The notes beneath the pieces are model-generated. The model worked only from the letters and a program-made list of their open reading frames with translations. It did not search any database and had not been told where the DNA came from. A DNA stretch of 64,000 bases from Mycobacterium sp. EPa45 (GTDB lineage Bacteria > Actinomycetota > Actinomycetes > Mycobacteriales > Mycobacteriaceae), in NCBI RefSeq assembly GCF_001021385.1, contig NZ_CP011773.1:3720001-3784000 (forward strand), given 5' to 3'. Shown here piece after piece: positions 1 through 64,000 of this stretch (its first letter is position 1; every line of letters begins with the position of its first letter). A program made the position numbers and the translations under genes.

Positions 1-709
1 CAGTGACCGAATTACCGTCGATCGAGACCGGCACACCGCGCTCGAAGCCGACGATCACCTCGTCGGGGGTGCTCCAGTTCAGGGTCGGGTCTTCGGTGTA
101 GTCGTAGACGTCCTTGGTCGGCGCGTTCCAGAGGTGTTCCAGGAAGCCGGTTTCCACCGCCCGGCCCCAGACATTCTGGTCGATGGAGAACGGCGAGCGC
201 TTGGTGACGTTGATCGGGATGGCGTTCTCTTCGGCGAAGGCGATCGCTTTCTCCCGGGTCCAGGCGTAGTCGCGGACCGGCGCCAGCACCTCGAGATCCG
301 GGGCGAGCGAGGCAAATCCGACCTCGAAGCGGACCTGGTCGTTGCCCTTGCCGGTGCAGCCGTGCGCGACGATGCCGCCGCGGTGTTCACGCGCCGCGGT
401 CACCAGGTGCTTGACGATCAGCGGCCGGCTCAGCGCGGACACCAGCGGGTAACGGTCCATGTAGAGGGCGTTGGACTGGATGGCCGGCAGGCAGTACTGC
501 TCGGCGAACTCGTCGCGGGCATCGACCACGACCGCTTCGACGGCACCGCAATCCAGGGCGCGCTGGCGGACGACCTCCATATCCTCGCCGCCCTGGCCGA
601 GGTCGATGGCCACGGCCACCACCTCTTTGCCGGTCTCCTTGCCGATCCAGCTGATGGCCACCGAGGTGTCCAGGCCACCGGAATACGCCAAGATGACGCG
701 TTCGGACAT
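1..709 (-). CDS. argG: Argininosuccinate synthase, N-terminal part (cut by window edge)
   Basis: Joins citrulline and aspartate with ATP to make argininosuccinate, the penultimate step of arginine synthesis. The frame starts at ATG 709 and stays open to base 1, giving about 236 of the roughly 400 residues expected. The N-terminus reads [11 protein letters not shown] (residues 6-16), the ATP pyrophosphatase loop of the family, followed by [17 protein letters not shown] and [14 protein letters not shown], both typical of ArgG. The start lies 40 bases after the argR stop on the same strand, so it is the last gene of the arg cluster seen here. The 3' third lies outside the window. Confidence 0.96.
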
Positions 710-749
710 GAAGTGCTCCTTAGTCTTTGGTCTAGCGGATTTAGTTCTC

Positions 750-3323
<2,574 letters not shown>

Positions 3324-3324
<1 letters not shown>

Positions 3325-4193
3325 CAGGGAATCACCTTCGTTCCGGTGCCTTCGTCGGTGAACAGCTCGACGAGCACGCAGTGTTCGACGCGGCCGTCGA
3401 TCACGTGTGCGCTGGGAACCCCGCCCTCGACGGCCCGCAGGCAGGCCTCGATCTTGGGGATCATGCCGCTTTCCAGGTTGGGCAACAGCTTGGTCAAGGC
3501 GACGGTATCGATCTGGCTCACCAGGGAGTCGCGGTCGGGCCAGTCGGTGTACAGACCTTCGACGTCGGTGAGCATCAACAGCTTCTCGGCGCCCAGCGCC
3601 CTGGCCACTGCGGCAGCGGCGGTATCGGCGTTGATGTTGTGCACCACACCGTCGACGTCGGGCGCGATGGTCGAGATGACCGGGATACGCCCGGCCGCAA
3701 TGAGATCCAGCACCGCTGCGGTGTTCACGTGTTCGACGTCGCCGACCAGGCCGATGTCGGTGAGGACACCGTCGACGGTCACGCCGCGCCGCACTGCCGT
3801 GAACAATTGGGCGTCCTCGCCGGTGATGCCGACGGCGTACGGGCCGTGAGCGTTGATCAGGTTCACCAGTTCGCGACCGACCTGACCGAACAGCACCATC
3901 CGCGCGATGTCGAGCACCTCGGGCGTGGTGACCCGGAAGCCGCCCTTGAATTCTCCGGCGATACCAAGCTTTTTGAGCATCGCACTGATTTGCGGGCCGC
4001 CACCGTGCACGACGACAGGGTGGACACCGGTGTTGCGCAGGAACACCATGTCGTCGGCGAACGCGGCCTTCAGCCGGTCGTCGGTCATCGCGTTGCCACC
4101 GTATTTGACGACGACGATCTTGTCGTTGAGCTGCTTGAGCCAGGGCAGCGCCTCGGCGAGCACCGCGGCCTTGGTGTTCACGGTCGCGGTCAT
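3324..4193 (-). CDS. argB: Acetylglutamate kinase
   Basis: Phosphorylates N-acetylglutamate, the usual feedback-controlled step of the pathway. The 289-residue protein has the amino-acid-kinase signatures [10 protein letters not shown] near the N-terminus, [12 protein letters not shown], and the C-terminal [20 protein letters not shown]. The start ATG 4193 overlaps the argJ stop as ATGA. The open frame continues 137 codons upstream through argJ, but only this start matches the family N-terminus (…[14 protein letters not shown]). Confidence 0.97.
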
Positions 4194-5410
4194 GAGCTGT
4201 AGGCCGAATTCTCTTCGACGTAGGCGTGCGAGAGGTCGGTGGTGCGGATGGTCGCCTCTCCGTCGCCGAGCTTGAGGTCCACGGTCACCGCAATGTCCGC
4301 ACCCGACAGGTCCACGTCGCGGGCACCGGGCGCGCCGGCGCCGTCGATGCACACCGGGAACCCGTTGAACGACACGGTGATCCGCTGCGGATCGATCGCG
4401 AACGGGACCATGCCGACCGCGGCCAGCACCCGGCCCCAGTTCGGGTCGGAACCGAACAGCGCAGTCTTGACCAGGCTGTCGCGGGCGACGATACGGGCGG
4501 CAGTGACCGCGTCGTCGTCGCCCGGCGCGCCGGTGACGGTGATCGCGATGCGCTTGGTGACCCCTTCGGCGTCGGCCTGCAGTTGTGCGCAGAGGTCGTC
4601 GCACACCCGCAGCACGGCCGCGTCCAGATCCTCCTGGCTGGGCGCGATCTCACTGGCGCCGGAGGCCAGCAGGAGCACGGTGTCGTTGGTGGAGCAGCTG
4701 CCGTCGACGTCGAGGCGGTCGAAGGTCCTGGCGGTGGCTCGACGCAGCGCGGTGTCCAGGGCGGCGGCGTCGGCCACCGCGTCGGTGGTCAGCACCACCA
4801 GCATCGTGGCCAGCGACGGGGCCAACATGCCGGCCCCCTTGGCCATGCCGCCGATGGTCCAGTTCTCCCCCGACTCGATGGAGTGATGCAGCGCAACCTG
4901 TTTGGGCACCGTGTCGGTCGTCATGATGGCACGCGCGGCTTCCTCACCGCCGGTCAGCCCGCCGCCGAGTTCGTGGACGATGTCGGTGACACCGGGCAGC
5001 ACTTTTTCCATCGGCAGCCGGTCGCCGATCAGGCCTGTCGAGCAGATCGCGACCTCGATCGGACCGGTCTCGGTGCCCCAACGCGACAGTGCTGCGGCAA
5101 CGGCCTCGGCGGTCGCGTGGGTGTCCTGGAAGCCACCAGCGCCGGTACAGGCGTTGGCGCCACCGGAGTTCAACAGCACCGCGCGCAGCCGCCCGCTGGT
5201 GAGCACCTGCTGGCTCCACAGCACCGGCGCCGCTTTGACCTGGTTACGGGTGAACACCCCGGCGGCCGCATAGTCGGGGCCTTCGTTGAACACCAACGCC
5301 AGGTCGAGCGCGCCGGACGCCTTGATACCGGCGGCAATTCCCGTCGCACGGAATCCAGCCGGCGCCGTAACCCCCTGTGTGCGAACCAGTTTCGTCTCGT
5401 TAGTGCCCAT
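4190..5410 (-). CDS. argJ: Bifunctional glutamate N-acetyltransferase/ornithine acetyltransferase
   Basis: Transfers acetyl from acetylornithine to glutamate (the cyclic pathway) and can make acetylglutamate from acetyl-CoA. It has 406 residues. The family precursor cleaves itself at [14 protein letters not shown]; the nucleophilic Thr of that motif is T202 here, so alpha and beta chains are expected. The C-terminus ends in the conserved [15 protein letters not shown] 5410 gives the usual length; a longer in-frame extension to about 5560 overlaps argC and shows no homology to the family. Confidence 0.96.
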
Positions 5411-5445
5411 TCCCGGGTCGCTCCGCTCCTGCCCTCCGATACGCG

Positions 5446-10207
<4,762 letters not shown>

Positions 10208-10261
10208 TCATAGGTGATGCCACAATGACGCCTCGCAGGCATTTCACCCCAAGGAATCCCG

Positions 10262-11842
10262 ATGCTCCGAGCTCTCGCCGTTGCGGCCGTATGGGTGGTC
10301 GCGCTGGCCGTCGCGGGACTGGCGTTCGTATTCGACCCGTGGTGGTGGCTGCTCGCGGCACCGGTGGCGGCAGCCGCGGCGCTGGGAACGTGGGACCTAC
10401 TGCAGACCCGGCACACCCTGCTGCGGTCCTACCCGGTCATCGCACACGCGCGGTGGCTGGCCGAGGCGCTACGTCCGGAGATCCGGCAGTACTTCATCGA
10501 ATCGAACACCGAGGCCAGCCCGTTCGACCGGGAGACCCGCGACATGGTCTACGAGCGGGCCAAGGCCACCAAGAGCGACGAACCGTTCGGCACCGAGCGT
10601 GACGTGAACGCGCTGGGCTACGAATTCCTGCGCCATTCGCTGCGCGCCCGGCTGGCCACCGACCTCGCGCCCAGGGTGCGGCTCGGCGGCCCCGACTGCT
10701 CCGCGCCGTACGACATTGCGTTGTTCAACGTCTCGGCGATGAGCTTCGGCGCGCTGTCGGGCAATGCGATCGAGGCACTCAACGGCGGCGCGGCCCGCGG
10801 CGGATTCGCCCACGACACCGGCGAGGGCGGGATCAGCCCCTACCACCTCAAGCACGGCGGCGACCTGATCTGGGAGATCGGCTCGGGATATTTCGGGTGC
10901 CGCGACGCGGGCGGGCACTTCGATGCGGGACTGTTCGAGGAGAAGGCCGCCTGGCCCACGGTCAAGGCCATCTCCATCAAGCTGTCCCAGGGCGCCAAGC
11001 CCGGCCTCGGCGGCGTACTGCCTGGCGCCAAGGTGAGCGCCGAGATCGCCGCGACTCGCGGTGTGCCGATCGGGCAGACGGTGGTGTCCCCGCCGTCCCA
11101 CACCGCATTCCACACCCCGTTGGAGATGATGCATTTCATCGCGACGCTGCGCAGCCTGTCCGGCGGCAAGCCGATCGGGTTCAAGCTGTGCATCGGGGCG
11201 CGCACCGAGTTCTTGTCGATCTGCAAAGCCATGCTGCACACCGGCATCACGCCGGACTTCATCATCGTCGACGGCTCCGAGGGCGGAACCGGTGCGGCGC
11301 CACAGGAATTCGAAGACCACGTCGGCATGCCGCTGACCGAGGGCCTGATGCTGGTGCACAACGCGCTCGTCGGTAGCGGGCTGCGAAGGTCTATCAAGAT
11401 CGGGGCGTCGGGCAAAGTGGCCAGCGGCGTCGATATTGTCAGCCGCATCTGCCAGGGCGCGGACTTCACGATGTCCGCGCGGGCAATGATGTTCGCGGTC
11501 GGCTGTATTCAGGCGATGAAGTGCAATACCAACAAGTGCCCGACCGGGGTGGCCACCCAGGACAGAGCTCGCGCCCGGGCGCTCTACGTTCCCGACAAGA
11601 CCGAGCGGGTGGTCAACTTCCAACGGGCCACCGTGGCCAGCGCTGCCCAGATCGTTGCCTCGATGGGGCTAAACGGATTCGGCGATCTCGAGCCGTCGAT
11701 GCTCAACCGCCGCATCGAGGGGCAGCGCACGCGCACCTACGCTGAGATCTACGACTGGCTGATGCCCGGGGAGCTTCTCGACGACCCGCCGGAGTCGTGG
11801 CGCTCGGACTGGATCGAAGCGTCCGCGGAGGAGTTCCGGTGA
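10262..11842 (+). CDS. FMN-binding glutamate-synthase-like membrane protein
   Basis: The 526-residue protein begins with two closely spaced hydrophobic segments (about residues 1-40). It then has the FMN-dependent barrel of the glutamate synthase large chain: FNVSAMSFGALSGNAIEALN, HDTGEGGISPYHLKHGG, and DFIIVDGSEGGTGAAP. A 3Fe-4S ligand set C-x5-C-x4-C is seen as C415, C421 and C426 (…KCNTNKCPTGVA). It lacks the N-terminal amidotransferase domain of full GltB, so the physiological substrate is unknown. ATG 10262 follows AAGGAA at a suitable distance. Confidence 0.88.
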   Translation: MLRALAVAAVWVVALAVAGLAFVFDPWWWLLAAPVAAAAALGTWDLLQTRHTLLRSYPVIAHARWLAEALRPEIRQYFIESNTEASPFDRETRDMVYERAKATKSDEPFGTERDVNALGYEFLRHSLRARLATDLAPRVRLGGPDCSAPYDIALFNVSAMSFGALSGNAIEALNGGAARGGFAHDTGEGGISPYHLKHGGDLIWEIGSGYFGCRDAGGHFDAGLFEEKAAWPTVKAISIKLSQGAKPGLGGVLPGAKVSAEIAATRGVPIGQTVVSPPSHTAFHTPLEMMHFIATLRSLSGGKPIGFKLCIGARTEFLSICKAMLHTGITPDFIIVDGSEGGTGAAPQEFEDHVGMPLTEGLMLVHNALVGSGLRRSIKIGASGKVASGVDIVSRICQGADFTMSARAMMFAVGCIQAMKCNTNKCPTGVATQDRARARALYVPDKTERVVNFQRATVASAAQIVASMGLNGFGDLEPSMLNRRIEGQRTRTYAEIYDWLMPGELLDDPPESWRSDWIEASAEEFR

Positions 11843-12033
11843 GCGGTGCCTGCCACCTTGCTTCATCCAATCCTCAAGCCGCGGAGTAATTTTCCCACCG
11901 ACGACGGACCTCGTCGCGGAGATCAGCAGGCCCTGACATCGGACACCGCCCAGTCCACACATCTCACCTGGCCAAACACCGCTTGGTGCCTGGCTCGGTC
12001 CAGTACGATATCGATAAAGACCTGGGGGTCCTC

Positions 12034-12423
12034 ATGTTTCATGTTCCGTTGACCGTCGCGGCAGTCGCCGTGTTGTCGGTATCGCTGGCACCGGTCGCCG
12101 CCGCCGACACCCTCGGGGCACAGTGCACCGACTGGATGAAGATTTCGGCCGATTCCACCACCGGCGCGAAGATGTTCTGCGCCGCGCCGCCAGGGACGGG
12201 CGAGGACGCCCTGACGTGGACTGCGTGGTCACAGGGGGCTTGGAGCGATGCTCCGCCCGTCGGTCCGGTCGGCAGCCCATGCTCGGGTCCGAACTACGCG
12301 TTCGGGCTATCTAGCGACGACTACGTCGTATGGTGCTACGCGGGTGGAAAGGTGCTGCTGCCGGGCGGTGACGGGTATGTCCCCGCCGCGTCATCATCGG
12401 TCTGGAGCCTGTACTCGCCGTGA
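12034..12423 (+). CDS. Small secreted protein with a C-TG-M-C-LxW motif
   Basis: A 129-residue protein of unknown function. It has a signal peptide (hydrophobic segment about residues 6-18, then APVAAADTLG, likely cut after AAA). The mature part has four cysteines, suggesting two disulfides, and the pattern TGAKMFCAAPPGTGEDALTW. The start ATG 12034 sits seven bases after GGGGGT; an upstream in-frame start at 11983 lacks a ribosome-binding site. The protein encoded on the other strand at 12446-12667 shares the pattern, so the two appear to be paralogues meeting tail to tail. Confidence 0.7.
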   Translation: MFHVPLTVAAVAVLSVSLAPVAAADTLGAQCTDWMKISADSTTGAKMFCAAPPGTGEDALTWTAWSQGAWSDAPPVGPVGSPCSGPNYAFGLSSDDYVVWCYAGGKVLLPGGDGYVPAASSSVWSLYSP

Positions 12424-12445
12424 TGACACCGCGTCCGCACGGTCG

Positions 12446-12667
12446 CTAAGCCGGTCCGCCGTACTGCCACACGAGACTGTGGCTTCCGGTCATGGTCGGA
12501 TTGCACCACATCGTCCGACCAGTGTCGTCCTGGCTGGTGGCGTGAAACTCCACGCACGGGTCACCGGGCGATGGCGCCTGGGCATTGGCGGAACCGCCCG
12601 CCACGACGAGAACGATCGGCATAACAGCCGTAACCAGGGTGACCCTGACGAACCAGAGTGTCTGCAT
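12446..12667 (-). CDS. Small secreted protein, paralogue of the neighbouring exported protein
   Basis: A 73-residue exported protein of unknown function. The signal peptide is MQTLWFVRVTLVTAVMPIVL followed by VVAGGSANAQA, with cleavage expected after ANA. The mature part is about 40 residues with two cysteines and the motif TGRTMWCNPTMTGSHSLVW, which parallels the protein at 12034-12423. ATG 12667 has an excellent AAGGAGG eight bases upstream; an upstream GTG (12676) falls inside that ribosome-binding site and is unlikely. The gene lies downstream of the patatin gene on the same strand and could be the last gene of that operon. Confidence 0.68.
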   Translation of the reverse strand: MQTLWFVRVTLVTAVMPIVLVVAGGSANAQAPSPGDPCVEFHATSQDDTGRTMWCNPTMTGSHSLVWQYGGPA

Positions 12668-12714
12668 AACCGACACCTCCTTGCGGTCTATCCGAAATCT
12701 TCAGCGCCCAGCTG

Positions 12715-13899
12715 TCACGGTAATCCGCGAACGACCGCCGAGCGCGAAGAACGTGCGAACCTGTGCGGGTAGCCCCCGCGACCCTGTCGACTATAGAAAC
12801 CCGTCGAAGTGGGAAATGTGCCCTTCCGGGCGGCACGCTGACCGATACGTTGAAGGTCGCCGATGTGGTCGACGGAATCGATCTTTTGAATAGGTTCCGG
12901 TTGTATGTCGTGCAACCCCAGCGCGTCGAGGCCGACGCGGGTCAGTTCGGCGTTGTAGCGGACATAGGTGAACAACCGCGCGCCCGGTAGCGCATCCCCG
13001 TCAGCCATAAGATCACCAACCTCTTGATCCAACACCGAACCGTAACGGCAGCGCCCGAACACCCGGCAGAGCAGATCTTGTTGATGCAGGGCTGCCGACA
13101 TCAGGGCTGCCGGCACTGAGGTCGCGTTGAACAGCAGATTCATGTCGTCGGGACGAAGGCTGTCGACAGCCTTGGGAGCTGTGCCGGTGCCGACCGACAC
13201 CAACATCAACCGGTCCTCCCCGGTGGGCCAGCCCAGTCGGTAGACACCGAGGGTAGCCATCAGAAAAAGGTGAAAGGCCGGATTGTTGTACATGGTCAAA
13301 CCACCATCGACGAAGACGAAATCGCTTGAGCCGACGCGGATTCTCTCGGGCGGGAAGTAGACCGGTGCCGCGGTGCTCGCCCGTACCAGCTGCCACAACG
13401 GCAGGCGCAGATTGCTGTTCTCAGCATCCGCATTGAACATTCCGCCCGGGTTGTTACTCAGCGGCCATGGTGAATCCGTTGTGGCGTTACGCAAAACCAT
13501 CATCAACAACGTGTCCAGACGCTCATCGCCAAAGGTGATGTCGCCGAACGTCTCCTGTAGCAGCTCCTGCAGGCGTTCGCTGCTGTAACGCTGCTTGTAC
13601 CACTGGGTGATGAATGCACGGTCAAACATCGGTTTGGCGTGGGTGCTGTAAAACTGACGAAGCTGCGCCACTGACATGCGACATGACAAACCTGCGGCGA
13701 TGATCGCACCCGTGCTGGTTCCGGCGATGTAGTCGAAGTAATCGGCAAGGACGAAGTTGTGATCCCGAGATAGCCCCTCGCGCAGTTGCGCTTCGATCTC
13801 CGCGAGTATTTCCAGTGCGAGGACACCGCGAATGCCGCCACCGTCGATGGCGAGCATCTTTTTGGGGCCGTCCGCCCGCAGCCGATCACGGTAGCTCAC
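12715..13899 (-). CDS. Patatin-like phospholipase, probable 3' frameshift
   Basis: Predicted Ser-Asp dyad lipid acyl hydrolase. The 394-residue frame carries all patatin motifs: the oxyanion loop DGGGIRG (19-25), the nucleophile elbow GTSTG (S62) and the DGG dyad (D198). The last 38 or so residues, after DLQRIGQRAA, look unlike the family. Shifting the frame by one base there gives PEGHISHFDGFL and a stop at 12791-12793, the kind of ending expected. I therefore think a single-base frameshift in the run around 12830 extends the frame to 12715, although the catalytic domain is intact. The gene starts 33 bases after the TIR-STAND-WD40 gene and is probably co-transcribed with it. Patatins act as membrane-degrading effectors in several bacterial defence systems. 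Confidence 0.88.
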   Translation of the reverse strand: MSYRDRLRADGPKKMLAIDGGGIRGVLALEILAEIEAQLREGLSRDHNFVLADYFDYIAGTSTGAIIAAGLSCRMSVAQLRQFYSTHAKPMFDRAFITQWYKQRYSSERLQELLQETFGDITFGDERLDTLLMMVLRNATTDSPWPLSNNPGGMFNADAENSNLRLPLWQLVRASTAAPVYFPPERIRVGSSDFVFVDGGLTMYNNPAFHLFLMATLGVYRLGWPTGEDRLMLVSVGTGTAPKAVDSLRPDDMNLLFNATSVPAALMSAALHQQDLLCRVFGRCRYGSVLDQEVGDLMADGDALPGARLFTYVRYNAELTRVGLDALGLHDIQPEPIQKIDSVDHIGDLQRIGQRAARKGTFPTSTGFYSRQGRGGYPHRFARSSRSAVVRGLP

Positions 13900-13932
13900 C
13901 AGCCCGCCGTCCAGATCACAGCCTTCATGCCG

Positions 13933-16900
13933 TCAGCGGTTCGCGGCGTCGGGCGGTGTCGGAAGTCCGGGGCAGACCGGAATGTAGCCTATGGCAGATG
14001 AGACCCAGTCGTTCCATTCCCGATGGCTCATGTTCTGAGTGATCTTACGGCACAACAGTTCTGGCCAGATTGCCTGATCCGGAGTCGGCCATTCCAGTAC
14101 GGTACCGTCGGAGCTGCCGGAGATGACACGCTGCCCATCGGGGCTGAACCCGACACTGGTTACCCCCTTGGTGTGGCCGTTGAGCGGTGCGCCGATCGCG
14201 TGGGGCGTGTCCGCCTCCCACAGTCGAAGTGTTTTGTCAGCGCTGCCCGAGATGATGCGGTGTCCGTCGGGGCTGAATGCCACCGCGGAGACCAGGTCGG
14301 TGTGGCCGGTCATCGGAAGTCCGATGGGTCCGCCGGTGTCGGCATCCCACAATCGCAAGGTTTGATCCCAGCTGCCCGAGACGATGCGGTGTCCGTCCGG
14401 GCTGAACCCGACAGCCGACACAACGTCGCTGTGGCCCGTCATCGGTTCCCCGATGGGTTTGCTGGTGTCGACGTCCCATTCGCGTACGGTCTTGTCGAAG
14501 CCGCCGGAGACTACGCGGTGCCCGTCCGGACTGAATGCCACGCTCCACACCAACTCGGCGTTGCCGGTCAAAGGTTGCCCAATCGGCTTTCCGGTGTCGG
14601 CGTTCCACACCCGCAGCGCGTTGTCCTCGACGCTCGCGGTCACGATACGGTGCCCGTCCGGGCTGAATGACGCCTTGATGACAATCGCATCCGGCGGGGT
14701 CATCGGCTTTCCAACGGGCTCGCCGCTATCTGAGTCCCACACTTGCAATGTGCCGATTTTGTCGACTGCGAGGACCCTGCGACCATCGGGGCTGAACGCC
14801 ACCTTGGTGACCCCCACGGTCTGGCCCGGGAGCGGGGGGCCGATGGGCTGGCCGGTGGCTGCGTCTCGCATCTGCACCGTGTCGCCGGTCGCGGCGACGA
14901 TACGACGTCCGTCGGGACTGAAGCCCACGCTCGATATCGGGCCCGCGCCAGTCACCAGCGCGGCGGTGGTGGAGTCCCACAGCCGCAAGGTTCGGTCGCC
15001 GCCGCCGGAGAAGATCCGCCGTCCGTCGGGGCTGAAGGTAACCGCTTGGACGTAAGCCGTGTGGCCAGTGAGCGGGGCGCCGATGCGCTGGCCGGTGTCG
15101 ACATCCCATACGGTGACCGTGTGGTCAGCGCCGCCCGAAACGAGCCGGCGGCCGTCAGGGCTGAAGGCCACACCATTCCCCGAGCCGCTCATCGGCGACC
15201 CGACGGGCCGACCGGTGCCGGCATCCCATAACTGCAGGATGTCGTTTCGGGAGCTGGCCGATGCGATGCGGCGACCGTCGGGACTGAACGCCACGCTGGA
15301 CACCTCGTCTCCGCAGTCGATCGGCACGCCAAGGGGTTGGCCGGTGTGGGTGTCCCACAGCCGCAGTGTGTGATCGGAACTGCCCGAAACGATGCGCTGC
15401 CCATCGGGACCGAACGCGACGCCGTTCACGGCACCGGTATGGCCGGTCATCGGCGGCCCCACGGGCTGGCCGGTGTCGGCGTCCCAGAGCCGCAGGGTCT
15501 GATCGGAACTGCCCGAGACGATTCGGCGCCCATCGGGACTGAACGCCACGCCGTTCACGGCACCGGTATGGCCGGTCATCGGCGGCCCCACGGGCTGGCC
15601 GGTGTCGGCGTCCCAGAGCCGCAGCGTGTAATCCCAGCTGCCCGAAACGATGCGACGCCCATCGGGACTGAACGCCACGCTGGTCACCGCGTCGGCGTGG
15701 CCGGTCATCGGCGGCCCCACCGGCTGGCCGGTGTCGGCGTCCCACCGCCGCAATGTCTTGTCGTTGCTCGCCGAAGCCATTCGCCGTCCGTCGGGGCTGA
15801 AAGCCACACTGTTCACAACGTCGCCGGTAGGGATGATCTTGAGTGTTTTCCGCAACCCGACCACGCCGGCAAACAGCGCGCCGGTGTCGGCAGCTGTCGG
15901 CGCGATTCGCGGCGCGGCGAGGATCTGCTGAAGCGCCCTCGCATCACCTCCGCCCTGAATGCCGGCCAGCATGGATTGCCCCTCGGAGGTCAGTTTGAGA
16001 GCGACCGCTTCGCGCGTGCGGGCGTCGGCCTGATACCGGGCCGTAGTTGCCTGGACGATCCCGACGACGGCAACGGCAGCACCGACAATGGCGATGATTG
16101 CTATCACGGCGGTCGCGGCGAGGACTCGGCGCAGTATGCGTGAGCGTTTCCGCAACACCACCGCGTGTGACTGCGCCTGCTCCTTCGCAGCGGTCTCGGC
16201 GGCCGCGAGTTTCTCCGCGGCATCGCGCCGGTCCTTCTCGGCCTGCAATTCGGCTTCCTGCTGACGCTTCTCGGCTTCGACCCGCGATTCCTCTCGCGCA
16301 CGGGAGGCGCGCAGGAAGTCGCGGCAGGGTTGCACGCGATCTCGGAATCCAGGTGCGGCCGCCAAGATTTCGGCGTCCGCGAGCCGCGTACCTTGCAGCA
16401 GCCAGGCGTCGTCGCGTTGATTTCTCTCCCACGCAAGAGCACCACGCTCGATCGAGTCGGCATTCTTGAGATCCTCGCGTTGCTCAGCCAGCCATCGGGC
16501 CAACTCGTCCCACTGACGCAACAGGCTTTCCAACGCGACCTCGACGACCACCTCGCCGTCACGGGTGTCTTTGACCAGTAGCCGTTTGGCAACGAGCTTC
16601 TCGAGCAGCGGACGACTCTGCTCGGGCAGCTCGGTCCAGCGGGTGACCCGCCGCATCGGCTGGTCATTGTCGGGATTGATCGTGGCCAGCCACGGAATGA
16701 ATGCCGCACGCAACTGTTGCAGCTGCAGTGCCCGCTGCTCGGCGCACTGACTCAACAAACTGTCAATTTCGGTGCGCACCACGGATTGGATGCCACCCAT
16801 CGAAAGATATTCCGGCAGCGACAATGTGCCGTCGCTTCCGTAGTCTTCGTAGAGCCGGGCCAGCGTCAATGCCAGCAGCGGCAGCGTATCCGCACCCTCG

Positions 16901-18192
16901 GTGCAGTCGTCGAGCAATCGGTTGACCAGTTCGGGTTCTATCTGGACAGGTCGACCACCTTCGGTGGCGCGGACGGCTGGACCGGTGACTACGTCTTTGA
17001 ACTGCGTACGCGGCATCGGTTTGAGTTCGTCAAACAACACGGTGCCCACCCCAGCCAGCTGCGGAGCAGTCTGCAACGCCTGGTAACGATCGGTCCGGAT
17101 AGTGACGGCCAGTACCAGACCCAGCCGGTCCGACTGACCGTCGCCGCACGCAGCCAGGCCCGCAATCAGCTCCAGGAACGCCGCCGCCTCCCTGCCGGCA
17201 TCGGCGCCGAACAGTTCCTCGGCTTGATCCAAGGGCAGCACAAGCGTCGGCAGCGGCATCTCGCCGGCCTCGGTCAACAACCGGGCGCTCGCCGCACGTT
17301 GTATCTCGAGGAGCCACTGCGCCAGCTGGGCCACCGAACCGCCCAAGCACGCCTGTTTGATCTCACCGAGCCCCGGTGCGCCCAAACCCAATCGGGTACG
17401 AGTGGCGTGAATGGCTCGGGCCAACCCGGTGTCCCCGGTGAGAGCGCTGCGTTGTGGTCGCACGATGTCAAGAACCATGAACTCACGGTCGTCGCGGCGC
17501 AGTCGCGGCAACAAACCCGCACGCAGGAACGACGACTTCCCGGTTCCTGATGGGCCGAGTACGACGAAGAGCGTCTCTAATCCGGATCTGCGCATCCCGC
17601 GCAGCGCATCCAGCCCTCGCAGGATCTGAGCGTCGCGGCCGAAGAATACCGCCGCGTCGACTTCTTCCAGCGGTTCCCATCCCCGATACGGTGCGCGCTC
17701 AGGATCATTGGGGGGCGGCCAGACGAATGACTCCGCGCCGATCCCGGCGCCGACGATGCCCTCCCGCAGCCGGTACAGGCCCTCGGACAAGAACTCGACC
17801 GGTGCAGCGTCATCACCAATGTCGATCAGGGTGGTCGGGCCGGGACCGATAAGGTCGATCTGCTGCCACTCCCGCGTGGGGTCATCACCGGTCAGCGCAC
17901 CAATCCGAGCGGAAAAGACTTTCTTGTTCAAGTATTCGGCGAACCGATACTCCGTCTTGCACTCCGGGGAGGCCTCCCAGTCGGCTGACACAAGGCATAT
18001 CACCGCCTCGCAGCGGGTGCTGGCCTGCCGCAACGCGTCCTTCCACCGCACGCCCGATCGAATCCCGCTGTCACGATCAAGGTCCAGGAAGATTTCGTTG
18101 GCCAACGGCGGCTCCTGACCGATCAGCCACTGCCGCAACGCGATCGCCTGCCGATTGTCCCGGCTGGAGTGACTCAGGAAGATCCGCGACAT
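13933..18192 (-). CDS. TIR-STAND NTPase-WD40 protein (NLR-like)
   Basis: A 1419-residue multidomain protein. Residues 2-100 are a TIR domain ([40 protein letters not shown]), with E81 at the position of the TIR NADase glutamate. Residues about 170-600 form an nSTAND1-type NTPase: entry motif [20 protein letters not shown]-loop GPSGTGKS (213-220), Walker [13 protein letters not shown] (317-328). A charged coiled coil precedes one transmembrane helix at about 690-712. Residues about 792-1366 are 14 WD40 repeats, enough for two seven-bladed propellers. This is a sensor-switch-effector design like NLR immune receptors. Neighbours are a RyR/TrkA membrane protein upstream and a patatin downstream, all on the same strand. 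ATG 18192 has only a weak ribosome-binding site. Confidence 0.9.
14090..15820. repeat. Tandem WD40-coding repeats, about 129 bp each
   Basis: Fourteen in-frame repeats encode the WD40 blades. The units with ends near 15410, 15540 and 15670 are almost identical at the DNA level: a stretch of about 75 bases beginning gccgttcacggcaccggt recurs 129 bp apart (15421 and 15550) without a change I can see. Outer units are more diverged. Such internal identity points to recent duplication or gene conversion within the sensor domain. Confidence 0.85.
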
Positions 18193-18333
18193 GCGATCAC
18201 CGGGTCCTGTGCCCTACCAACATCTGCCACCCCGCGCCGCCAGCAGCCCTGGATCGGGTCAAAGAACCACACCCGTAGCAGAAAGCGTAGATCTGTCGGC
18301 CTCGCCCTCGGGGGCAAAATCGGGAATCCGCGG

Positions 18334-20820
18334 TCACGGCGGCAGTGGTCCCTCGTAGCGTTGCCGGAACTGAACGTCCGGAATCGGCCACAGCTCGCCG
18401 TTGCCACCTGTCACGATCCAATCGCCATCGGCAGCCGTCGCGGGCCCCTCGAGGGTCTCGATGGTCTCCCCGGCACGGGCAGGTCGAGCAGTAACGAAAC
18501 CCGTTCTCCGCCAACGATTTCCGTCGACATATTCGTGGGTCGCGCGGAATATGTCGTCGTTGACCGACCAGGCGTTGCCTGCGCCATCCTGAACAGCCCA
18601 GTCACCGGCATCGCCGTTCATGATGTTGCCCGAGCTCGACGTCCAGGTCCATGCGTCGGTTTGTTGGGTGGCGGTGACGATGCCCGTCCGTCGATACCGC
18701 TGCCATAGCGGACGCGAGCGGTAACCCAGCTTCGCCAGTTCCACCAGGGTGTTGGCCAGGCTCCGGAGCGCAGTCTTCTTGAAGTGGGGGTTGTGTTCGG
18801 CGGCGTCCCAATCCAGTAGCTTGTCGTGGACTTTGTGCTCATCGTCGCGCACCGGCCCATAGCGCCACCCGTCGGCGCGGTAGAAGCGACACCAGTCAAC
18901 ATGCTCGGCGCGAGCCATCGCGACGGCGGTGCTGGCATCAAAGCCGAGCAAGCGCAGGGATTCGAGTGGCTCGGCCTGCCGGTACACCTCGGAGTCCAGA
19001 GGCGGCGCCCACTGGCCGGTGGCGGTGCTCCAGGTGTGGCCGCCAATCGATTCGACGATCCAGAGAATGTTGCGCACCTGGCGCCGGTTCGACTCGCGAT
19101 AGAACTCGGCGAGTTGCGCCCACGGTTGGGTCGCGGGTGTTCGGTGGCCGTTCTCGGCGGCGAAGTCATCTGCGAAACGTTCGTGGATGAGCCTCGCGGC
19201 CCGCTCCCAGGCATCGTGGGCCATACCGGCCGGCAGATTCATCCCGAGGCCGAATGTGCGCAACCGACCCACGATCGGAGCCCGGTCGTCCTGGACCGTT
19301 GAGTATGGATCCCACGCGAAGATCAGCAACTCGGGAAAGCGTGCGGCCAGTCGGGTGCCTGTCATGGCGTCTGCCGCTGCCACGGTGTCGTCCACCACGA
19401 TCACCGCGTGAGAACGCGGATCAGCATGGCTCTCGTTTATCAATTCGGCCACAACCCGCACTGACGGCCTCCTCGGCACCGCCTCGATGGCACAGGGGAT
19501 CGACGCAAGACCGAGCTGATCTTGATGGAATTCGTGGTCCTGCAAGTAATCATCGGCGTTGTCCCCGACCAGGACCAGCGCCGGCAAGGCGGCATCCGTT
19601 GGGTCGGCGCGGTATGTGCGCTCCCGTTGACGTTGCGCCATATCGGCGCATAGTGCCAGGGTCAGCGGGGAGGTGCCGCAGACCACGACACGGGTCACCG
19701 TCGTATCCGCGGTGACGTTCTCGAGTAGCCGGCGCGCCGTTACGTCATACTTGCCCACTGCATCCGCCGCCCACCGGCTGTCCGATCCTCCGAACTGCTG
19801 GGCGCGCCAGGCCTCGGCCTGCCAAGGGTCATCGATCCGCACTATCAAAGGCACCCGGCGCTTTACGTTGACCGCTGGGATACAGCGATTGATCACGTCA
19901 AGGCACGACAGGTTCGCCATCGGGTCTGACGAGAGCAAATACAGTCGGTCCAGCTTGCGCCACAGTGACAACGCTTCCAACGTCTCCGGACGAGCGAAAT
20001 CGACAACGACCACACGCGCACCCTGATGGCGAGCTTCCTGGACGGCGGGAAGATCAGGGCTCGCGGTGATCACCACGAGCCGGCTGTTCCTCTCCAGTGT
20101 GTTTCGCACCGCGCTGACCATCGAACGCGCATCGTCGTCAACGCCCACAACCACACTCATCGACCGGTCCATACGAATTCGAATCCGGTCGGCCTGGGAC
20201 CGTAACAGGGCGATCACCACACCGCCGATGCCCACCGTGATCGCCGCGAGAGCAGACAACCGGGCGATCTCCAAGGCGATCGGAGTCGGTGCCGGGCACG
20301 TGTCGCCGCCGATCGACTGATCACCGACACCGCCCTTGAGCAGGCCGACGGTCCACATCAGCGGTGTGTAGAAATATGGATTCGCCCCCCCGTGGCAATT
20401 CCAGTAGGAGCTCAATCCCAACACGAAGTTCGCCACGGTCAAGCCCACGACAATTCGCAGAGTGACGTTTACGCCCTGCCCCTGTCGGCCGCCGACGACG
20501 TCGAGTGCACAAGCCACGGTGACTATCGCCACGACGATCGTGATCGCCAGCGACGACCCGGGCTCGCCGAGCCATCGCACAGCAACCGGCATGTGCTGAT
20601 TGAGTCCGGGCCGCAAAGCTAACGCCGCAAGGTAGCAAACGACCAGAGCGACCAATACAAGCGATACCGCTCGAAGAGCCTTGAGGACGCTGCGCTTGCC
20701 TGGCCCCACCGCCGGACCCCATTTCACGTCGACGCACCGCATGTGGTTTCCCGAAGTGATTTCATCAGTTATGCGGTCGTTGCGCCGGAGGTTCGTTGGC
20801 GCCCGCTCGAAGCCGCTCAC
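18334..20820 (-). CDS. Membrane TrkA/RCK-RyR domain protein (ion-channel-like)
   Basis: An 828-residue protein not assigned to a characterised family. Four hydrophobic segments (about 48-70, 88-110, 118-138, 184-206) are followed by two tandem TrkA/RCK-like Rossmann domains (about 222-370, from SVVVGVDDDARSMV; and about 375-520, from VTRVVVCGTSPLTLAL). Next is a ryanodine-receptor (RyR) domain (about 632-700, DGWRYGPVRDDEHKVHDKLL) and two C-terminal repeats built on GDW (GDWAVQDGAGNAWSV, 739-753; GDWIVTGGNGELWPI, 799-813). The layout resembles RCK-gated channels with an added ligand-sensing RyR module. GTG 20820 is the longest start; ATG 20742, still before the first membrane segment, is a good alternative. 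It is the first gene of the cassette with the TIR-STAND and patatin genes. Confidence 0.82.
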   Translation of the reverse strand: MSGFERAPTNLRRNDRITDEITSGNHMRCVDVKWGPAVGPGKRSVLKALRAVSLVLVALVVCYLAALALRPGLNQHMPVAVRWLGEPGSSLAITIVVAIVTVACALDVVGGRQGQGVNVTLRIVVGLTVANFVLGLSSYWNCHGGANPYFYTPLMWTVGLLKGGVGDQSIGGDTCPAPTPIALEIARLSALAAITVGIGGVVIALLRSQADRIRIRMDRSMSVVVGVDDDARSMVSAVRNTLERNSRLVVITASPDLPAVQEARHQGARVVVVDFARPETLEALSLWRKLDRLYLLSSDPMANLSCLDVINRCIPAVNVKRRVPLIVRIDDPWQAEAWRAQQFGGSDSRWAADAVGKYDVTARRLLENVTADTTVTRVVVCGTSPLTLALCADMAQRQRERTYRADPTDAALPALVLVGDNADDYLQDHEFHQDQLGLASIPCAIEAVPRRPSVRVVAELINESHADPRSHAVIVVDDTVAAADAMTGTRLAARFPELLIFAWDPYSTVQDDRAPIVGRLRTFGLGMNLPAGMAHDAWERAARLIHERFADDFAAENGHRTPATQPWAQLAEFYRESNRRQVRNILWIVESIGGHTWSTATGQWAPPLDSEVYRQAEPLESLRLLGFDASTAVAMARAEHVDWCRFYRADGWRYGPVRDDEHKVHDKLLDWDAAEHNPHFKKTALRSLANTLVELAKLGYRSRPLWQRYRRTGIVTATQQTDAWTWTSSSGNIMNGDAGDWAVQDGAGNAWSVNDDIFRATHEYVDGNRWRRTGFVTARPARAGETIETLEGPATAADGDWIVTGGNGELWPIPDVQFRQRYEGPLPP

Positions 20821-20878
20821 ACGGCAACTGACGACCGCACTGCTCTGCGAGGTGCCTGACTGACGTCAGCGCGGCGGG

Positions 20879-20895
20879 GGCCGACAGTGTCGGCC
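20879..20895. terminator. Short GC-rich inverted repeat
   Basis: GGCCGACA-G-TGTCGGCC is a perfect 8-bp inverted repeat just after the stop of the rhomboid-like gene and before the RyR gene, both leftward. No U-tract follows, so it may be a weak terminator or a processing hairpin. A second palindrome, CTGACGTCAG, lies at 20860-20869 and could instead be a regulator site for the RyR cassette. Confidence 0.4.
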
Positions 20896-20914
20896 TCAAC
20901 GGGTTCGGCCCGGT

Positions 20915-21709
20915 TTAGGTGGCGGCCACCCGCGCCGTTACGCAGGTCGAAGTCCTGCGCACCGAGCGCCGGCGCGCGAGGTAGGCGGCTGTCAGCGCGC
21001 CCAGCACACCGAGCGTCGATGTCGTCAGGATCGACAGTCCGGTGTTGGCCATGATCAGGTAGCCGAACGCCGCCGCGACGGCGAGCAGCGCGTACCGCGC
21101 GGTGGTCCAGTGCGCGGGATGGCCGAATCGGGTGCCGACCACCATGCCGAGCACCAGTGCGACACCATGGCCGACGTTGGTGAAGTCGCCCCACGTACTG
21201 ACCGCCGACCCGACCGCGACCGCCAGCCACCAGCCGGTCCAGGCTGCGCGCCACTGGCGTGGGATCGCCGCGGTGAGCGCGCCCAGGACACCGACCGCTC
21301 CGTAACTCATGCCGACATCGGTGACATTGACGATCGACCATGACGCCAAGCCGGCCGCCAGCGCGGCGACCAGCCCCGCGGCGACCAGCATTGTGGCGCC
21401 GACGTGACCGACGACGAACGCCAGCGCCATCCACCGGCTGCGCCACAGCAATTCGGCCAGGCCGAGAATCGCGAAGAGGCCGGGCAGCCACACATAGATC
21501 GGCCCGTTCTCGATGACGAATGCGCTGCCGATCAGCGTGCCGAGCCGCCCGTGTGCGAGATTGTGCAGATTGGTACTCGCGTGCAGGATCACCTGGTCAC
21601 GTACATGGGGGCCGAGTGCCAGCAGCACGGCCGCCACCACCGCGAGTACGGCGGTGTAACCCAGAGTGACCCGAACGCGGACCAGCCGCGTCAGCAGTGA
21701 GAGAACCAT
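20915..21709 (-). CDS. Rhomboid-like integral membrane protein
   Basis: A 264-residue protein with about six to seven hydrophobic segments. Elements that recall the rhomboid fold: NLHNLAHGRLGTLIGSAF in the first loop, DVGMSYGAVGVLGAL where the GxSG serine would lie, and GHGVALVLGMVVG where the catalytic histidine helix would lie. The serine context is GMSYG rather than the usual GxSG, so protease activity is uncertain; it may belong to the divergent actinobacterial rhomboid-like group. It ends ten bases before the cyclase gene starts its 3' end, and both run leftward. Confidence 0.6.
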   Translation of the reverse strand: MVLSLLTRLVRVRVTLGYTAVLAVVAAVLLALGPHVRDQVILHASTNLHNLAHGRLGTLIGSAFVIENGPIYVWLPGLFAILGLAELLWRSRWMALAFVVGHVGATMLVAAGLVAALAAGLASWSIVNVTDVGMSYGAVGVLGALTAAIPRQWRAAWTGWWLAVAVGSAVSTWGDFTNVGHGVALVLGMVVGTRFGHPAHWTTARYALLAVAAAFGYLIMANTGLSILTTSTLGVLGALTAAYLARRRSVRRTSTCVTARVAAT

Positions 21710-21718
21710 CTCTATCCA

Positions 21719-22636
21719 CTATGCCTGGGCTTCGAGATCCTCTCCATCGTCCTCGACTGGCAGGTCCCTGCGGGTTTTGAGGCGGTACATCACCAGATCG
21801 GTCGGCACGCCGCTGGCGCGCGGGGCAAACACCTGACGCCGCACCCGCTTGGCCGTGACCCCGAGCGCGTCGAGTTCCTCGGGGCCGATGGACTCCAGCG
21901 TTTCCCCCGAAACGACGAGGCCGCCGCGGGGCGCGCGGTCCATCACCCGGGCGGCGATGTTGACGTCGACACCGAGCCAGTCCGAGCCGATGCGTTGCGG
22001 GCGGCCGGTGTGGATACCAGCGCGCATCCGGGGCGTATAGCCGTCTACCTCGACTGTTCGGATTGCGTCGCGGGCGGCCATAGTGGCTCGCACCGCGGTC
22101 GCGGGGTCGGCGAACACGGCCATGATGCCGTCGCCCATGCGCTTGACGATGTGACCGCCGGCGTCGAGCAGGGGTGGCTCGACGACCTGGGCGACGCGAC
22201 GCAGCAGCCGCAGCGTGGCGTCGTCACCGGCCTGCAGCGACCAACTGGAGAACCCGACCAGGTCGGTGAAGACCAGAGTGACTTCCGGGTTGGCCGGCCG
22301 CCCGGCGACACGTTCGGTGAGCGCTTGCCAGACCTGAAGTGTGGCCAAACTCACTTCGCGGGTGGCGGCCTCTCGGTCGCGCAGCAGACGGTCGGCGGCC
22401 CGCGCGGCGGCACGGGCACCGCCGTCGCCGGCCGCGGACAGCGGATCGCCGAAGTCCGGATCGCCGGGCAGCAGGCGCCGGGCCCGGCGAACCAGGGCGA
22501 TGAGTCCGGGATTGTGGTTGGTGTTGTGCCACCACGCCCCGGGCCCACGCCCGGGCCGCATCCGTTGGTCGACGTCAACATCTGGATCGGGTTGATCGCC
22601 GAACGGCTCGACGTCCACAAGATCAAGCCTAGGCAA
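21719..22636 (-). CDS. Class III adenylate/guanylate cyclase (Rv1647-like)
   Basis: Makes cyclic nucleotide from ATP or GTP. The 305-residue protein has an N-terminal region of about 110 residues and then a cyclase homology domain: VTLVFTDLVGFSSWSL (first metal Asp), GGHIVKRMGDGIMAVFADP (second metal Asp), and WLGVDVNIAARVMDRA (transition-state region). No transmembrane segment is seen. The start is a TTG at 22636, or a GTG six codons later. In M. tuberculosis the cyclase Rv1647 occupies the same neighbourhood next to pheST. The gene is divergent from the MpaB-like gene. Confidence 0.9.
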   Translation of the reverse strand: MPRLDLVDVEPFGDQPDPDVDVDQRMRPGRGPGAWWHNTNHNPGLIALVRRARRLLPGDPDFGDPLSAAGDGGARAAARAADRLLRDREAATREVSLATLQVWQALTERVAGRPANPEVTLVFTDLVGFSSWSLQAGDDATLRLLRRVAQVVEPPLLDAGGHIVKRMGDGIMAVFADPATAVRATMAARDAIRTVEVDGYTPRMRAGIHTGRPQRIGSDWLGVDVNIAARVMDRAPRGGLVVSGETLESIGPEELDALGVTAKRVRRQVFAPRASGVPTDLVMYRLKTRRDLPVEDDGEDLEAQA

Positions 22637-22741
22637 CGCTTTTCGGGCCAGCCAAGCTGGTGTGACACGGTCGACGTATCGCTATGCCAAACGACTGGTC
22701 ACAGCTTCGTAGCCGCCGTAGACAACGCTTGTTGTCAGCCC

Positions 22742-22747
22742 TATCGT
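22742..22747 (+). promoter_or_regulatory. Leaderless-type -10 box
   Basis: TATCGT fits TANNNT and ends exactly six bases before ATG 22754, so transcription would begin at the A of the start codon. No Shine-Dalgarno sequence is present, which agrees with a leaderless mRNA, common in mycobacteria. Confidence 0.5.
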
Positions 22748-22753
22748 TAGGCG

Positions 22754-23776
22754 ATGAGGTCAACGACGACCACACGCACCGCCGAGCCGCTCGGGCCGGA
22801 CTCTCTGACCTGGAAGTACTTCGGCGATCTGCGCACCGGGATGCTCGGGGTATGGATCGGCTCGCTGCAGAACATGTACCCGCAGCTGGGCGCCGGGGTG
22901 GAAGAGCATTCGATTCTGCACCGGGAGCCGCTTCAGCGGGTCGCGCGATCGGTGTACCCGATCATGGGCGTGGTGTATGACGGCGAGCGCGCCCGTCAGA
23001 CGGGCGAACAGATCAAGGGATTCCACCGCGAGATCAAGGGCGTCGACACCGCGGGCCGGCGCTACCACGCACTCGACCCCGAAACGTTCTACTGGGCGCA
23101 CGCCACATTTTTCATGTTGATCCTCAAGGTCGCCGAATACTTCTGCGGCGGGCTGACCGAAGCCGAGAAGCGCCAGCTGTTCGACGAACACGTGCAGTGG
23201 TACGCGATGTACGGAATGAGCATGAAGCCCGTCCCGGAGACCTGGGAAGACTTCTGTGAATACTGGGATCGGGTGTGCCGCGACGAATTGGAGATCAACC
23301 GGGCCACGCGCGAGATCTTCGATATCCGGATTCCGAAGCCGAAGTTCGTCTTGATGCCAACGCCGGTGTGGGACCAGCTCTTCAAGCCGATGGTGGGCGC
23401 ACAGCGCTGGATCGCCGCCGGCCTGTTCGACCCGGCGGTCCGGGAGAAGGCCGGGATGAGGTGGACGCCCGGCGACGAGGTGGTGCTGCGGTTGTTCGGC
23501 AAGGCCGTCGAACTCGCGTTCTGGGCGGTACCCGACGAGATCCGGCTGCACCCGCGGGCGTTGTCGGCGTATCGACGGGCGTCGGGACAGATTCCGGCCG
23601 ACGCGCCGCTGGTCGAGGCGCCCGGTTTCATGGCACCCCCTAAAGACCGCCGTGGGCTGCCCATGCACTATGTCCCTCGAACCAAGAGCCTCGTCGCGCG
23701 TGCGGGGTCGCTGGTCCACACGACGTTCTCACTTGCCGGTTTGCGGCCCGCCCGAGGACGTTCCGCCGCCGCCTGA
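22754..23776 (+). CDS. MpaB-like (DUF2236) oxygenase family protein (Rv1645c-like)
   Basis: A 340-residue soluble protein of the DUF2236 family, which includes the fungal oxygenase MpaB and the rubber oxygenase Lcp; these use heme or histidine-rich active sites. Family features include the N-terminal WKYFGDLRTGMLGVWIGSLQ, LHREPLQRVARSVYPIM, and the central helix DPETFYWAHATFFMLIL with WYAMYGMSM further on. The substrate is unknown. The acyl-CoA dehydrogenase gene follows 12 bases downstream and is likely co-transcribed. Confidence 0.82.
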   Translation: MRSTTTTRTAEPLGPDSLTWKYFGDLRTGMLGVWIGSLQNMYPQLGAGVEEHSILHREPLQRVARSVYPIMGVVYDGERARQTGEQIKGFHREIKGVDTAGRRYHALDPETFYWAHATFFMLILKVAEYFCGGLTEAEKRQLFDEHVQWYAMYGMSMKPVPETWEDFCEYWDRVCRDELEINRATREIFDIRIPKPKFVLMPTPVWDQLFKPMVGAQRWIAAGLFDPAVREKAGMRWTPGDEVVLRLFGKAVELAFWAVPDEIRLHPRALSAYRRASGQIPADAPLVEAPGFMAPPKDRRGLPMHYVPRTKSLVARAGSLVHTTFSLAGLRPARGRSAAA

Positions 23777-23788
23777 ACCGGAGAACCC

Positions 23789-25024
23789 ATGATCGAATGG
23801 TCCGACGTCGATATCGCCGTGCGCGACGCCGTCCGTGAGTTCGTCGACAAAGAGGTGCGCCCGCACCTGGACGAACTGGAGAGCGGCGATATGGAGCCCT
23901 ACCCCATCATCCGGAAACTGTTCGCCACCTTCGGTATCGCAGAGATGGCGCGGGAGTCACTGGACAGGCGACTCGACCGGCTGCGGGCCGGCACCGAGTC
24001 GAAGTCCGGCGGCGGCGGTGGCATGTTCGGCGACGGTGGCTCGGCCGGAATGGGTTTCGTCCTGATCAGTGAGCTATGCCGGGTCAGCATGGGTCTGGTC
24101 ACCGGAATGGGTGTCAGCCTGGGGCTGACGGTGCCGACGATTCAAAGTCGAGGCACGCTGGCCCAGCAGGAACGCTGGCTACCGGAGCTGGTGACCTACG
24201 ACAAGATCGGCGCGTGGGCAATCACCGAGCCGGATTCGGGTTCGGATGCGTTCGGCGGCATGAAGTCCTACGTGGTTCGTGACGGTGACGACTACATCCT
24301 CAACGGGCAGAAGACATTCATCACCAATGGGCCCGATGCCGACGTGGTGGTGGTGTACGCCAAGTTGGACGAGGGTGATGGCGCTGACAAGCGCGACCGC
24401 AAGGTGCTGACATTCGTGCTGGACCGCGGAATGGAGGGCTTTGTTCAGGCGAAGCCGTTCCGCAAGATGGGCATCCACAGTTCGCGCACCGGTGAGTTGT
24501 TCTTCAACAACGTCCGCCTTGGCCGCGACCGGTTGCTCGGCGAGACCGAGGAGAACAAGTCCGGAGACGGCCGCGACAGCGCCCGGTCGAGTTTCGCCGC
24601 GGAGCGGATCGGCGTGGTGTCGATGGCGCTCGGCGTGATCGAGGAATGCCTGCGGTTGTGCACGGACTACGCCAAGACGCGCACGTTGTGGGGCAAGGAG
24701 ATCGGTCAGTTCCAGTTGATCCAGCTCAAGCTGGCCAACATGGAGGTGGCCCGGATGAACGTGCGCAACATGCTGTTCCGGGTGATCGAATGCGGGCAGA
24801 GCGGCACACCGATATCGCTGGCCGAAGCGTCAGCCATGAAGTATTACTGCTCGCAGGCCGCAACCGATGTCGCGATGGAAGCCATCCAGTTGTTCGGCGG
24901 CAACGGGTACATGACCGAGTACCGCGTGGAACAACTTGCCCGCGATGCGAAGTCGCTGATGATCTACGCCGGCAGTAACGAGGTACAGATCACCCACGTG
25001 GCCAAGGGGTTGCTCGGGGCGTGA
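23789..25024 (+). CDS. Acyl-CoA dehydrogenase family protein
   Basis: FAD-dependent acyl-CoA alpha,beta-dehydrogenase fold, 411 residues. The FAD/substrate motif WAITEPDSGSDAFGG and the C-terminal GGNGYMTEYRVEQLARDAK are clear. The segment that normally holds the catalytic glutamate (Y-E-G-T) reads MIYAGSNEVQ, with Ala in place of Glu, and I cannot find the alternative glutamate used by some subfamilies in the TDYAKTRTLWGK helix either. A Gly-rich insert (SKSGGGGGMFGDGGS) lies in the N-terminal part. ATG 23789 is preceded by CGGAG. Confidence 0.9.
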   Translation: MIEWSDVDIAVRDAVREFVDKEVRPHLDELESGDMEPYPIIRKLFATFGIAEMARESLDRRLDRLRAGTESKSGGGGGMFGDGGSAGMGFVLISELCRVSMGLVTGMGVSLGLTVPTIQSRGTLAQQERWLPELVTYDKIGAWAITEPDSGSDAFGGMKSYVVRDGDDYILNGQKTFITNGPDADVVVVYAKLDEGDGADKRDRKVLTFVLDRGMEGFVQAKPFRKMGIHSSRTGELFFNNVRLGRDRLLGETEENKSGDGRDSARSSFAAERIGVVSMALGVIEECLRLCTDYAKTRTLWGKEIGQFQLIQLKLANMEVARMNVRNMLFRVIECGQSGTPISLAEASAMKYYCSQAATDVAMEAIQLFGGNGYMTEYRVEQLARDAKSLMIYAGSNEVQITHVAKGLLGA

Positions 25025-25045
25025 GCTCCGAACCGGGTTCGCCAG

Positions 25046-25094
25046 TGTGCGGTTTCGTACGCCTGACGCGGCGTGTCGCGTACGAAATCGCACA
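25046..25094. terminator. Long hairpin between convergent genes
   Basis: TGTGCGGTTTCGTACGC (25046-25062) pairs with GCGTACGAAATCGCACA (25078-25094) over 17 bp, all Watson-Crick except one G-U. The inner 15 bases can add five more pairs (GACGC with GTGTC). It fills the gap between the acyl-CoA dehydrogenase stop and the stop of the leftward FAD subunit, as expected of a bidirectional terminator. It may also be a copy of a dispersed mycobacterial intergenic repeat. Confidence 0.72.
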
Positions 25095-25109
25095 TTCGCG
25101 GCAGTGCCG

Positions 25110-26096
25110 TCATGAAGTACCGAGCGCACGAACCAGCGCCCGATGCACCGCGCTGCGTCCGAGCGGGACCTTGAAGCCGTTCTGACTCAGCGGCCGGGCA
25201 CCCGCCATCGCCTGCTGGGCGGCTGCGCGCAGTACCGCATCCTCGGGCCGCCGACCCCTCAACGCAGCTTCGGCCGCAGGTACCCGCCACGGCCGCGGAG
25301 CGACACCGCCCAGCGCTATCGCTGCCGACGCGATCACGCCATCAATCAGCTCGACACCAACAGCCGCCGACACCAGCGCAAAGGCATAGCTGTGCCGATC
25401 ACGCAGCTTGAGGTACCACGAGTGCGCCGCAAATGCCGACGGGGGCAGCTCGACAACAGTGATGAGTTCCGCTGTCTGCAGGCAGTTTTCGCGATCCGGG
25501 GCATCTCCGGGCAGCGTGAAGAAGTCGGCGATCGGGATCGCGCGGGTTCCGTCGGGGCCCTGCACATGCACGACGGCATCGAGAACGGCCAGCGCCACGG
25601 CCATGTCGGAGGGATTGGTGGCCACGCACTGCTCACTTCCGCCGAACACTGCATGCTCGCGGTTGAACCCGTCGAGCGCGGCACAACCCGAGCCGGCTAC
25701 CCGTTTGTTGCAGCGGTCGAACTCGGTTTGCATGAAGTAGGGGCACCGGGTTCGTTGGAGCAGATTGCCACCCACTGTCGCCATGTTCCGCAGTTGCGTG
25801 GTGGCGCCGCTCAGAATCGCGTGCGACAGCACCGGGTACTGGCGGCGAATCAACGGATGGTTGGCCAGCACGCTGTTGGTGACGCCGGCACCGATGCGCA
25901 CACCGCCGATGTCGGTACTCAGTACCGAGGTCAGCCCAAGGCGTCGAACGTCGACGAGCGCTGGTGGTTGCAGCACACCATTTTTCATGAGATCGACGAG
26001 GTTCGTGCCACCGGCCAGGTACGTGCCGCCGGTCTCGACGACGGAGCGGATCGCGTCGTCCACCGACACCGCATGCCGGAAGTCGAAAGTCTTCAC
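25110..26096 (-). CDS. FAD-binding subunit of PaoABC-type aldehyde oxidoreductase
   Basis: Medium chain (328 residues) of a molybdenum hydroxylase; it passes electrons from the iron-sulfur chain to FAD. The FAD loop GGTYLAGGTNLVDLMKNGV lies near the N-terminus. Four cysteines in CPYFMQTEFDRCNKRV, GSGCAAL and GGSEQCVATNPSD match the extra 4Fe-4S-binding loop of E. coli PaoB rather than classical xanthine dehydrogenase. I chose GTG 26096 because it overlaps the 2Fe-2S subunit stop as GTGA; a longer frame runs to 26162 inside that gene. Confidence 0.88.
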   Translation of the reverse strand: MKTFDFRHAVSVDDAIRSVVETGGTYLAGGTNLVDLMKNGVLQPPALVDVRRLGLTSVLSTDIGGVRIGAGVTNSVLANHPLIRRQYPVLSHAILSGATTQLRNMATVGGNLLQRTRCPYFMQTEFDRCNKRVAGSGCAALDGFNREHAVFGGSEQCVATNPSDMAVALAVLDAVVHVQGPDGTRAIPIADFFTLPGDAPDRENCLQTAELITVVELPPSAFAAHSWYLKLRDRHSYAFALVSAAVGVELIDGVIASAAIALGGVAPRPWRVPAAEAALRGRRPEDAVLRAAAQQAMAGARPLSQNGFKVPLGRSAVHRALVRALGTS

Positions 26097-26632
26097 TGCG
26101 ACGGCGCCTTCGCGGCCGCCGCGACGGCGTCGACAATGTTCGAGTAGGCGCCGCACCGGCAAATGTTGCCCGCCATTCGCTCTCGGATCTCGGGCTCGCT
26201 CAATACCGGGTGGCCCCCGAGCGCGGCGTCGCGATCACCGTCGAACGATGCCGCCGACAGATCCCCGCGGGCGTGCTCGCGAAGCATGGCATGTGCCGAC
26301 GAGATCTGGCCCGGAGTGCAATAGCCGCACTGGAAGCCGTCGTGGTGCAGGAAGGCCTCCTGCACCGGATCCAGGGCGTCACTGCCACCGATCCCTTCGA
26401 TTGTCGTCACCGCCGACCCGTCGACCGACACGGCCAGCGCAAGACAGCTGACGATCCGCTCGCCCTCGACGGCCACCGTGCAGGCGCCGCACAAGCCGTG
26501 ATCGCACCCTTTCTTGGTACCGGTCATCCCGAGGCGCTCACGCAACAGGTCCAACAGGGTGGTCCGGACATCGACCGCGATCTCATGGAGCGCCCCGTTG
26601 ACGCGGAGGGCGATCTCGTATTCGGATGCCAT
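26093..26632 (-). CDS. 2Fe-2S subunit of PaoABC-type aldehyde oxidoreductase
   Basis: Small chain (179 residues) with two [2Fe-2S] clusters. The plant-ferredoxin-like cluster is GCDHGLCGACTV with a further Cys in VSCLAL. The all-helical second cluster is GFQCGYCTPGQ and GNICRCGAYSNIV. No twin-arginine signal is present, unlike the periplasmic E. coli PaoA, so the complex is probably cytoplasmic. The start overlaps the large-subunit stop (TGATG). Confidence 0.92.
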   Translation of the reverse strand: MASEYEIALRVNGALHEIAVDVRTTLLDLLRERLGMTGTKKGCDHGLCGACTVAVEGERIVSCLALAVSVDGSAVTTIEGIGGSDALDPVQEAFLHHDGFQCGYCTPGQISSAHAMLREHARGDLSAASFDGDRDAALGGHPVLSEPEIRERMAGNICRCGAYSNIVDAVAAAAKAPSQ

Positions 26633-28911
26633 CAGCTCCCCTGACTCGCGGTGTCATGAATCATCAACTGCTCCACTGCGATCGGCAGGTCGCGGATCCT
26701 GCGGCCGGTGGCATGGAAGATCGCGTTGGCCACCGCCGCGGCGACGCCGCAGGCGCCGATCTCACCGATGCCGCGCACGCCGATCGGGTCAAGACCGAAG
26801 TCGGGTTCGTCGATGAACGTGATGTCGAAGTCGGGGCGGTCCGCATGAGTCGGAACGTAGTACTCACCGATGAGTTGCGAGGTTCGGGCGTCGTACGGCA
26901 CCTGTTCCAGCAGTGCCATGCCCACGCCGAACGTGATGCCTCCCATCACCTGGTTGCGGGCCAGCGCGGGGTTGAGGACTCGTCCGCAGTCCATCACCGC
27001 AACCCAGCGGGTCACCGTCGCCCGCCCGATCTCTTCGTCGACCTCGACTTCGCAGAAGTGCGCGCCGAACGACTGCGATACGCTGTCGCGCTGCTGACCA
27101 CCGTCGACCGAGACCGTGAAACTCAAGTCGTCGAGGTAACGCTGGCCGCCGTGCGCGATCACCTCGGCGACCGCGACCCGGTGGCCTGCAGACACGACAT
27201 CGCCATCGATGAACCGGATGTCGCCTGCGCCGTGAAACGGGGTGCTCGCATCGCCTTTGAGCAACACGCGTAAGCGGTCGCTCCATTGGGTGGCGGCGGT
27301 ATGGACGGCCGAGCCGACCGTGGCCGTCGTCTGCGACGCGCCGCTGTAGGGGGCATCCGGGAACAGCGAATCACCGGAATCGAACGTCACGGACGGCAAC
27401 GGCAAGCCCGTGGCGTCCGCGGCGACCTGACACATCGCCGTGCGCACCCCGGTGCCGATCTCGTGGGTGGCCGAGGTGAACCGCACCGAACCATCAGCGG
27501 CAGTGGTCACGCTGCACGACGCGGGCATCCGGCGACCGGGATACGTCGCGGTGGCCATCCCCCAGCCGAGTTGCATTCCGTTGTCCGACAACGATCGCGG
27601 CTCCAGAGGGCGCTTATCCCAGCCGAACTGCCGCGCCCCGGACTCGTAACAGTCCAGGAGATGCTTGCCCGACCATGGTTTGCCGCTGGCCTGGTCGGCG
27701 TCGGCGTGGTTACGGATCCGCAGTGCCAACGGGTCCATACCGAGGTCGACGGCGAGTTCGTCCATCGCGGATTCCAGCGCGAACAGACCCGGCGCCTCCC
27801 CCGGTCCTCGCATGAAACATGGTGTGGGAGCGTTGATTCGCGCAGTGCGGTGGGACACCACCAGACGCGGCGTCTGGTAGAGGATGCGGCTGGACAGCCC
27901 GGCGGGCTCGCAGAAGTGAGCCACCGTCGACGTCTCGGTGACGGTGTGATGCTCAACGCTGCGGAGCGCACCGTCATCGTCTGCGATCAGACGGATCTGC
28001 TGGCGGGTCCGAGGCCGATGCCCTGTCGAGGAGAACATCTGGTTGCGGGTGAGGACGAGTTTGACCGGACGCCCGATCTCCCGCGCGGCGACCGCGCACA
28101 ACACCACATGCATCCACAGAAAGCTCTTCGACCCGAACGCGCCACCGACCAGGGGTGCGATCACCCGGACGTGAGGTTCCGGGATGCCCAGGTAGGCGGC
28201 CAGCGCCGCACGTTCACCGGTAATCCAACGAGTCGCGTCATGCACGGTGAGAAGATCACCGTCCCACGCCGCGATGGTGGCCGAGAGTTCGATCGGATAG
28301 TGCGCGTTGAGCGGTGTCGTGTAACTGACATCGACGCGTGCCGCGCCGAGCGGTTCGTCACGCGGCCCGCGATGGTCTTGCAGCTTCTCCTCGTCCAGCT
28401 TCACGAAGTGATCCGGAAGGTAACTGCCGTAACGGATCTGGCCATCCTTCTCATCCGGTGGCGAGGTGGCGCCGAGCACCTCGTCGATGCCCAATGCGGC
28501 CGGTTGCACCTCGTAACGCAGGTCGAACAACGACGCCGCATGGGTGGCGTTCTCCGGCGAATCGGCCACCACTACGGCCATGTGTTGGCCGACGTGCTGA
28601 ACCGTCAGATCCGACAGCGGTGGCCGGCGCTCCATCGGCAGGTCGAACGTGACGTCATCCGGTAGCCGATGCAGGACGGGGCAATTCAACGGGGTCACCA
28701 CATGCAGAACGCCGGGGGCCGCGGCGGCACGAGCGCTACCGTCGCGCAGTGATTCGACGGTCACGATGCCGTGGGCGATCTCGGACTGCACGACGCTGGC
28801 ATAGGCCAACCCGTCCACTACGGTGTCGGCGGTGTAGCGGGCTCGACCGGTCACTTTGTCCCGGCCCTCTATCCTGGTGACCGGTAATCCGATGTGCCGA
28901 GCCGAACTCAT
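26632..28911 (-). CDS. Molybdopterin-binding large subunit of PaoABC-type aldehyde oxidoreductase
   Basis: Catalytic chain (759 residues) of the xanthine dehydrogenase/aldehyde oxidase family; it oxidises aldehydes or aromatic heterocycles at a Mo-molybdopterin centre. Family elements are the N-terminal domain GRDKVTGRARYTADTV, the central VIAPLVGGAFGSKSF, GPGEAPGLFALESAMDELA, and GVRGIGEIGACGVAAAV, whose Glu (E717) corresponds to the catalytic base. ATG 28911 overlaps the tsnR TGA as ATGA, so the oxidoreductase operon is coupled to the translation operon. Gene order large-2Fe2S-FAD is the reverse of E. coli PaoABC. No XdhC-type maturation factor is seen nearby. Confidence 0.92.
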   Translation of the reverse strand: MSSARHIGLPVTRIEGRDKVTGRARYTADTVVDGLAYASVVQSEIAHGIVTVESLRDGSARAAAAPGVLHVVTPLNCPVLHRLPDDVTFDLPMERRPPLSDLTVQHVGQHMAVVVADSPENATHAASLFDLRYEVQPAALGIDEVLGATSPPDEKDGQIRYGSYLPDHFVKLDEEKLQDHRGPRDEPLGAARVDVSYTTPLNAHYPIELSATIAAWDGDLLTVHDATRWITGERAALAAYLGIPEPHVRVIAPLVGGAFGSKSFLWMHVVLCAVAAREIGRPVKLVLTRNQMFSSTGHRPRTRQQIRLIADDDGALRSVEHHTVTETSTVAHFCEPAGLSSRILYQTPRLVVSHRTARINAPTPCFMRGPGEAPGLFALESAMDELAVDLGMDPLALRIRNHADADQASGKPWSGKHLLDCYESGARQFGWDKRPLEPRSLSDNGMQLGWGMATATYPGRRMPASCSVTTAADGSVRFTSATHEIGTGVRTAMCQVAADATGLPLPSVTFDSGDSLFPDAPYSGASQTTATVGSAVHTAATQWSDRLRVLLKGDASTPFHGAGDIRFIDGDVVSAGHRVAVAEVIAHGGQRYLDDLSFTVSVDGGQQRDSVSQSFGAHFCEVEVDEEIGRATVTRWVAVMDCGRVLNPALARNQVMGGITFGVGMALLEQVPYDARTSQLIGEYYVPTHADRPDFDITFIDEPDFGLDPIGVRGIGEIGACGVAAAVANAIFHATGRRIRDLPIAVEQLMIHDTASQGS

Positions 28912-29756
28912 TCCGCCATTGTGCACGAGCTGCCGCCAGCACGCTGGACACGCGCGCTTTGATACAGGCAAATAGCCGCAGCGGCAGCGACATTCAGGCT
29001 CTCCGCGCCGCCGCTCATCGGGATTGTCACCCGGTGGTCGGCCAGCGCGGCAATCTCAACGGACAGCCCCTGCGCCTCTGGGCCGAACACCCAGGCGGTC
29101 GGCGCAGCCAGCACCTCGTCGGCGTCGTCGAGGCTCAACTCGCCGTCCAACGTCGTCGCCAGCACCTGCAGGCCGGCGCCACGCAGCCCCGCCAACACGT
29201 CAGCGGTCTCAATGGCGCTCACCACCGGCACCGCGAAGATGCTGCCCGCCGAGGACCGTAAGACCTTGCCGTTATAGGGATCCACACTGTGCCCGGCGAA
29301 CACCACCGCCGCGGCTCCCATCGCGTCGGCCAACCGGATCAGGGTCCCGGCGTTACCCGGCTCCGACAGTTCGACCGCCACCACCACCAACTGTGGCCGT
29401 CCGGCCAGCGCCGCATCGATATCGTCGTCGGGCGTCGTACACACCGCGACCAGCCCCGAGGGCGTCACCGTCTCCGAGAGCGCCTTGGCCGCCCGCTCGG
29501 TGACCCGGTGGACAACCAACCCGGTAAGCATCTGGGCATGGCGCTGCGCGGCCGCTTCGGTGGCGAAGACCTCGATCACCAGTCCACGGCGGCCCGCGGC
29601 CTCGACCAGATTCGGACCCTCGGCCAAAAAGCGCCCAACACGACGACGCCCGGTGTGGCGCTGCAATTTAACTGCAGCCGCCACCCGGGCGGATCGTTCA
29701 GTGAGTGCCTCTGACTCCGAAATGTCAGGCGGCTTCACCGGAGGGAGCGTTGACAT
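28908..29756 (-). CDS. tsnR: SpoU-type rRNA 2'-O-methyltransferase
   Basis: TrmH/SpoU-family methyltransferase with a trefoil knot; the gene next to rplT in mycobacteria is named tsnR. The three SPOUT motifs are [31 protein letters not shown] and [20 protein letters not shown]. The N-terminal substrate-binding part begins [18 protein letters not shown]. The start is uncertain: ATG 29756 (282 residues) overlaps rplT by 32 bases, and GTG 29738 by 14. The stop overlaps the start of the molybdenum large subunit. Confidence 0.88.
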
Positions 29757-30114
29757 CCTCCGGCAGCGCCTTCTTGGCGACCTCGACCAGCGCGGTGAAC
29801 GCGGCCGGATCACTGACGGCGATCTCGGCGAGGTTCTTGCGATCGACCTCGACGCCGGCGGCCTTCAGGCCCTGGATCAGACGGTTGTAGGTGATGTCGT
29901 TGGCGCGGGCCGCCGCGTTGATGCGGGAGATCCACAGCTTGCGGAACTCACCCTTGCGGGCACGACGGTCCCGGTAGGCGTAGGTCAGCGAATGCAGCTG
30001 TTGCTCTTTGGCCTTGCGGTAGAGCCGCGAGCGCTGGCCGCGGTAGCCCTTCGACGCCTTCAGTACTGTGCGCCGCTTCTTTTGGGCATTGAGTGCGCGC
30101 TTCACGCGTGCCAT
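29725..30114 (-). CDS. rplT: 50S ribosomal protein L20
   Basis: Large-subunit assembly protein, 129 residues. The sequence starts [19 protein letters not shown] and contains [18 protein letters not shown], both diagnostic. Third gene of the infC-rpmI-rplT operon; 49 bases separate it from rpmI. The C-terminal tail ([10 protein letters not shown]) is actinobacterial in character. Confidence 0.98.
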
Positions 30115-30163
30115 TGCGGTGTTCCTATTCTCGTTCGGTCAAAAAGGTGAGGGGTTACGGCGC

Positions 30164-30358
30164 TTAGCCGTTCAGCATCGCGTTGATGCGCTTGGCGTCA
30201 TTGGCCGCCACGACCGTGCGACCGTCCAGGCGGCGGGTGCGCTTGCTGGCCTTGTGCTCGAGCAGGTGGCGACGGTTCGCCTTCTGCCGCACGATCTTCC
30301 CGGTGCCGGTCTTGCGGAAGCGCTTCGAAGCTCCGCTGTGAGTCTTGGCCTTGGGCAT
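30164..30358 (-). CDS. rpmI: 50S ribosomal protein L35
   Basis: Short basic large-subunit protein, 64 residues: [20 protein letters not shown], then [12 protein letters not shown] and [10 protein letters not shown]. It lies 13 bases after infC, in the standard infC-rpmI-rplT order. Confidence 0.98.
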
Positions 30359-30371
30359 TGGTCCTCAGTTT

Positions 30372-30974
<603 letters not shown>

Positions 30975-31062
30975 GGGGCCTCCCTGGTTCGGTTTCTGTT
31001 CAGACCACCGCGGCGTTCACAGTCGGGAACAGCCGGGGAAGAAACCACGCCATCAGCGAGAA

Positions 31063-31083
31063 GGCCCTGCATGAAGCAGGGCC
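31063..31083 (-). promoter_or_regulatory. Hairpin in the infC leader
   Basis: GGCCCTGC-ATGAA-GCAGGGCC is a perfect 8-bp stem with a 5-base loop, about 90 bases upstream of the infC start. On the transcribed (minus) strand it is followed by TTCTC. It could be an attenuator or autoregulatory element of the infC-rpmI-rplT operon. It lies before the divergent DUF1844 gene and outside any coding frame I accept. Confidence 0.5.
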
Positions 31084-31259
31084 CAGTGCCGACCGATCAC
31101 GGCTGTCGCCGCCTGCGAAACCGCAGAACAGATACCATTGCGGTATCTGTGACCGGACCGCTGTACCTGCGGAAACATCCGTGGCCAACGGTGGGAGTGG
31201 GACTCCACTTGCTGTCCCTGGCGTACGCCGGGACGGTCGTGCATGCCAGTCTAGCAGGC

Positions 31260-31622
31260 ATGACGGACTCCAATGCTCAGCCATCTGACCCGAGTGACCC
31301 GCGCGCCCGCGACCTGGCCGAGATTCCCGCCGTCGAAGTGATCACCCGCGCCGCGGTGATGCTGATGAGCGCCGCCGCCGAGAAGATCGGGCTGTCCTCC
31401 CCCGATCCCGACGCCAGCGAACACCGCGACCTCGACGAGGCACGCCGGCTGATCACCGCGCTGGCCGGGCTGGTGACCGCCTCAGCGGAGTACCTGGGCC
31501 CGCACGCGGGCCCGGTCCGCGACGGACTGAAGAGCCTGCAGCTGGCCTTCCGCGAAGCCAGTGCGGCTCCCGACGAACCCGGCCATGGGCCGGGCGAAAA
31601 ATATACGGGTCCTGTCTGGTAG
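31260..31622 (+). CDS. DUF1844 family small protein
   Basis: A 120-residue cytoplasmic protein of unknown function. It has the DUF1844 pattern [25 protein letters not shown], then a helix with [24 protein letters not shown]. It is divergent from infC, a placement found in other actinobacteria. The start ATG 31260 has no clear Shine-Dalgarno sequence; the frame is open further upstream across the infC operon, but that stretch is antisense to infC and not credible. Acidic N-terminus, Pro/Gly-rich C-terminus. Confidence 0.8.
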
Positions 31623-31669
31623 CGCACCACAGACATTTCGCATGTCGAAGTAATATCCTCGGCGGCACT

Positions 31670-34600
31670 ATGACCGTCACCTCGAGTCGGCCAACGTCAC
31701 GGTTCCGCTGGGTACCCGCCGCAGCCGGCTGGATCATCGGCGTCATCGCGACGCTGTCGCTGCTGTCGAGCATTTCGACGATCCTGCGGCACGCCATCCG
31801 CATGCCGCGGGAGTTCATCAACAGCTACCTGTTCAACTTCCCGGACACCAGCTTCGCATGGGCCTTCGTCCTTATCCTCCTGGCCGCCGCGCTCGCCGCG
31901 CGCAAGCGCATCGCCTGGTGGATTCTCGTCTTCTACATGGTCGCCGCGTCGGTCTGGAACATCACCGACCTGCTGACCGGTGAGGAGTCAGCGGCCGTCG
32001 ACGTCGGCGAAGTGATCGGCCTGACCTTCCACATTGCCGCTGCTGTTGCCCTGGTGCTGGCCTACAAAGAATTCTGGGCCAGGGTCCGCCGCGGCGCCTT
32101 GCTCAAGGCCGCTGCGACTCTGTTCGCAGGCTTGGCCGTCGGTACCGCAATCGGCTGGGCACTGCTCGAATTCTTTCCCGGCACACTGGCCCGCGAAGAC
32201 CGCTTCCTATATGCGCTGAACCGGGTCAGCGCGTTCGCCGGTGCCGGCTCTGAATCCTTCACCGGCCATCCGCACACGTTCGTCAACGCCCTGCTCGGGC
32301 TGTTCGGCGCGCTGGCGCTGATGGTCGCCGCGGTCGTGTTGTTCCAGTCCCAACGCGCCGAGAACGCGCTGACCGGCGAGGACGAGTCCGCCATCCGCGG
32401 ACTGCTGCAGGCGTACGGCAAGAACGACTCGCTGGGCTACTTCGCGACCCGTCGCGACAAATCCGTGGTGTTCGCCGCAAACGCGCGCGCCGCCATCACC
32501 TACCGCGTCGAGGTCGGTGTCTGCCTGGCCAGCGGCGACCCGATCGGCGATCCGCGGGCCTGGCCGCAGGCGATCGCGGCGTGGCTGTCGCTGTGCCAGG
32601 AGTACGGCTGGGCGCCGGGCGTCATGGGCGCCAGTTCCACAGGCGCGCAAGCATTCCGCGAGGCCGGCCTCAACGCTCTACAGCTCGGCGATGAGGCGAT
32701 CCTCTACCCCGACCAGTTCCACCTGTCCGGGTCGGACATGCGCGCCGTCCGTCAGGCCGTGACCCGCGCCCGACGCGCCGGGCTGACGGTGCGGTTTCGC
32801 AGGCACCGCGACTTCTCCGCCGATGAGATGGCCGCCGTGATCGCGCGTGCCGACGCGTGGCGCGACACCGAGACCGAACGCGGGTTCTCGATGGCCCTTG
32901 GCCGGCTCGGCGACCGCGCCGACGGTGACTGCCTGCTCGTGGAGGCGGTGCACGGTGACGGTGACGGCGGGCAGGACCCGGGATCCGGTCAGGTCGTCGC
33001 GATGCTCTCGCTGGTGCCCTGGGGTACCAGCGGGCTGTCGCTGGACCTGATGCGCCGCTCGCCGAAATCCCCCAACGGAACCATCGAGCTGATGGTCACC
33101 GAACTGCTGCAGAACGCCGAAGACCTTGGCGTCAGTCGCGTCTCACTCAATTTCGCGATGTTCCGCGCGGCGTTCGAGCAGGGCGCCCAGCTCGGCGCCG
33201 GCCCGGTCGCGCGGCTGTGGCGCGCCATGCTGGTCTTCTTCTCGAAGTGGTGGCAGCTGGAGACCCTGTACCGCTCCAACATGAAGTACCAACCGCATTG
33301 GATACCGCGGTACGCCTGCTACGAAGACGCCCGCCTCATCCCGCGGGTCGGTGTCGCGTCTGTCATCGCCGAGGGTTTCTTGGTGCTGCCTTTCTCCCGG
33401 CGCACCAAACAGCACACCGGCCATTACTCGTCGGTCCCCGAGGACCTGGCCGCCTCGGGCCGGCTGCACTCCGACGGCACCGCACCCGACGCCGTCGACG
33501 AGCCCGTCCACGCGTCCGAAACCGGCCAGCGCGAGCGGCTTCCGGACCAGGTCCGCGTGCGGATGGCCAAGCTCAAAACGTTGCAGCGCAACGGTATCGA
33601 CGCCTACCCGGTTGGCCGCCCGCCATCCCATACGATCGCCCAGGCACTCGACGAAGCCGACGACGTCACGCTCAGCGTCGCGGGACGTATCCTGCGCGCC
33701 CGCGACTACGGCGGTGTGGTGTTCGCCCAGCTGCGGGACTGGTCGGGCGACGTGCAGCTGCTGTTGGACAAATCCACGCTCGACGGCGCGACCGAAGACT
33801 TCGCCGCGGTCGACCTCGGCGACCTCGTCGAGGTGACCGGGCACATGGGTTTCAGCAGGAACGGCACCCGCTCGGTACTGGTCCAGCAGTGGCGAATGCT
33901 TGGAAAGTGCTTGCGCCCGTTACCCGACAAGTGGAGGGGCCTGCAGGACCCGGAGGCGCGGGTTCGCGCACGCTACGTCGACCTCACGATCAATCCGCAA
34001 GCCCGCGACCTGATCCGCGCTCGCAGCAACGTCCTGCACTCGATCCGGAATACCCTGTTCGACAAGGGGTTTCTCGAAGTCGAGACACCGATCCTGCAGC
34101 AGATCCACGGCGGTGCCAACGCCCGGCCATTCAAAACCCATATCAACGCCTATGACCTGGACCTGTATCTGCGGATCGCCCCCGAGCTGTACCTCAAGCG
34201 GTTGTGCGTGGGCGGCGTCGAGCGAGTCTTCGAACTGGGCAGGGCATTTCGCAACGAAGGCGTCGACTTCAGCCACAACCCCGAGTTCACCCTGCTCGAG
34301 GCCTACCAGGCGCACGCCGACTACCGGGTGTGGATCGACGGTTGTCGCGAGCTGATCCAGAACGCGGCGATCGCCGCCAACGGCTCCGCGGTGGTGATGC
34401 GGCCCCGCCACGGCGCGCCCGACCAACTCGAGCCGGTGGATATCTCCGGGACGTGGGCGGTCAAGACCGTGCACGACGCCGTCTCCGAAGCCCTCGGCGA
34501 ACAGATTGACACCCAAACCGATCTGGCCACCCTCCGACGCCTGTGCCACGGCGCGAGAATCCCGTACCTGACCCACTGGGACGCCGGTGCGGTGGTGCTG

Positions 34601-34993
34601 GAGCTCTACGAACGGTTGGTCGAAGACGCCACCGGCGCGCCGACGTTCTACACCGACTTCCCCACCTCGGTGTCGCCGCTCACCCGTCCCCACCGCAGCA
34701 GGCCGGGGGTCGCTGAGCGCTGGGACCTGGTGGCGTGGGGTGTGGAGTTGGGCACGGCATACAGCGAGCTGACCGATCCGGTCGAGCAGCGGCGCCGCCT
34801 CCAGGAGCAGTCCCTGCTGGCCGCCGGTGGCGACGCCGAGGCGATGGAACTCGACGAGGACTTCCTGCAGGCGATGGAATACGCGATGCCGCCGACCGGG
34901 GGCCTGGGCGTCGGCGTCGACCGAGTGGTCATGCTGATCACCGGGCACAGCATTCGCGAGACGCTGCCGTTCCCGCTCGCCAAACCGCGTTAG
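31670..34993 (+). CDS. lysX: Bifunctional lysylphosphatidylglycerol synthetase/lysyl-tRNA synthetase LysX
   Basis: Charges tRNA-Lys and transfers lysine to phosphatidylglycerol, lowering surface charge and giving resistance to cationic peptides. The 1107-residue fusion has an N-terminal membrane part (hydrophobic segments in about the first 220 residues) and an MprF-like DUF2156 transferase domain ([20 protein letters not shown]). From about residue 620 it has a LysRS module: an OB fold starting [20 protein letters not shown], then class II motif 2 [21 protein letters not shown] and motif 3 [15 protein letters not shown]. Gene order beside infC matches Rv1640c. Confidence 0.97.
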
Positions 34994-35047
34994 CCGACGA
35001 CGTCAGCCTCACAGCGACCAGCCAGGAAACGCCGTCACCATGAAAGC

Positions 35048-36460
35048 GTGACCGAGGCTGCTCACCAACACATTTCGTTGATGCACGGATGGTTGCCGCT
35101 CACGGTGCAGATCCTGGCCGGCCTCGTTCTGGCGGTGGCTGTGGGCTGGCGGACGCGCCGCTGGCGGCTGGTCTGGCTGCCACTCGCCGCGATCGTCGGC
35201 ATCGGCGCCGCGTGGTTCACCCAATGGAGCATTTCCGACGACGGCCTGGCCGGCGATCCGGCCCCGCACCAGCTGTGGGTGTGGATCGCTGCCACGGGTC
35301 TGGCCGCGGTGGTCGCGATCGCAGGTTGGCGGGGCGCCCGATGGTGGCGTCGGGGCATGTCGGTGCTGGCGGTACCGCTGTGCGCGTTGGCGACCGCGCT
35401 GATGCTCAATGTGTGGGTGGGCTACTTCCCCACCGTGCAAACCGCCTGGAACCAGCTCACCGCGGGCCCGCTGCCCGACCAGACCGACCGCGCCACGGTC
35501 ACCGCGATGGTGCAGCAGCACGCCATCCCCGCCAAGGGCACGGTGGTGGAAGTGACAATCCCGTCGGACGCCTCGCATTTCGCGCATCGTGACGAGTGGG
35601 TCTATCTGCCACCGGCGTACTACGCGACCAACCCGCCGCCGAAGCTGCCGACGGTCATGATGATCGGTGGGGAATTCAACACTCCCGCCGACTGGCTACG
35701 CGCGGGCAATGCGATCAAGACGATCGACGACTTCGCGGCCGCACATCACGGCAACGCCCCGGTGTTCGTGTTCGTCGACTCCGGCGGGGCGTTCAACAAC
35801 GACACCGAGTGCGTCAACGGCCCGCGCGGCAATGCCGCCGACCATCTCACCAAAGACGTTGTGCCGTTCATGCTCTCGAACTTCGGCGTCAGCGCCGACC
35901 GTGCCAACTGGGGCCTGGTCGGCTGGTCGATGGGCGGTACCTGCGCCGTCGACCTGGCCACGATGCATCCGGACATGTTCAGCACGTTCGAGGACATCGC
36001 CGGCGATCTCGCGCCCAACTCCGGCACCAAGACCCAGACCATCGCCCGGCTGTTCGGGGGCAACGCGGCCGCCTACGCGAGCTTCGACCCTGCCACCGTC
36101 ATCACCAGACATGGTCCCTACCAGAACGTGTCGGGCTGGTTCGCCATCTCCGGCGCACCGTCGGCCCAGCGCGCAGCTCCCGCCGCCGTCGCCAACAACC
36201 CGAATCCCAATGACCAGACCGGCGCGGCGAACACGCTCTGCGGACTGGGCACCGTCAACGGCATCAATTGCGCGGTGGTGGCGCAGCCCGGTAAGCACGA
36301 TTGGCCGTTCGCCGCACGCGCCTTCGCCGCCGCACTGCCCTGGCTGGCCGGACAGATAGCGACGCCGGGCATCCCGCCGGTCGCGCTGCCGGGTCCGCCG
36401 GACCCCCGCCCGGGCCCGGTGACGATCGCTGCCGCGGGGAGGCCACCGGGAGTACGGTGA
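35048..36460 (+). CDS. Membrane-anchored esterase (Rv1639c-like)
   Basis: A 470-residue protein with about four N-terminal transmembrane segments (first 130 residues) and an extracytoplasmic alpha/beta-hydrolase domain of the antigen-85/esterase-D type. Features include PTVMMIGGEFNTPADWLR, the nucleophile elbow VGWSMGGTCAVDLA (S294) and a late histidine in VAQPGKHDWPFAARAF. In mycobacteria such enzymes act on envelope lipids, but the substrate is not known. The GTG start 35048 could be replaced by ATG 35081. The stop overlaps the next gene's GTG. Confidence 0.83.
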   Translation: MTEAAHQHISLMHGWLPLTVQILAGLVLAVAVGWRTRRWRLVWLPLAAIVGIGAAWFTQWSISDDGLAGDPAPHQLWVWIAATGLAAVVAIAGWRGARWWRRGMSVLAVPLCALATALMLNVWVGYFPTVQTAWNQLTAGPLPDQTDRATVTAMVQQHAIPAKGTVVEVTIPSDASHFAHRDEWVYLPPAYYATNPPPKLPTVMMIGGEFNTPADWLRAGNAIKTIDDFAAAHHGNAPVFVFVDSGGAFNNDTECVNGPRGNAADHLTKDVVPFMLSNFGVSADRANWGLVGWSMGGTCAVDLATMHPDMFSTFEDIAGDLAPNSGTKTQTIARLFGGNAAAYASFDPATVITRHGPYQNVSGWFAISGAPSAQRAAPAAVANNPNPNDQTGAANTLCGLGTVNGINCAVVAQPGKHDWPFAARAFAAALPWLAGQIATPGIPPVALPGPPDPRPGPVTIAAAGRPPGVR

Positions 36461-36711
36461 TCGTCATGCCCGACGAACCCGCTGCTCAACCACCGCTGGA
36501 CTCCGGCTACAGCGACTCCGGGGTACCCACCTTCGAATCGGTGCAGGAGAAGATCGAGACGCGGTATGGAACCGCGCTCGGCTCAGCCGAATTGGCCGCC
36601 GAGACGCCGGAGGGTCGCACCGTCGAAGAACAGTACGAAGCCCGCCAGAAGGCGGCCGCCGAACGGCTGGCCAAGATCCGCGAGTCGATGCACGAACCGG
36701 ATCAGTCCTGA
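36457..36711 (+). CDS. Small acidic hypothetical protein (Rv1638A-like)
   Basis: An 84-residue, highly charged protein without membrane segments. The N-terminus is disordered (DEPAAQPPLDSGYSDSG) and the rest is mostly helix (TFESVQEKIETRYG, then QYEARQKAAAERLAKIRES). GTG 36457 overlaps the esterase stop as GTGA and has GGGAG four bases upstream; ATG 36466 is an alternative. Function unknown; the position beside uvrA is the basis for comparing it with Rv1638A. Confidence 0.75.
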   Translation: MIVMPDEPAAQPPLDSGYSDSGVPTFESVQEKIETRYGTALGSAELAAETPEGRTVEEQYEARQKAAAERLAKIRESMHEPDQS

Positions 36712-37439
36712 CCGGCAAGATCGTCGCGATCACCGGTGCCAGTAGCGGGATCGGCGCCGCGACAGCGCGACTGCTGGCGCAGCGGGGTGCGGCCGTCGTC
36801 CTCGGTGCGCGCCGCGAGCACCGGTTACACGGACTGGCCGACGAGATTCGCGACGAGGGCGGGACGGTGCTGGCGGTCCCGACCGACGTCACTCAACGCG
36901 CCGATGTCGAGCGCCTGGTTGATTCCGCGGTGCGGGAGTTCGGCGGCCTCGACGCCTTCGTCGGCAACGCCGGCATCAGCCGGATCGGTCCGGTGAGCGA
37001 ACTCGACGTCGACGGCTGGTCGGCGATGATCGACGTCAACTTGCTGGGTGTGCTGCACGGTGTTGCGGCGGCGCTGCCGGTTTTCCGCGCGCAGGGTCAC
37101 GGCGATTTCATCACGGTGGTGTCGACCGCCGGGCTCAAGATCGTCCCGACCATGGCGGTCTATGCCGCGACGAAGAACGCCGTGCGCACCCTGATGGAGG
37201 GCTTGCGGCAGGAATCGACGGACGGCGTCATCCGTACCACGTCCGTGTCCCCCGGCTACGTCAACACCGAACTGGATTCGTCCATCGAAGATCCGGACGC
37301 CCGACGCCGGGCACGCGCGGAGATGGACCGCATGGGCCTGCCGCCCGAGGCCGTTGCCCGCGCTATCGCGTTCGCCCTCGAACAACCGCGCGAGGTCGAG
37401 ATCGGCGACATCACCATTCGCCCAACGGTTCAGGGCTAG
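36708..37439 (+). CDS. Short-chain dehydrogenase/reductase, CTG start
   Basis: NAD(P)-dependent oxidoreductase of the classical SDR family, 243 residues. It has the cofactor loop [24 protein letters not shown], the catalytic Ser in [13 protein letters not shown] and YAATKNAVR (YxxxK). No ATG/GTG/TTG precedes the Rossmann loop after the previous stop; the only sensible start is CTG 36708, overlapping that stop as CTGA. The first conventional start (GTG 36867) would delete the cofactor site. The 3' end overlaps the convergent uvrA stop by four bases. The substrate cannot be read from sequence. Confidence 0.85.
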
Positions 37440-40336
37440 CTGACCTTGCGCCTGCGCGTCGCCCGCTTGGGTGCGGGGGCCGCAGGCAGTACGTCGGCGA
37501 GGAACTTGCCGGTGTAGCTGTTCGGCGCCGCCGCCACATCTTCGGGCGTGCCCTGGGCGACGACCGTGCCACCACCGGAACCACCCTCGGGGCCCATGTC
37601 GACGATCCAGTCCGAGGTCTTGATGACGTCCAGGTTGTGCTCGATGACGATCACTGAATTGCCTTTGTCGACAAGGCCGTTGATGACCTTGAGCAGCTTG
37701 CGGATGTCCTCGAAATGCAGACCGGTGGTCGGCTCGTCCAAGATGTAGACGGTGCGCCCGGTCGAGCGCTTCTGCAGTTCGGCAGCCAGCTTCACACGCT
37801 GCGCCTCGCCACCGGACAGTGTGGGCGCGGGCTGGCCCAGCCGCACGTATCCCAGCCCGACGTCGACGAGGGTTCGCAGATAGCGGTGGATTCCGGTGAT
37901 CGGCTCGAAGAATTCGGCGGCGTCCTCGATGGACAGGTCCAACACCTCCGAGATGGTCTTACCCTTGTAGTGCACCTCGAGCGTTTCGCGGTTGTAGCGG
38001 GCGCCATGGCACACCTCGCATGGCACGTACACGTCGGGCAGGAAATTCATCTCGATCTTGATGGTTCCGTCACCCGAACAGGCTTCGCAGCGACCACCTT
38101 TGACGTTGAACGAGAACCGGCCGGGCTGATAGCCGCGAACCTTTGCCTCGGTCGTGGCGGCGAACAGCGTCCGGATCTTGTCGAAGACGCCGGTGTAGGT
38201 CGCCGGATTGGAGCGCGGGGTGCGCCCGATCGGTGACTGGTCGACCCGGACCAGCTTGTCGACGTGCTCGAGCCCGTTGATCCGGGTGTGCCGGCCGGGC
38301 ACCTGGCGGGCGCCGTTGAGCTTGTTGGCCAGCACCGAGGCCAGGATGTCATTGACCAGTGTGGACTTGCCCGAGCCCGACACACCGGTCACCGAGGTCA
38401 GCACGCCGAGCGGGAACGCGACGTCGATATCGCGCAGGTTGTGTTCGCGCGCACCGATCACGGTGAGCTGCCTGCGTGGGTCGATCGGCCGGCGGATAGC
38501 CGGTACGTCGATGCTCTGCTTGCCCGAGAGGTAGGCGCCGGTGATGGAATCCGGGTTGCGCAACAGGTCGGCATACGGCCCGCTGTGCACGACTTGACCG
38601 CCGTGCTCGCCGGCCGCCGGGCCGATGTCCACCACCCAGTCGGAGTGCGCGATCGTATCCTCGTCGTGCTCGACGACGATCAACGTGTTGCCCAGATCCC
38701 TTAGCCGCGTGAGGGTTTCGATGAGTCTGCGGTTGTCGCGCTGGTGCAGCCCGATCGACGGCTCGTCGAGCACGTACAGCACACCGACCAGACCCGAACC
38801 GATCTGGGTGGCGAGCCGAATGCGTTGCGCCTCGCCGCCGGACAGCGTGCCCGCCGCGCGGGACAGCGACAGATAGTCCAGCCCGACATCGAGCAGGAAG
38901 CCCAGCCGGGATTGCACTTCCTTGAGGACCTGCCCGGCGATCGCGGACTCGCGGGTGCCGAGCGTGAGGTCGTTGAGGAACTCGGAACAGTCGGAAATCG
39001 ACAGTTCGGACACTTCGGCGATCGACTTCGCACCGTGCTCACCCGCCGCCAGCGTGACCGCGAGGATCTCCGGCTTCAGGCGGGTGCCATTGCACTCCGG
39101 GCATGGCACGTCGCGCATGAACCCGTCGTAGCGCTCCTTCATCTGCTCGGAGTCGGTCTGTTCCATGCGCCGGTGCAGGAACGCCATCACGCCTTCGAAT
39201 TCGGCGTAGTACGAACGGGTTCGGCCGTAGCGGTTCTTGTAGCGGACGTGGACCTGCTCGTCGCAACCTTCCAGAATCGCCCTGTGTGCCTTGGCCGGAA
39301 GCTTGCGCCACGGCGTGTTGACGTCGAAGCCCATTGCCTCACCCAGACCGGACATCATCCGGGTGAAGTACTCGGCGGTGTGGCCCATGGCCCACGGCGC
39401 TACCGCACCTTCGGCGAGCGTCAGGTCGGGATCGGGCACGACCAGCTCGGGGTCGACCTCCTTGCGGATGCCGAGGCCGCTGCACTCCGGGCAGGCGCCG
39501 TAGGGCGAGTTGAACGAGAACGACCGCGGCTCGAGGTCGTCGACGGCCAGCGGGTGGCCGTTGGGGCAGGCCAGCTTCTCGGAGAACCGCTGCTCGCGGT
39601 GGGGGTGGTCGTCCTCGCGGTCGACGAACTCCAGCACGACGATGCCGTCGGCCAGGTTCAATGCCGTCTCGACCGAGTCGGTGAGGCGCTGCTTCGCGGT
39701 GGCCTTGACCGTGAGCCGGTCGACCACCACCTCGATGTCGTGCTTCTCCTGCTTCTTCAGCTTCGGCGGGTCGGTGAGCGGATGCACGACGCCGTCGACC
39801 CGGACCCGGCTGTAACCCTGGCTGTTGAGATTGTCGAAGAGATCCACGAATTCGCCCTTGCGGGTACGGACCACCGGGGCCAGTACCTGGAACCGCAGGC
39901 CCTCGTCCATGGCCAGCACCTGGTCGACGATCTGCTGCGGGGTCTGCCGGGCGATGCGCTCACCGCAGACCGGGCAGTGCGCGGTGCCGGCCCGGGCGTA
40001 GAGCAGGCGGAGGTAGTCGTAGACCTCGGTGATGGTGCCGACGGTCGAGCGCGGGTTGCGGTTGGTGGACTTCTGATCGATAGACACCGCTGGGGAAAGC
40101 CCCTCGATGAAGTCGACATCCGGCTTGTCCATCTGGCCGAGGAACTGACGCGCATAGGCCGACAGCGACTCGACGTAGCGGCGCTGCCCCTCGGCGAAAA
40201 TGGTGTCGAACGCCAACGAGGACTTGCCCGATCCGGACAGTCCGGTGAAGACGATCAAACTGTCGCGAGGCAGGTCCAGGTCGATGCTGCGCAGGTTGTG
40301 CTCACGCGCCCCCTTGACGACAAGCCGGTCAGCCAC
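37436..40336 (-). CDS. uvrA: Excinuclease ABC subunit A
   Basis: Damage-recognition ATPase of nucleotide excision repair, 966 residues. It has two ABC modules: Walker [17 protein letters not shown] and [16 protein letters not shown], and signatures [19 protein letters not shown] and [16 protein letters not shown]. Zinc-binding cysteine pairs are seen in CPECSGLG and [15 protein letters not shown] chose GTG 40336, preceded by AAGGGGG; the frame runs on to 40453 through the promoter, but that part is not UvrA. A near-perfect PafBC-type promoter lies 50 bases upstream. Confidence 0.97.
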
Positions 40337-40383
40337 CAGCGCCCCCTTCCTGCAGATATGTGGGCATGGTGATGCCGAGCCCC

Positions 40384-40406
40384 ATGCTATGTCGGCCCAC
40401 CGACAA
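40384..40406 (-). promoter_or_regulatory. RecA-independent DNA-damage promoter of uvrA (PafBC type)
   Basis: On the minus strand TTGTCGGTG (40406-40398) is followed by eight bases and TAGCAT (40389-40384). This is an exact fit to the mycobacterial RecA-NDp consensus TTGTCRGTG-N8-TANNNT, which is activated by PafBC after DNA damage. Transcription would begin near 40377, about 40 bases before the GTG start. The box abuts the start region of the divergent MBL-fold gene. Confidence 0.85.
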
Positions 40407-40420
40407 GTAACGTGGCGACC

Positions 40421-41098
40421 ATGACAGTCGTCGACGACACCTATACCGGACACGTCGAACCGCAGACCGCAGCCCGCAGGACCCTGCCCGGCGCCACCAT
40501 CGTCAAGATGTCGGTGGGCCCGATGGACAACAACACGTACGTGGTGACGTGTTCCCGTTCTGGGGACAGTCTATTGATCGACGCGGCCAACGACGCGGAT
40601 CTGCTCGTCGACCTGGTGCGCGAGCACGCGCCGAAGCTGACCCTGATCGTGACCAGCCATCAGCACTTCGACCACTGGCAGGCGCTGGCGGCCCTCGCCG
40701 AGGCGACCGGCGTCCCGACCGCCGCCCATCAGCTGGACGCCGAGCCGCTGCCGGTGAAGCCGCACCGCTACCTGAACGACGGCGACACGATCGCCGTCGG
40801 CGACCTGGTCTTCGACGTGATCCACCTGCAAGGGCACACGCCCGGCTCGGTGGCCCTGGCGCTGCGGCCCACCGGCGAGCGGACCGCCACCCACCTGTTC
40901 ACCGGCGACTGCCTGTTCCCCGGCGGGGTAGGCAAGACGTGGGAGCCGGGTGCATTCGAGCAACTGCTCGGCGACGTGAACAGCAAGGTGTTCGGCCAGT
41001 ACGGCGACGACACCGTCGTCTATCCGGGCCATGGTGACGACACCACGCTGGGCGCCGAGCGTCCGCACCTCGACGAATGGCGTGAGCGAGGCTGGTAG
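40421..41098 (+). CDS. MBL-fold metallohydrolase (Rv1637c-like)
   Basis: Cytoplasmic metallo-beta-lactamase-fold hydrolase of the glyoxalase II-like branch, 225 residues. The metal motif TSHQHFDHW (H80, H82, D84, H85) is intact; later ligands are in [26 protein letters not shown] and [15 protein letters not shown] 40421 is preceded seven bases earlier by TAACGT, a possible leaderless promoter that lies back to back with the uvrA promoter. A GTG three codons upstream is a weaker choice. Confidence 0.88.
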
Positions 41099-41132
41099 AC
41101 CGTGTGCAAATCTGACGTCTGACCTGAAAAGG

Positions 41133-41156
41133 GTTGCATCCCAACGCGTCGGGTAC
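41133..41156 (+). promoter_or_regulatory. Possible SigF-type promoter
   Basis: GTTG (41133-41136), 14 bases, then GGGTAC (41151-41156) resembles the mycobacterial SigF pattern GTTT-N15-17-GGGTA. The spacing is one short and one base of the -35 differs. It lies 40 bases before the SRPBCC gene, a type of gene often under stress control. Confidence 0.3.
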
Positions 41157-41196
41157 GCGCTTCATAAGCGAACCGACGGGAAGGGCAGGTAACCCA

Positions 41197-41658
41197 ATGA
41201 GCACCACCACGGCGTCCATCGACGTGAACCGACCGATCAGGACCGTGTACAACCAGTGGACGCAATTCGAGTCCTTCCCGAAGTTCATGGAAGGCGTCGA
41301 AGAGATCACCCAACGCGACGACACCCACACGCACTGGCGCATCAAAGTCGGTCCGGTCAGCCGGGAGTTCGACGCCACGATCACCGAGCAACACCCCGAA
41401 GAGCGGGTGGCCTGGAAGTCCGACAGCGGCCCGGACCACGCGGGCGTCGTGACGTTCCACCGCCTCGACGACTCGACCACTCGGGTGACCACCCAGATGG
41501 ACGTCGACCCGGAGGGCTTTCTGGAGAACGTCGCCGACAAACTCGGCGTGCTCAAGGCCCGCGTGAACGGTGATCTCGAGCGGTTCAAGAAGTTCATCGA
41601 GGAGCAGCCCTCGGAAACCGGTGAGTGGCGCGGCGACGTCTCGCGGCCCGACGCCTGA
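41197..41658 (+). CDS. SRPBCC-family (START-like) protein
   Basis: A 153-residue protein with the polyketide-cyclase/START-like fold: TASIDVNRPIRTVYNQWTQF, then FPKFMEGVEEI, and a long C-terminal helix NVADKLGVLKARVNGDLERF. Members bind hydrophobic ligands; in actinobacteria this subgroup is often linked with stress. ATG 41197 follows AAGGGCAGG. It ends three bases before the convergent lipoprotein gene. Confidence 0.85.
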   Translation: MSTTTASIDVNRPIRTVYNQWTQFESFPKFMEGVEEITQRDDTHTHWRIKVGPVSREFDATITEQHPEERVAWKSDSGPDHAGVVTFHRLDDSTTRVTTQMDVDPEGFLENVADKLGVLKARVNGDLERFKKFIEEQPSETGEWRGDVSRPDA

Positions 41659-41661
41659 TCG

Positions 41662-42138
41662 TCAGGGGCAGGTGGCGACGACTTCGAAGGGCTTGCTGAC
41701 TTGCTTGCCGGCCGAGTCTGAACCGCTGGCGGTGCCCTTGATCGTGTAGGTGTTGCCGTCCTTGGTGGCGGTGGCCGTGTCGCCGGGCACCCCGTCGGTG
41801 AAGTTGAGCACCACGCCGTTCACGTCGCCGAGCCCGACGGCGCGGACCTTCGACGCGTCCTGCTCGAGACCGACGATCACACCGGTGATCACCTCGCCGA
41901 TGGCGATCGAGAACTTGCCGTCCGTCGTCGCGCACACCACCGGTCCGTCGACCTGTTTGGCCTGGCCGTCGATCGTGACCTTGGCGCCGGCTGGTGGCGC
42001 GGTCGTGGCCGTCGTCGTCTTGGCTTCAGCGGACGTCGCGGTCTTGGCATCGCTGGGCTTGTCGTCTTTCGCGCAACCCACCCCGCCGATCAACAAAAGA
42101 CCCAGTGCCCCAACAACACTCATCAATCGAACGTTCAT
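41662..42138 (-). CDS. LpqH/19-kDa-antigen family lipoprotein
   Basis: A 158-residue exported lipoprotein. The signal peptide MNVRLMSVVGALGLLLIGGV ends in the lipobox GGVGC with C22 as the acylated residue. A Thr/Ala-rich linker (KTTTATTAPPAG) of the glycosylated type follows, then the LpqH-like domain ITGVIVGLEQDASKVRAVGL and TYTIKGTASG, with a conserved cysteine pair (VVCATTDG, VVATCP). ATG 42138 follows GGAGGAG. Members are TLR2 agonists in pathogenic mycobacteria; the function here is not known. Confidence 0.88.
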   Translation of the reverse strand: MNVRLMSVVGALGLLLIGGVGCAKDDKPSDAKTATSAEAKTTTATTAPPAGAKVTIDGQAKQVDGPVVCATTDGKFSIAIGEVITGVIVGLEQDASKVRAVGLGDVNGVVLNFTDGVPGDTATATKDGNTYTIKGTASGSDSAGKQVSKPFEVVATCP

Positions 42139-42362
42139 CGACGTCTCCTCCGCATGTCCGGCCACCCACGGGCGAGCCTAGACCCCCGGCGGCTGTCGAA
42201 TAGCGAAACGGCAATCCCCGCAACAGCCTCTCGGCAAAATTTCGTCTCGACCGGAAACAACAGCCGGTGACATGCATGCCGATGCCCCCTGTGCAGGGCC
42301 TTCATCCGGTAGCGTATGCACCGCTCTGCCCCCTAACTCAGACCGAAAACACGGAGGCGTCG

Positions 42363-42665
42363 ATGACCCAGCAACCACCCGGCTATGCCCCACCGCCGGC
42401 TCAGCAGCCAAAAAACAACCTGGCGCTCGCCATCCTGGCGACGATCTTCTGCTTCCCGATCACCGGCATCGTCGCAATCGTGAAAGCCGCTCAGGTGAAT
42501 GGACTCTGGGTCCAGGGCCAATACGCCGAAGCCCAGGCCTCGGCCGCCGCCGCCAAGAAATGGGTAATCTGGAGCGTCGTCATCTGGTTCGTGATCCTCG
42601 TGATCTATGGCGTCCTCTTCGCTACCGGCGTGATGAACATGGACGTCGACACCACCACGTCATGA
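42363..42665 (+). CDS. CD225/dispanin-type small membrane protein
   Basis: A 100-residue protein with a Pro/Gln-rich cytoplasmic N-terminus (QQPPGYAPPPAQQPK) and two transmembrane helices. The first reads NLALAILATIFCFPITGIVA; the linker VNGLWVQGQYAEAQASAAAAK follows, then KWVIWSVVIWFVILVIYG. The helix-KAxQVN-helix layout is that of the CD225/IFITM-like family. ATG 42363 has GGAGG five bases upstream. The stop overlaps the next gene as ATGA, so the two membrane proteins are coupled. Confidence 0.82.
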   Translation: MTQQPPGYAPPPAQQPKNNLALAILATIFCFPITGIVAIVKAAQVNGLWVQGQYAEAQASAAAAKKWVIWSVVIWFVILVIYGVLFATGVMNMDVDTTTS

Positions 42666-43102
42666 TCTCGACAGAGGCCGGGCAGGCGACCCACGGTCGC
42701 CTCGCCCGCCTCGGGCAGCCGCTGCTCGTGGGTGCACTGGCAGCGGGGGCCTGTGCGGCCGTGTGGATCGCTGACCCGACCACACCCGGCGGCATGCTTC
42801 CGCTCTGTCCCACGAAAGCCCTTCTGGGCGTTGACTGCCCGGGTTGCGGCACCCTCCGCATGATCTATTCGCTGTTGCATGGTGACCTGCTGGCAGCAAT
42901 CCGGTTCAACGCACTCGGGTTGGTAGCGCTGGTATTCCTGGCTGTCGCCTATGGCACCTGGTCCTACGGCCGCGCTACCGGCCGCCAGATCGTCGGGTGG
43001 CAACGCCATCGATTGGCGCCGTATATCGCGCTGGTGTTGGTGTCGGTCTGGTTCGTCGTGCGCAACGTGCCGTTCGCCCCGTTCACCGCACTGCGCGTCT
43101 GA
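42662..43102 (+). CDS. DUF2752 membrane protein
   Basis: A 146-residue membrane protein with three or four hydrophobic segments. The family hallmark is CPTKALLGVDCPGCGTLR (C49, C59, C62), a possible metal or redox site at the membrane face, followed by ALLHGDLLAAIRFN-like sequence. Function unknown. DUF2752 genes are often paired with CD225-type genes, as here. Confidence 0.85.
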   Translation: MISTEAGQATHGRLARLGQPLLVGALAAGACAAVWIADPTTPGGMLPLCPTKALLGVDCPGCGTLRMIYSLLHGDLLAAIRFNALGLVALVFLAVAYGTWSYGRATGRQIVGWQRHRLAPYIALVLVSVWFVVRNVPFAPFTALRV

Positions 43103-43106
43103 CGTC

Positions 43107-44117
43107 TCAGAGCCAGCCTTTTCGTTTGAACACGAGATACAACAAACCCGACACCAGGACGATGATCACCGCGCTGGACACGTAACCAATGACACTCTGA
43201 AATCCGGGATACGGCACATTCTGGCCGTACCACCCGGTTACCGCAGTCGGCACCGCGATGATCGCTGCCCAGCCGGTGAGCTTCTTCATGATCGTGTTGA
43301 GCCGCGCGTCCTGAAGCGACAGATTGGTCTCGAACACCGTAGTGATCATGTCTCGCAACGACTCCGTCCACTCGGCTGCGCGGATGACGTGGTCGTACAG
43401 GTCGGCGTACCAGCTGTCGAGTTCGACGGTGTCGGCATGCTCGGCACGGCGGCGCATGATCGTGTTGATGACTTCGCGCATGGGCAGCACGACGCGGCGC
43501 AGTTCGACGAGCTCTTTGCGCAGCCGGTAGGTCGACCGCTGGACCGTGCGGGTTACCGCGCGGTCGTCGAACAACCCGTCCTCGAGCGCTTCGATGGCGT
43601 CGTCCAGTTGCTGGATGGTGTCGAATTGCCCGTCGACGATCACGTCGAGCAGGCCGTGCAGCAACGCCGGTGCACCCATTTTCAGCAGATCGGCGTTCTC
43701 ATCCCACCGCCGAACCACCTCATCGATGTCGAAAACCGGTTGCTGCGGGTCTAATTCGTGCCGCACGGTCACGATCCCCGCAGGCAACACGAAGATCGAC
43801 ACCCTCGTCAACAGCAGCCGCGACTCCAGATCGTTGGCCAGTGGCGGCGCCAACGCCGTCGCGTACACCGTCATGAACGTGTGCGTCGCGTACCGGGTGG
43901 CCTTGGTGCGTTCGGCATGCGCCACGGTGTCTTCGACGGCGTGCTGGTCGAAGCCCAGTTCGTCGGAGAGCTGACACAACACGTCGTGGTCTGGGTTGCA
44001 CATATCCACCCAGACCAGCGCGCCGTCCTCGGCGAGATGGTTCGAGGTCTCCCGGAGCGGAAAATCTTCCGTCTTCAGTTCGCCATCGACCCACAGTCGG
44101 GTTCGGCAGTGGGTCAT
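43107..44117 (-). CDS. CorA-family divalent cation channel with GQN motif
   Basis: A 336-residue protein with a long cytoplasmic alpha/beta and helical funnel domain (LVWVDMCNPDHDVLCQLSDELG, then VIRAAEWTESLRDMITTVFE) and two C-terminal transmembrane helices. The pore signature is YGQNVPYPGF (G298-Q299-N300) in place of the classical YGMN of CorA Mg2+ channels, so the transported ion may differ. It is convergent with the DUF2752 gene (four-base gap). ATG 44117 has no strong ribosome-binding site. Confidence 0.9.
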   Translation of the reverse strand: MTHCRTRLWVDGELKTEDFPLRETSNHLAEDGALVWVDMCNPDHDVLCQLSDELGFDQHAVEDTVAHAERTKATRYATHTFMTVYATALAPPLANDLESRLLLTRVSIFVLPAGIVTVRHELDPQQPVFDIDEVVRRWDENADLLKMGAPALLHGLLDVIVDGQFDTIQQLDDAIEALEDGLFDDRAVTRTVQRSTYRLRKELVELRRVVLPMREVINTIMRRRAEHADTVELDSWYADLYDHVIRAAEWTESLRDMITTVFETNLSLQDARLNTIMKKLTGWAAIIAVPTAVTGWYGQNVPYPGFQSVIGYVSSAVIIVLVSGLLYLVFKRKGWL

Positions 44118-44151
44118 GGAGTCCAGTGTGCGGCAGCCCTGACCGGGGTGA

Positions 44152-44598
44152 CTAACCGGTGGTGTGAACGATCAGCACATCGGTCTTGGACCGGCGCGCG
44201 ACGTTTGCAGGCACCGAACCCAGCAGGCGGCCGGCGATCGTGCTCAAGCCCACGTTGCCGACGATCAGCAGATCGGCGCCGACCTCTTCGGCCAGCTCCA
44301 CCAGCGCATCGACGGGAGCGCCGACGACGGCGCGTTCTTCGACCTCAGCGGCACCGGCGGCCTTGGCGCGGTCACGTGCCTCGCGCAGGATCGCGTAGAT
44401 GGGGGCATTGCCCGCCATCTTGTAGCCCTCGTCCTTCAGCAGGTCGGCCGCGCGAGTGTCCTCGTTGGCCGGGAAGTAAGCGGTTGCCACGATGACTTTG
44501 GAGCCTGGTTCGGAGGCGAGATATCCCGCCCGGTCGACTGCACGCAGCGAGGAATCCGAGCCGTCCGTGCCGACGACCACGGTCTTGTAACCGCCCAT
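44152..44598 (-). CDS. Universal stress protein (Rv1636-like)
   Basis: Single-domain USP, 148 residues. N-terminal MGGYKTVVVGTDGSDSSLRA and the nucleotide-binding loop VGNVGLSTIAGRLLGSVPANV show the ATP-binding type. M. tuberculosis Rv1636, which this closely resembles, is described as a cAMP-binding USP; a class III cyclase is encoded elsewhere in this window. ATG 44598 has GGAGG six bases upstream. Confidence 0.93.
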   Translation of the reverse strand: MGGYKTVVVGTDGSDSSLRAVDRAGYLASEPGSKVIVATAYFPANEDTRAADLLKDEGYKMAGNAPIYAILREARDRAKAAGAAEVEERAVVGAPVDALVELAEEVGADLLIVGNVGLSTIAGRLLGSVPANVARRSKTDVLIVHTTG

Positions 44599-44948
44599 TC
44601 GTACCCTCCAGTCTCCATTTTCAACGCCACCGGGAACACTATCGCTTTGGCACCACGCAAGGGTGCGATTCACGCCACGCGGCAATTCCGGCGCGCCGCG
44701 CGATGCCACTCTACCGGGGCAAATGGCGGCGCCGACAGTTGCGTGAGCTGTTCGACAGCCGCTGCAATTGCAAATCCGCATCGCATCTGATTCACGAATG
44801 TCAGCGCTGCCACATCGCTGATGACCAATGGCCGCAATTCGATACCTCGGAAATTCTGCCGGTGGCGTCAACCCATGCGCCGCACGCTATTGGTGGGCTG
44901 CGGGTTAGCGTTTTGGACATCAATTGACAGGGGTAGAGGACGACCCAC
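44599..44948. other. Divergent intergenic region
   Basis: Control region between the leftward USP gene and the rightward glycosyltransferase gene, 350 bases. It is less GC-rich than the genes around it and contains the palindrome TGCAATTGCA (44763-44772). TTGACA occurs at 44924-44929, but I see no matching -10 box at the right distance. A 74-codon open frame at 44703-44927 has atypical composition and no ribosome-binding site. No clear promoter, RNA or terminator can be assigned. Confidence 0.5.
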
Positions 44949-46487
44949 GTGAGCATCACCCTTCGGCCCGAACGAGTCAGCAGCGACGGGGAGCGGTCAC
45001 CCGCGTCCGCCGGGCCGCTCGACGCCGTGTTCGTGGCAGTGTTCGCCGCTGCTGTCAGCGCAGCCGGCGCGGCGCGGCCATCGCTGTGGTTCGACGAAGC
45101 TGCCACGATCTCGGCGTCCACCCGGCCGGTGCCCGACCTGTGGCGCATGCTCGGCAACATCGACGCCGTTCACGGCCTGTACTACCTGCTCATGCACGGC
45201 TGGTTCTCGGTGTTCCCCGCCACCGAATTCTGGTCACGGTTGTCCAGCTCGATCGCGGTCGGGTTCGCGGCCGCAGGTGTCGTGGTGCTCGGCCGACAAC
45301 TGTCCACCCGATCTATTGCGGTGACCGCGGGTGTCGTATTCGCGGTACTCCCCCGGGTGACGTGGGCCGGCCTGGAAACCCGGTCCTATGCGCTGACAAT
45401 GGTCGTTGCGGTATGGCTGACCCTGCTGTGGGTGGCCGCACTGCGCCGCGACCGGCCGCGATGGTGGCTCGGCTATGCGCTGGTGGCCATCGGCGCCACG
45501 CTGCTGAACGTCTTCTCGATTCTGTTGCTGCCCGTGCATGCGGTGATGGCGCTGGCGATGACCGACTCGAAAAGGACGAGACGGCACGGGATTCTGGCGG
45601 TGCTGACCGCCTGCGCCGCGACGGCCCCGTTCCTGTTCTTCACCCAGACCCAGCTGTTCCAGGTGGGCTGGATCTCGCCGCCGGGCGCACGCACCGTCGG
45701 AATGATGTTGGTAGATCAGTACTTCGACCGTTCACTCCCCGTCGCGGTGTTGTCCGGATTACTGATCGTCGTCGGCCTCGTGTCGTGGCGACGGGCCGGA
45801 TGGCGGCCACGTCGGTTGGTCGCCATCACCGTGGCTTGGATACTGCTGCCCACCTGTGCCGTGCTCGTGTATTCACTGCTGCGCGATCCGGTTTACTACC
45901 CGCGCTATCTGTCCTTCACCGCCCCCGCCATGGCGCTTCTTCTCGGCTCTTGCATTGTGGCGCTGGGCCGCTCCTCCCGCGCCGCCATCGCAGTCGTGCT
46001 CGCCGTCTTTGCACTCGTCGCGACACCGAACTACCTGACCCAGCGGGGGCCGTACGCCAAAGAAGGCATGGACTACAGCCAGGTCGCCGATGTCATCACC
46101 TACCACGCCGCGCCGGGCGACTGCCTCGTGATGGACAATTCGACCGCGTGGAAGCCCGGTCCGATCCGCCCGTTGCTGGCCGCGCGTCCCGCTGCCTTCG
46201 CCAAACTGCACGATTTCGGCCGCGGTCCCACGGGCATCGATCGAAACCTGTTGTGGGACGCGCACATCGCCGTGTGGACGTGGGCCGACAAGATGCCCGG
46301 TTGTCCGGCGATCTGGACGGTGTCCGAGCGTGACAACCGTCTGCCCAGCTACGAGCGAGGGCCGGCGTTGCGGGGCGGTCCACGGCTCGAACGGGCGATG
46401 GCCTACCAGGTGCCCTACCGGTTCGGCTTCCGGGTAGTCGAACGCTGGCAGTTCAATTTTGCCCAGGTGACCAAGTCGATTCGCTGA
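44949..46487 (+). CDS. GT-C family glycosyltransferase (mannosyltransferase-like)
   Basis: A polytopic membrane protein of 512 residues with about ten hydrophobic segments, probably using polyprenyl-phosphate sugar. The first extracytoplasmic loop has RPSLWFDEAATISAS, the acidic DE pair typical of GT39/GT-C enzymes, followed by VHGLYYLLMHGW. It sits beside the USP gene exactly where M. tuberculosis has Rv1635c, reported as the CapA mannosyltransferase of LAM capping. Orthology is inferred from position only. GTG 44949 follows GAGGAC. Confidence 0.78.
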   Translation: MSITLRPERVSSDGERSPASAGPLDAVFVAVFAAAVSAAGAARPSLWFDEAATISASTRPVPDLWRMLGNIDAVHGLYYLLMHGWFSVFPATEFWSRLSSSIAVGFAAAGVVVLGRQLSTRSIAVTAGVVFAVLPRVTWAGLETRSYALTMVVAVWLTLLWVAALRRDRPRWWLGYALVAIGATLLNVFSILLLPVHAVMALAMTDSKRTRRHGILAVLTACAATAPFLFFTQTQLFQVGWISPPGARTVGMMLVDQYFDRSLPVAVLSGLLIVVGLVSWRRAGWRPRRLVAITVAWILLPTCAVLVYSLLRDPVYYPRYLSFTAPAMALLLGSCIVALGRSSRAAIAVVLAVFALVATPNYLTQRGPYAKEGMDYSQVADVITYHAAPGDCLVMDNSTAWKPGPIRPLLAARPAAFAKLHDFGRGPTGIDRNLLWDAHIAVWTWADKMPGCPAIWTVSERDNRLPSYERGPALRGGPRLERAMAYQVPYRFGFRVVERWQFNFAQVTKSIR

Positions 46488-46508
46488 TGCATCACCAGGT
46501 GGTGCATC
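46486..46508. terminator. Hairpin at the end of the glycosyltransferase gene
   Basis: GATGCATCACC-A-GGTGGTGCATC forms an 11-bp inverted repeat with one G-U pair, overlapping the TGA stop and ending 15 bases before udgX. No U-tract follows. It could slow or stop transcription or protect the mRNA end. Confidence 0.4.
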
Positions 46509-46523
46509 GGGTACGCGGCGGGT

Positions 46524-47165
46524 ATGACGTCCACCGCTGATGCCTATGTGCCGCAGACGCACAACCTCGATCAGCTGGCCGAGACCGCGCGGACCTGTCG
46601 GGGCTGTGATCTCTACCGCGACGCCCGGCAGACGGTGTTCGGTGAGGGCGCGGCCGGTGCGCCCATGATGCTGGTCGGCGAGCAGCCCGGTGATCAGGAG
46701 GACCAGCGCGGCCGTCAATTCGTCGGCCCGGCCGGCAAACTCCTCGATAAGGCGTTGGCCGCCGCGGAGATCGACCGCGAGCGCCTCTACGTCACCAACG
46801 CCGTCAAACATTTCAAGTTCACCCGCACCAACGGCCCACGGCGTATCCACAAGACGCCAAGCCGCACTGAGGTTGTCGCCTGCCGACCCTGGTTGTTCGC
46901 CGAAATCACCTCTGTCGAACCAGAAGTCGTGGTTCTGCTCGGCGCCACTGCAGCACAGGCATTGATGGGTACCGGTTTTCGGCTCACCGCGCATCGCGGC
47001 GAGGAATTGCGGCTGCCCGCCGAACCAGACCTCGGGGTCGATCCAAGCGTCGTCACCACCGCACACCCGTCGGCGATTCTGCGAGGCCCGGCCGATGAAC
47101 GGGCCAAGAACTTCGACGCGCTTGTCGACGATCTGAGGTTCGCCGCGGGGCTACTATCCGGCTGA
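46524..47165 (+). CDS. udgX: UdgX-type uracil-DNA glycosylase
   Basis: Removes uracil from DNA and, in the UdgX family, stays covalently bound to the abasic site. The protein has 213 residues. Motif 1 is VGEQPGDQEDQRGRQFVGPAG, with Glu/Asp signature of UdgX; motif 2 is TAHPSAILR. The hallmark loop reads GPRRIHKTPSRTE, with H109, the residue number of the covalent histidine in the M. smegmatis enzyme as I recall it. Fe-S ligands are C25, C28 and C120. The fourth Cys of family 4 (VVKC) is replaced in NAVKHFKF by H95. Confidence 0.92.
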   Translation: MTSTADAYVPQTHNLDQLAETARTCRGCDLYRDARQTVFGEGAAGAPMMLVGEQPGDQEDQRGRQFVGPAGKLLDKALAAAEIDRERLYVTNAVKHFKFTRTNGPRRIHKTPSRTEVVACRPWLFAEITSVEPEVVVLLGATAAQALMGTGFRLTAHRGEELRLPAEPDLGVDPSVVTTAHPSAILRGPADERAKNFDALVDDLRFAAGLLSG

Positions 47166-47182
47166 AGAGAAAGCGAGCGCCA

Positions 47183-48046
47183 ATGCCCGCATCAGCCGAG
47201 AGCCTCACCGCACGACTGCGTGACGGGCGTTCAGTGTGTTACGCGCAGTACGGTGCACCCGATGGCGAGGTCGTCGTCAACGCCCACGGGGGCCTGGCCT
47301 GCCGACTGGACGTCGCGGCTGCCGACGCCGCCGCACGAGTGGCTGGTGTCCGGCTGATCTCGCCGGATCGGCCCGGTATCGGCGGATCGGATCCCCGCCC
47401 CGGGCGCACGGTCCTGGACTGGGCCGACGATGTGGCCGATCTGATGGATCAACTCGGTGTCGCGCGGTTCGCCGCGATGGGCTGGTCGATGGGCGGCCAG
47501 TATGCCGCCGCCGTTGCCTGGGCGCTGCCCGAGCGGGTGCGGCGGGTGGCGATCATCGCCGGGGCGCTACCGCTTACCGAGCCGGGCGTGTTCGAGCAGT
47601 TGCCTGCCTTCGACAGGATCTACACCCGGCTGTCGCTGCGTGCCCCGTCATTGGTCAAGCCGTGTTTCGCCGCGATGGCGCTGGCCGCCCGACGGGCGCC
47701 CGCGCTATACGGGCGGCTCGCCGCCCGCCAGTTGGGCGCCGCTGACGACGCGGTGCTGCGCGCCGAGGGTTACGACGAGTTCGCGCGGATGTCCGCCGAG
47801 GCGCTACGACGTCCGGCCGGCGTCGTCGAGGACTACCGGGCATGGATTCGGCCGTGGGGTTTCATGCCTGAACAGATCGCGATCCCAACCGACATCTGGG
47901 GCGGTCACCAGGACGAACTGGTCAGCCACGCCTGGCCGCCCGAGTTGGCCCGCCGGATTCCCGGCGCGACCCTGCGCGAGCGACCCGGCGGGCACTTCCT
48001 GGCTCACCTGTACTACCCGGACATCTTCGCGAACCTGCTGGCTTAG
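47183..48046 (+). CDS. Alpha/beta hydrolase
   Basis: Soluble hydrolase of 287 residues. The nucleophile elbow is AMGWSMGGQYAAA (S102); the oxyanion region is NAHGGLACRLD; the acid is probably in PTDIWGGHQDELV and the catalytic His in RPGGHFLAHLYYPD. It starts 17 bases after udgX and may share its transcript. The substrate is unknown. The stop overlaps the convergent repeat-protein stop by four bases. Confidence 0.87.
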   Translation: MPASAESLTARLRDGRSVCYAQYGAPDGEVVVNAHGGLACRLDVAAADAAARVAGVRLISPDRPGIGGSDPRPGRTVLDWADDVADLMDQLGVARFAAMGWSMGGQYAAAVAWALPERVRRVAIIAGALPLTEPGVFEQLPAFDRIYTRLSLRAPSLVKPCFAAMALAARRAPALYGRLAARQLGAADDAVLRAEGYDEFARMSAEALRRPAGVVEDYRAWIRPWGFMPEQIAIPTDIWGGHQDELVSHAWPPELARRIPGATLRERPGGHFLAHLYYPDIFANLLA

Positions 48047-51000
48047 TCACCAAACCACCGGTTCGTCGGCGGCACCTCGGTACCGAGCAGAGCGCCGGCC
48101 GGAGCGCCGGTCTCGGTGCCCGCCTTCGCCGACCAGCCGGTGCCCATGCACAGCAGGTCACGCGGCCCCGAGATCGTCGACGGCAACGGGATCCCGAATC
48201 CCGGGATACCGGGGATCGTGATCTGCGGCGGCGAGAGCAGCGTGGCCACACCTTGCGCCATCGTCCCGAACAGCTGCGCAGGCGGGGTGGGCAGCGTGCC
48301 CGCGGCATCGGCGATCGGTGCTGCCGGGATCAGGCTCCCGAGACCACCCGGTGTGGGCCCAACGTAACCGCCCGGACCACCCGGCAGAACCGTCGGCGGG
48401 GTCGGCGGCGTCGGTACCCGGTTGCCACCGGGAGTGCCCGGCGTCGCGGCGGGCGGCGTGGGCAGGCCAGCGCCACCGCCACCACCCGGACCACCCGGCA
48501 CCGCGGCGGGCGGCGTGCCCGGCGTCACCACGCTGTTGGTGAACGGAGTGCCAGGCACGACGGCCGGCGGCGTGGGCAGGCCAGCGCCACCGCCACCACC
48601 CGGACCACCCGGCACGGCGGCCGGAGGCGTCGGCAAACCAGCGCCGCCACCACCACCCGGACCACCCGGCACGGCGGCCGGAGGCGTCGGCAAACCAGCG
48701 CCACCGCCACCACCCGGACCACCCGGCACGGCGGCCGGAGGCGTCGGCAAACCAGCGCCACCGCCACCACCCGGACCACCCGGCACGGCGGCCGGCGGGG
48801 TCGGGATGCCGGTACCGCCAAGAGCATCAGCGGCCGCGGGCAGGGCCCCCGGCGGGGCAGGCACACCGGCGGCCGCGGCGGCGATATCCGCTGCGGGCAC
48901 ACCGGCGGACGGCGCGACAACACCTGCGGCGTCGGCGACCGGCGCGCCTAGTGCGCCACCCGCGCCGGCGGCTCCGGAACCTGCGCCACCGCCACCGCCA
49001 CCAGCTGCCCCGGCGGCTGTGGAGGCATCGGACAGTGCGGCGGCCGGCACGCCGCCGGCTGCGCCGTTGTTGTCAGTGATCGGAGCGGCGGGAACCGCGG
49101 CGCCCGCGTTGTCGGTGATCGGCGCGGCCGGGACGCCAGCGGGGCCGGGAACGGTCCCGCCTTCGCCGAGCGGGGCTCCGGGCACACCGGCCGGTGGGGT
49201 CGGCACACCGCCGCCGGCACCTCCACCCGGACCACCCGGAACCGCACCCGGAGGCGTCGGCAGACCACCACCGGTACCTTCACCGGGACCACCCGGAACG
49301 GCGGCCGGCGGCGTCGGCAGACCACCACCGGTACCTTCACCCGGTCCACCCGGAACGGCGGCCGGAGGCGTCGGCAGACCACCGCCAGTGCCTGCACCCG
49401 GTCCACCCGGAACGGCAGCCGGCGGGGTTGAGCCGGTTTCGACGAGATTGCCGCCCGGAGTGCCGGGGACCGCGGCCGGCGGCGTGGGCAGACCACCGCC
49501 GGTGCCCTCGCCGGGAGTGCCGGGAACGGCGGCCGGCGGGGTCGGAAGTGTCTCGGCGCCAGGGGTTCCCGGCGTTCCGGGAATCACCTGCGGCGGGGTC
49601 GGCGGAAGCTCCATGCCGGGAGTTCCCGGGGTGCCCGGCACCGCGACGGGCGCACCCGGCACGTTCACATTCACCGGGACACCCGGGCCACCCGGCACCG
49701 CGGCGGGCGGCGTGACGATCCCCGGAGTGGACGCCGCGCTCGGCACACCCGGCAGGGTGACCGACGGCGTTCCGGGAACGTTGATCATGCCGCCGGGGGT
49801 CGAGACGCCCGGAATCGATGCGCCGGGAGGGGGAAGGGTTCCCGCCGAATCGTTGACGACGTTGCCGGGCACCGGGTTTGCGGGAATGCCCGGGGTGTTG
49901 AGGGACAGGTTGTTCCCGCCGCCGGGGCCGCCGGGCACCGCGGCCGGCGGCGTCGAGACGGAGCCGTTCACGTCGCCAGCGGGCACTGCGGCCGGCGGCG
50001 TCGGCGGGGTGCCGCCCCCACCGGGGATCTCGCCACCGGGAACGGCGGCAGGCGGAACCGGCGGTGTGACAACGGTTTCGGGCACCTCGCCACCGGGGAC
50101 GGCGGCCGGCGGAGTCCCTGGGACACCGCCACCACCGGGCAGACCGCCAGGAGGCACCGCAGCCGGCGGGGTGCCCGGGACACCGCCACCACCGGGCAGA
50201 CCGCCAGGAGGCACCGCAGCCGGCGGGGTCCCTGGGACACCGCCACCACCGGGCAGACCGCCAGGAGGCACCGCAGCCGGCGGGGTCCCTGGGACGCCAC
50301 CACCACCGGGCAGACCGCCAGGAGGCACCGCAGCCGGCGGGCCGGGAGGAAGCGCATCAGCTCCGGGGACCGGCACCGGCGGGGCTGCCGCCGGGGGTGC
50401 CGGCGCGAGACCGGACGCGTCCGCCAGCGGGGCGGCGGGTACGGCGGCGGCCGGCGGCGGGACCAGCCCGTTGGCATCGGAGATGGGAGCACCGCCGGGC
50501 AGGGCGCCCGCGGCGTCGGCCACCGGCGCACCGGGTGCGCCAACTCCAGCTCCAGCTCCTGAGCCTCCACCAGCACCAGCACCAGCACCGGGCAGGCCGG
50601 CTGCACCGGGGGCAGCGCTCTCGCCGCCACCGGGGCCGGGCAGGCCACCGGCGGCATCAGCCACGGGGGCTCCGACCGGCCCGGCAGGCAGACCCGCGGC
50701 ATCGTTGACAGGAGCAGGCGGCAGTCCTCCCGGCGGAGTCGGAATACCACCGCCACCACCACCCGGCGGAGTACCAGGAACCGCGGCGGGCGGCGTCGGA
50801 ATACCACCCCCACCGACACCCGGCGGAGTACCAGGAACCGCGGCGGGCGGCGTCGGAATACCGCCGCCACCGACACCGGGCGGAGTACCAGGAATCGCGG
50901 CGGGCGGCGTCGGAATACCGCCGCCACCGACACCGGGCGGAGTACCAGGAACCGCGGCGGGCGGAGTCGGAATACCACCCCCACCGACACCCGGCGGAGT

Positions 51001-51405
51001 ACCAGGAACCGCGGCGGGCGGCGTCGGAATGCCACGAGTGGTGCTGGTGCCGGGCGCGCCGGGAACGGACGCCGGGGGCACAGTCACGCCACCGGTCCCG
51101 GGCATGCCGGGCGAGCCGGGCACGCTGGCCGGCGGGACGTGGACGCTGCCCGGCACGGTCGCGGGCGGGATGGGCCCGCCTGCGGCCGGCGGATTGTTCG
51201 TGAACAGCGAGTTCGACGTGCCGGGGATGCCCTGCGACAGGTCGGGCGGGGAGGTAAGGCCCTGATGGAGGATGCCCATGCACGGAACACCGGGGGTGCC
51301 GACTTCAGCGACGACACGGGGGCTGAACAGCGGAGCCGTCCAGAAAAACCCCGCCGTCGCCATGGCAGTGACCGCCGCCACGCGAGAGGTGGTCCGAGAC
51401 ATCAT
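48043..51405 (-). CDS. Large secreted Pro/Gly/Ala repeat protein
   Basis: A 1120-residue low-complexity protein of unknown function. MSRTTSRVAAVTAMATAGFF plus the following residues form a signal peptide (about 1-34). The body is a long run of repeats such as PTPPAAVPGTPPGVGGGGI and PTPPAAVPGGPGGGGGAGL, interrupted by DAAG-type spacers (PVADAAGALPGGAP). A unique N-terminal segment (VPCMGILHQG) and C-terminal segment (DLLCMGTGWSAKAGTE) each carry one CMG cysteine, which could pair. The composition suggests an extended, wall-spanning or surface polymer, neither collagen-like nor PE_PGRS. Start Met-Met at 51405, behind GGGGAA. Confidence 0.82.
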   Translation of the reverse strand: MMSRTTSRVAAVTAMATAGFFWTAPLFSPRVVAEVGTPGVPCMGILHQGLTSPPDLSQGIPGTSNSLFTNNPPAAGGPIPPATVPGSVHVPPASVPGSPGMPGTGGVTVPPASVPGAPGTSTTRGIPTPPAAVPGTPPGVGGGGIPTPPAAVPGTPPGVGGGGIPTPPAAIPGTPPGVGGGGIPTPPAAVPGTPPGVGGGGIPTPPAAVPGTPPGGGGGGIPTPPGGLPPAPVNDAAGLPAGPVGAPVADAAGGLPGPGGGESAAPGAAGLPGAGAGAGGGSGAGAGVGAPGAPVADAAGALPGGAPISDANGLVPPPAAAVPAAPLADASGLAPAPPAAAPPVPVPGADALPPGPPAAVPPGGLPGGGGVPGTPPAAVPPGGLPGGGGVPGTPPAAVPPGGLPGGGGVPGTPPAAVPPGGLPGGGGVPGTPPAAVPGGEVPETVVTPPVPPAAVPGGEIPGGGGTPPTPPAAVPAGDVNGSVSTPPAAVPGGPGGGNNLSLNTPGIPANPVPGNVVNDSAGTLPPPGASIPGVSTPGGMINVPGTPSVTLPGVPSAASTPGIVTPPAAVPGGPGVPVNVNVPGAPVAVPGTPGTPGMELPPTPPQVIPGTPGTPGAETLPTPPAAVPGTPGEGTGGGLPTPPAAVPGTPGGNLVETGSTPPAAVPGGPGAGTGGGLPTPPAAVPGGPGEGTGGGLPTPPAAVPGGPGEGTGGGLPTPPGAVPGGPGGGAGGGVPTPPAGVPGAPLGEGGTVPGPAGVPAAPITDNAGAAVPAAPITDNNGAAGGVPAAALSDASTAAGAAGGGGGGAGSGAAGAGGALGAPVADAAGVVAPSAGVPAADIAAAAAGVPAPPGALPAAADALGGTGIPTPPAAVPGGPGGGGGAGLPTPPAAVPGGPGGGGGAGLPTPPAAVPGGPGGGGGAGLPTPPAAVPGGPGGGGGAGLPTPPAVVPGTPFTNSVVTPGTPPAAVPGGPGGGGGAGLPTPPAATPGTPGGNRVPTPPTPPTVLPGGPGGYVGPTPGGLGSLIPAAPIADAAGTLPTPPAQLFGTMAQGVATLLSPPQITIPGIPGFGIPLPSTISGPRDLLCMGTGWSAKAGTETGAPAGALLGTEVPPTNRWFGD
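48604..51051. repeat. 57-bp tandem repeats in several families
   Basis: The repeat protein is built from 57-bp (19-codon) units. Four clusters keep the same period: 48604, 48661, 48718, 48775; 49264, 49321, 49378; 50122, 50179, 50236, 50293; and 50767, 50824, 50881, 50938, 50995. Units within a cluster are nearly identical, while clusters differ from one another, so expansion was local and recent. Copy number is likely to vary between strains and to be hard to assemble. Confidence 0.85.
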
Positions 51406-51592
51406 TTCCCCGTTTCTTTGAGAGGCCTGCCAGGGAAACTACAGACGTGTAAGTACCGAACCCGGGACACCTTTCGGGCGGTTACCGAACTGTTGCCAAG
51501 CGGTGTTGGTGCGGTTACTCCGACGACAATTTGATCGCGCAAACATGCGGCTTGACGTGCGGCATGCAGGCCGCACAATTGCGGCCTGACGT

Positions 51593-51666
51593 TGGAGCGA
51601 GTGACGGGATTCGAACCCGTGTAAACGGCTTTGCAGGCCGGTGCCTAGCCACTCAGCCACACCCGC
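51593..51666 (-). tRNA. tRNA-Cys (GCA), CCA encoded
   Basis: Read on the minus strand, GCGGGTG (51666-51660) pairs with CACTCGC as the acceptor stem (one G-U). The D-arm TGGCTGAGTGGCTAGGC, the anticodon stem-loop CGGCCTGCAAAGCCG with anticodon GCA, and the T-arm ACGGGTTCGAATCCCGT are all present. The discriminator U and the CCA end are encoded (51596-51593). Confidence 0.95.
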
Positions 51667-51753
51667 GCGTCAGTCCGATACGTTTCCAGCGCGGGCGCGA
51701 CTCGCCCAGCCTTCGGCTCAGCGTGATTGCTGACCCGCCGGCCATGCGGCCAA

Positions 51754-51759
51754 TACGGT
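51754..51759 (+). promoter_or_regulatory. Leaderless-type -10 box
   Basis: TACGGT ends six bases before ATG 51766 and no Shine-Dalgarno sequence is present, so the MgtC-like transcript probably begins at the start codon. Confidence 0.48.
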
Positions 51760-51765
51760 TACGAC

Positions 51766-52470
51766 ATGCAGACTTGGTTGGCCGACCCGCCGTTGCTCGG
51801 CGGCCCCGGACAGGGCACCCGGCAGATCGTCGAACTCCTGATCGCCTTCGGGTTGACGGCACTGATCGGCCTGGAACGCGAGATCCACGGGAAAAGCGCC
51901 GGGCTGCGTACCCAGGCGATCGTCGGCACGGCGTCGGCACTGATCCTCATCGTCAGCAAGTACGGCTTCTTCGATGTGCTGACCGCAGGACTGGTCGAAG
52001 TCGACCCGTCGCGCGTCGCCGCCCAGATCGTCTCGGGCATCGGCTTCCTCGGCGCCGGGCTGATCATCACTCGGCAGGGAGCGGTGCACGGGCTGACCAC
52101 GGCGGCGGCGATCTGGGAGTGCGCCGCCATCGGCATGGCCGCCGCGGCGGGTCTGGTCAAGCTCGCGATCATCGTCACGATCCTGCACTTCGTGATCATC
52201 CTGGCGTTCAATCCGCTCAGTCGGCGCCTCACCGCGCGGCTGGCCGGTTCGGTACGCCTTCGCGTGACCTACGAGCCCGACCGGGGGGTGCTCACCCACA
52301 TCCTCGCCGCGTGCGACAAGCACCAGTGGAGCCTCACCGAACTCAACAACGATCCCGACGGCGGCGTGCTGATGACCTTGTCCGGCGCGCGAATTCTGCA
52401 CGCTGCCAACACAGTCGCCGGAATTGCCGGCGTCACCGGCGTGCGCCGACTCGACGAGAAGGACGAGTAG
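51766..52470 (+). CDS. MgtC/SapB family membrane protein
   Basis: A 234-residue protein with about five transmembrane helices in the first 150 residues and a soluble C-terminal ACT-like domain (VTYEPDRGVLTHILAACDKH). The family signature ALIGLEREIHGKSAGLRTQAIVGTASAL (read as two parts) and GIGFLGAGLIITRQGAVHGLT are both clear. MgtC proteins help growth at low Mg2+ and inside macrophages. ATG 51766 is preferred over an upstream in-frame start at 51727, which lacks support. Confidence 0.9.
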   Translation: MQTWLADPPLLGGPGQGTRQIVELLIAFGLTALIGLEREIHGKSAGLRTQAIVGTASALILIVSKYGFFDVLTAGLVEVDPSRVAAQIVSGIGFLGAGLIITRQGAVHGLTTAAAIWECAAIGMAAAAGLVKLAIIVTILHFVIILAFNPLSRRLTARLAGSVRLRVTYEPDRGVLTHILAACDKHQWSLTELNNDPDGGVLMTLSGARILHAANTVAGIAGVTGVRRLDEKDE

Positions 52471-52473
52471 GCG

Positions 52474-53877
52474 TCAATCCGCCCGGCCACGACCGGACCG
52501 GTACGACGCCACAAATCCCACCGCCGCCAGAACCGCGAACGCACCGAACATCAGCCGGCTTGCACCGGCGTCGGGCGCGGCCCGCAGATTCACCACGACC
52601 CCGGCCAGTCCCGCACCGAACGCCCCGCACATCAGCTGCACCGTATTGATCGCTGCCGCCGCCACCGCCTGCTGGGGCGCGTCGTCGACGACCGCACCCA
52701 TCGCCCACGCCGACAGGTGCGGCCACGCCATCCCGATGCCGGACCCGGTGATCGCCAGCGCCACCGCCCACAGAGCCACGACTGGCGTTGAGACACCGTC
52801 GTTTTGGGTGAGTGCCGCCAGTGCCAGACCCGCAGCCATCACCAGCGGGGCGATCGCCACCACCCGCACCGTAAGCCGGACATTGGTGATCGATGCGCTG
52901 GCGATCTCCCCGACCGTCCAGCCCACCGAGAGCGCCGCGCCGAGGAAGCCCGCAACGACCGGCGCCAGCGCACCCAGCCGCTGGCCGAACAGCGGCACAT
53001 ACATGTCGACCATCGTGGCCGCCATCAGCAGACCCAGAGTGAGATAGATCCACTTCAGCGGCCCGGGCCCAAAAGCCATGCGCGGCAATACCGCAGCCGG
53101 CGCCCGACGGTCGACGACGACGAAGGCCGCCACCAGCGCCGCACCGACGGCCAGCAACCCGGCGATGGCGCCCGCGCTCTGCGGGATCACCGCGACGCTG
53201 ACCGTCAGCGCTGCCACCCCGAGCAGCAGCAACGACCACACCGGGATTCGGGTTCGCGGCGGATGTTGGTCGGCCTTGGCACGGGCCGGCAACGCCAACG
53301 GAACCAGCAGACTCATCGCGACGGCGAGCGCTGCGAGCAATCCGAATCCGCCTCGCCACAAACCGAATTGGGCGAACAGGCCGCCGGCAGCCGGACCCAC
53401 CAAGGTGCCGACCCCCCACATCGCAGAGACAACCGCCGACGCGCGGGTCCACAACCGGTCGGGCAGCGCTGCGCTGATCACTGCATAGCCGAGACCGGCC
53501 AGCACACCGCCGGCCAGGCCCTGCACCAACCGCCCGCCGAGAAGCAGCGGCATCGTCGGCGCCAGCGTGCACAGCACACTGCCCGCGGCGAAGGACAGCA
53601 ACGCACCCAAATACGCCGCGCGCGGGCCGAATCGGGTCAGCAGCGGTCCCACCGTCGTCGCCGCTGTCACCGACGCCACCAGATACACCGTCGTCACCCA
53701 TGCATAGAGCCGCTCGCCGCCGATGTCGGCGACAGCGCTCGGAAGCAGGCTGATCGTGATGAATTCGTTGATGGCGTAGATCGCCACACCGCCGGCCAGC
53801 ACGATGACCGCACCGAGATAGTCACGGCCCAGCAGCTCGCGCCAACTGCCCGCAGCCGACGCGGTGGTCTCGGTCAT
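52474..53877 (-). CDS. MFS drug-efflux transporter, 14-TMS type (Rv1634-like)
   Basis: Proton-driven multidrug exporter of the DHA2 type, 467 residues and about 14 hydrophobic helices. Motifs include the loop 2-3 region VGPLLTRFGPRAAYLGALLS, helix 4 GRLVQGLAGGVLAGLGYAVI and motif C-like WGVGTLVGPAAGG. ATG 53877 is preceded by TACGGT six bases away, a leaderless promoter. A palindromic operator lies just upstream. It starts 47 bases after the uvrB stop, so part of its expression may come from uvrB read-through. Confidence 0.92.
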   Translation of the reverse strand: MTETTASAAGSWRELLGRDYLGAVIVLAGGVAIYAINEFITISLLPSAVADIGGERLYAWVTTVYLVASVTAATTVGPLLTRFGPRAAYLGALLSFAAGSVLCTLAPTMPLLLGGRLVQGLAGGVLAGLGYAVISAALPDRLWTRASAVVSAMWGVGTLVGPAAGGLFAQFGLWRGGFGLLAALAVAMSLLVPLALPARAKADQHPPRTRIPVWSLLLLGVAALTVSVAVIPQSAGAIAGLLAVGAALVAAFVVVDRRAPAAVLPRMAFGPGPLKWIYLTLGLLMAATMVDMYVPLFGQRLGALAPVVAGFLGAALSVGWTVGEIASASITNVRLTVRVVAIAPLVMAAGLALAALTQNDGVSTPVVALWAVALAITGSGIGMAWPHLSAWAMGAVVDDAPQQAVAAAAINTVQLMCGAFGAGLAGVVVNLRAAPDAGASRLMFGAFAVLAAVGFVASYRSGRGRAD

Positions 53878-53883
53878 GGCATC

Positions 53884-53910
53884 ACCGTAAAGGCTCAACC
53901 ATGGTTGAGC
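53884..53910 (-). promoter_or_regulatory. 18-bp palindromic operator and -10 box of the efflux gene
   Basis: GCTCAACCATGGTTGAGC (53893-53910) is a perfect 18-bp palindrome. On the minus strand a TTGAGC -35-like box (53914-53909), a 19-base spacer containing most of the palindrome, and TACGGT (53889-53884) form a promoter whose start coincides with ATG 53877. A dyad in a 19-base spacer is the layout used by MerR-type activators, though a TetR-type repressor would also fit. No regulator gene is adjacent. Confidence 0.65.
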
Positions 53911-53924
53911 TCAAGCATCGCCGG

Positions 53925-56096
53925 CTACTTCAGCCCGGCGGCGTCCATGCCGCGCAGTTCCTTCTTCAAGTCGGCGATTTCGTCGCGGATCCGCGCGGCC
54001 AGCTCGAACTGAAGGTCACGTGCCGCCGCCATCATCTGTGCGGTCAGGTCCTTGATCAGGTCTGCCAGTTCGGCGCGCGGCATGTTCGAGGTGTCGCGGC
54101 CCTCGATGATGCCCGCGCTGACCGCCCGGCCCGGCTCACCCTGCGCCCGCCGGCCGCGGGAGGCGTTGCGCCCCGAGCCACCGACTTCGATGGCGTCGGT
54201 GTCGTCTGCCTCCCGGTACACCTGATCGAGGATGTCGGCGATTTTCTTGCGCAACGGCTGCGGGTCGATCCCGCGCTCTTCGTTGTAGGCGATTTGCTTG
54301 GCCCGCCGGCGCTCGGTCTCGTCGATCGCTTCCTTCATCGAGTCGGTGAGCTTGTCGGCGTACATGTGGACTTCGCCGGAAACGTTGCGCGCCGCGCGAC
54401 CGATGGTCTGGATCAGGCTACGGGTGGAACGCAGGAAGCCTTCCTTGTCGGCGTCGAGGATCGCCACGAGCGAGACCTCCGGCAGGTCAAGACCCTCGCG
54501 CAGCAGATTGATGCCGACCAGCACGTCGTACTCACCCAGCCGCAACTGGCGCAGCAGCTCGACGCGGCGCAGGGTGTCCACCTCGGAATGCAGGTAGCGC
54601 ACCCGGATGCCCATCTCCAGCAGGTAGTCGGTGAGGTCCTCGGCCATCTTCTTGGTCAGCGTGGTGACCAGGACGCGCTCGTCGCGTTCGGTGCGGATCC
54701 GGATCTCGCCGATCAGGTCGTCGATCTGGCCCTTGGTCGGCTTGACCACGACCTTCGGGTCGATCAGGCCGGTCGGGCGGATGACCTGCTCGACGAACTC
54801 ACCGCTGGTCTGGCTGAGCTCGTACGGACCCGGCGTCGCCGACAGATACACCGTCTGCCCGATCCGGTCCGCGAACTCTTCCCAGGTCAGCGGCCGGTTG
54901 TCGACCGCCGACGGCAGCCGGAAGCCGAACTCCACCAGGTTGCGCTTGCGGGACATATCGCCTTCGTACATCCCGCCGATCTGCGGAACCGTGACATGGG
55001 ATTCGTCGATCACCAGCAGGAAGTCTTCGGGAAAGTAGTCGAGCAGCGTCGCGGGAGCCGAACCCGCGGGCCGGCCGTCGATGTGGCGCGAGTAGTTCTC
55101 GATACCCGAGCAGAAGCCGACCTGGCGCATCATCTCGATGTCGTAGTTGGTGCGCATCCGCAGTCGCTGCGCTTCCAGCAGCTTGCCCTGGTTCTCCAGC
55201 TCGGCCAGCCGCTCGGCCAGCTCCTGCTCGATCGTCGAGATCGCCATCGCCATCCGCTCCGGGCCCGCCACGTAGTGGGTGGCCGGGAAGATCCGCAGCG
55301 AGTCGACCTGGCGCACGACATCGCCGGTCAGCGGGTGCAGGTAGTACAGCGCCTCGATCTCGTCGCCGAAGAACTCGATCCGGACGGCCAGTTCCTCATA
55401 CGACGGGATGATCTCGACCGTGTCACCGCGCACCCGGAACGAACCGCGCGTGAACGACAGGTCGTTGCGGGTGTACTGCACGTCGACCAGCAGCCGCAGC
55501 AGCCCGTCCCGTGGCACCTCGGAGCCGACCTGCAGTTCGACCGAGCGGTCGAGGTAGGACTGCGGGGTGCCCAAGCCGTAGATGCACGACACCGACGCCA
55601 CGACCACGACGTCGCGGCGGGACAGCAGGCTCGACGTCGCCGAGTGACGCAACCGCTCCACGTCATCGTTGATCGAGCTGTCCTTCTCGATGTAAGTGTC
55701 GGTCTGGGCGATGTACGCCTCGGGCTGGTAGTAGTCGTAGTACGAGACGAAATACTCGACGGCGTTGTGCGGCAACATCTCTCGCAGCTCGTTCGCGAGC
55801 TGGGCGGCCAGGGTCTTGTTCGGCGCCATCACCAGCGTCGGCCGCTGCAGCCGCTCGATCAGCCAGGCCGTGGTCGCGGATTTACCGGTGCCCGTCGCAC
55901 CGAGAAGCACCACATCGCGCTCCCCCGCCCTGATCCGGCGTTCCAGCTCCTCGATCGCGGCGGGCTGGTCTCCGGCGGGCTCATACTCACTGACCACGCG
56001 GAATTCGGCGCCACTGCGCACGAGACCGTCCACAGCGTCGGCGGCAGGTCGGTACTCCGAGTGCGCGAGCACCGGGTGTTCGGTAGCAAATGCCAT
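53925..56096 (-). CDS. uvrB: Excinuclease ABC subunit B
   Basis: Helicase-like damage-verification subunit of excision repair, 723 residues. Helicase motif I is GATGTGKS (66-73); the beta-hairpin region is [12 protein letters not shown]; motif II region [20 protein letters not shown]; motif [22 protein letters not shown] and QTIGRAARN. The C-terminal UVR domain ([18 protein letters not shown]) binds UvrC. ATG 56096 lies six bases after a TAACCT box, agreeing with a leaderless start, and gives about 25 residues more than the M. tuberculosis protein as I recall it. Confidence 0.97.
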
Positions 56097-56102
56097 GTCC
56101 CC

Positions 56103-56125
56103 AGGTTAAGCGTCCCCACCGACAC
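56103..56125 (-). promoter_or_regulatory. RecA-independent DNA-damage promoter of uvrB (PafBC type)
   Basis: The minus strand reads GTGTCGGTG (56125-56117), eight bases, TAACCT (56108-56103). This fits the TTGTCRGTG-N8-TANNNT consensus with one mismatch at the first base. The expected start site is the A of the uvrB ATG. With the same element at uvrA it implies co-induction by DNA damage through PafBC. Confidence 0.82.
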
Positions 56126-56138
56126 ATTCATTCCTCGT

Positions 56139-56144
56139 TACGCT
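56139..56144 (+). promoter_or_regulatory. Leaderless-type -10 box of the DUF402 gene
   Basis: TACGCT ends six bases before GTG 56151. The box faces the uvrB promoter inside a 54-bp intergenic gap, so the two -35 regions must overlap and the two promoters probably compete. Confidence 0.5.
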
Positions 56145-56150
56145 TGCGCG

Positions 56151-56657
56151 GTGACCGTCCACCCGCCCAAGCAGGAGACGTTCGACCTGATCGCCTACAC
56201 CAACACCGATCCGAAGGGCATCGCTCGGGCGGTCGACGAGTACGTGGTCACCCCCTGGGGTCTGTACATGGCCCGCCCCACTCCCGGCCGTGCCCAGTTC
56301 CACTATCTGGAGTCGTGGCTGCTGCCGTCGCTGGGGCTTCGGGCCAATGTCTTCCATTTCAACCCCGGCTTCGAGCGGCCCCAGGACTACTACCTCGACA
56401 TCGGCGAGATCACCACCGGTGAGACCGCCTGGCAGGCCGAGGACCACTACCTCGATCTGGTCGTCTACGCCGGTGACCGCACCGACCTCATCGACACCGA
56501 CGAGCTGTTCGCCGCCCACCGCGATGGGCTGCTGAGCACCAGAACGGCCGAGGAAGCACTGCAACGGGTTGTCGTCGCGATCGAGGGGCTCGCCCGCCAC
56601 GACCACGACCTCAACGCCTGGCTCGCCTCTGCCGGGATGACGCTGACCTGGCGCTGA
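56151..56657 (+). CDS. DUF402 domain protein (Rv1632c-like)
   Basis: A 168-residue cytoplasmic protein. The DUF402 fold, related to nucleoside phosphate hydrolases and the FomD family, is seen in HPPKQETFDLIAYTNTDPKG, VTPWGLYMARPTPGR and the conserved acidic segment YYLDIGEITTG…HYLDLVVY, with Asp/Glu residues that bind a divalent metal in relatives. The substrate is unknown. It is divergent from uvrB, with the same neighbour in M. tuberculosis. Confidence 0.82.
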   Translation: MTVHPPKQETFDLIAYTNTDPKGIARAVDEYVVTPWGLYMARPTPGRAQFHYLESWLLPSLGLRANVFHFNPGFERPQDYYLDIGEITTGETAWQAEDHYLDLVVYAGDRTDLIDTDELFAAHRDGLLSTRTAEEALQRVVVAIEGLARHDHDLNAWLASAGMTLTWR

Positions 56658-56717
56658 GACGCCTCGAACCGGGCAACGAATCGGCACTGGCGTACCGGAC
56701 GGGTAGTCTGCCTAGCT

Positions 56718-57248
56718 ATGAGCTCCAGCAAGCGCGGATGGCTGAGGATCGTCGCCGCGGCCGCCCTGGCCGTGAGTTCTCAGTTAACGGCGGCGACCGC
56801 ACTGGCAGATCCAGAGCCGGCTCCCCCGCCGACGCCGGTGGCCAACGGCGATCCCGACCCGAACCTGCTGCACAACATCACCTACCGGGCGTCGGCGACC
56901 GGCACCTCCCGCGGCGCTGTGGTCGCGTACAAGATTGATGACAACAACGTCAACAGCGACCAGCCGACCCTGCTGCCGGGTATGACCTTCGAGGTCAACA
57001 CAGTGCTCCACGACCCCAAGAAGGCGGGCATGCAAGTGTCCATCCAATGGCCGTACGGATCGAATCTGCATTGCGAGATCCTGGCCGACGACCAGATCGT
57101 GGCGCAGGCGGATCAGTTCATCGCCCCGCGGTTGTTCCGTCCGAAGGACGACCCGCTGTACGGCACGATCCAATGCGGCGCACCGCTGGACAATCCCGCT
57201 CCGGCGTCAGCGCCAGCTCCGGCGCCCGCACCACCACCCGCCGCCTAG
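56718..57248 (+). CDS. Secreted protein with Pro/Ala-rich tail
   Basis: An exported protein of 176 residues, function unknown. The signal peptide (KRGWLRIVAAAALAVSSQLT, cleavage likely after TALA) is followed by a Pro-rich mature N-terminus (DPEPAPPPTP). A compact domain with two cysteines (NLHCEIL, TIQCGAP) follows, then a (PA)n tail ending APPPAA. It lies 13 bases before the F420-type gene. The Pro/Ala tail is like that of several mannosylated mycobacterial antigens. Confidence 0.78.
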   Translation: MSSSKRGWLRIVAAAALAVSSQLTAATALADPEPAPPPTPVANGDPDPNLLHNITYRASATGTSRGAVVAYKIDDNNVNSDQPTLLPGMTFEVNTVLHDPKKAGMQVSIQWPYGSNLHCEILADDQIVAQADQFIAPRLFRPKDDPLYGTIQCGAPLDNPAPASAPAPAPAPPPAA

Positions 57249-57249
57249 C

Positions 57250-57255
57250 TAGGCT
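57250..57255 (+). promoter_or_regulatory. Leaderless-type -10 box
   Basis: TAGGCT ends six bases before ATG 57262, giving the oxidoreductase its own leaderless promoter although it lies only 13 bases after the previous gene. No Shine-Dalgarno sequence is visible. Confidence 0.45.
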
Positions 57256-57261
57256 GGCCCC

Positions 57262-57702
57262 ATGCAAAAATCCGATCGTGTCGCGGCGGGCGGCGCCTGG
57301 CTGCTGGAAAACGGTCACCGGCTCCTGCTCGCGCTCACCGGCGGCCGCTACCCGCGCACCGTGATGGGTATGTTGACGCTCGAATTGCACACCGTCGGCC
57401 GCAAATCCGGTAAACCGTACGCCAACCTGCTGACGTCGCCGATCCACGACGACGACCGCATTGTCGTCGTGGCCTCCAAAGGCGGCCACCAAGATCATCC
57501 CGACTGGTACAAGAACGCGCTCGCCACCTCGGATGTCACGGTGACCGTTGACGGCGCGACGGTTCCGATGCGGGCCCGCAGTGCCAGCCCGGCGGAACGC
57601 GCCGAGTTGTGGCCCCGAGTGGTCAACGCCTACAAGGGATATGAGGGCTATCAGCGCAACACACCGCGCGAGATCCCGTTGCTGATTTTGGAACGCCGCT
57701 AG
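57262..57702 (+). CDS. Deazaflavin (F420)-dependent nitroreductase family protein
   Basis: A 146-residue split-barrel protein of the DDN/FDOR-A group, which uses cofactor F420H2. Family signatures are LELHTVGRKSGKPYANLL, VVVASKGGHQDHPDWYKNAL and the C-terminal YQRNTPREIPLLILERR. In M. tuberculosis the relative Ddn activates bicyclic nitroimidazoles; the native substrate is probably a quinone. The stop abuts the convergent coaE stop. Confidence 0.92.
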   Translation: MQKSDRVAAGGAWLLENGHRLLLALTGGRYPRTVMGMLTLELHTVGRKSGKPYANLLTSPIHDDDRIVVVASKGGHQDHPDWYKNALATSDVTVTVDGATVPMRARSASPAERAELWPRVVNAYKGYEGYQRNTPREIPLLILERR

Positions 57703-58884
57703 TCAGGTTCGCGACGTCCAGCCCGTCGTGTCGGCCCATGCCCATGCCCGCCGGTAGGCATCGAGGAACCACGGCTCCTTGGCCTCGGCGTAGGCCCCGA
57801 TGTCAGCCTGCTGAGCCGCCGACCTCTTGACGGCCAGGTAGTCGGCCTGCACGCCGGGGTTGGCCTTCAGCCAGTCCACGAACAGCAGCGCGAACTGCTG
57901 ATTGGGCCAGCCGTCCACCCGGACGTGTACGTTGGTGGGTCGACCCGGGTCTCCGGATGCGTGAAAACGCTTGCGCCACAACGCCGGATCTGTCCCCTCC
58001 TTGGGCGCGTCCGTCGTGATGGACTCGACGCGGGGATACCCGGCGCGCAGCAGGTCGTCGGCGAGTTCGTCGGCCACCTCGAGTGAGGGCACCGTCACCT
58101 GGACGTCGATGACGTCCTTTGCGTCCATGCCGGGCACCGCCGTCGACCCGATGTGGTCGATGCGCACCGCCCGATGCCCGCAGGTGGTGTTGAGCCGGGC
58201 CAGGATTCGCCGGGCCTGATCGGGCCAGGTGGGATCGGCCGGCACGATCATTGTCGAGCTCGGCACCGGGGTGCGGGTGGCGAGGTTGTGCGCGAACGGG
58301 AGGATGCGCTGATACCACAGCTCCCGGGCCTTCTCGACGAGTTGGCCGGAACTACCGGAGTTGTCCAGCCAGACGTCGGCCACCTGCCGCCGCTGCTCCT
58401 CGGTGGCCTGCATGGCGATGCGAGCCCTGGCGTCGTCCTCGCTGAATCCGCGATATTCGATCAGCCGCTTCACCCGCACCTCGGGGTCGGCGTTGACGAT
58501 GATGACCAGCGGGAACATCGGCGCCATCTGGGACTCGACCAGGAGCGGGATGTCCTCGACGATCACCGCATCCTCCCCGGCGGCGGCGATCAGCTCCGAG
58601 CGCCGAGTCGCCACCAGCGGGTGGACGATGCCATTGAGGACTTGGCGTTTCTCCTCATCGCTGAACGCGATCGCGGCCAGGGCGGGTCGGTCCAGTGCAC
58701 CGTCGGCCTGCAGAATCCCGGAACCGAAGGCGTCCACGAGCTTGGCCAAGCCTTCGGTGCCCGGTTCGACGACCTCGCGAGAGATGACGTCCCCATCGAC
58801 GACGATGCCGCCACATTCCGAGAACGTGGCGGACACCGTCGACTTTCCGGCGCCGATACCGCCGGTCAAACCGATGCGCAGCAA
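57703..58884 (-). CDS. coaE: Dephospho-CoA kinase fused to a GrpB/UPF0157 domain
   Basis: Phosphorylates the 3'-OH of dephospho-CoA, the last step of CoA synthesis. The N-terminal 200 residues are the kinase: RIGLTGGIGAGKSTVSATF (P-loop), IVVDGDVISREVV, and the ADVWLDNSGS lid. Residues about 205-393 are a nucleotidyltransferase-like GrpB domain (VRIDHIGSTAVPGMDAKDVIDVQV; GWPNQQFALLFVDWL). The fusion is usual in mycobacteria. I chose TTG 58884, seven bases after AGGG; the open frame continues to 58929, but that part is the rpsA terminator. Confidence 0.93.
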   Translation of the reverse strand: MLRIGLTGGIGAGKSTVSATFSECGGIVVDGDVISREVVEPGTEGLAKLVDAFGSGILQADGALDRPALAAIAFSDEEKRQVLNGIVHPLVATRRSELIAAAGEDAVIVEDIPLLVESQMAPMFPLVIIVNADPEVRVKRLIEYRGFSEDDARARIAMQATEEQRRQVADVWLDNSGSSGQLVEKARELWYQRILPFAHNLATRTPVPSSTMIVPADPTWPDQARRILARLNTTCGHRAVRIDHIGSTAVPGMDAKDVIDVQVTVPSLEVADELADDLLRAGYPRVESITTDAPKEGTDPALWRKRFHASGDPGRPTNVHVRVDGWPNQQFALLFVDWLKANPGVQADYLAVKRSAAQQADIGAYAEAKEPWFLDAYRRAWAWADTTGWTSRT

Positions 58885-58909
58885 TGCAGTGCCCTCACAG
58901 GAAGATGGT

Positions 58910-58951
58910 GAAAAAGAACCGCGCAGCACGTCGGTGAGACGTGCTGCGCGG
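58910..58951 (-). terminator. Intrinsic terminator after rpsA
   Basis: On the minus strand CCGCGCAGCACGTC, loop TCACC, and GACGTGCTGCGCGG form a perfect 14-bp stem (58951-58919), followed at once by TTCTTTTT (58918-58911). This is a textbook Rho-independent terminator, rare in such GC-rich genomes. It separates rpsA from coaE. Confidence 0.93.
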
Positions 58952-58976
58952 CTTCACTCGGCGAATGAGTGTCTTG

Positions 58977-60431
58977 TTAGGCGTTGCCCGCCAGCTTTTC
59001 GCGCAGCGCGGCGAGCTGGGCGTCGCTGGCCAGCGATCCACCGGCCGACTCACCCGAGCTCGACGAAGACGACGACGACGAGCCGTTGCCGGCCGGCCGC
59101 TCGGCCGCCTCGGCCTCAGCCTTGGCGAACTTCTCCATCTGCGCGGTGTGCATCTTGTGCCGGCGCTCGGCCTCGGCGTAGCGGGCCTCCCACTCGGTGC
59201 GCTGCTTGTCGAAGCCTTCGAGCCATTCGTTGGTCTCGGCGTCGAAGCCCTCGGGGAAGATGTAGTTCCCCGCCTCGTCGTAGCTGTCGGCCATACCGTA
59301 CTTCGAGGGGTCGAACTCTTCGGTGTAGTCCTCGTTGGCTTGCTTGAGGCTCAGCGAGATCCGGCGGCGCTCCAGGTCGATGTCGATGACCTTGACCATG
59401 GCGTCGTCGCCGACAGCCACCACCTGATCGGGCACCTCGACGTGGCGCTCAGCCAGCTCGGAGATGTGCACCAGACCCTCGATGCCCTCCTCGACACGGA
59501 CGAACGCGCCGAACGGCACCAGCTTGGTGACCTTGCCCGGCACGATTTGGCCGATCGCGTGGGTGCGGGCGAAGTGGCGCCACGGGTCTTCCTGAGTTGC
59601 CTTGAGCGACAACGAAACCCGCTCGCGGTCCATATCGACGTCGAGCACCTCGACGGTGACTTCGTCGCCGACCTGAACCACCTCGGACGGGTGATCGATG
59701 TGCTTCCAGGACAGCTCGGAGACGTGCACCAGGCCGTCGACCCCGCCGAGATCGACGAATGCGCCGAAGTTGACGATCGAGGACACCACACCCTTGCGGA
59801 TGGCGCCCTTCTGCAGCTGGTTGAGGAATTCGCTGCGCACCTCGGACTGGGTCTGCTCCAGCCACGCGCGACGGGACAGCACCACGTTGTTGCGGTTCTT
59901 GTCCAGCTCGATGATCTTGGCCTCGATCTCCTTGCCGATGTACGGCTGCAGATCGCGGACGCGACGCATCTCGACCAGCGATGCGGGCAGGAAGCCGCGC
60001 AGGCCGATGTCGAGGATCAGGCCACCCTTGACGACCTCGATGACGGTGCCCTTGACGGCCTCGTCCTTCTCCTTGAGGGCCTCGATGGTGCCCCAGGCGC
60101 GCTCGTACTGGGCGCGCTTCTTGGACAGGATCAGGCGGCCTTCTTTGTCCTCCTTGGTGAGGACCAGGGCTTCCACCTCGTCGCCGACGGACACAACCTC
60201 ATTGGGGTCGACGTCGTGCTTGATGGAAAGTTCGCGGGAGGGGATGACACCCTCGGTCTTGTAGCCGATATCGAGCAAGACTTCGTCACGGTCAACCTTG
60301 ACGATGGTCCCCTCAACGATGTCGCCATCGTTGAAGTATTTGATGGTCTTGTCGATGGCGGCGAGGAAGTCCTCGCTCGAGCCGATGTCATTGACGGCTA
60401 CTTGCGGCGAGGTTGCGACGGGACTTGGCAT
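58977..60431 (-). CDS. rpsA: 30S ribosomal protein S1
   Basis: mRNA-binding ribosomal protein of 484 residues with four S1 repeats. The repeats start near FNDGDIVEGTIVKVDRDEVL, KGTVIEVVKGGLILDIGLRG, GVVSSIVNFGAFVDLGGVDG and GKVTKLVPFGAFVRVEEGIEG. A C-terminal tail rich in Glu and Ala contains a nine-serine run (NGSSSSSSSSSGES). In M. tuberculosis this C-terminal region has been linked to pyrazinoic acid binding. ATG 60431 gives the family length; an in-frame extension to 60512 is leader sequence. Confidence 0.97.
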   Translation of the reverse strand: MPSPVATSPQVAVNDIGSSEDFLAAIDKTIKYFNDGDIVEGTIVKVDRDEVLLDIGYKTEGVIPSRELSIKHDVDPNEVVSVGDEVEALVLTKEDKEGRLILSKKRAQYERAWGTIEALKEKDEAVKGTVIEVVKGGLILDIGLRGFLPASLVEMRRVRDLQPYIGKEIEAKIIELDKNRNNVVLSRRAWLEQTQSEVRSEFLNQLQKGAIRKGVVSSIVNFGAFVDLGGVDGLVHVSELSWKHIDHPSEVVQVGDEVTVEVLDVDMDRERVSLSLKATQEDPWRHFARTHAIGQIVPGKVTKLVPFGAFVRVEEGIEGLVHISELAERHVEVPDQVVAVGDDAMVKVIDIDLERRRISLSLKQANEDYTEEFDPSKYGMADSYDEAGNYIFPEGFDAETNEWLEGFDKQRTEWEARYAEAERRHKMHTAQMEKFAKAEAEAAERPAGNGSSSSSSSSSGESAGGSLASDAQLAALREKLAGNA

Positions 60432-60524
60432 ATTGTTGGGTTGCTCCGGACAGCTTGAATCGTAGGGACAGTTGTGTGGTGCCTGTGGTGATGTACCCGC
60501 GACAGTGCACACAGGTACTTCCCG

Positions 60525-60554
60525 AGCCTACTCGACTAGGCACACGCTGGACAA
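60525..60554 (-). promoter_or_regulatory. Candidate rpsA promoter
   Basis: Minus strand TTGTCC (60554-60549), 18-base spacer, TAGGCT (60530-60525). This resembles a SigA promoter and leaves a leader of nearly 90 bases before the rpsA ATG. A near-palindrome, GCCTACTCGACTAGGC, overlaps the -10 box. Confidence 0.45.
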
Positions 60555-60592
60555 ACCCGGGTCTGTGAGCCCGCTGTGCGGCGCCGTTCGAA

Positions 60593-60598
60593 TACCCT
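60593..60598 (+). promoter_or_regulatory. Leaderless-type -10 box
   Basis: TACCCT ends six bases before GTG 60605, the start of the PrsW-like gene, and no Shine-Dalgarno sequence is seen. Confidence 0.48.
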
Positions 60599-60604
60599 GC
60601 TCAG

Positions 60605-61744
60605 GTGTCCTACCCCTATCCGCCGCCGCTGCCCCGGCCGGTCCGCAAGGTCGGCGCCCCGCTCGCGGTCATCATCATTCTCGGCACGATCGCCGGATTG
60701 ATCTTGACCCTTCTGACCGCGGTGAATCCGGCCGGAACGATCATCGGTTTCGTCCTGGCCACGGTGGCCACGATCTTGGTGGTGTTGTCCTACCTCTGGC
60801 TGGACCGCTGGGAGCCCGAGCCGCCCCGGCTGCTGGTGTTCGCCTTCGTGTGGGGTGCGTCGGTGGCGGTCGTCGTGTCGGTGGGCTTGGAGACGGTGTT
60901 CGATGCGGCGGTGAGCAACGGCGGCTCGGAGTCCAGCCCATTCACTGTCGCGGTCGGTGCCCCGCTGATCGAAGAGGCCGCCAAGGGCCTGTTCCTGCTG
61001 CTGATGATGACCGGCGTGCGCCGCGTCGAGCTGAACTCGCTGACCGACTGCCTGGTCTATGCGGGGATGACGGCAATCGGGTTCGCGTGGCTGGAGAACA
61101 TCTTCTACATCGCCGACGGCACGTCGCTGGGCGACTCGCTGCTGACCGCAGGAATGCGCCTTGTGATGGGACCGTTCGCCCATCCGTTGTTCACCACCTT
61201 CACCGCGATCGGGGTGCATTTCGCTCTGCAGCAACGAAATTGGTTCGCCAAGGCGGGCTGTGTGGTGCTCGGGTATCTCGCCGCAGTGGTGATGCACGGG
61301 TTGTGGAACGGTTCTGCGCTGGCGGGTCCGGGTGCCTACTTCGGGCTGTATGTGGTGTGGATGATGCCGGTGTTCGCCCTGGCCGTGACGCTGGCCGTGC
61401 GCAGCCGGCGGCGTGAGCAACGCGTCGTGGCCGAGAAGCTCCCGGGCATGGTTGCGGCGGGTCTGATCACCCCGGCCGAAGCCGGCTGGCTGGGGACGAT
61501 CCGCACCCGCAAAGAGGTTGTCGCCGCCGCGACGGGATTCGGCGGCCGCCCGGCCGGGCGCGGGGTCAAGAAATTCGCCATTCAAGTGGTCGAGCTGGCG
61601 TTCGTGCGGGATCGCATCGACCGCGGCTTCGGCGACTCTCGGGTGTTCGCCCTGCAGCAGCTCGAGGTCGACGGCGTGGTCGCGGCCCGCGCCGAAGCGG
61701 GCGCCGCGCTGCACTGGCTGAACGGCTACCGGCCGCCGATGTAG
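60605..61744 (+). CDS. PrsW-family intramembrane metalloprotease
   Basis: A 379-residue membrane protein with about eight transmembrane helices and a cytoplasmic C-terminal domain of roughly 100 residues. PrsW motifs are complete: LIEEAAKGLF (E123, E124, K127), GFAWLENIFY (E164), GPFAHPLFTT (H193) and VMHGLWNG (H231). B. subtilis PrsW cleaves an anti-sigma factor at site 1; whether this protein has a similar target is unknown. A short Pro-rich N-terminus precedes the first helix. Confidence 0.9.
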   Translation: MSYPYPPPLPRPVRKVGAPLAVIIILGTIAGLILTLLTAVNPAGTIIGFVLATVATILVVLSYLWLDRWEPEPPRLLVFAFVWGASVAVVVSVGLETVFDAAVSNGGSESSPFTVAVGAPLIEEAAKGLFLLLMMTGVRRVELNSLTDCLVYAGMTAIGFAWLENIFYIADGTSLGDSLLTAGMRLVMGPFAHPLFTTFTAIGVHFALQQRNWFAKAGCVVLGYLAAVVMHGLWNGSALAGPGAYFGLYVVWMMPVFALAVTLAVRSRRREQRVVAEKLPGMVAAGLITPAEAGWLGTIRTRKEVVAAATGFGGRPAGRGVKKFAIQVVELAFVRDRIDRGFGDSRVFALQQLEVDGVVAARAEAGAALHWLNGYRPPM

Positions 61745-61746
61745 GG

Positions 61747-63219
61747 CTAGGCAGAGACTGTGTAGCCGAGGTCCTCGAGCATGCCGATCTCAACCGCGCT
61801 GAGCTGAATCCGGCGAACGCCAGGGGCGATGCTCGGGCTCATCAACGACCCCGGGAAGGTTGAACCGTTCAGATGCGCGCCAGTGGCGTCCAGCGGCACC
61901 AACCCGCCGTTGGCGGCCACCGCAGTGGGCCCGCCGAAATAGACCCCGCTGCCGCTGCCGCCGATCCAGGAACCGTCGCTGCCGAACAAGTGCGCACCAG
62001 CGCTGTTGACGGCGTAGGAGTCCATTGTCGTTCGGTAGGTCGACAACAATGCGCTTCCGATCGTCGATAAGAGGCCCAGCGTGTGCACCAACTCATGTAG
62101 CGCCACCGTTTCGAAATCGGTTTCAAAGAACCCTGGGGTGCTGTCGAAGGACCACGTGTGCGCGGAGTTGAACACGATGGTGCCATCGGCCTGCGTGCCG
62201 TTCTGGTCGATCCCGGTGAGGATCTTGTGTTGCACCACAGTGTCTTCGAACTTTCCACTGCCGACGATGGCAAGGGAGCTGCTGCCGGTACCGAGCATGC
62301 TGGAGCCGGGTGTGCTCTCAACGGTGATCAGATAGCTGACGGTCACCGGGAGCGAGGCTGACGGCAGGATGTGGGCCGACAGGTAATCGGCTGCCCCTTG
62401 CAACGCTGCGCGCGAAGCGGGCGACCACCACGATTCCGATCCGGAATCGAAAGTGAACGCAAACTTCAACGCCGGCGTCCCGATTGCGTACTGGCTCACC
62501 GTGACCGACGCCGTCGTGCTGGGCGAGCGGAATAGGTTCAGGAGGTTGATATGCAGTCCGAGATCCGTTGCACGAACGGCGAACTCGTCAGTTCCGGTGA
62601 AATCCGGCCCTGGGGTGTAGGTGAAAGTGCCGTCGGAGGCAATCTGAACGGTGCCGTGCAGAGGCACGCCGGTGCCGGCAGGGACAACGTCGTACTTGAT
62701 CACGTCCCCTTCGGGGTCGACCGCCCCAACGGTTCCGCTGATCACCCCTTCATGCTGACCGGCGATCTGGACAGGCTGCACGGTCGGTGCGTTGTTGAAG
62801 AAGGTGCGGCGAATCTGCAACGAGACCTGGTCGAAAAAATCCTGGACGGGGTTCGCTGACGCCGAAGCCGCAGGCCGAGTCATGCTCGGGGCGCTGACGA
62901 TCGGATCCGATTTGGCCGTCACCGCATCCGGCGTGGTCGATGCCGGTCGCCTCGCGTCTACCAGCGGCGAGCCGAGCAAAGGGGTCCGGCGGGCGCTCGC
63001 AGCCGACGGCTTCGCGGCGGCTCGCAGGTCGGGCGCGGCGTGTCCGGACTGCCGAGCAACGCCACCGCTAGGCTTAGCGTGCCCTGTCGACGCAGACGGC
63101 GAATTCGATCGGCTCCCGTCATCGGCGCTTGCGACACCGGCCGCCTGCAGCCCGACCCACGATAGCCCGACCATGAAGGCAAACGCACCGACGCGCGCCT
63201 CCCACCCAACCTTCGACAT
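61747..63219 (-). CDS. Secreted Ig-like protein with HExxH metalloprotease-like domain
   Basis: An exported 490-residue protein. The signal peptide spans about residues 1-32 (GLQAAGVASA cleavage), followed by an Ala/Ser/Pro-rich linker to about 115. A Big_9/cadherin-like domain follows (GVISGTVGAVDPEGDVIKYD; GTFTYTPGPDFTGTDEF). The C-terminal half contains FETVALHELVHTLGLLS, a zinc-binding HExxH with Gly but without the third His of metzincins. The motif LMSPSIAPGVRR near the end resembles the Met-turn region of secreted zinc proteases. GGGGGG precedes ATG 63219. Confidence 0.78.
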   Translation of the reverse strand: MSKVGWEARVGAFAFMVGLSWVGLQAAGVASADDGSRSNSPSASTGHAKPSGGVARQSGHAAPDLRAAAKPSAASARRTPLLGSPLVDARRPASTTPDAVTAKSDPIVSAPSMTRPAASASANPVQDFFDQVSLQIRRTFFNNAPTVQPVQIAGQHEGVISGTVGAVDPEGDVIKYDVVPAGTGVPLHGTVQIASDGTFTYTPGPDFTGTDEFAVRATDLGLHINLLNLFRSPSTTASVTVSQYAIGTPALKFAFTFDSGSESWWSPASRAALQGAADYLSAHILPSASLPVTVSYLITVESTPGSSMLGTGSSSLAIVGSGKFEDTVVQHKILTGIDQNGTQADGTIVFNSAHTWSFDSTPGFFETDFETVALHELVHTLGLLSTIGSALLSTYRTTMDSYAVNSAGAHLFGSDGSWIGGSGSGVYFGGPTAVAANGGLVPLDATGAHLNGSTFPGSLMSPSIAPGVRRIQLSAVEIGMLEDLGYTVSA

Positions 63220-63347
63220 CGAAATCCCCCCGGTTTTCGCGCACGTGATGCGGTCCGACCGACGGTACCGCCTCCGACATCGTTGCACCGGTACTTTGCC
63301 AGACAAGTTTGCTCGCGCCCCGATTGAACTGGCGACCCGGGGTACAG

Positions 63348-64000
63348 CTAGTGCGCCGCCGCGTCCCAGCTTCGGCCGTACCCCACCGACACCTCCAGCG
63401 GGACATCCAGTGGATAGGCGCTGCCCATCTTGTCTCGCACCAACTCCTCGAGTGCGTCGCGTTCGCCGGCGGCCACCTCGAACAGCAGCTCGTCATGCAC
63501 CTGCAGCAGCATGCGCGACGACAGCCCGTTCTCCTTGATCGCCGAGTCGACGTTGATCATCGCCACTTTGATCAGATCCGCGGCGCTGCCCTGGATCGGG
63601 GCGTTGAGCGCGGCACGCTCGGCGGCCTCGCGTACCTGCCGGTTGCTGCTGTCCAACTCCGGCAAGTAGCGCCGGCGGCCGAACACCGTCGAGGTGTAGC
63701 CGTCTTTGCGGGCCTGGTCGACGATGTCGCGCAGGTAGTCCCGGATGCCGCCGAACCGGTTGAAGTACTGCTCCATCTGGACCTTGGCTTCTTCGGTCGA
63801 GATCTTCAGCTGCGCCGATAGGCCGTAGGCACTCAGCCCGTAGGCCAGCCCGTATGACATCGCCTTGACGCGGCGGCGCAGCTCGGCGTTGACCTCGTCA
63901 ATGGGGACGTCGAATGCACGGGACGCGACGAACGAGTGCAGGTCCTCCCCCGTCCGGAACGCCTCGATGAGCCCCTCGTCCTTGGACAGGTGCGCCATGA
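63348..64000 (-). CDS. polA: DNA polymerase I, C-terminal part (cut by window edge)
   Basis: C-terminal 217 residues of the family A polymerase domain, used in repair and Okazaki-fragment processing. The O-helix motif B appears as RRVKAMSYGLAYGLSAYGL, the dNTP-binding region follows, AALNAPIQGSAADLIKVAM is intact, and motif C is LLQVHDELLFEV with the catalytic Asp. The frame is open to the window edge, so the start and the 5'-nuclease domain lie outside. Confidence 0.96.
   Translation of the reverse strand, partial: MAHLSKDEGLIEAFRTGEDLHSFVASRAFDVPIDEVNAELRRRVKAMSYGLAYGLSAYGLSAQLKISTEEAKVQMEQYFNRFGGIRDYLRDIVDQARKDGYTSTVFGRRRYLPELDSSNRQVREAAERAALNAPIQGSAADLIKVAMINVDSAIKENGLSSRMLLQVHDELLFEVAAGERDALEELVRDKMGSAYPLDVPLEVSVGYGRSWDAAAH

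Follow-up and report, generated by a model that had tools for sequence, protein, structure and literature searches.

Results

Three genes in a variable insert

Three ORFs follow one another on the minus strand of the window (the whole 64,000-nucleotide stretch of Mycobacterium sp. EPa45 DNA analysed here), at 12715-13899 (394 aa, P0001), 13933-18192 (1419 aa, P0002) and 18334-20820 (828 aa, P0003), and these coordinates bear out the preliminary description of three adjacent leftward genes with gaps of 141 and 33 bases. The trio occupies an insert of about 9.1 kb near pheS (11839..20953, no strand), which contains, besides these genes, one or two small ORFs. By blastn the insert is missing in the close relative G024, where the counterparts of window positions 11838 and 20954 are separated by just 40 bases (locus L248), in keeping with the accessory island first proposed and with a variable site. 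No direct repeats of at least 9 bases are shared by the two insert ends. The location given between pheS and a cyclase gene was correct, but the immediate flanks are formed by other genes, a glutamate-synthase-like gene on the pheS side and a rhomboid-like gene on the cyclase side. The domains and active-site residues noted earlier, TIR E81 and patatin S62, are present.

The middle gene encodes a TIR-nSTAND1-WD40 protein (P0002; ORF and Pfam), whose features, like all those given below, lie on the minus strand. A search with its first 600 aa finds TIR_2 (4e-9; residues 4-114, 17851..18183), with E81 at the catalytic place, and nSTAND1 (9e-68; residues 168-595, 16408..17691), with GPSGTGKSS at 213. 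Downstream lie a predicted transmembrane segment (residues 695-713, 16054..16110; hydropathy 3.04, with an Arg-rich stretch preceding it) and, by motif count, 14 WD40 blades (about residues 790-1380, 14053..15825), so that the reading of an NLR-like protein with an N-terminal TIR and 14 WD40 repeats stands. The AVAST/Avs STAND models of PADLOC leave the protein unmatched, its sole PADLOC match being HEAT-ARM_XIII, via the WD40 part.

The patatin-like phospholipase (P0001, 12715..13899) was assigned from its ORF, Pfam (patatin, 3e-25), NCBIfam and PADLOC, and has GTSTG (S62) and DGG at 198. It matches PADLOC effector models (best 2e-46) and the NCBIfam model CBASS_lipase, the latter scoring 127 bits and so missing its curated threshold of 200 bits.

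A predicted channel-like protein with RCK and RyR domains

The remaining gene (18334..20820) encodes the RyR/RCK membrane protein P0003, described here from its ORF, Pfam, an AlphaFold model and Foldseek. In its membrane part (residues 40-217, 20170..20703), AlphaFold models predict long helices at 40-69, 90-110, 116-146 and 181-217 and a short pore-helix-like element at 151-161, and residue counts show C142 and C175 to be conserved. The models place a re-entrant helix between the final pair of membrane helices and the RCK domains thereafter. Among the Foldseek matches listed for this part, 48 of 50 belong to P-loop channels, often the same protein repeated, at E 0.26 or worse; no PDB match has E < 0.26, and by eye the sequence lacks a TVGYG-type filter after the pore-helix-like element. 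Two Rossmann-type, RCK-like domains follow (residues 220-523, 19252..20163), identified from the model and from Foldseek matches to the TrkA ring, Slo1 and MthK, the TrkA ring with ATP-gamma-S being the leading match of the P0003 model. Pfam TrkA_N stays below its cut-off in P0003 (6e-4, 20.6 against 23.8 bits) and is clear in short relatives and in the predicted fold. On these models, P0003 is predicted to combine a tandem RCK ring with a membrane domain that resembles a channel.

A RyR domain (residues 611-704, 18709..18990) is found by Pfam (PF02026, E 1.3e-8, 35.4 bits and thus above the gathering cut-off of 27.4 bits) and by profile and residue comparison. Both domains of the RCK-type membrane protein with a RyR domain anticipated in the preliminary description are thus there, but P0003 appears to be more than an RCK protein, given its channel-like predicted fold and the RyR ligand motif. 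No PADLOC or NCBIfam model covers it. At the C-terminus the model has two beta modules that are PGDYG-like (residues 707-826, 18343..18702; PGDYG match below cut-off). In each of the three phages scanned (SN10, Javan616 and S-CoN_Ph24), a solo PGDYG-like protein has a SLATT gene and a ThsB-type TIR beside it. Since Javan199 has no TIR or SLATT gene near its PGDYG-like gene by annotation, and since the family occurs in 813 phage records, the C-terminus as a TIR-linked module is only a lead.

The RyR domain compared with phage RyDEP and animal RyR

According to a recent preprint (PMC13232231), phages use RyR proteins against cADPR signals, and the phage protein RyDEP binds and cleaves 2'cADPR and 3'cADPR. 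The RyR domain of P0003 matches RyDEP at 41% over 49 aa and keeps three of its ligand residues, H75, W78 and H100, as H640, W643 and H665. By ungapped counting, the catalytic His (H75) is thus kept, and the catalytic Asp (D117) corresponds to K682. Asp occupies the D117 place in just 17 of 125 long-form motif matches, with related sequences counted separately, and in 15 of 19 domains from other genera that bear the motif in a short or solo form. Compared with animal RyR1, the domain is an R12-type repeat (profile E 9e-11). Judged by sequence, the domain is a homologue of animal RyR repeats and of phage RyDEP; a glycosidase activity is disfavoured by K682 in place of the catalytic Asp.

The conserved unit is a RyR-TIR pair

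The co-occurrence suggested earlier for the three genes is real and argues against a chance grouping, since all three stand together at a single locus in 9 of the 198 genomes analysed from the genus and in strict adjacency in 7, but the trio is not the conserved unit: relatives of the patatin occur in 10 of 198 genomes and the RyR protein in 69 of 198. All 10 patatin genomes carry the RyR protein, and the patatin is an optional extra. The conserved unit is the RyR protein together with a TIR gene. Of 66 mycobacterial loci, 59 (54/61 and 5/5) have a TIR gene at most two genes away from RyR, as have 69 of the 80 loci taken from named genomes, a set whose genomes are partly shared with the first; four of the seven loci without a TIR inside two genes have none in view. 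Genes with TIR_2 are rare, at 85 places across 60 genomes, and among these 60 they occur in 27 of 27 that are RyR-positive against 10 of 33 others (Fisher p 4e-9, uncorrected for kinship).

The partners have mainly three architectures, TIR-STAND-WD40, TIR-WD40 and TIR-PknH_C, in three orientations, and 61 of 62 TIRs have Glu at the catalytic place. Most partners have one predicted transmembrane helix behind their TIR or TIR-STAND part, a single helix being predicted in 52 of 58 (13/13 TIR-STAND, 4/4 TIR-WD40 and 35/41 short). PknH_C, which Pfam calls extracellular, is found in 34 of the 41 short partners. RyR with TIR-PknH_C is the commonest form of the pair and stands in constant synteny in many species; at L044 its neighbours, by Pfam, are LmeA, rhodanese, DUF1416 and a THAP4-like haem-binding protein. 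A second RyR-TIR locus lies in EPa45's own genome (L201), another is carried on a Rhodococcus plasmid, and at L071 a Macro-TIR protein is encoded near a RyR gene in a layout unlike the window's. TIR-STAND genes lacked a RyR neighbour in six neighbourhoods examined. Universal pairing is excluded by the loci of other genera, where a TIR gene comes within three genes of RyR at just 2 of 36 (L202 and L219), as counted with a profile made mostly from mycobacterial TIRs, the TIR-WD40 type included; groups of eight loci among them share a TIR-free synteny.

Discussion

The window resembles Thoeris in pairing the gene of a TIR enzyme (P0002, with TIR_2 and E81) with a product whose domain, in relatives, binds cADPR isomers. 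It differs in that the candidate effector is a RyR-RCK membrane protein, that the TIR is fused in a STAND-WD40 protein and that signalling is inferred; of the Thoeris effectors, SIR2-SLOG ThsA and Macro-TM were compared, and in neither the RyR protein nor the patatin did Pfam detect one of these two. RyDEP (PF02026; 35TM) shares the domain family and the ligand residues with P0003, which is however cellular, membrane-anchored and RCK-fused and does not keep D117, whereas RyDEP serves phages against Thoeris (PMC13232231). As predicted, P0003 may resemble RCK-ring channels such as Slo1/BK and MthK in setting a P-loop-like membrane part above its tandem RCK domains; it differs in lacking the TVGYG filter and in its extra RyR and PGDYG-like modules. 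CASTOR-type channels also belong to the RCK-ring channels, and adenine nucleotides are known ligands of RCK domains elsewhere. Animal ryanodine receptors have the R12-type repeat in common with P0003, but its pore and remainder are not of the RyR family and it has an RCK ring instead. The patatin recalls CapV-type effectors of CBASS through its model matches; it falls below the curated cut-off, and Pfam finds no CD-NTase in the three insert genes.

TIR and patatin are known parts of abortive infection, and RyR/TrkA proteins were reportedly placed in nucleotide-centred conflict systems by Burroughs et al. in 2015. Searching the text of PMC7159879, PMC9503650 and PMC8195603 for ryanodine and RyR gave no RyR-domain passage, and among the best matches of our literature searches no paper treats the cellular RyR-TIR pair; an earlier mention is possible.

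We propose a TIR-signalled membrane effector system, Thoeris-like with the RyR-RCK channel as another effector, a reading to which we give an even chance. The TIR-STAND-WD40 protein would be the sensor: its WD40 part would encounter the trigger, the STAND part would then assemble, and the TIR domain would convert NAD+ to an ADP-ribose-type messenger. The neighbouring RyR domain would take up this messenger without destroying it and, via the tandem RCK ring, open the channel-like membrane domain, whereupon ion gradients would drop and growth would halt; the patatin, if present, would contribute phospholipid damage. The analysis shows which domains and active-site residues are present, the coupling of RyR and TIR genes across architectures, the retained RyR ligand motif, a channel-like predicted fold and the insertion at a variable site; we infer what the messenger is, that RyR binds it, the gating, the ion species, the trigger and an anti-phage role. 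We counted in favour of the proposal the RyR-TIR coupling, its recurrence in several architectures and orientations, the rarity of TIR_2 and its presence in all RyR-positive genomes of the 60, the partner Glu, the RyDEP homology with H/W/H kept and Asp replaced by Lys, the predicted RCK-ring fold, the P-loop channels at the head of the membrane-part search, L201 and the Rhodococcus plasmid. Counted against it were the constant synteny of the TIR-PknH_C form, which is unlike a mobile defence locus, the scarcity of pairs in other genera, the TIR-STAND genes without RyR, the TIR-less mycobacterial loci (7/66), and a membrane part with neither a PDB match at E < 0.26 nor a TVGYG filter. More tentatively, and less probably than not, the locus may be a bacterial counterpart that unites a Toll-receptor layout with a cADPR-to-ryanodine-receptor axis: a receptor would span the membrane, its WD40 or PknH_C sensor would be exposed, and its cytosolic TIR would produce a cyclic ADP-ribose isomer acting directly on a RyR-domain ion channel to open it.

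The constant synteny of the commonest pair form means that a stress role fits as well as an immune role. TIR-to-RyR signalling might accordingly answer envelope or metabolic stress and not phage, membrane-spanning TIRs sensing the envelope and RyR-RCK adjusting ion balance, perhaps reversibly; the PknH_C part of most short partners, extracellular according to Pfam, and the single predicted helix of most partners would suit this. The TIR-STAND and patatin form, an insert at a variable site with parts known from abortive infection, speaks against it, as does the use of phage RyR proteins to counter cADPR signals described in PMC13232231, and we regard this alternative as unlikely. The RyR domain might instead end the signal, guarding the host from self-activation by a RyDEP-like hydrolysis of what the TIR makes. 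RyDEP homology and the retained H640 speak for this, but K682 and the scarcity of Asp in the long form, against its prevalence where other genera have the motif in short or solo domains, make it very improbable.

It is also conceivable, if quite improbable, that the TIR itself kills as an NADase released by STAND assembly, RyR-RCK only monitoring NAD+, ATP or ADP-ribose and tuning ion transport or shielding the cell. TIR NADases are known abortive effectors, and both the TrkA ring with ATP-gamma-S at the head of the fold search and the binding of adenine nucleotides by RCK domains of other systems agree with such a role; it leaves unexplained why the RyR protein is the gene coupled to TIR across architectures and why the H/W/H motif is kept. 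That three unrelated genes came together by accident is hardly credible in view of the RyR-TIR counts (59/66) and the presence of the RyR protein in 10 of 10 patatin genomes, even with six TIR-STAND neighbourhoods free of RyR and the patatin confined to 10 of 198 genomes.

If the Thoeris-like proposal is true, a ligand-gated channel would be a new kind of effector for TIR signalling, and cellular bacterial RyR domains would gain a role, where the literature covered here tests RyR only as phage evasion proteins. A small bacterial protein would allow a test of the old question whether cADPR isomers act on RyR R12-type domains, and the host target of mycobacteriophage RyR proteins would be hinted at. 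Should the bacterial cADPR-to-RyR axis hold, phage RyDEP-type proteins would be erasers and sponges made of the very domain that serves the host as a receptor. A nucleotide signal made by a TIR domain may open a channel when bacteria are stressed or attacked by phage.

Gene content and insertion site

The three minus-strand genes encode a patatin (12715-13899, 394 aa), a TIR-nSTAND1-WD40 protein (13933-18192, 1419 aa) and an RyR/RCK membrane protein (18334-20820, 828 aa). ORF calls and Pfam agree with their preliminary description as a putative immune cassette's RyR/TrkA, TIR-STAND-WD40 and patatin genes, and the sequence and motif count bear out the intergenic gaps, TIR E81, patatin S62 and the 14 WD40 blades. 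The TrkA_N match of the RyR protein falls under the Pfam cut-off, and this domain is unambiguous in short relatives from loci L201 (6e-14) and L223 (2e-15); the L201 protein also resembles a Slo-like RCK domain weakly. The RyR protein is covered by no model of PADLOC or NCBIfam, which is uninformative about function. Adjoining patatin within the insert, the stretch 11983-12700 contains one called ORF for a secreted-looking protein of 145 aa (plus strand) and a second small region, at about 12450-12670 (minus strand), read by eye as a secreted-looking protein.

The trio is an insert, as had been proposed, and the site that it occupies is variable, because sequence alignment finds no counterpart of 11839-20953 in L248, the locus of a close relative, and in three other relatives (L242, L244, L246) the alignment stops at the same left end, 11838, and resumes on the right at 20954 or 20970, with other genes, or one gene pair, occupying the space between. 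The glutamate-synthase-like gene adjoining pheS is also present in these relatives and is background. The rhomboid-pheS site is an insertion hot spot. A rhomboid-like gene and pheS lie on one contig, at most 50 kb apart, in 36 of 60 genus genomes, with a spacing of <500 bases in 19, 1.0-2.6 kb in 10 and >4 kb in 7; the last group includes the window's genome (a single contig of 6.18 Mb), where the two are separated by 10.8 kb. In relatives (L242, L243, L244, L245 and L247) other gene sets of 5-17 kb occupy this site.

Association of the RyR protein with TIR genes

The proposed co-occurrence of the trio held in part: the three genes share one locus in 9 of 198 genus genomes, but patatin is missing from most genomes with the RyR protein (10 versus 69; E <= 1e-30 and E <= 1e-20, respectively). 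The RyR protein accompanies patatin in all 10 genomes and TIR-STAND (E <= 1e-60) in 24 of 28. The trio is strictly adjacent in the window's genome and in G018, G043, G081, G085, G139 and G196, and is interrupted by one gene in G004 and by several in G058. In the tenth patatin genome, G059, patatin lies at a contig end, apart from an RyR gene whose neighbour is TIR-PknH_C. Patatin occurs in 10 of 80 RyR loci of named genomes, nine of which adjoin TIR-STAND; the tenth, L147, lies on a short contig where TIR is not in view. Patatin is absent from every fetched TIR-PknH_C-type neighbourhood. The finding is real, and its interest is greater than first stated but lies elsewhere, in the coupling of TIR enzymes to a channel-like protein with an RyR domain.

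Genes were called around 60 RyR loci (59 genomes) and the window, and TIR and RyR genes were marked with profiles built in this analysis. A TIR gene stood within two genes of the RyR gene in 54 of these 61 loci, counting L071, whose TIR gene is 3.5 kb away, and three, four and seven genes off in three more. No TIR was in view in the remaining four: L031 (a contig of only 9.6 kb), L072 (a contig end, adjoining a truncated STAND-WD40 gene), L041 and L088. Five added loci (L254, L258-L261) all had TIR within two genes, bringing the total to 59 of 66, and among the 80 loci of named genomes, which partly share genomes with the first set, the distance was at most two genes in 69 and greater in three, with no TIR in eight. 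TIR_2 genes are scarce, with 85 places across 60 genomes and 67 of those in the 27 RyR-positive ones, so we estimate chance adjacency at well under 1%. TIR_2 was present in 27/27 RyR-positive versus 10/33 other genomes (Fisher p 4e-9, kinship ignored). Two observations count against the Thoeris-like reading given below: in other genera only 2 of 36 fetched RyR loci had TIR within three genes, and six fetched neighbourhoods (L251-L253, L255-L257) held TIR-STAND without an RyR gene.

By Pfam, all 41 short TIR partners carry TIR_2, 34 PknH_C and one Macro, an ADP-ribose-binding type domain; this Macro-TIR fusion is at L071:2610-3878. Other partners are TIR-STAND-WD40 and, in L078 and L095, TIR-WD40 proteins with no STAND match among the 25 families listed. 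Orientation of RyR and TIR genes varies (codirectional, convergent or divergent), and on a quickly built tree covering 90 RyR proteins, with several long branches and details unsure, nine partner-and-orientation classes, 'none' included, need 15 changes. The commonest form is RyR + TIR-PknH_C, whose gene-length pattern indicates constant synteny, as might be expected of a core stress system; this, too, counts against the Thoeris-like reading. In L044 its neighbours are LmeA, rhodanese, DUF1416 and THAP4-like haem-binding genes by Pfam.

Coupling to TIR enzymes recurs in a second RyR locus of the window's genome, L201 (G000:C1:2143000-2162999, 5690-13915 within it), identified by profile marking and Pfam. 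It encodes CHASE2-TIR (553 aa), solo RyR (156 aa), TrkA_N-RyR (657 aa) and related TIR proteins of 379 and 417 aa, two TIR genes following the RCK-RyR gene from 14 bases downstream. TIR-STAND-WD40 genes are convergent with short RyR-RCK genes in L223 and L250. On a Rhodococcus plasmid, the 18 kb covered include a gene for the long RyR protein (39% identity) and two genes annotated as TIR, one lying two genes downstream of RyR. At L206:8370-9722, from a different family within the class, a TPR-S (tetratricopeptide repeats-sensor) protein adjoins a short RyR-RCK gene whose closest TIR gene is five genes off.

Putative receptor, channel-like fold and predicted topology

A profile built on 50 RyR proteins retrieves animal RyR1 with E 9e-11 and chain 35tm with E 1e-6; a passage of PMC13232231 gives 35TM as the structure of RyDEP, the phage RyR-domain protein gp78 (L241:11664-12080) reported to cleave 2'cADPR/3'cADPR. 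RyDEP and the window's RyR domain align at 41% over 49 aa, and its ligand residues H75, W78 and H100 and catalytic D117 correspond to H640, W643, H665 and K682. Among 125 long-form proteins that share this motif spacing, the position of the Asp is taken by N in 70, by D in 17, by S in 11 and by other residues in 27, leaving out 34 with different spacing, two of which (L090, L163) have Trp for the first His; the short or solo domains of other genera that bear the motif have D in 15 of 19 cases. Because the Asp is seldom kept in long forms and is K682 in the window, the RyR domain would fit better as a receptor than as a hydrolase.

AlphaFold models the 828-aa protein (mean pLDDT 85, pTM 0.76) with four long helices, a short one lying between the third and the fourth, followed by a pair of Rossmann-type domains, the RyR domain and a pair of beta modules. 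In Foldseek the whole model matches the TrkA ring, full-length Slo1, MthK and RyR chains, with TM-scores low, as for multidomain chains. Modelled alone (pLDDT 79), the membrane part retrieves P-loop channels in 48 of the best 50 rows, mostly SthK and KcsA entries, with E 0.26 or worse among the matches listed. C142 (50/50 sequences) and C175 (48/50) flank a pore-helix-like element. We read the membrane part, as modelled, as channel-like.

The RyR protein stops after the RyR domain at L081:13016 and L082:4588, and there the C-terminal beta modules form a separate small gene beyond the TIR-STAND gene. Solo PGDYG-like proteins resembling the C-terminal module occur in Staphylococcus phages SN10 (L262) and S-CoN_Ph24 (L264) and Streptococcus phage Javan616 (L263), the gene adjoining a ThsB-type TIR gene and a SLATT gene beside an integrase.

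By hydropathy, the TIR or TIR-STAND part is followed by a single strongly hydrophobic segment in 13/13 TIR-STAND, 4/4 TIR-WD40 and 35/41 short partners. All 17 TIR-STAND and TIR-WD40 proteins have more Arg/Lys before this segment than after it; of the 35 short partners, 12 have more before it, 12 equal numbers and 11 fewer. PknH_C is extracellular by Pfam. The segment, the Arg/Lys bias and this Pfam call suggest, from simple counts, a layout like that of Toll receptors, with the TIR in the cytosol and the sensor exported, though it would be unusual for WD40 propellers to be exported.

On present evidence, the RyR-TIR system would work like Thoeris, from which it differs in a new candidate effector; we do not place it in any described Thoeris type, and its signal, channel and anti-phage role are putative.
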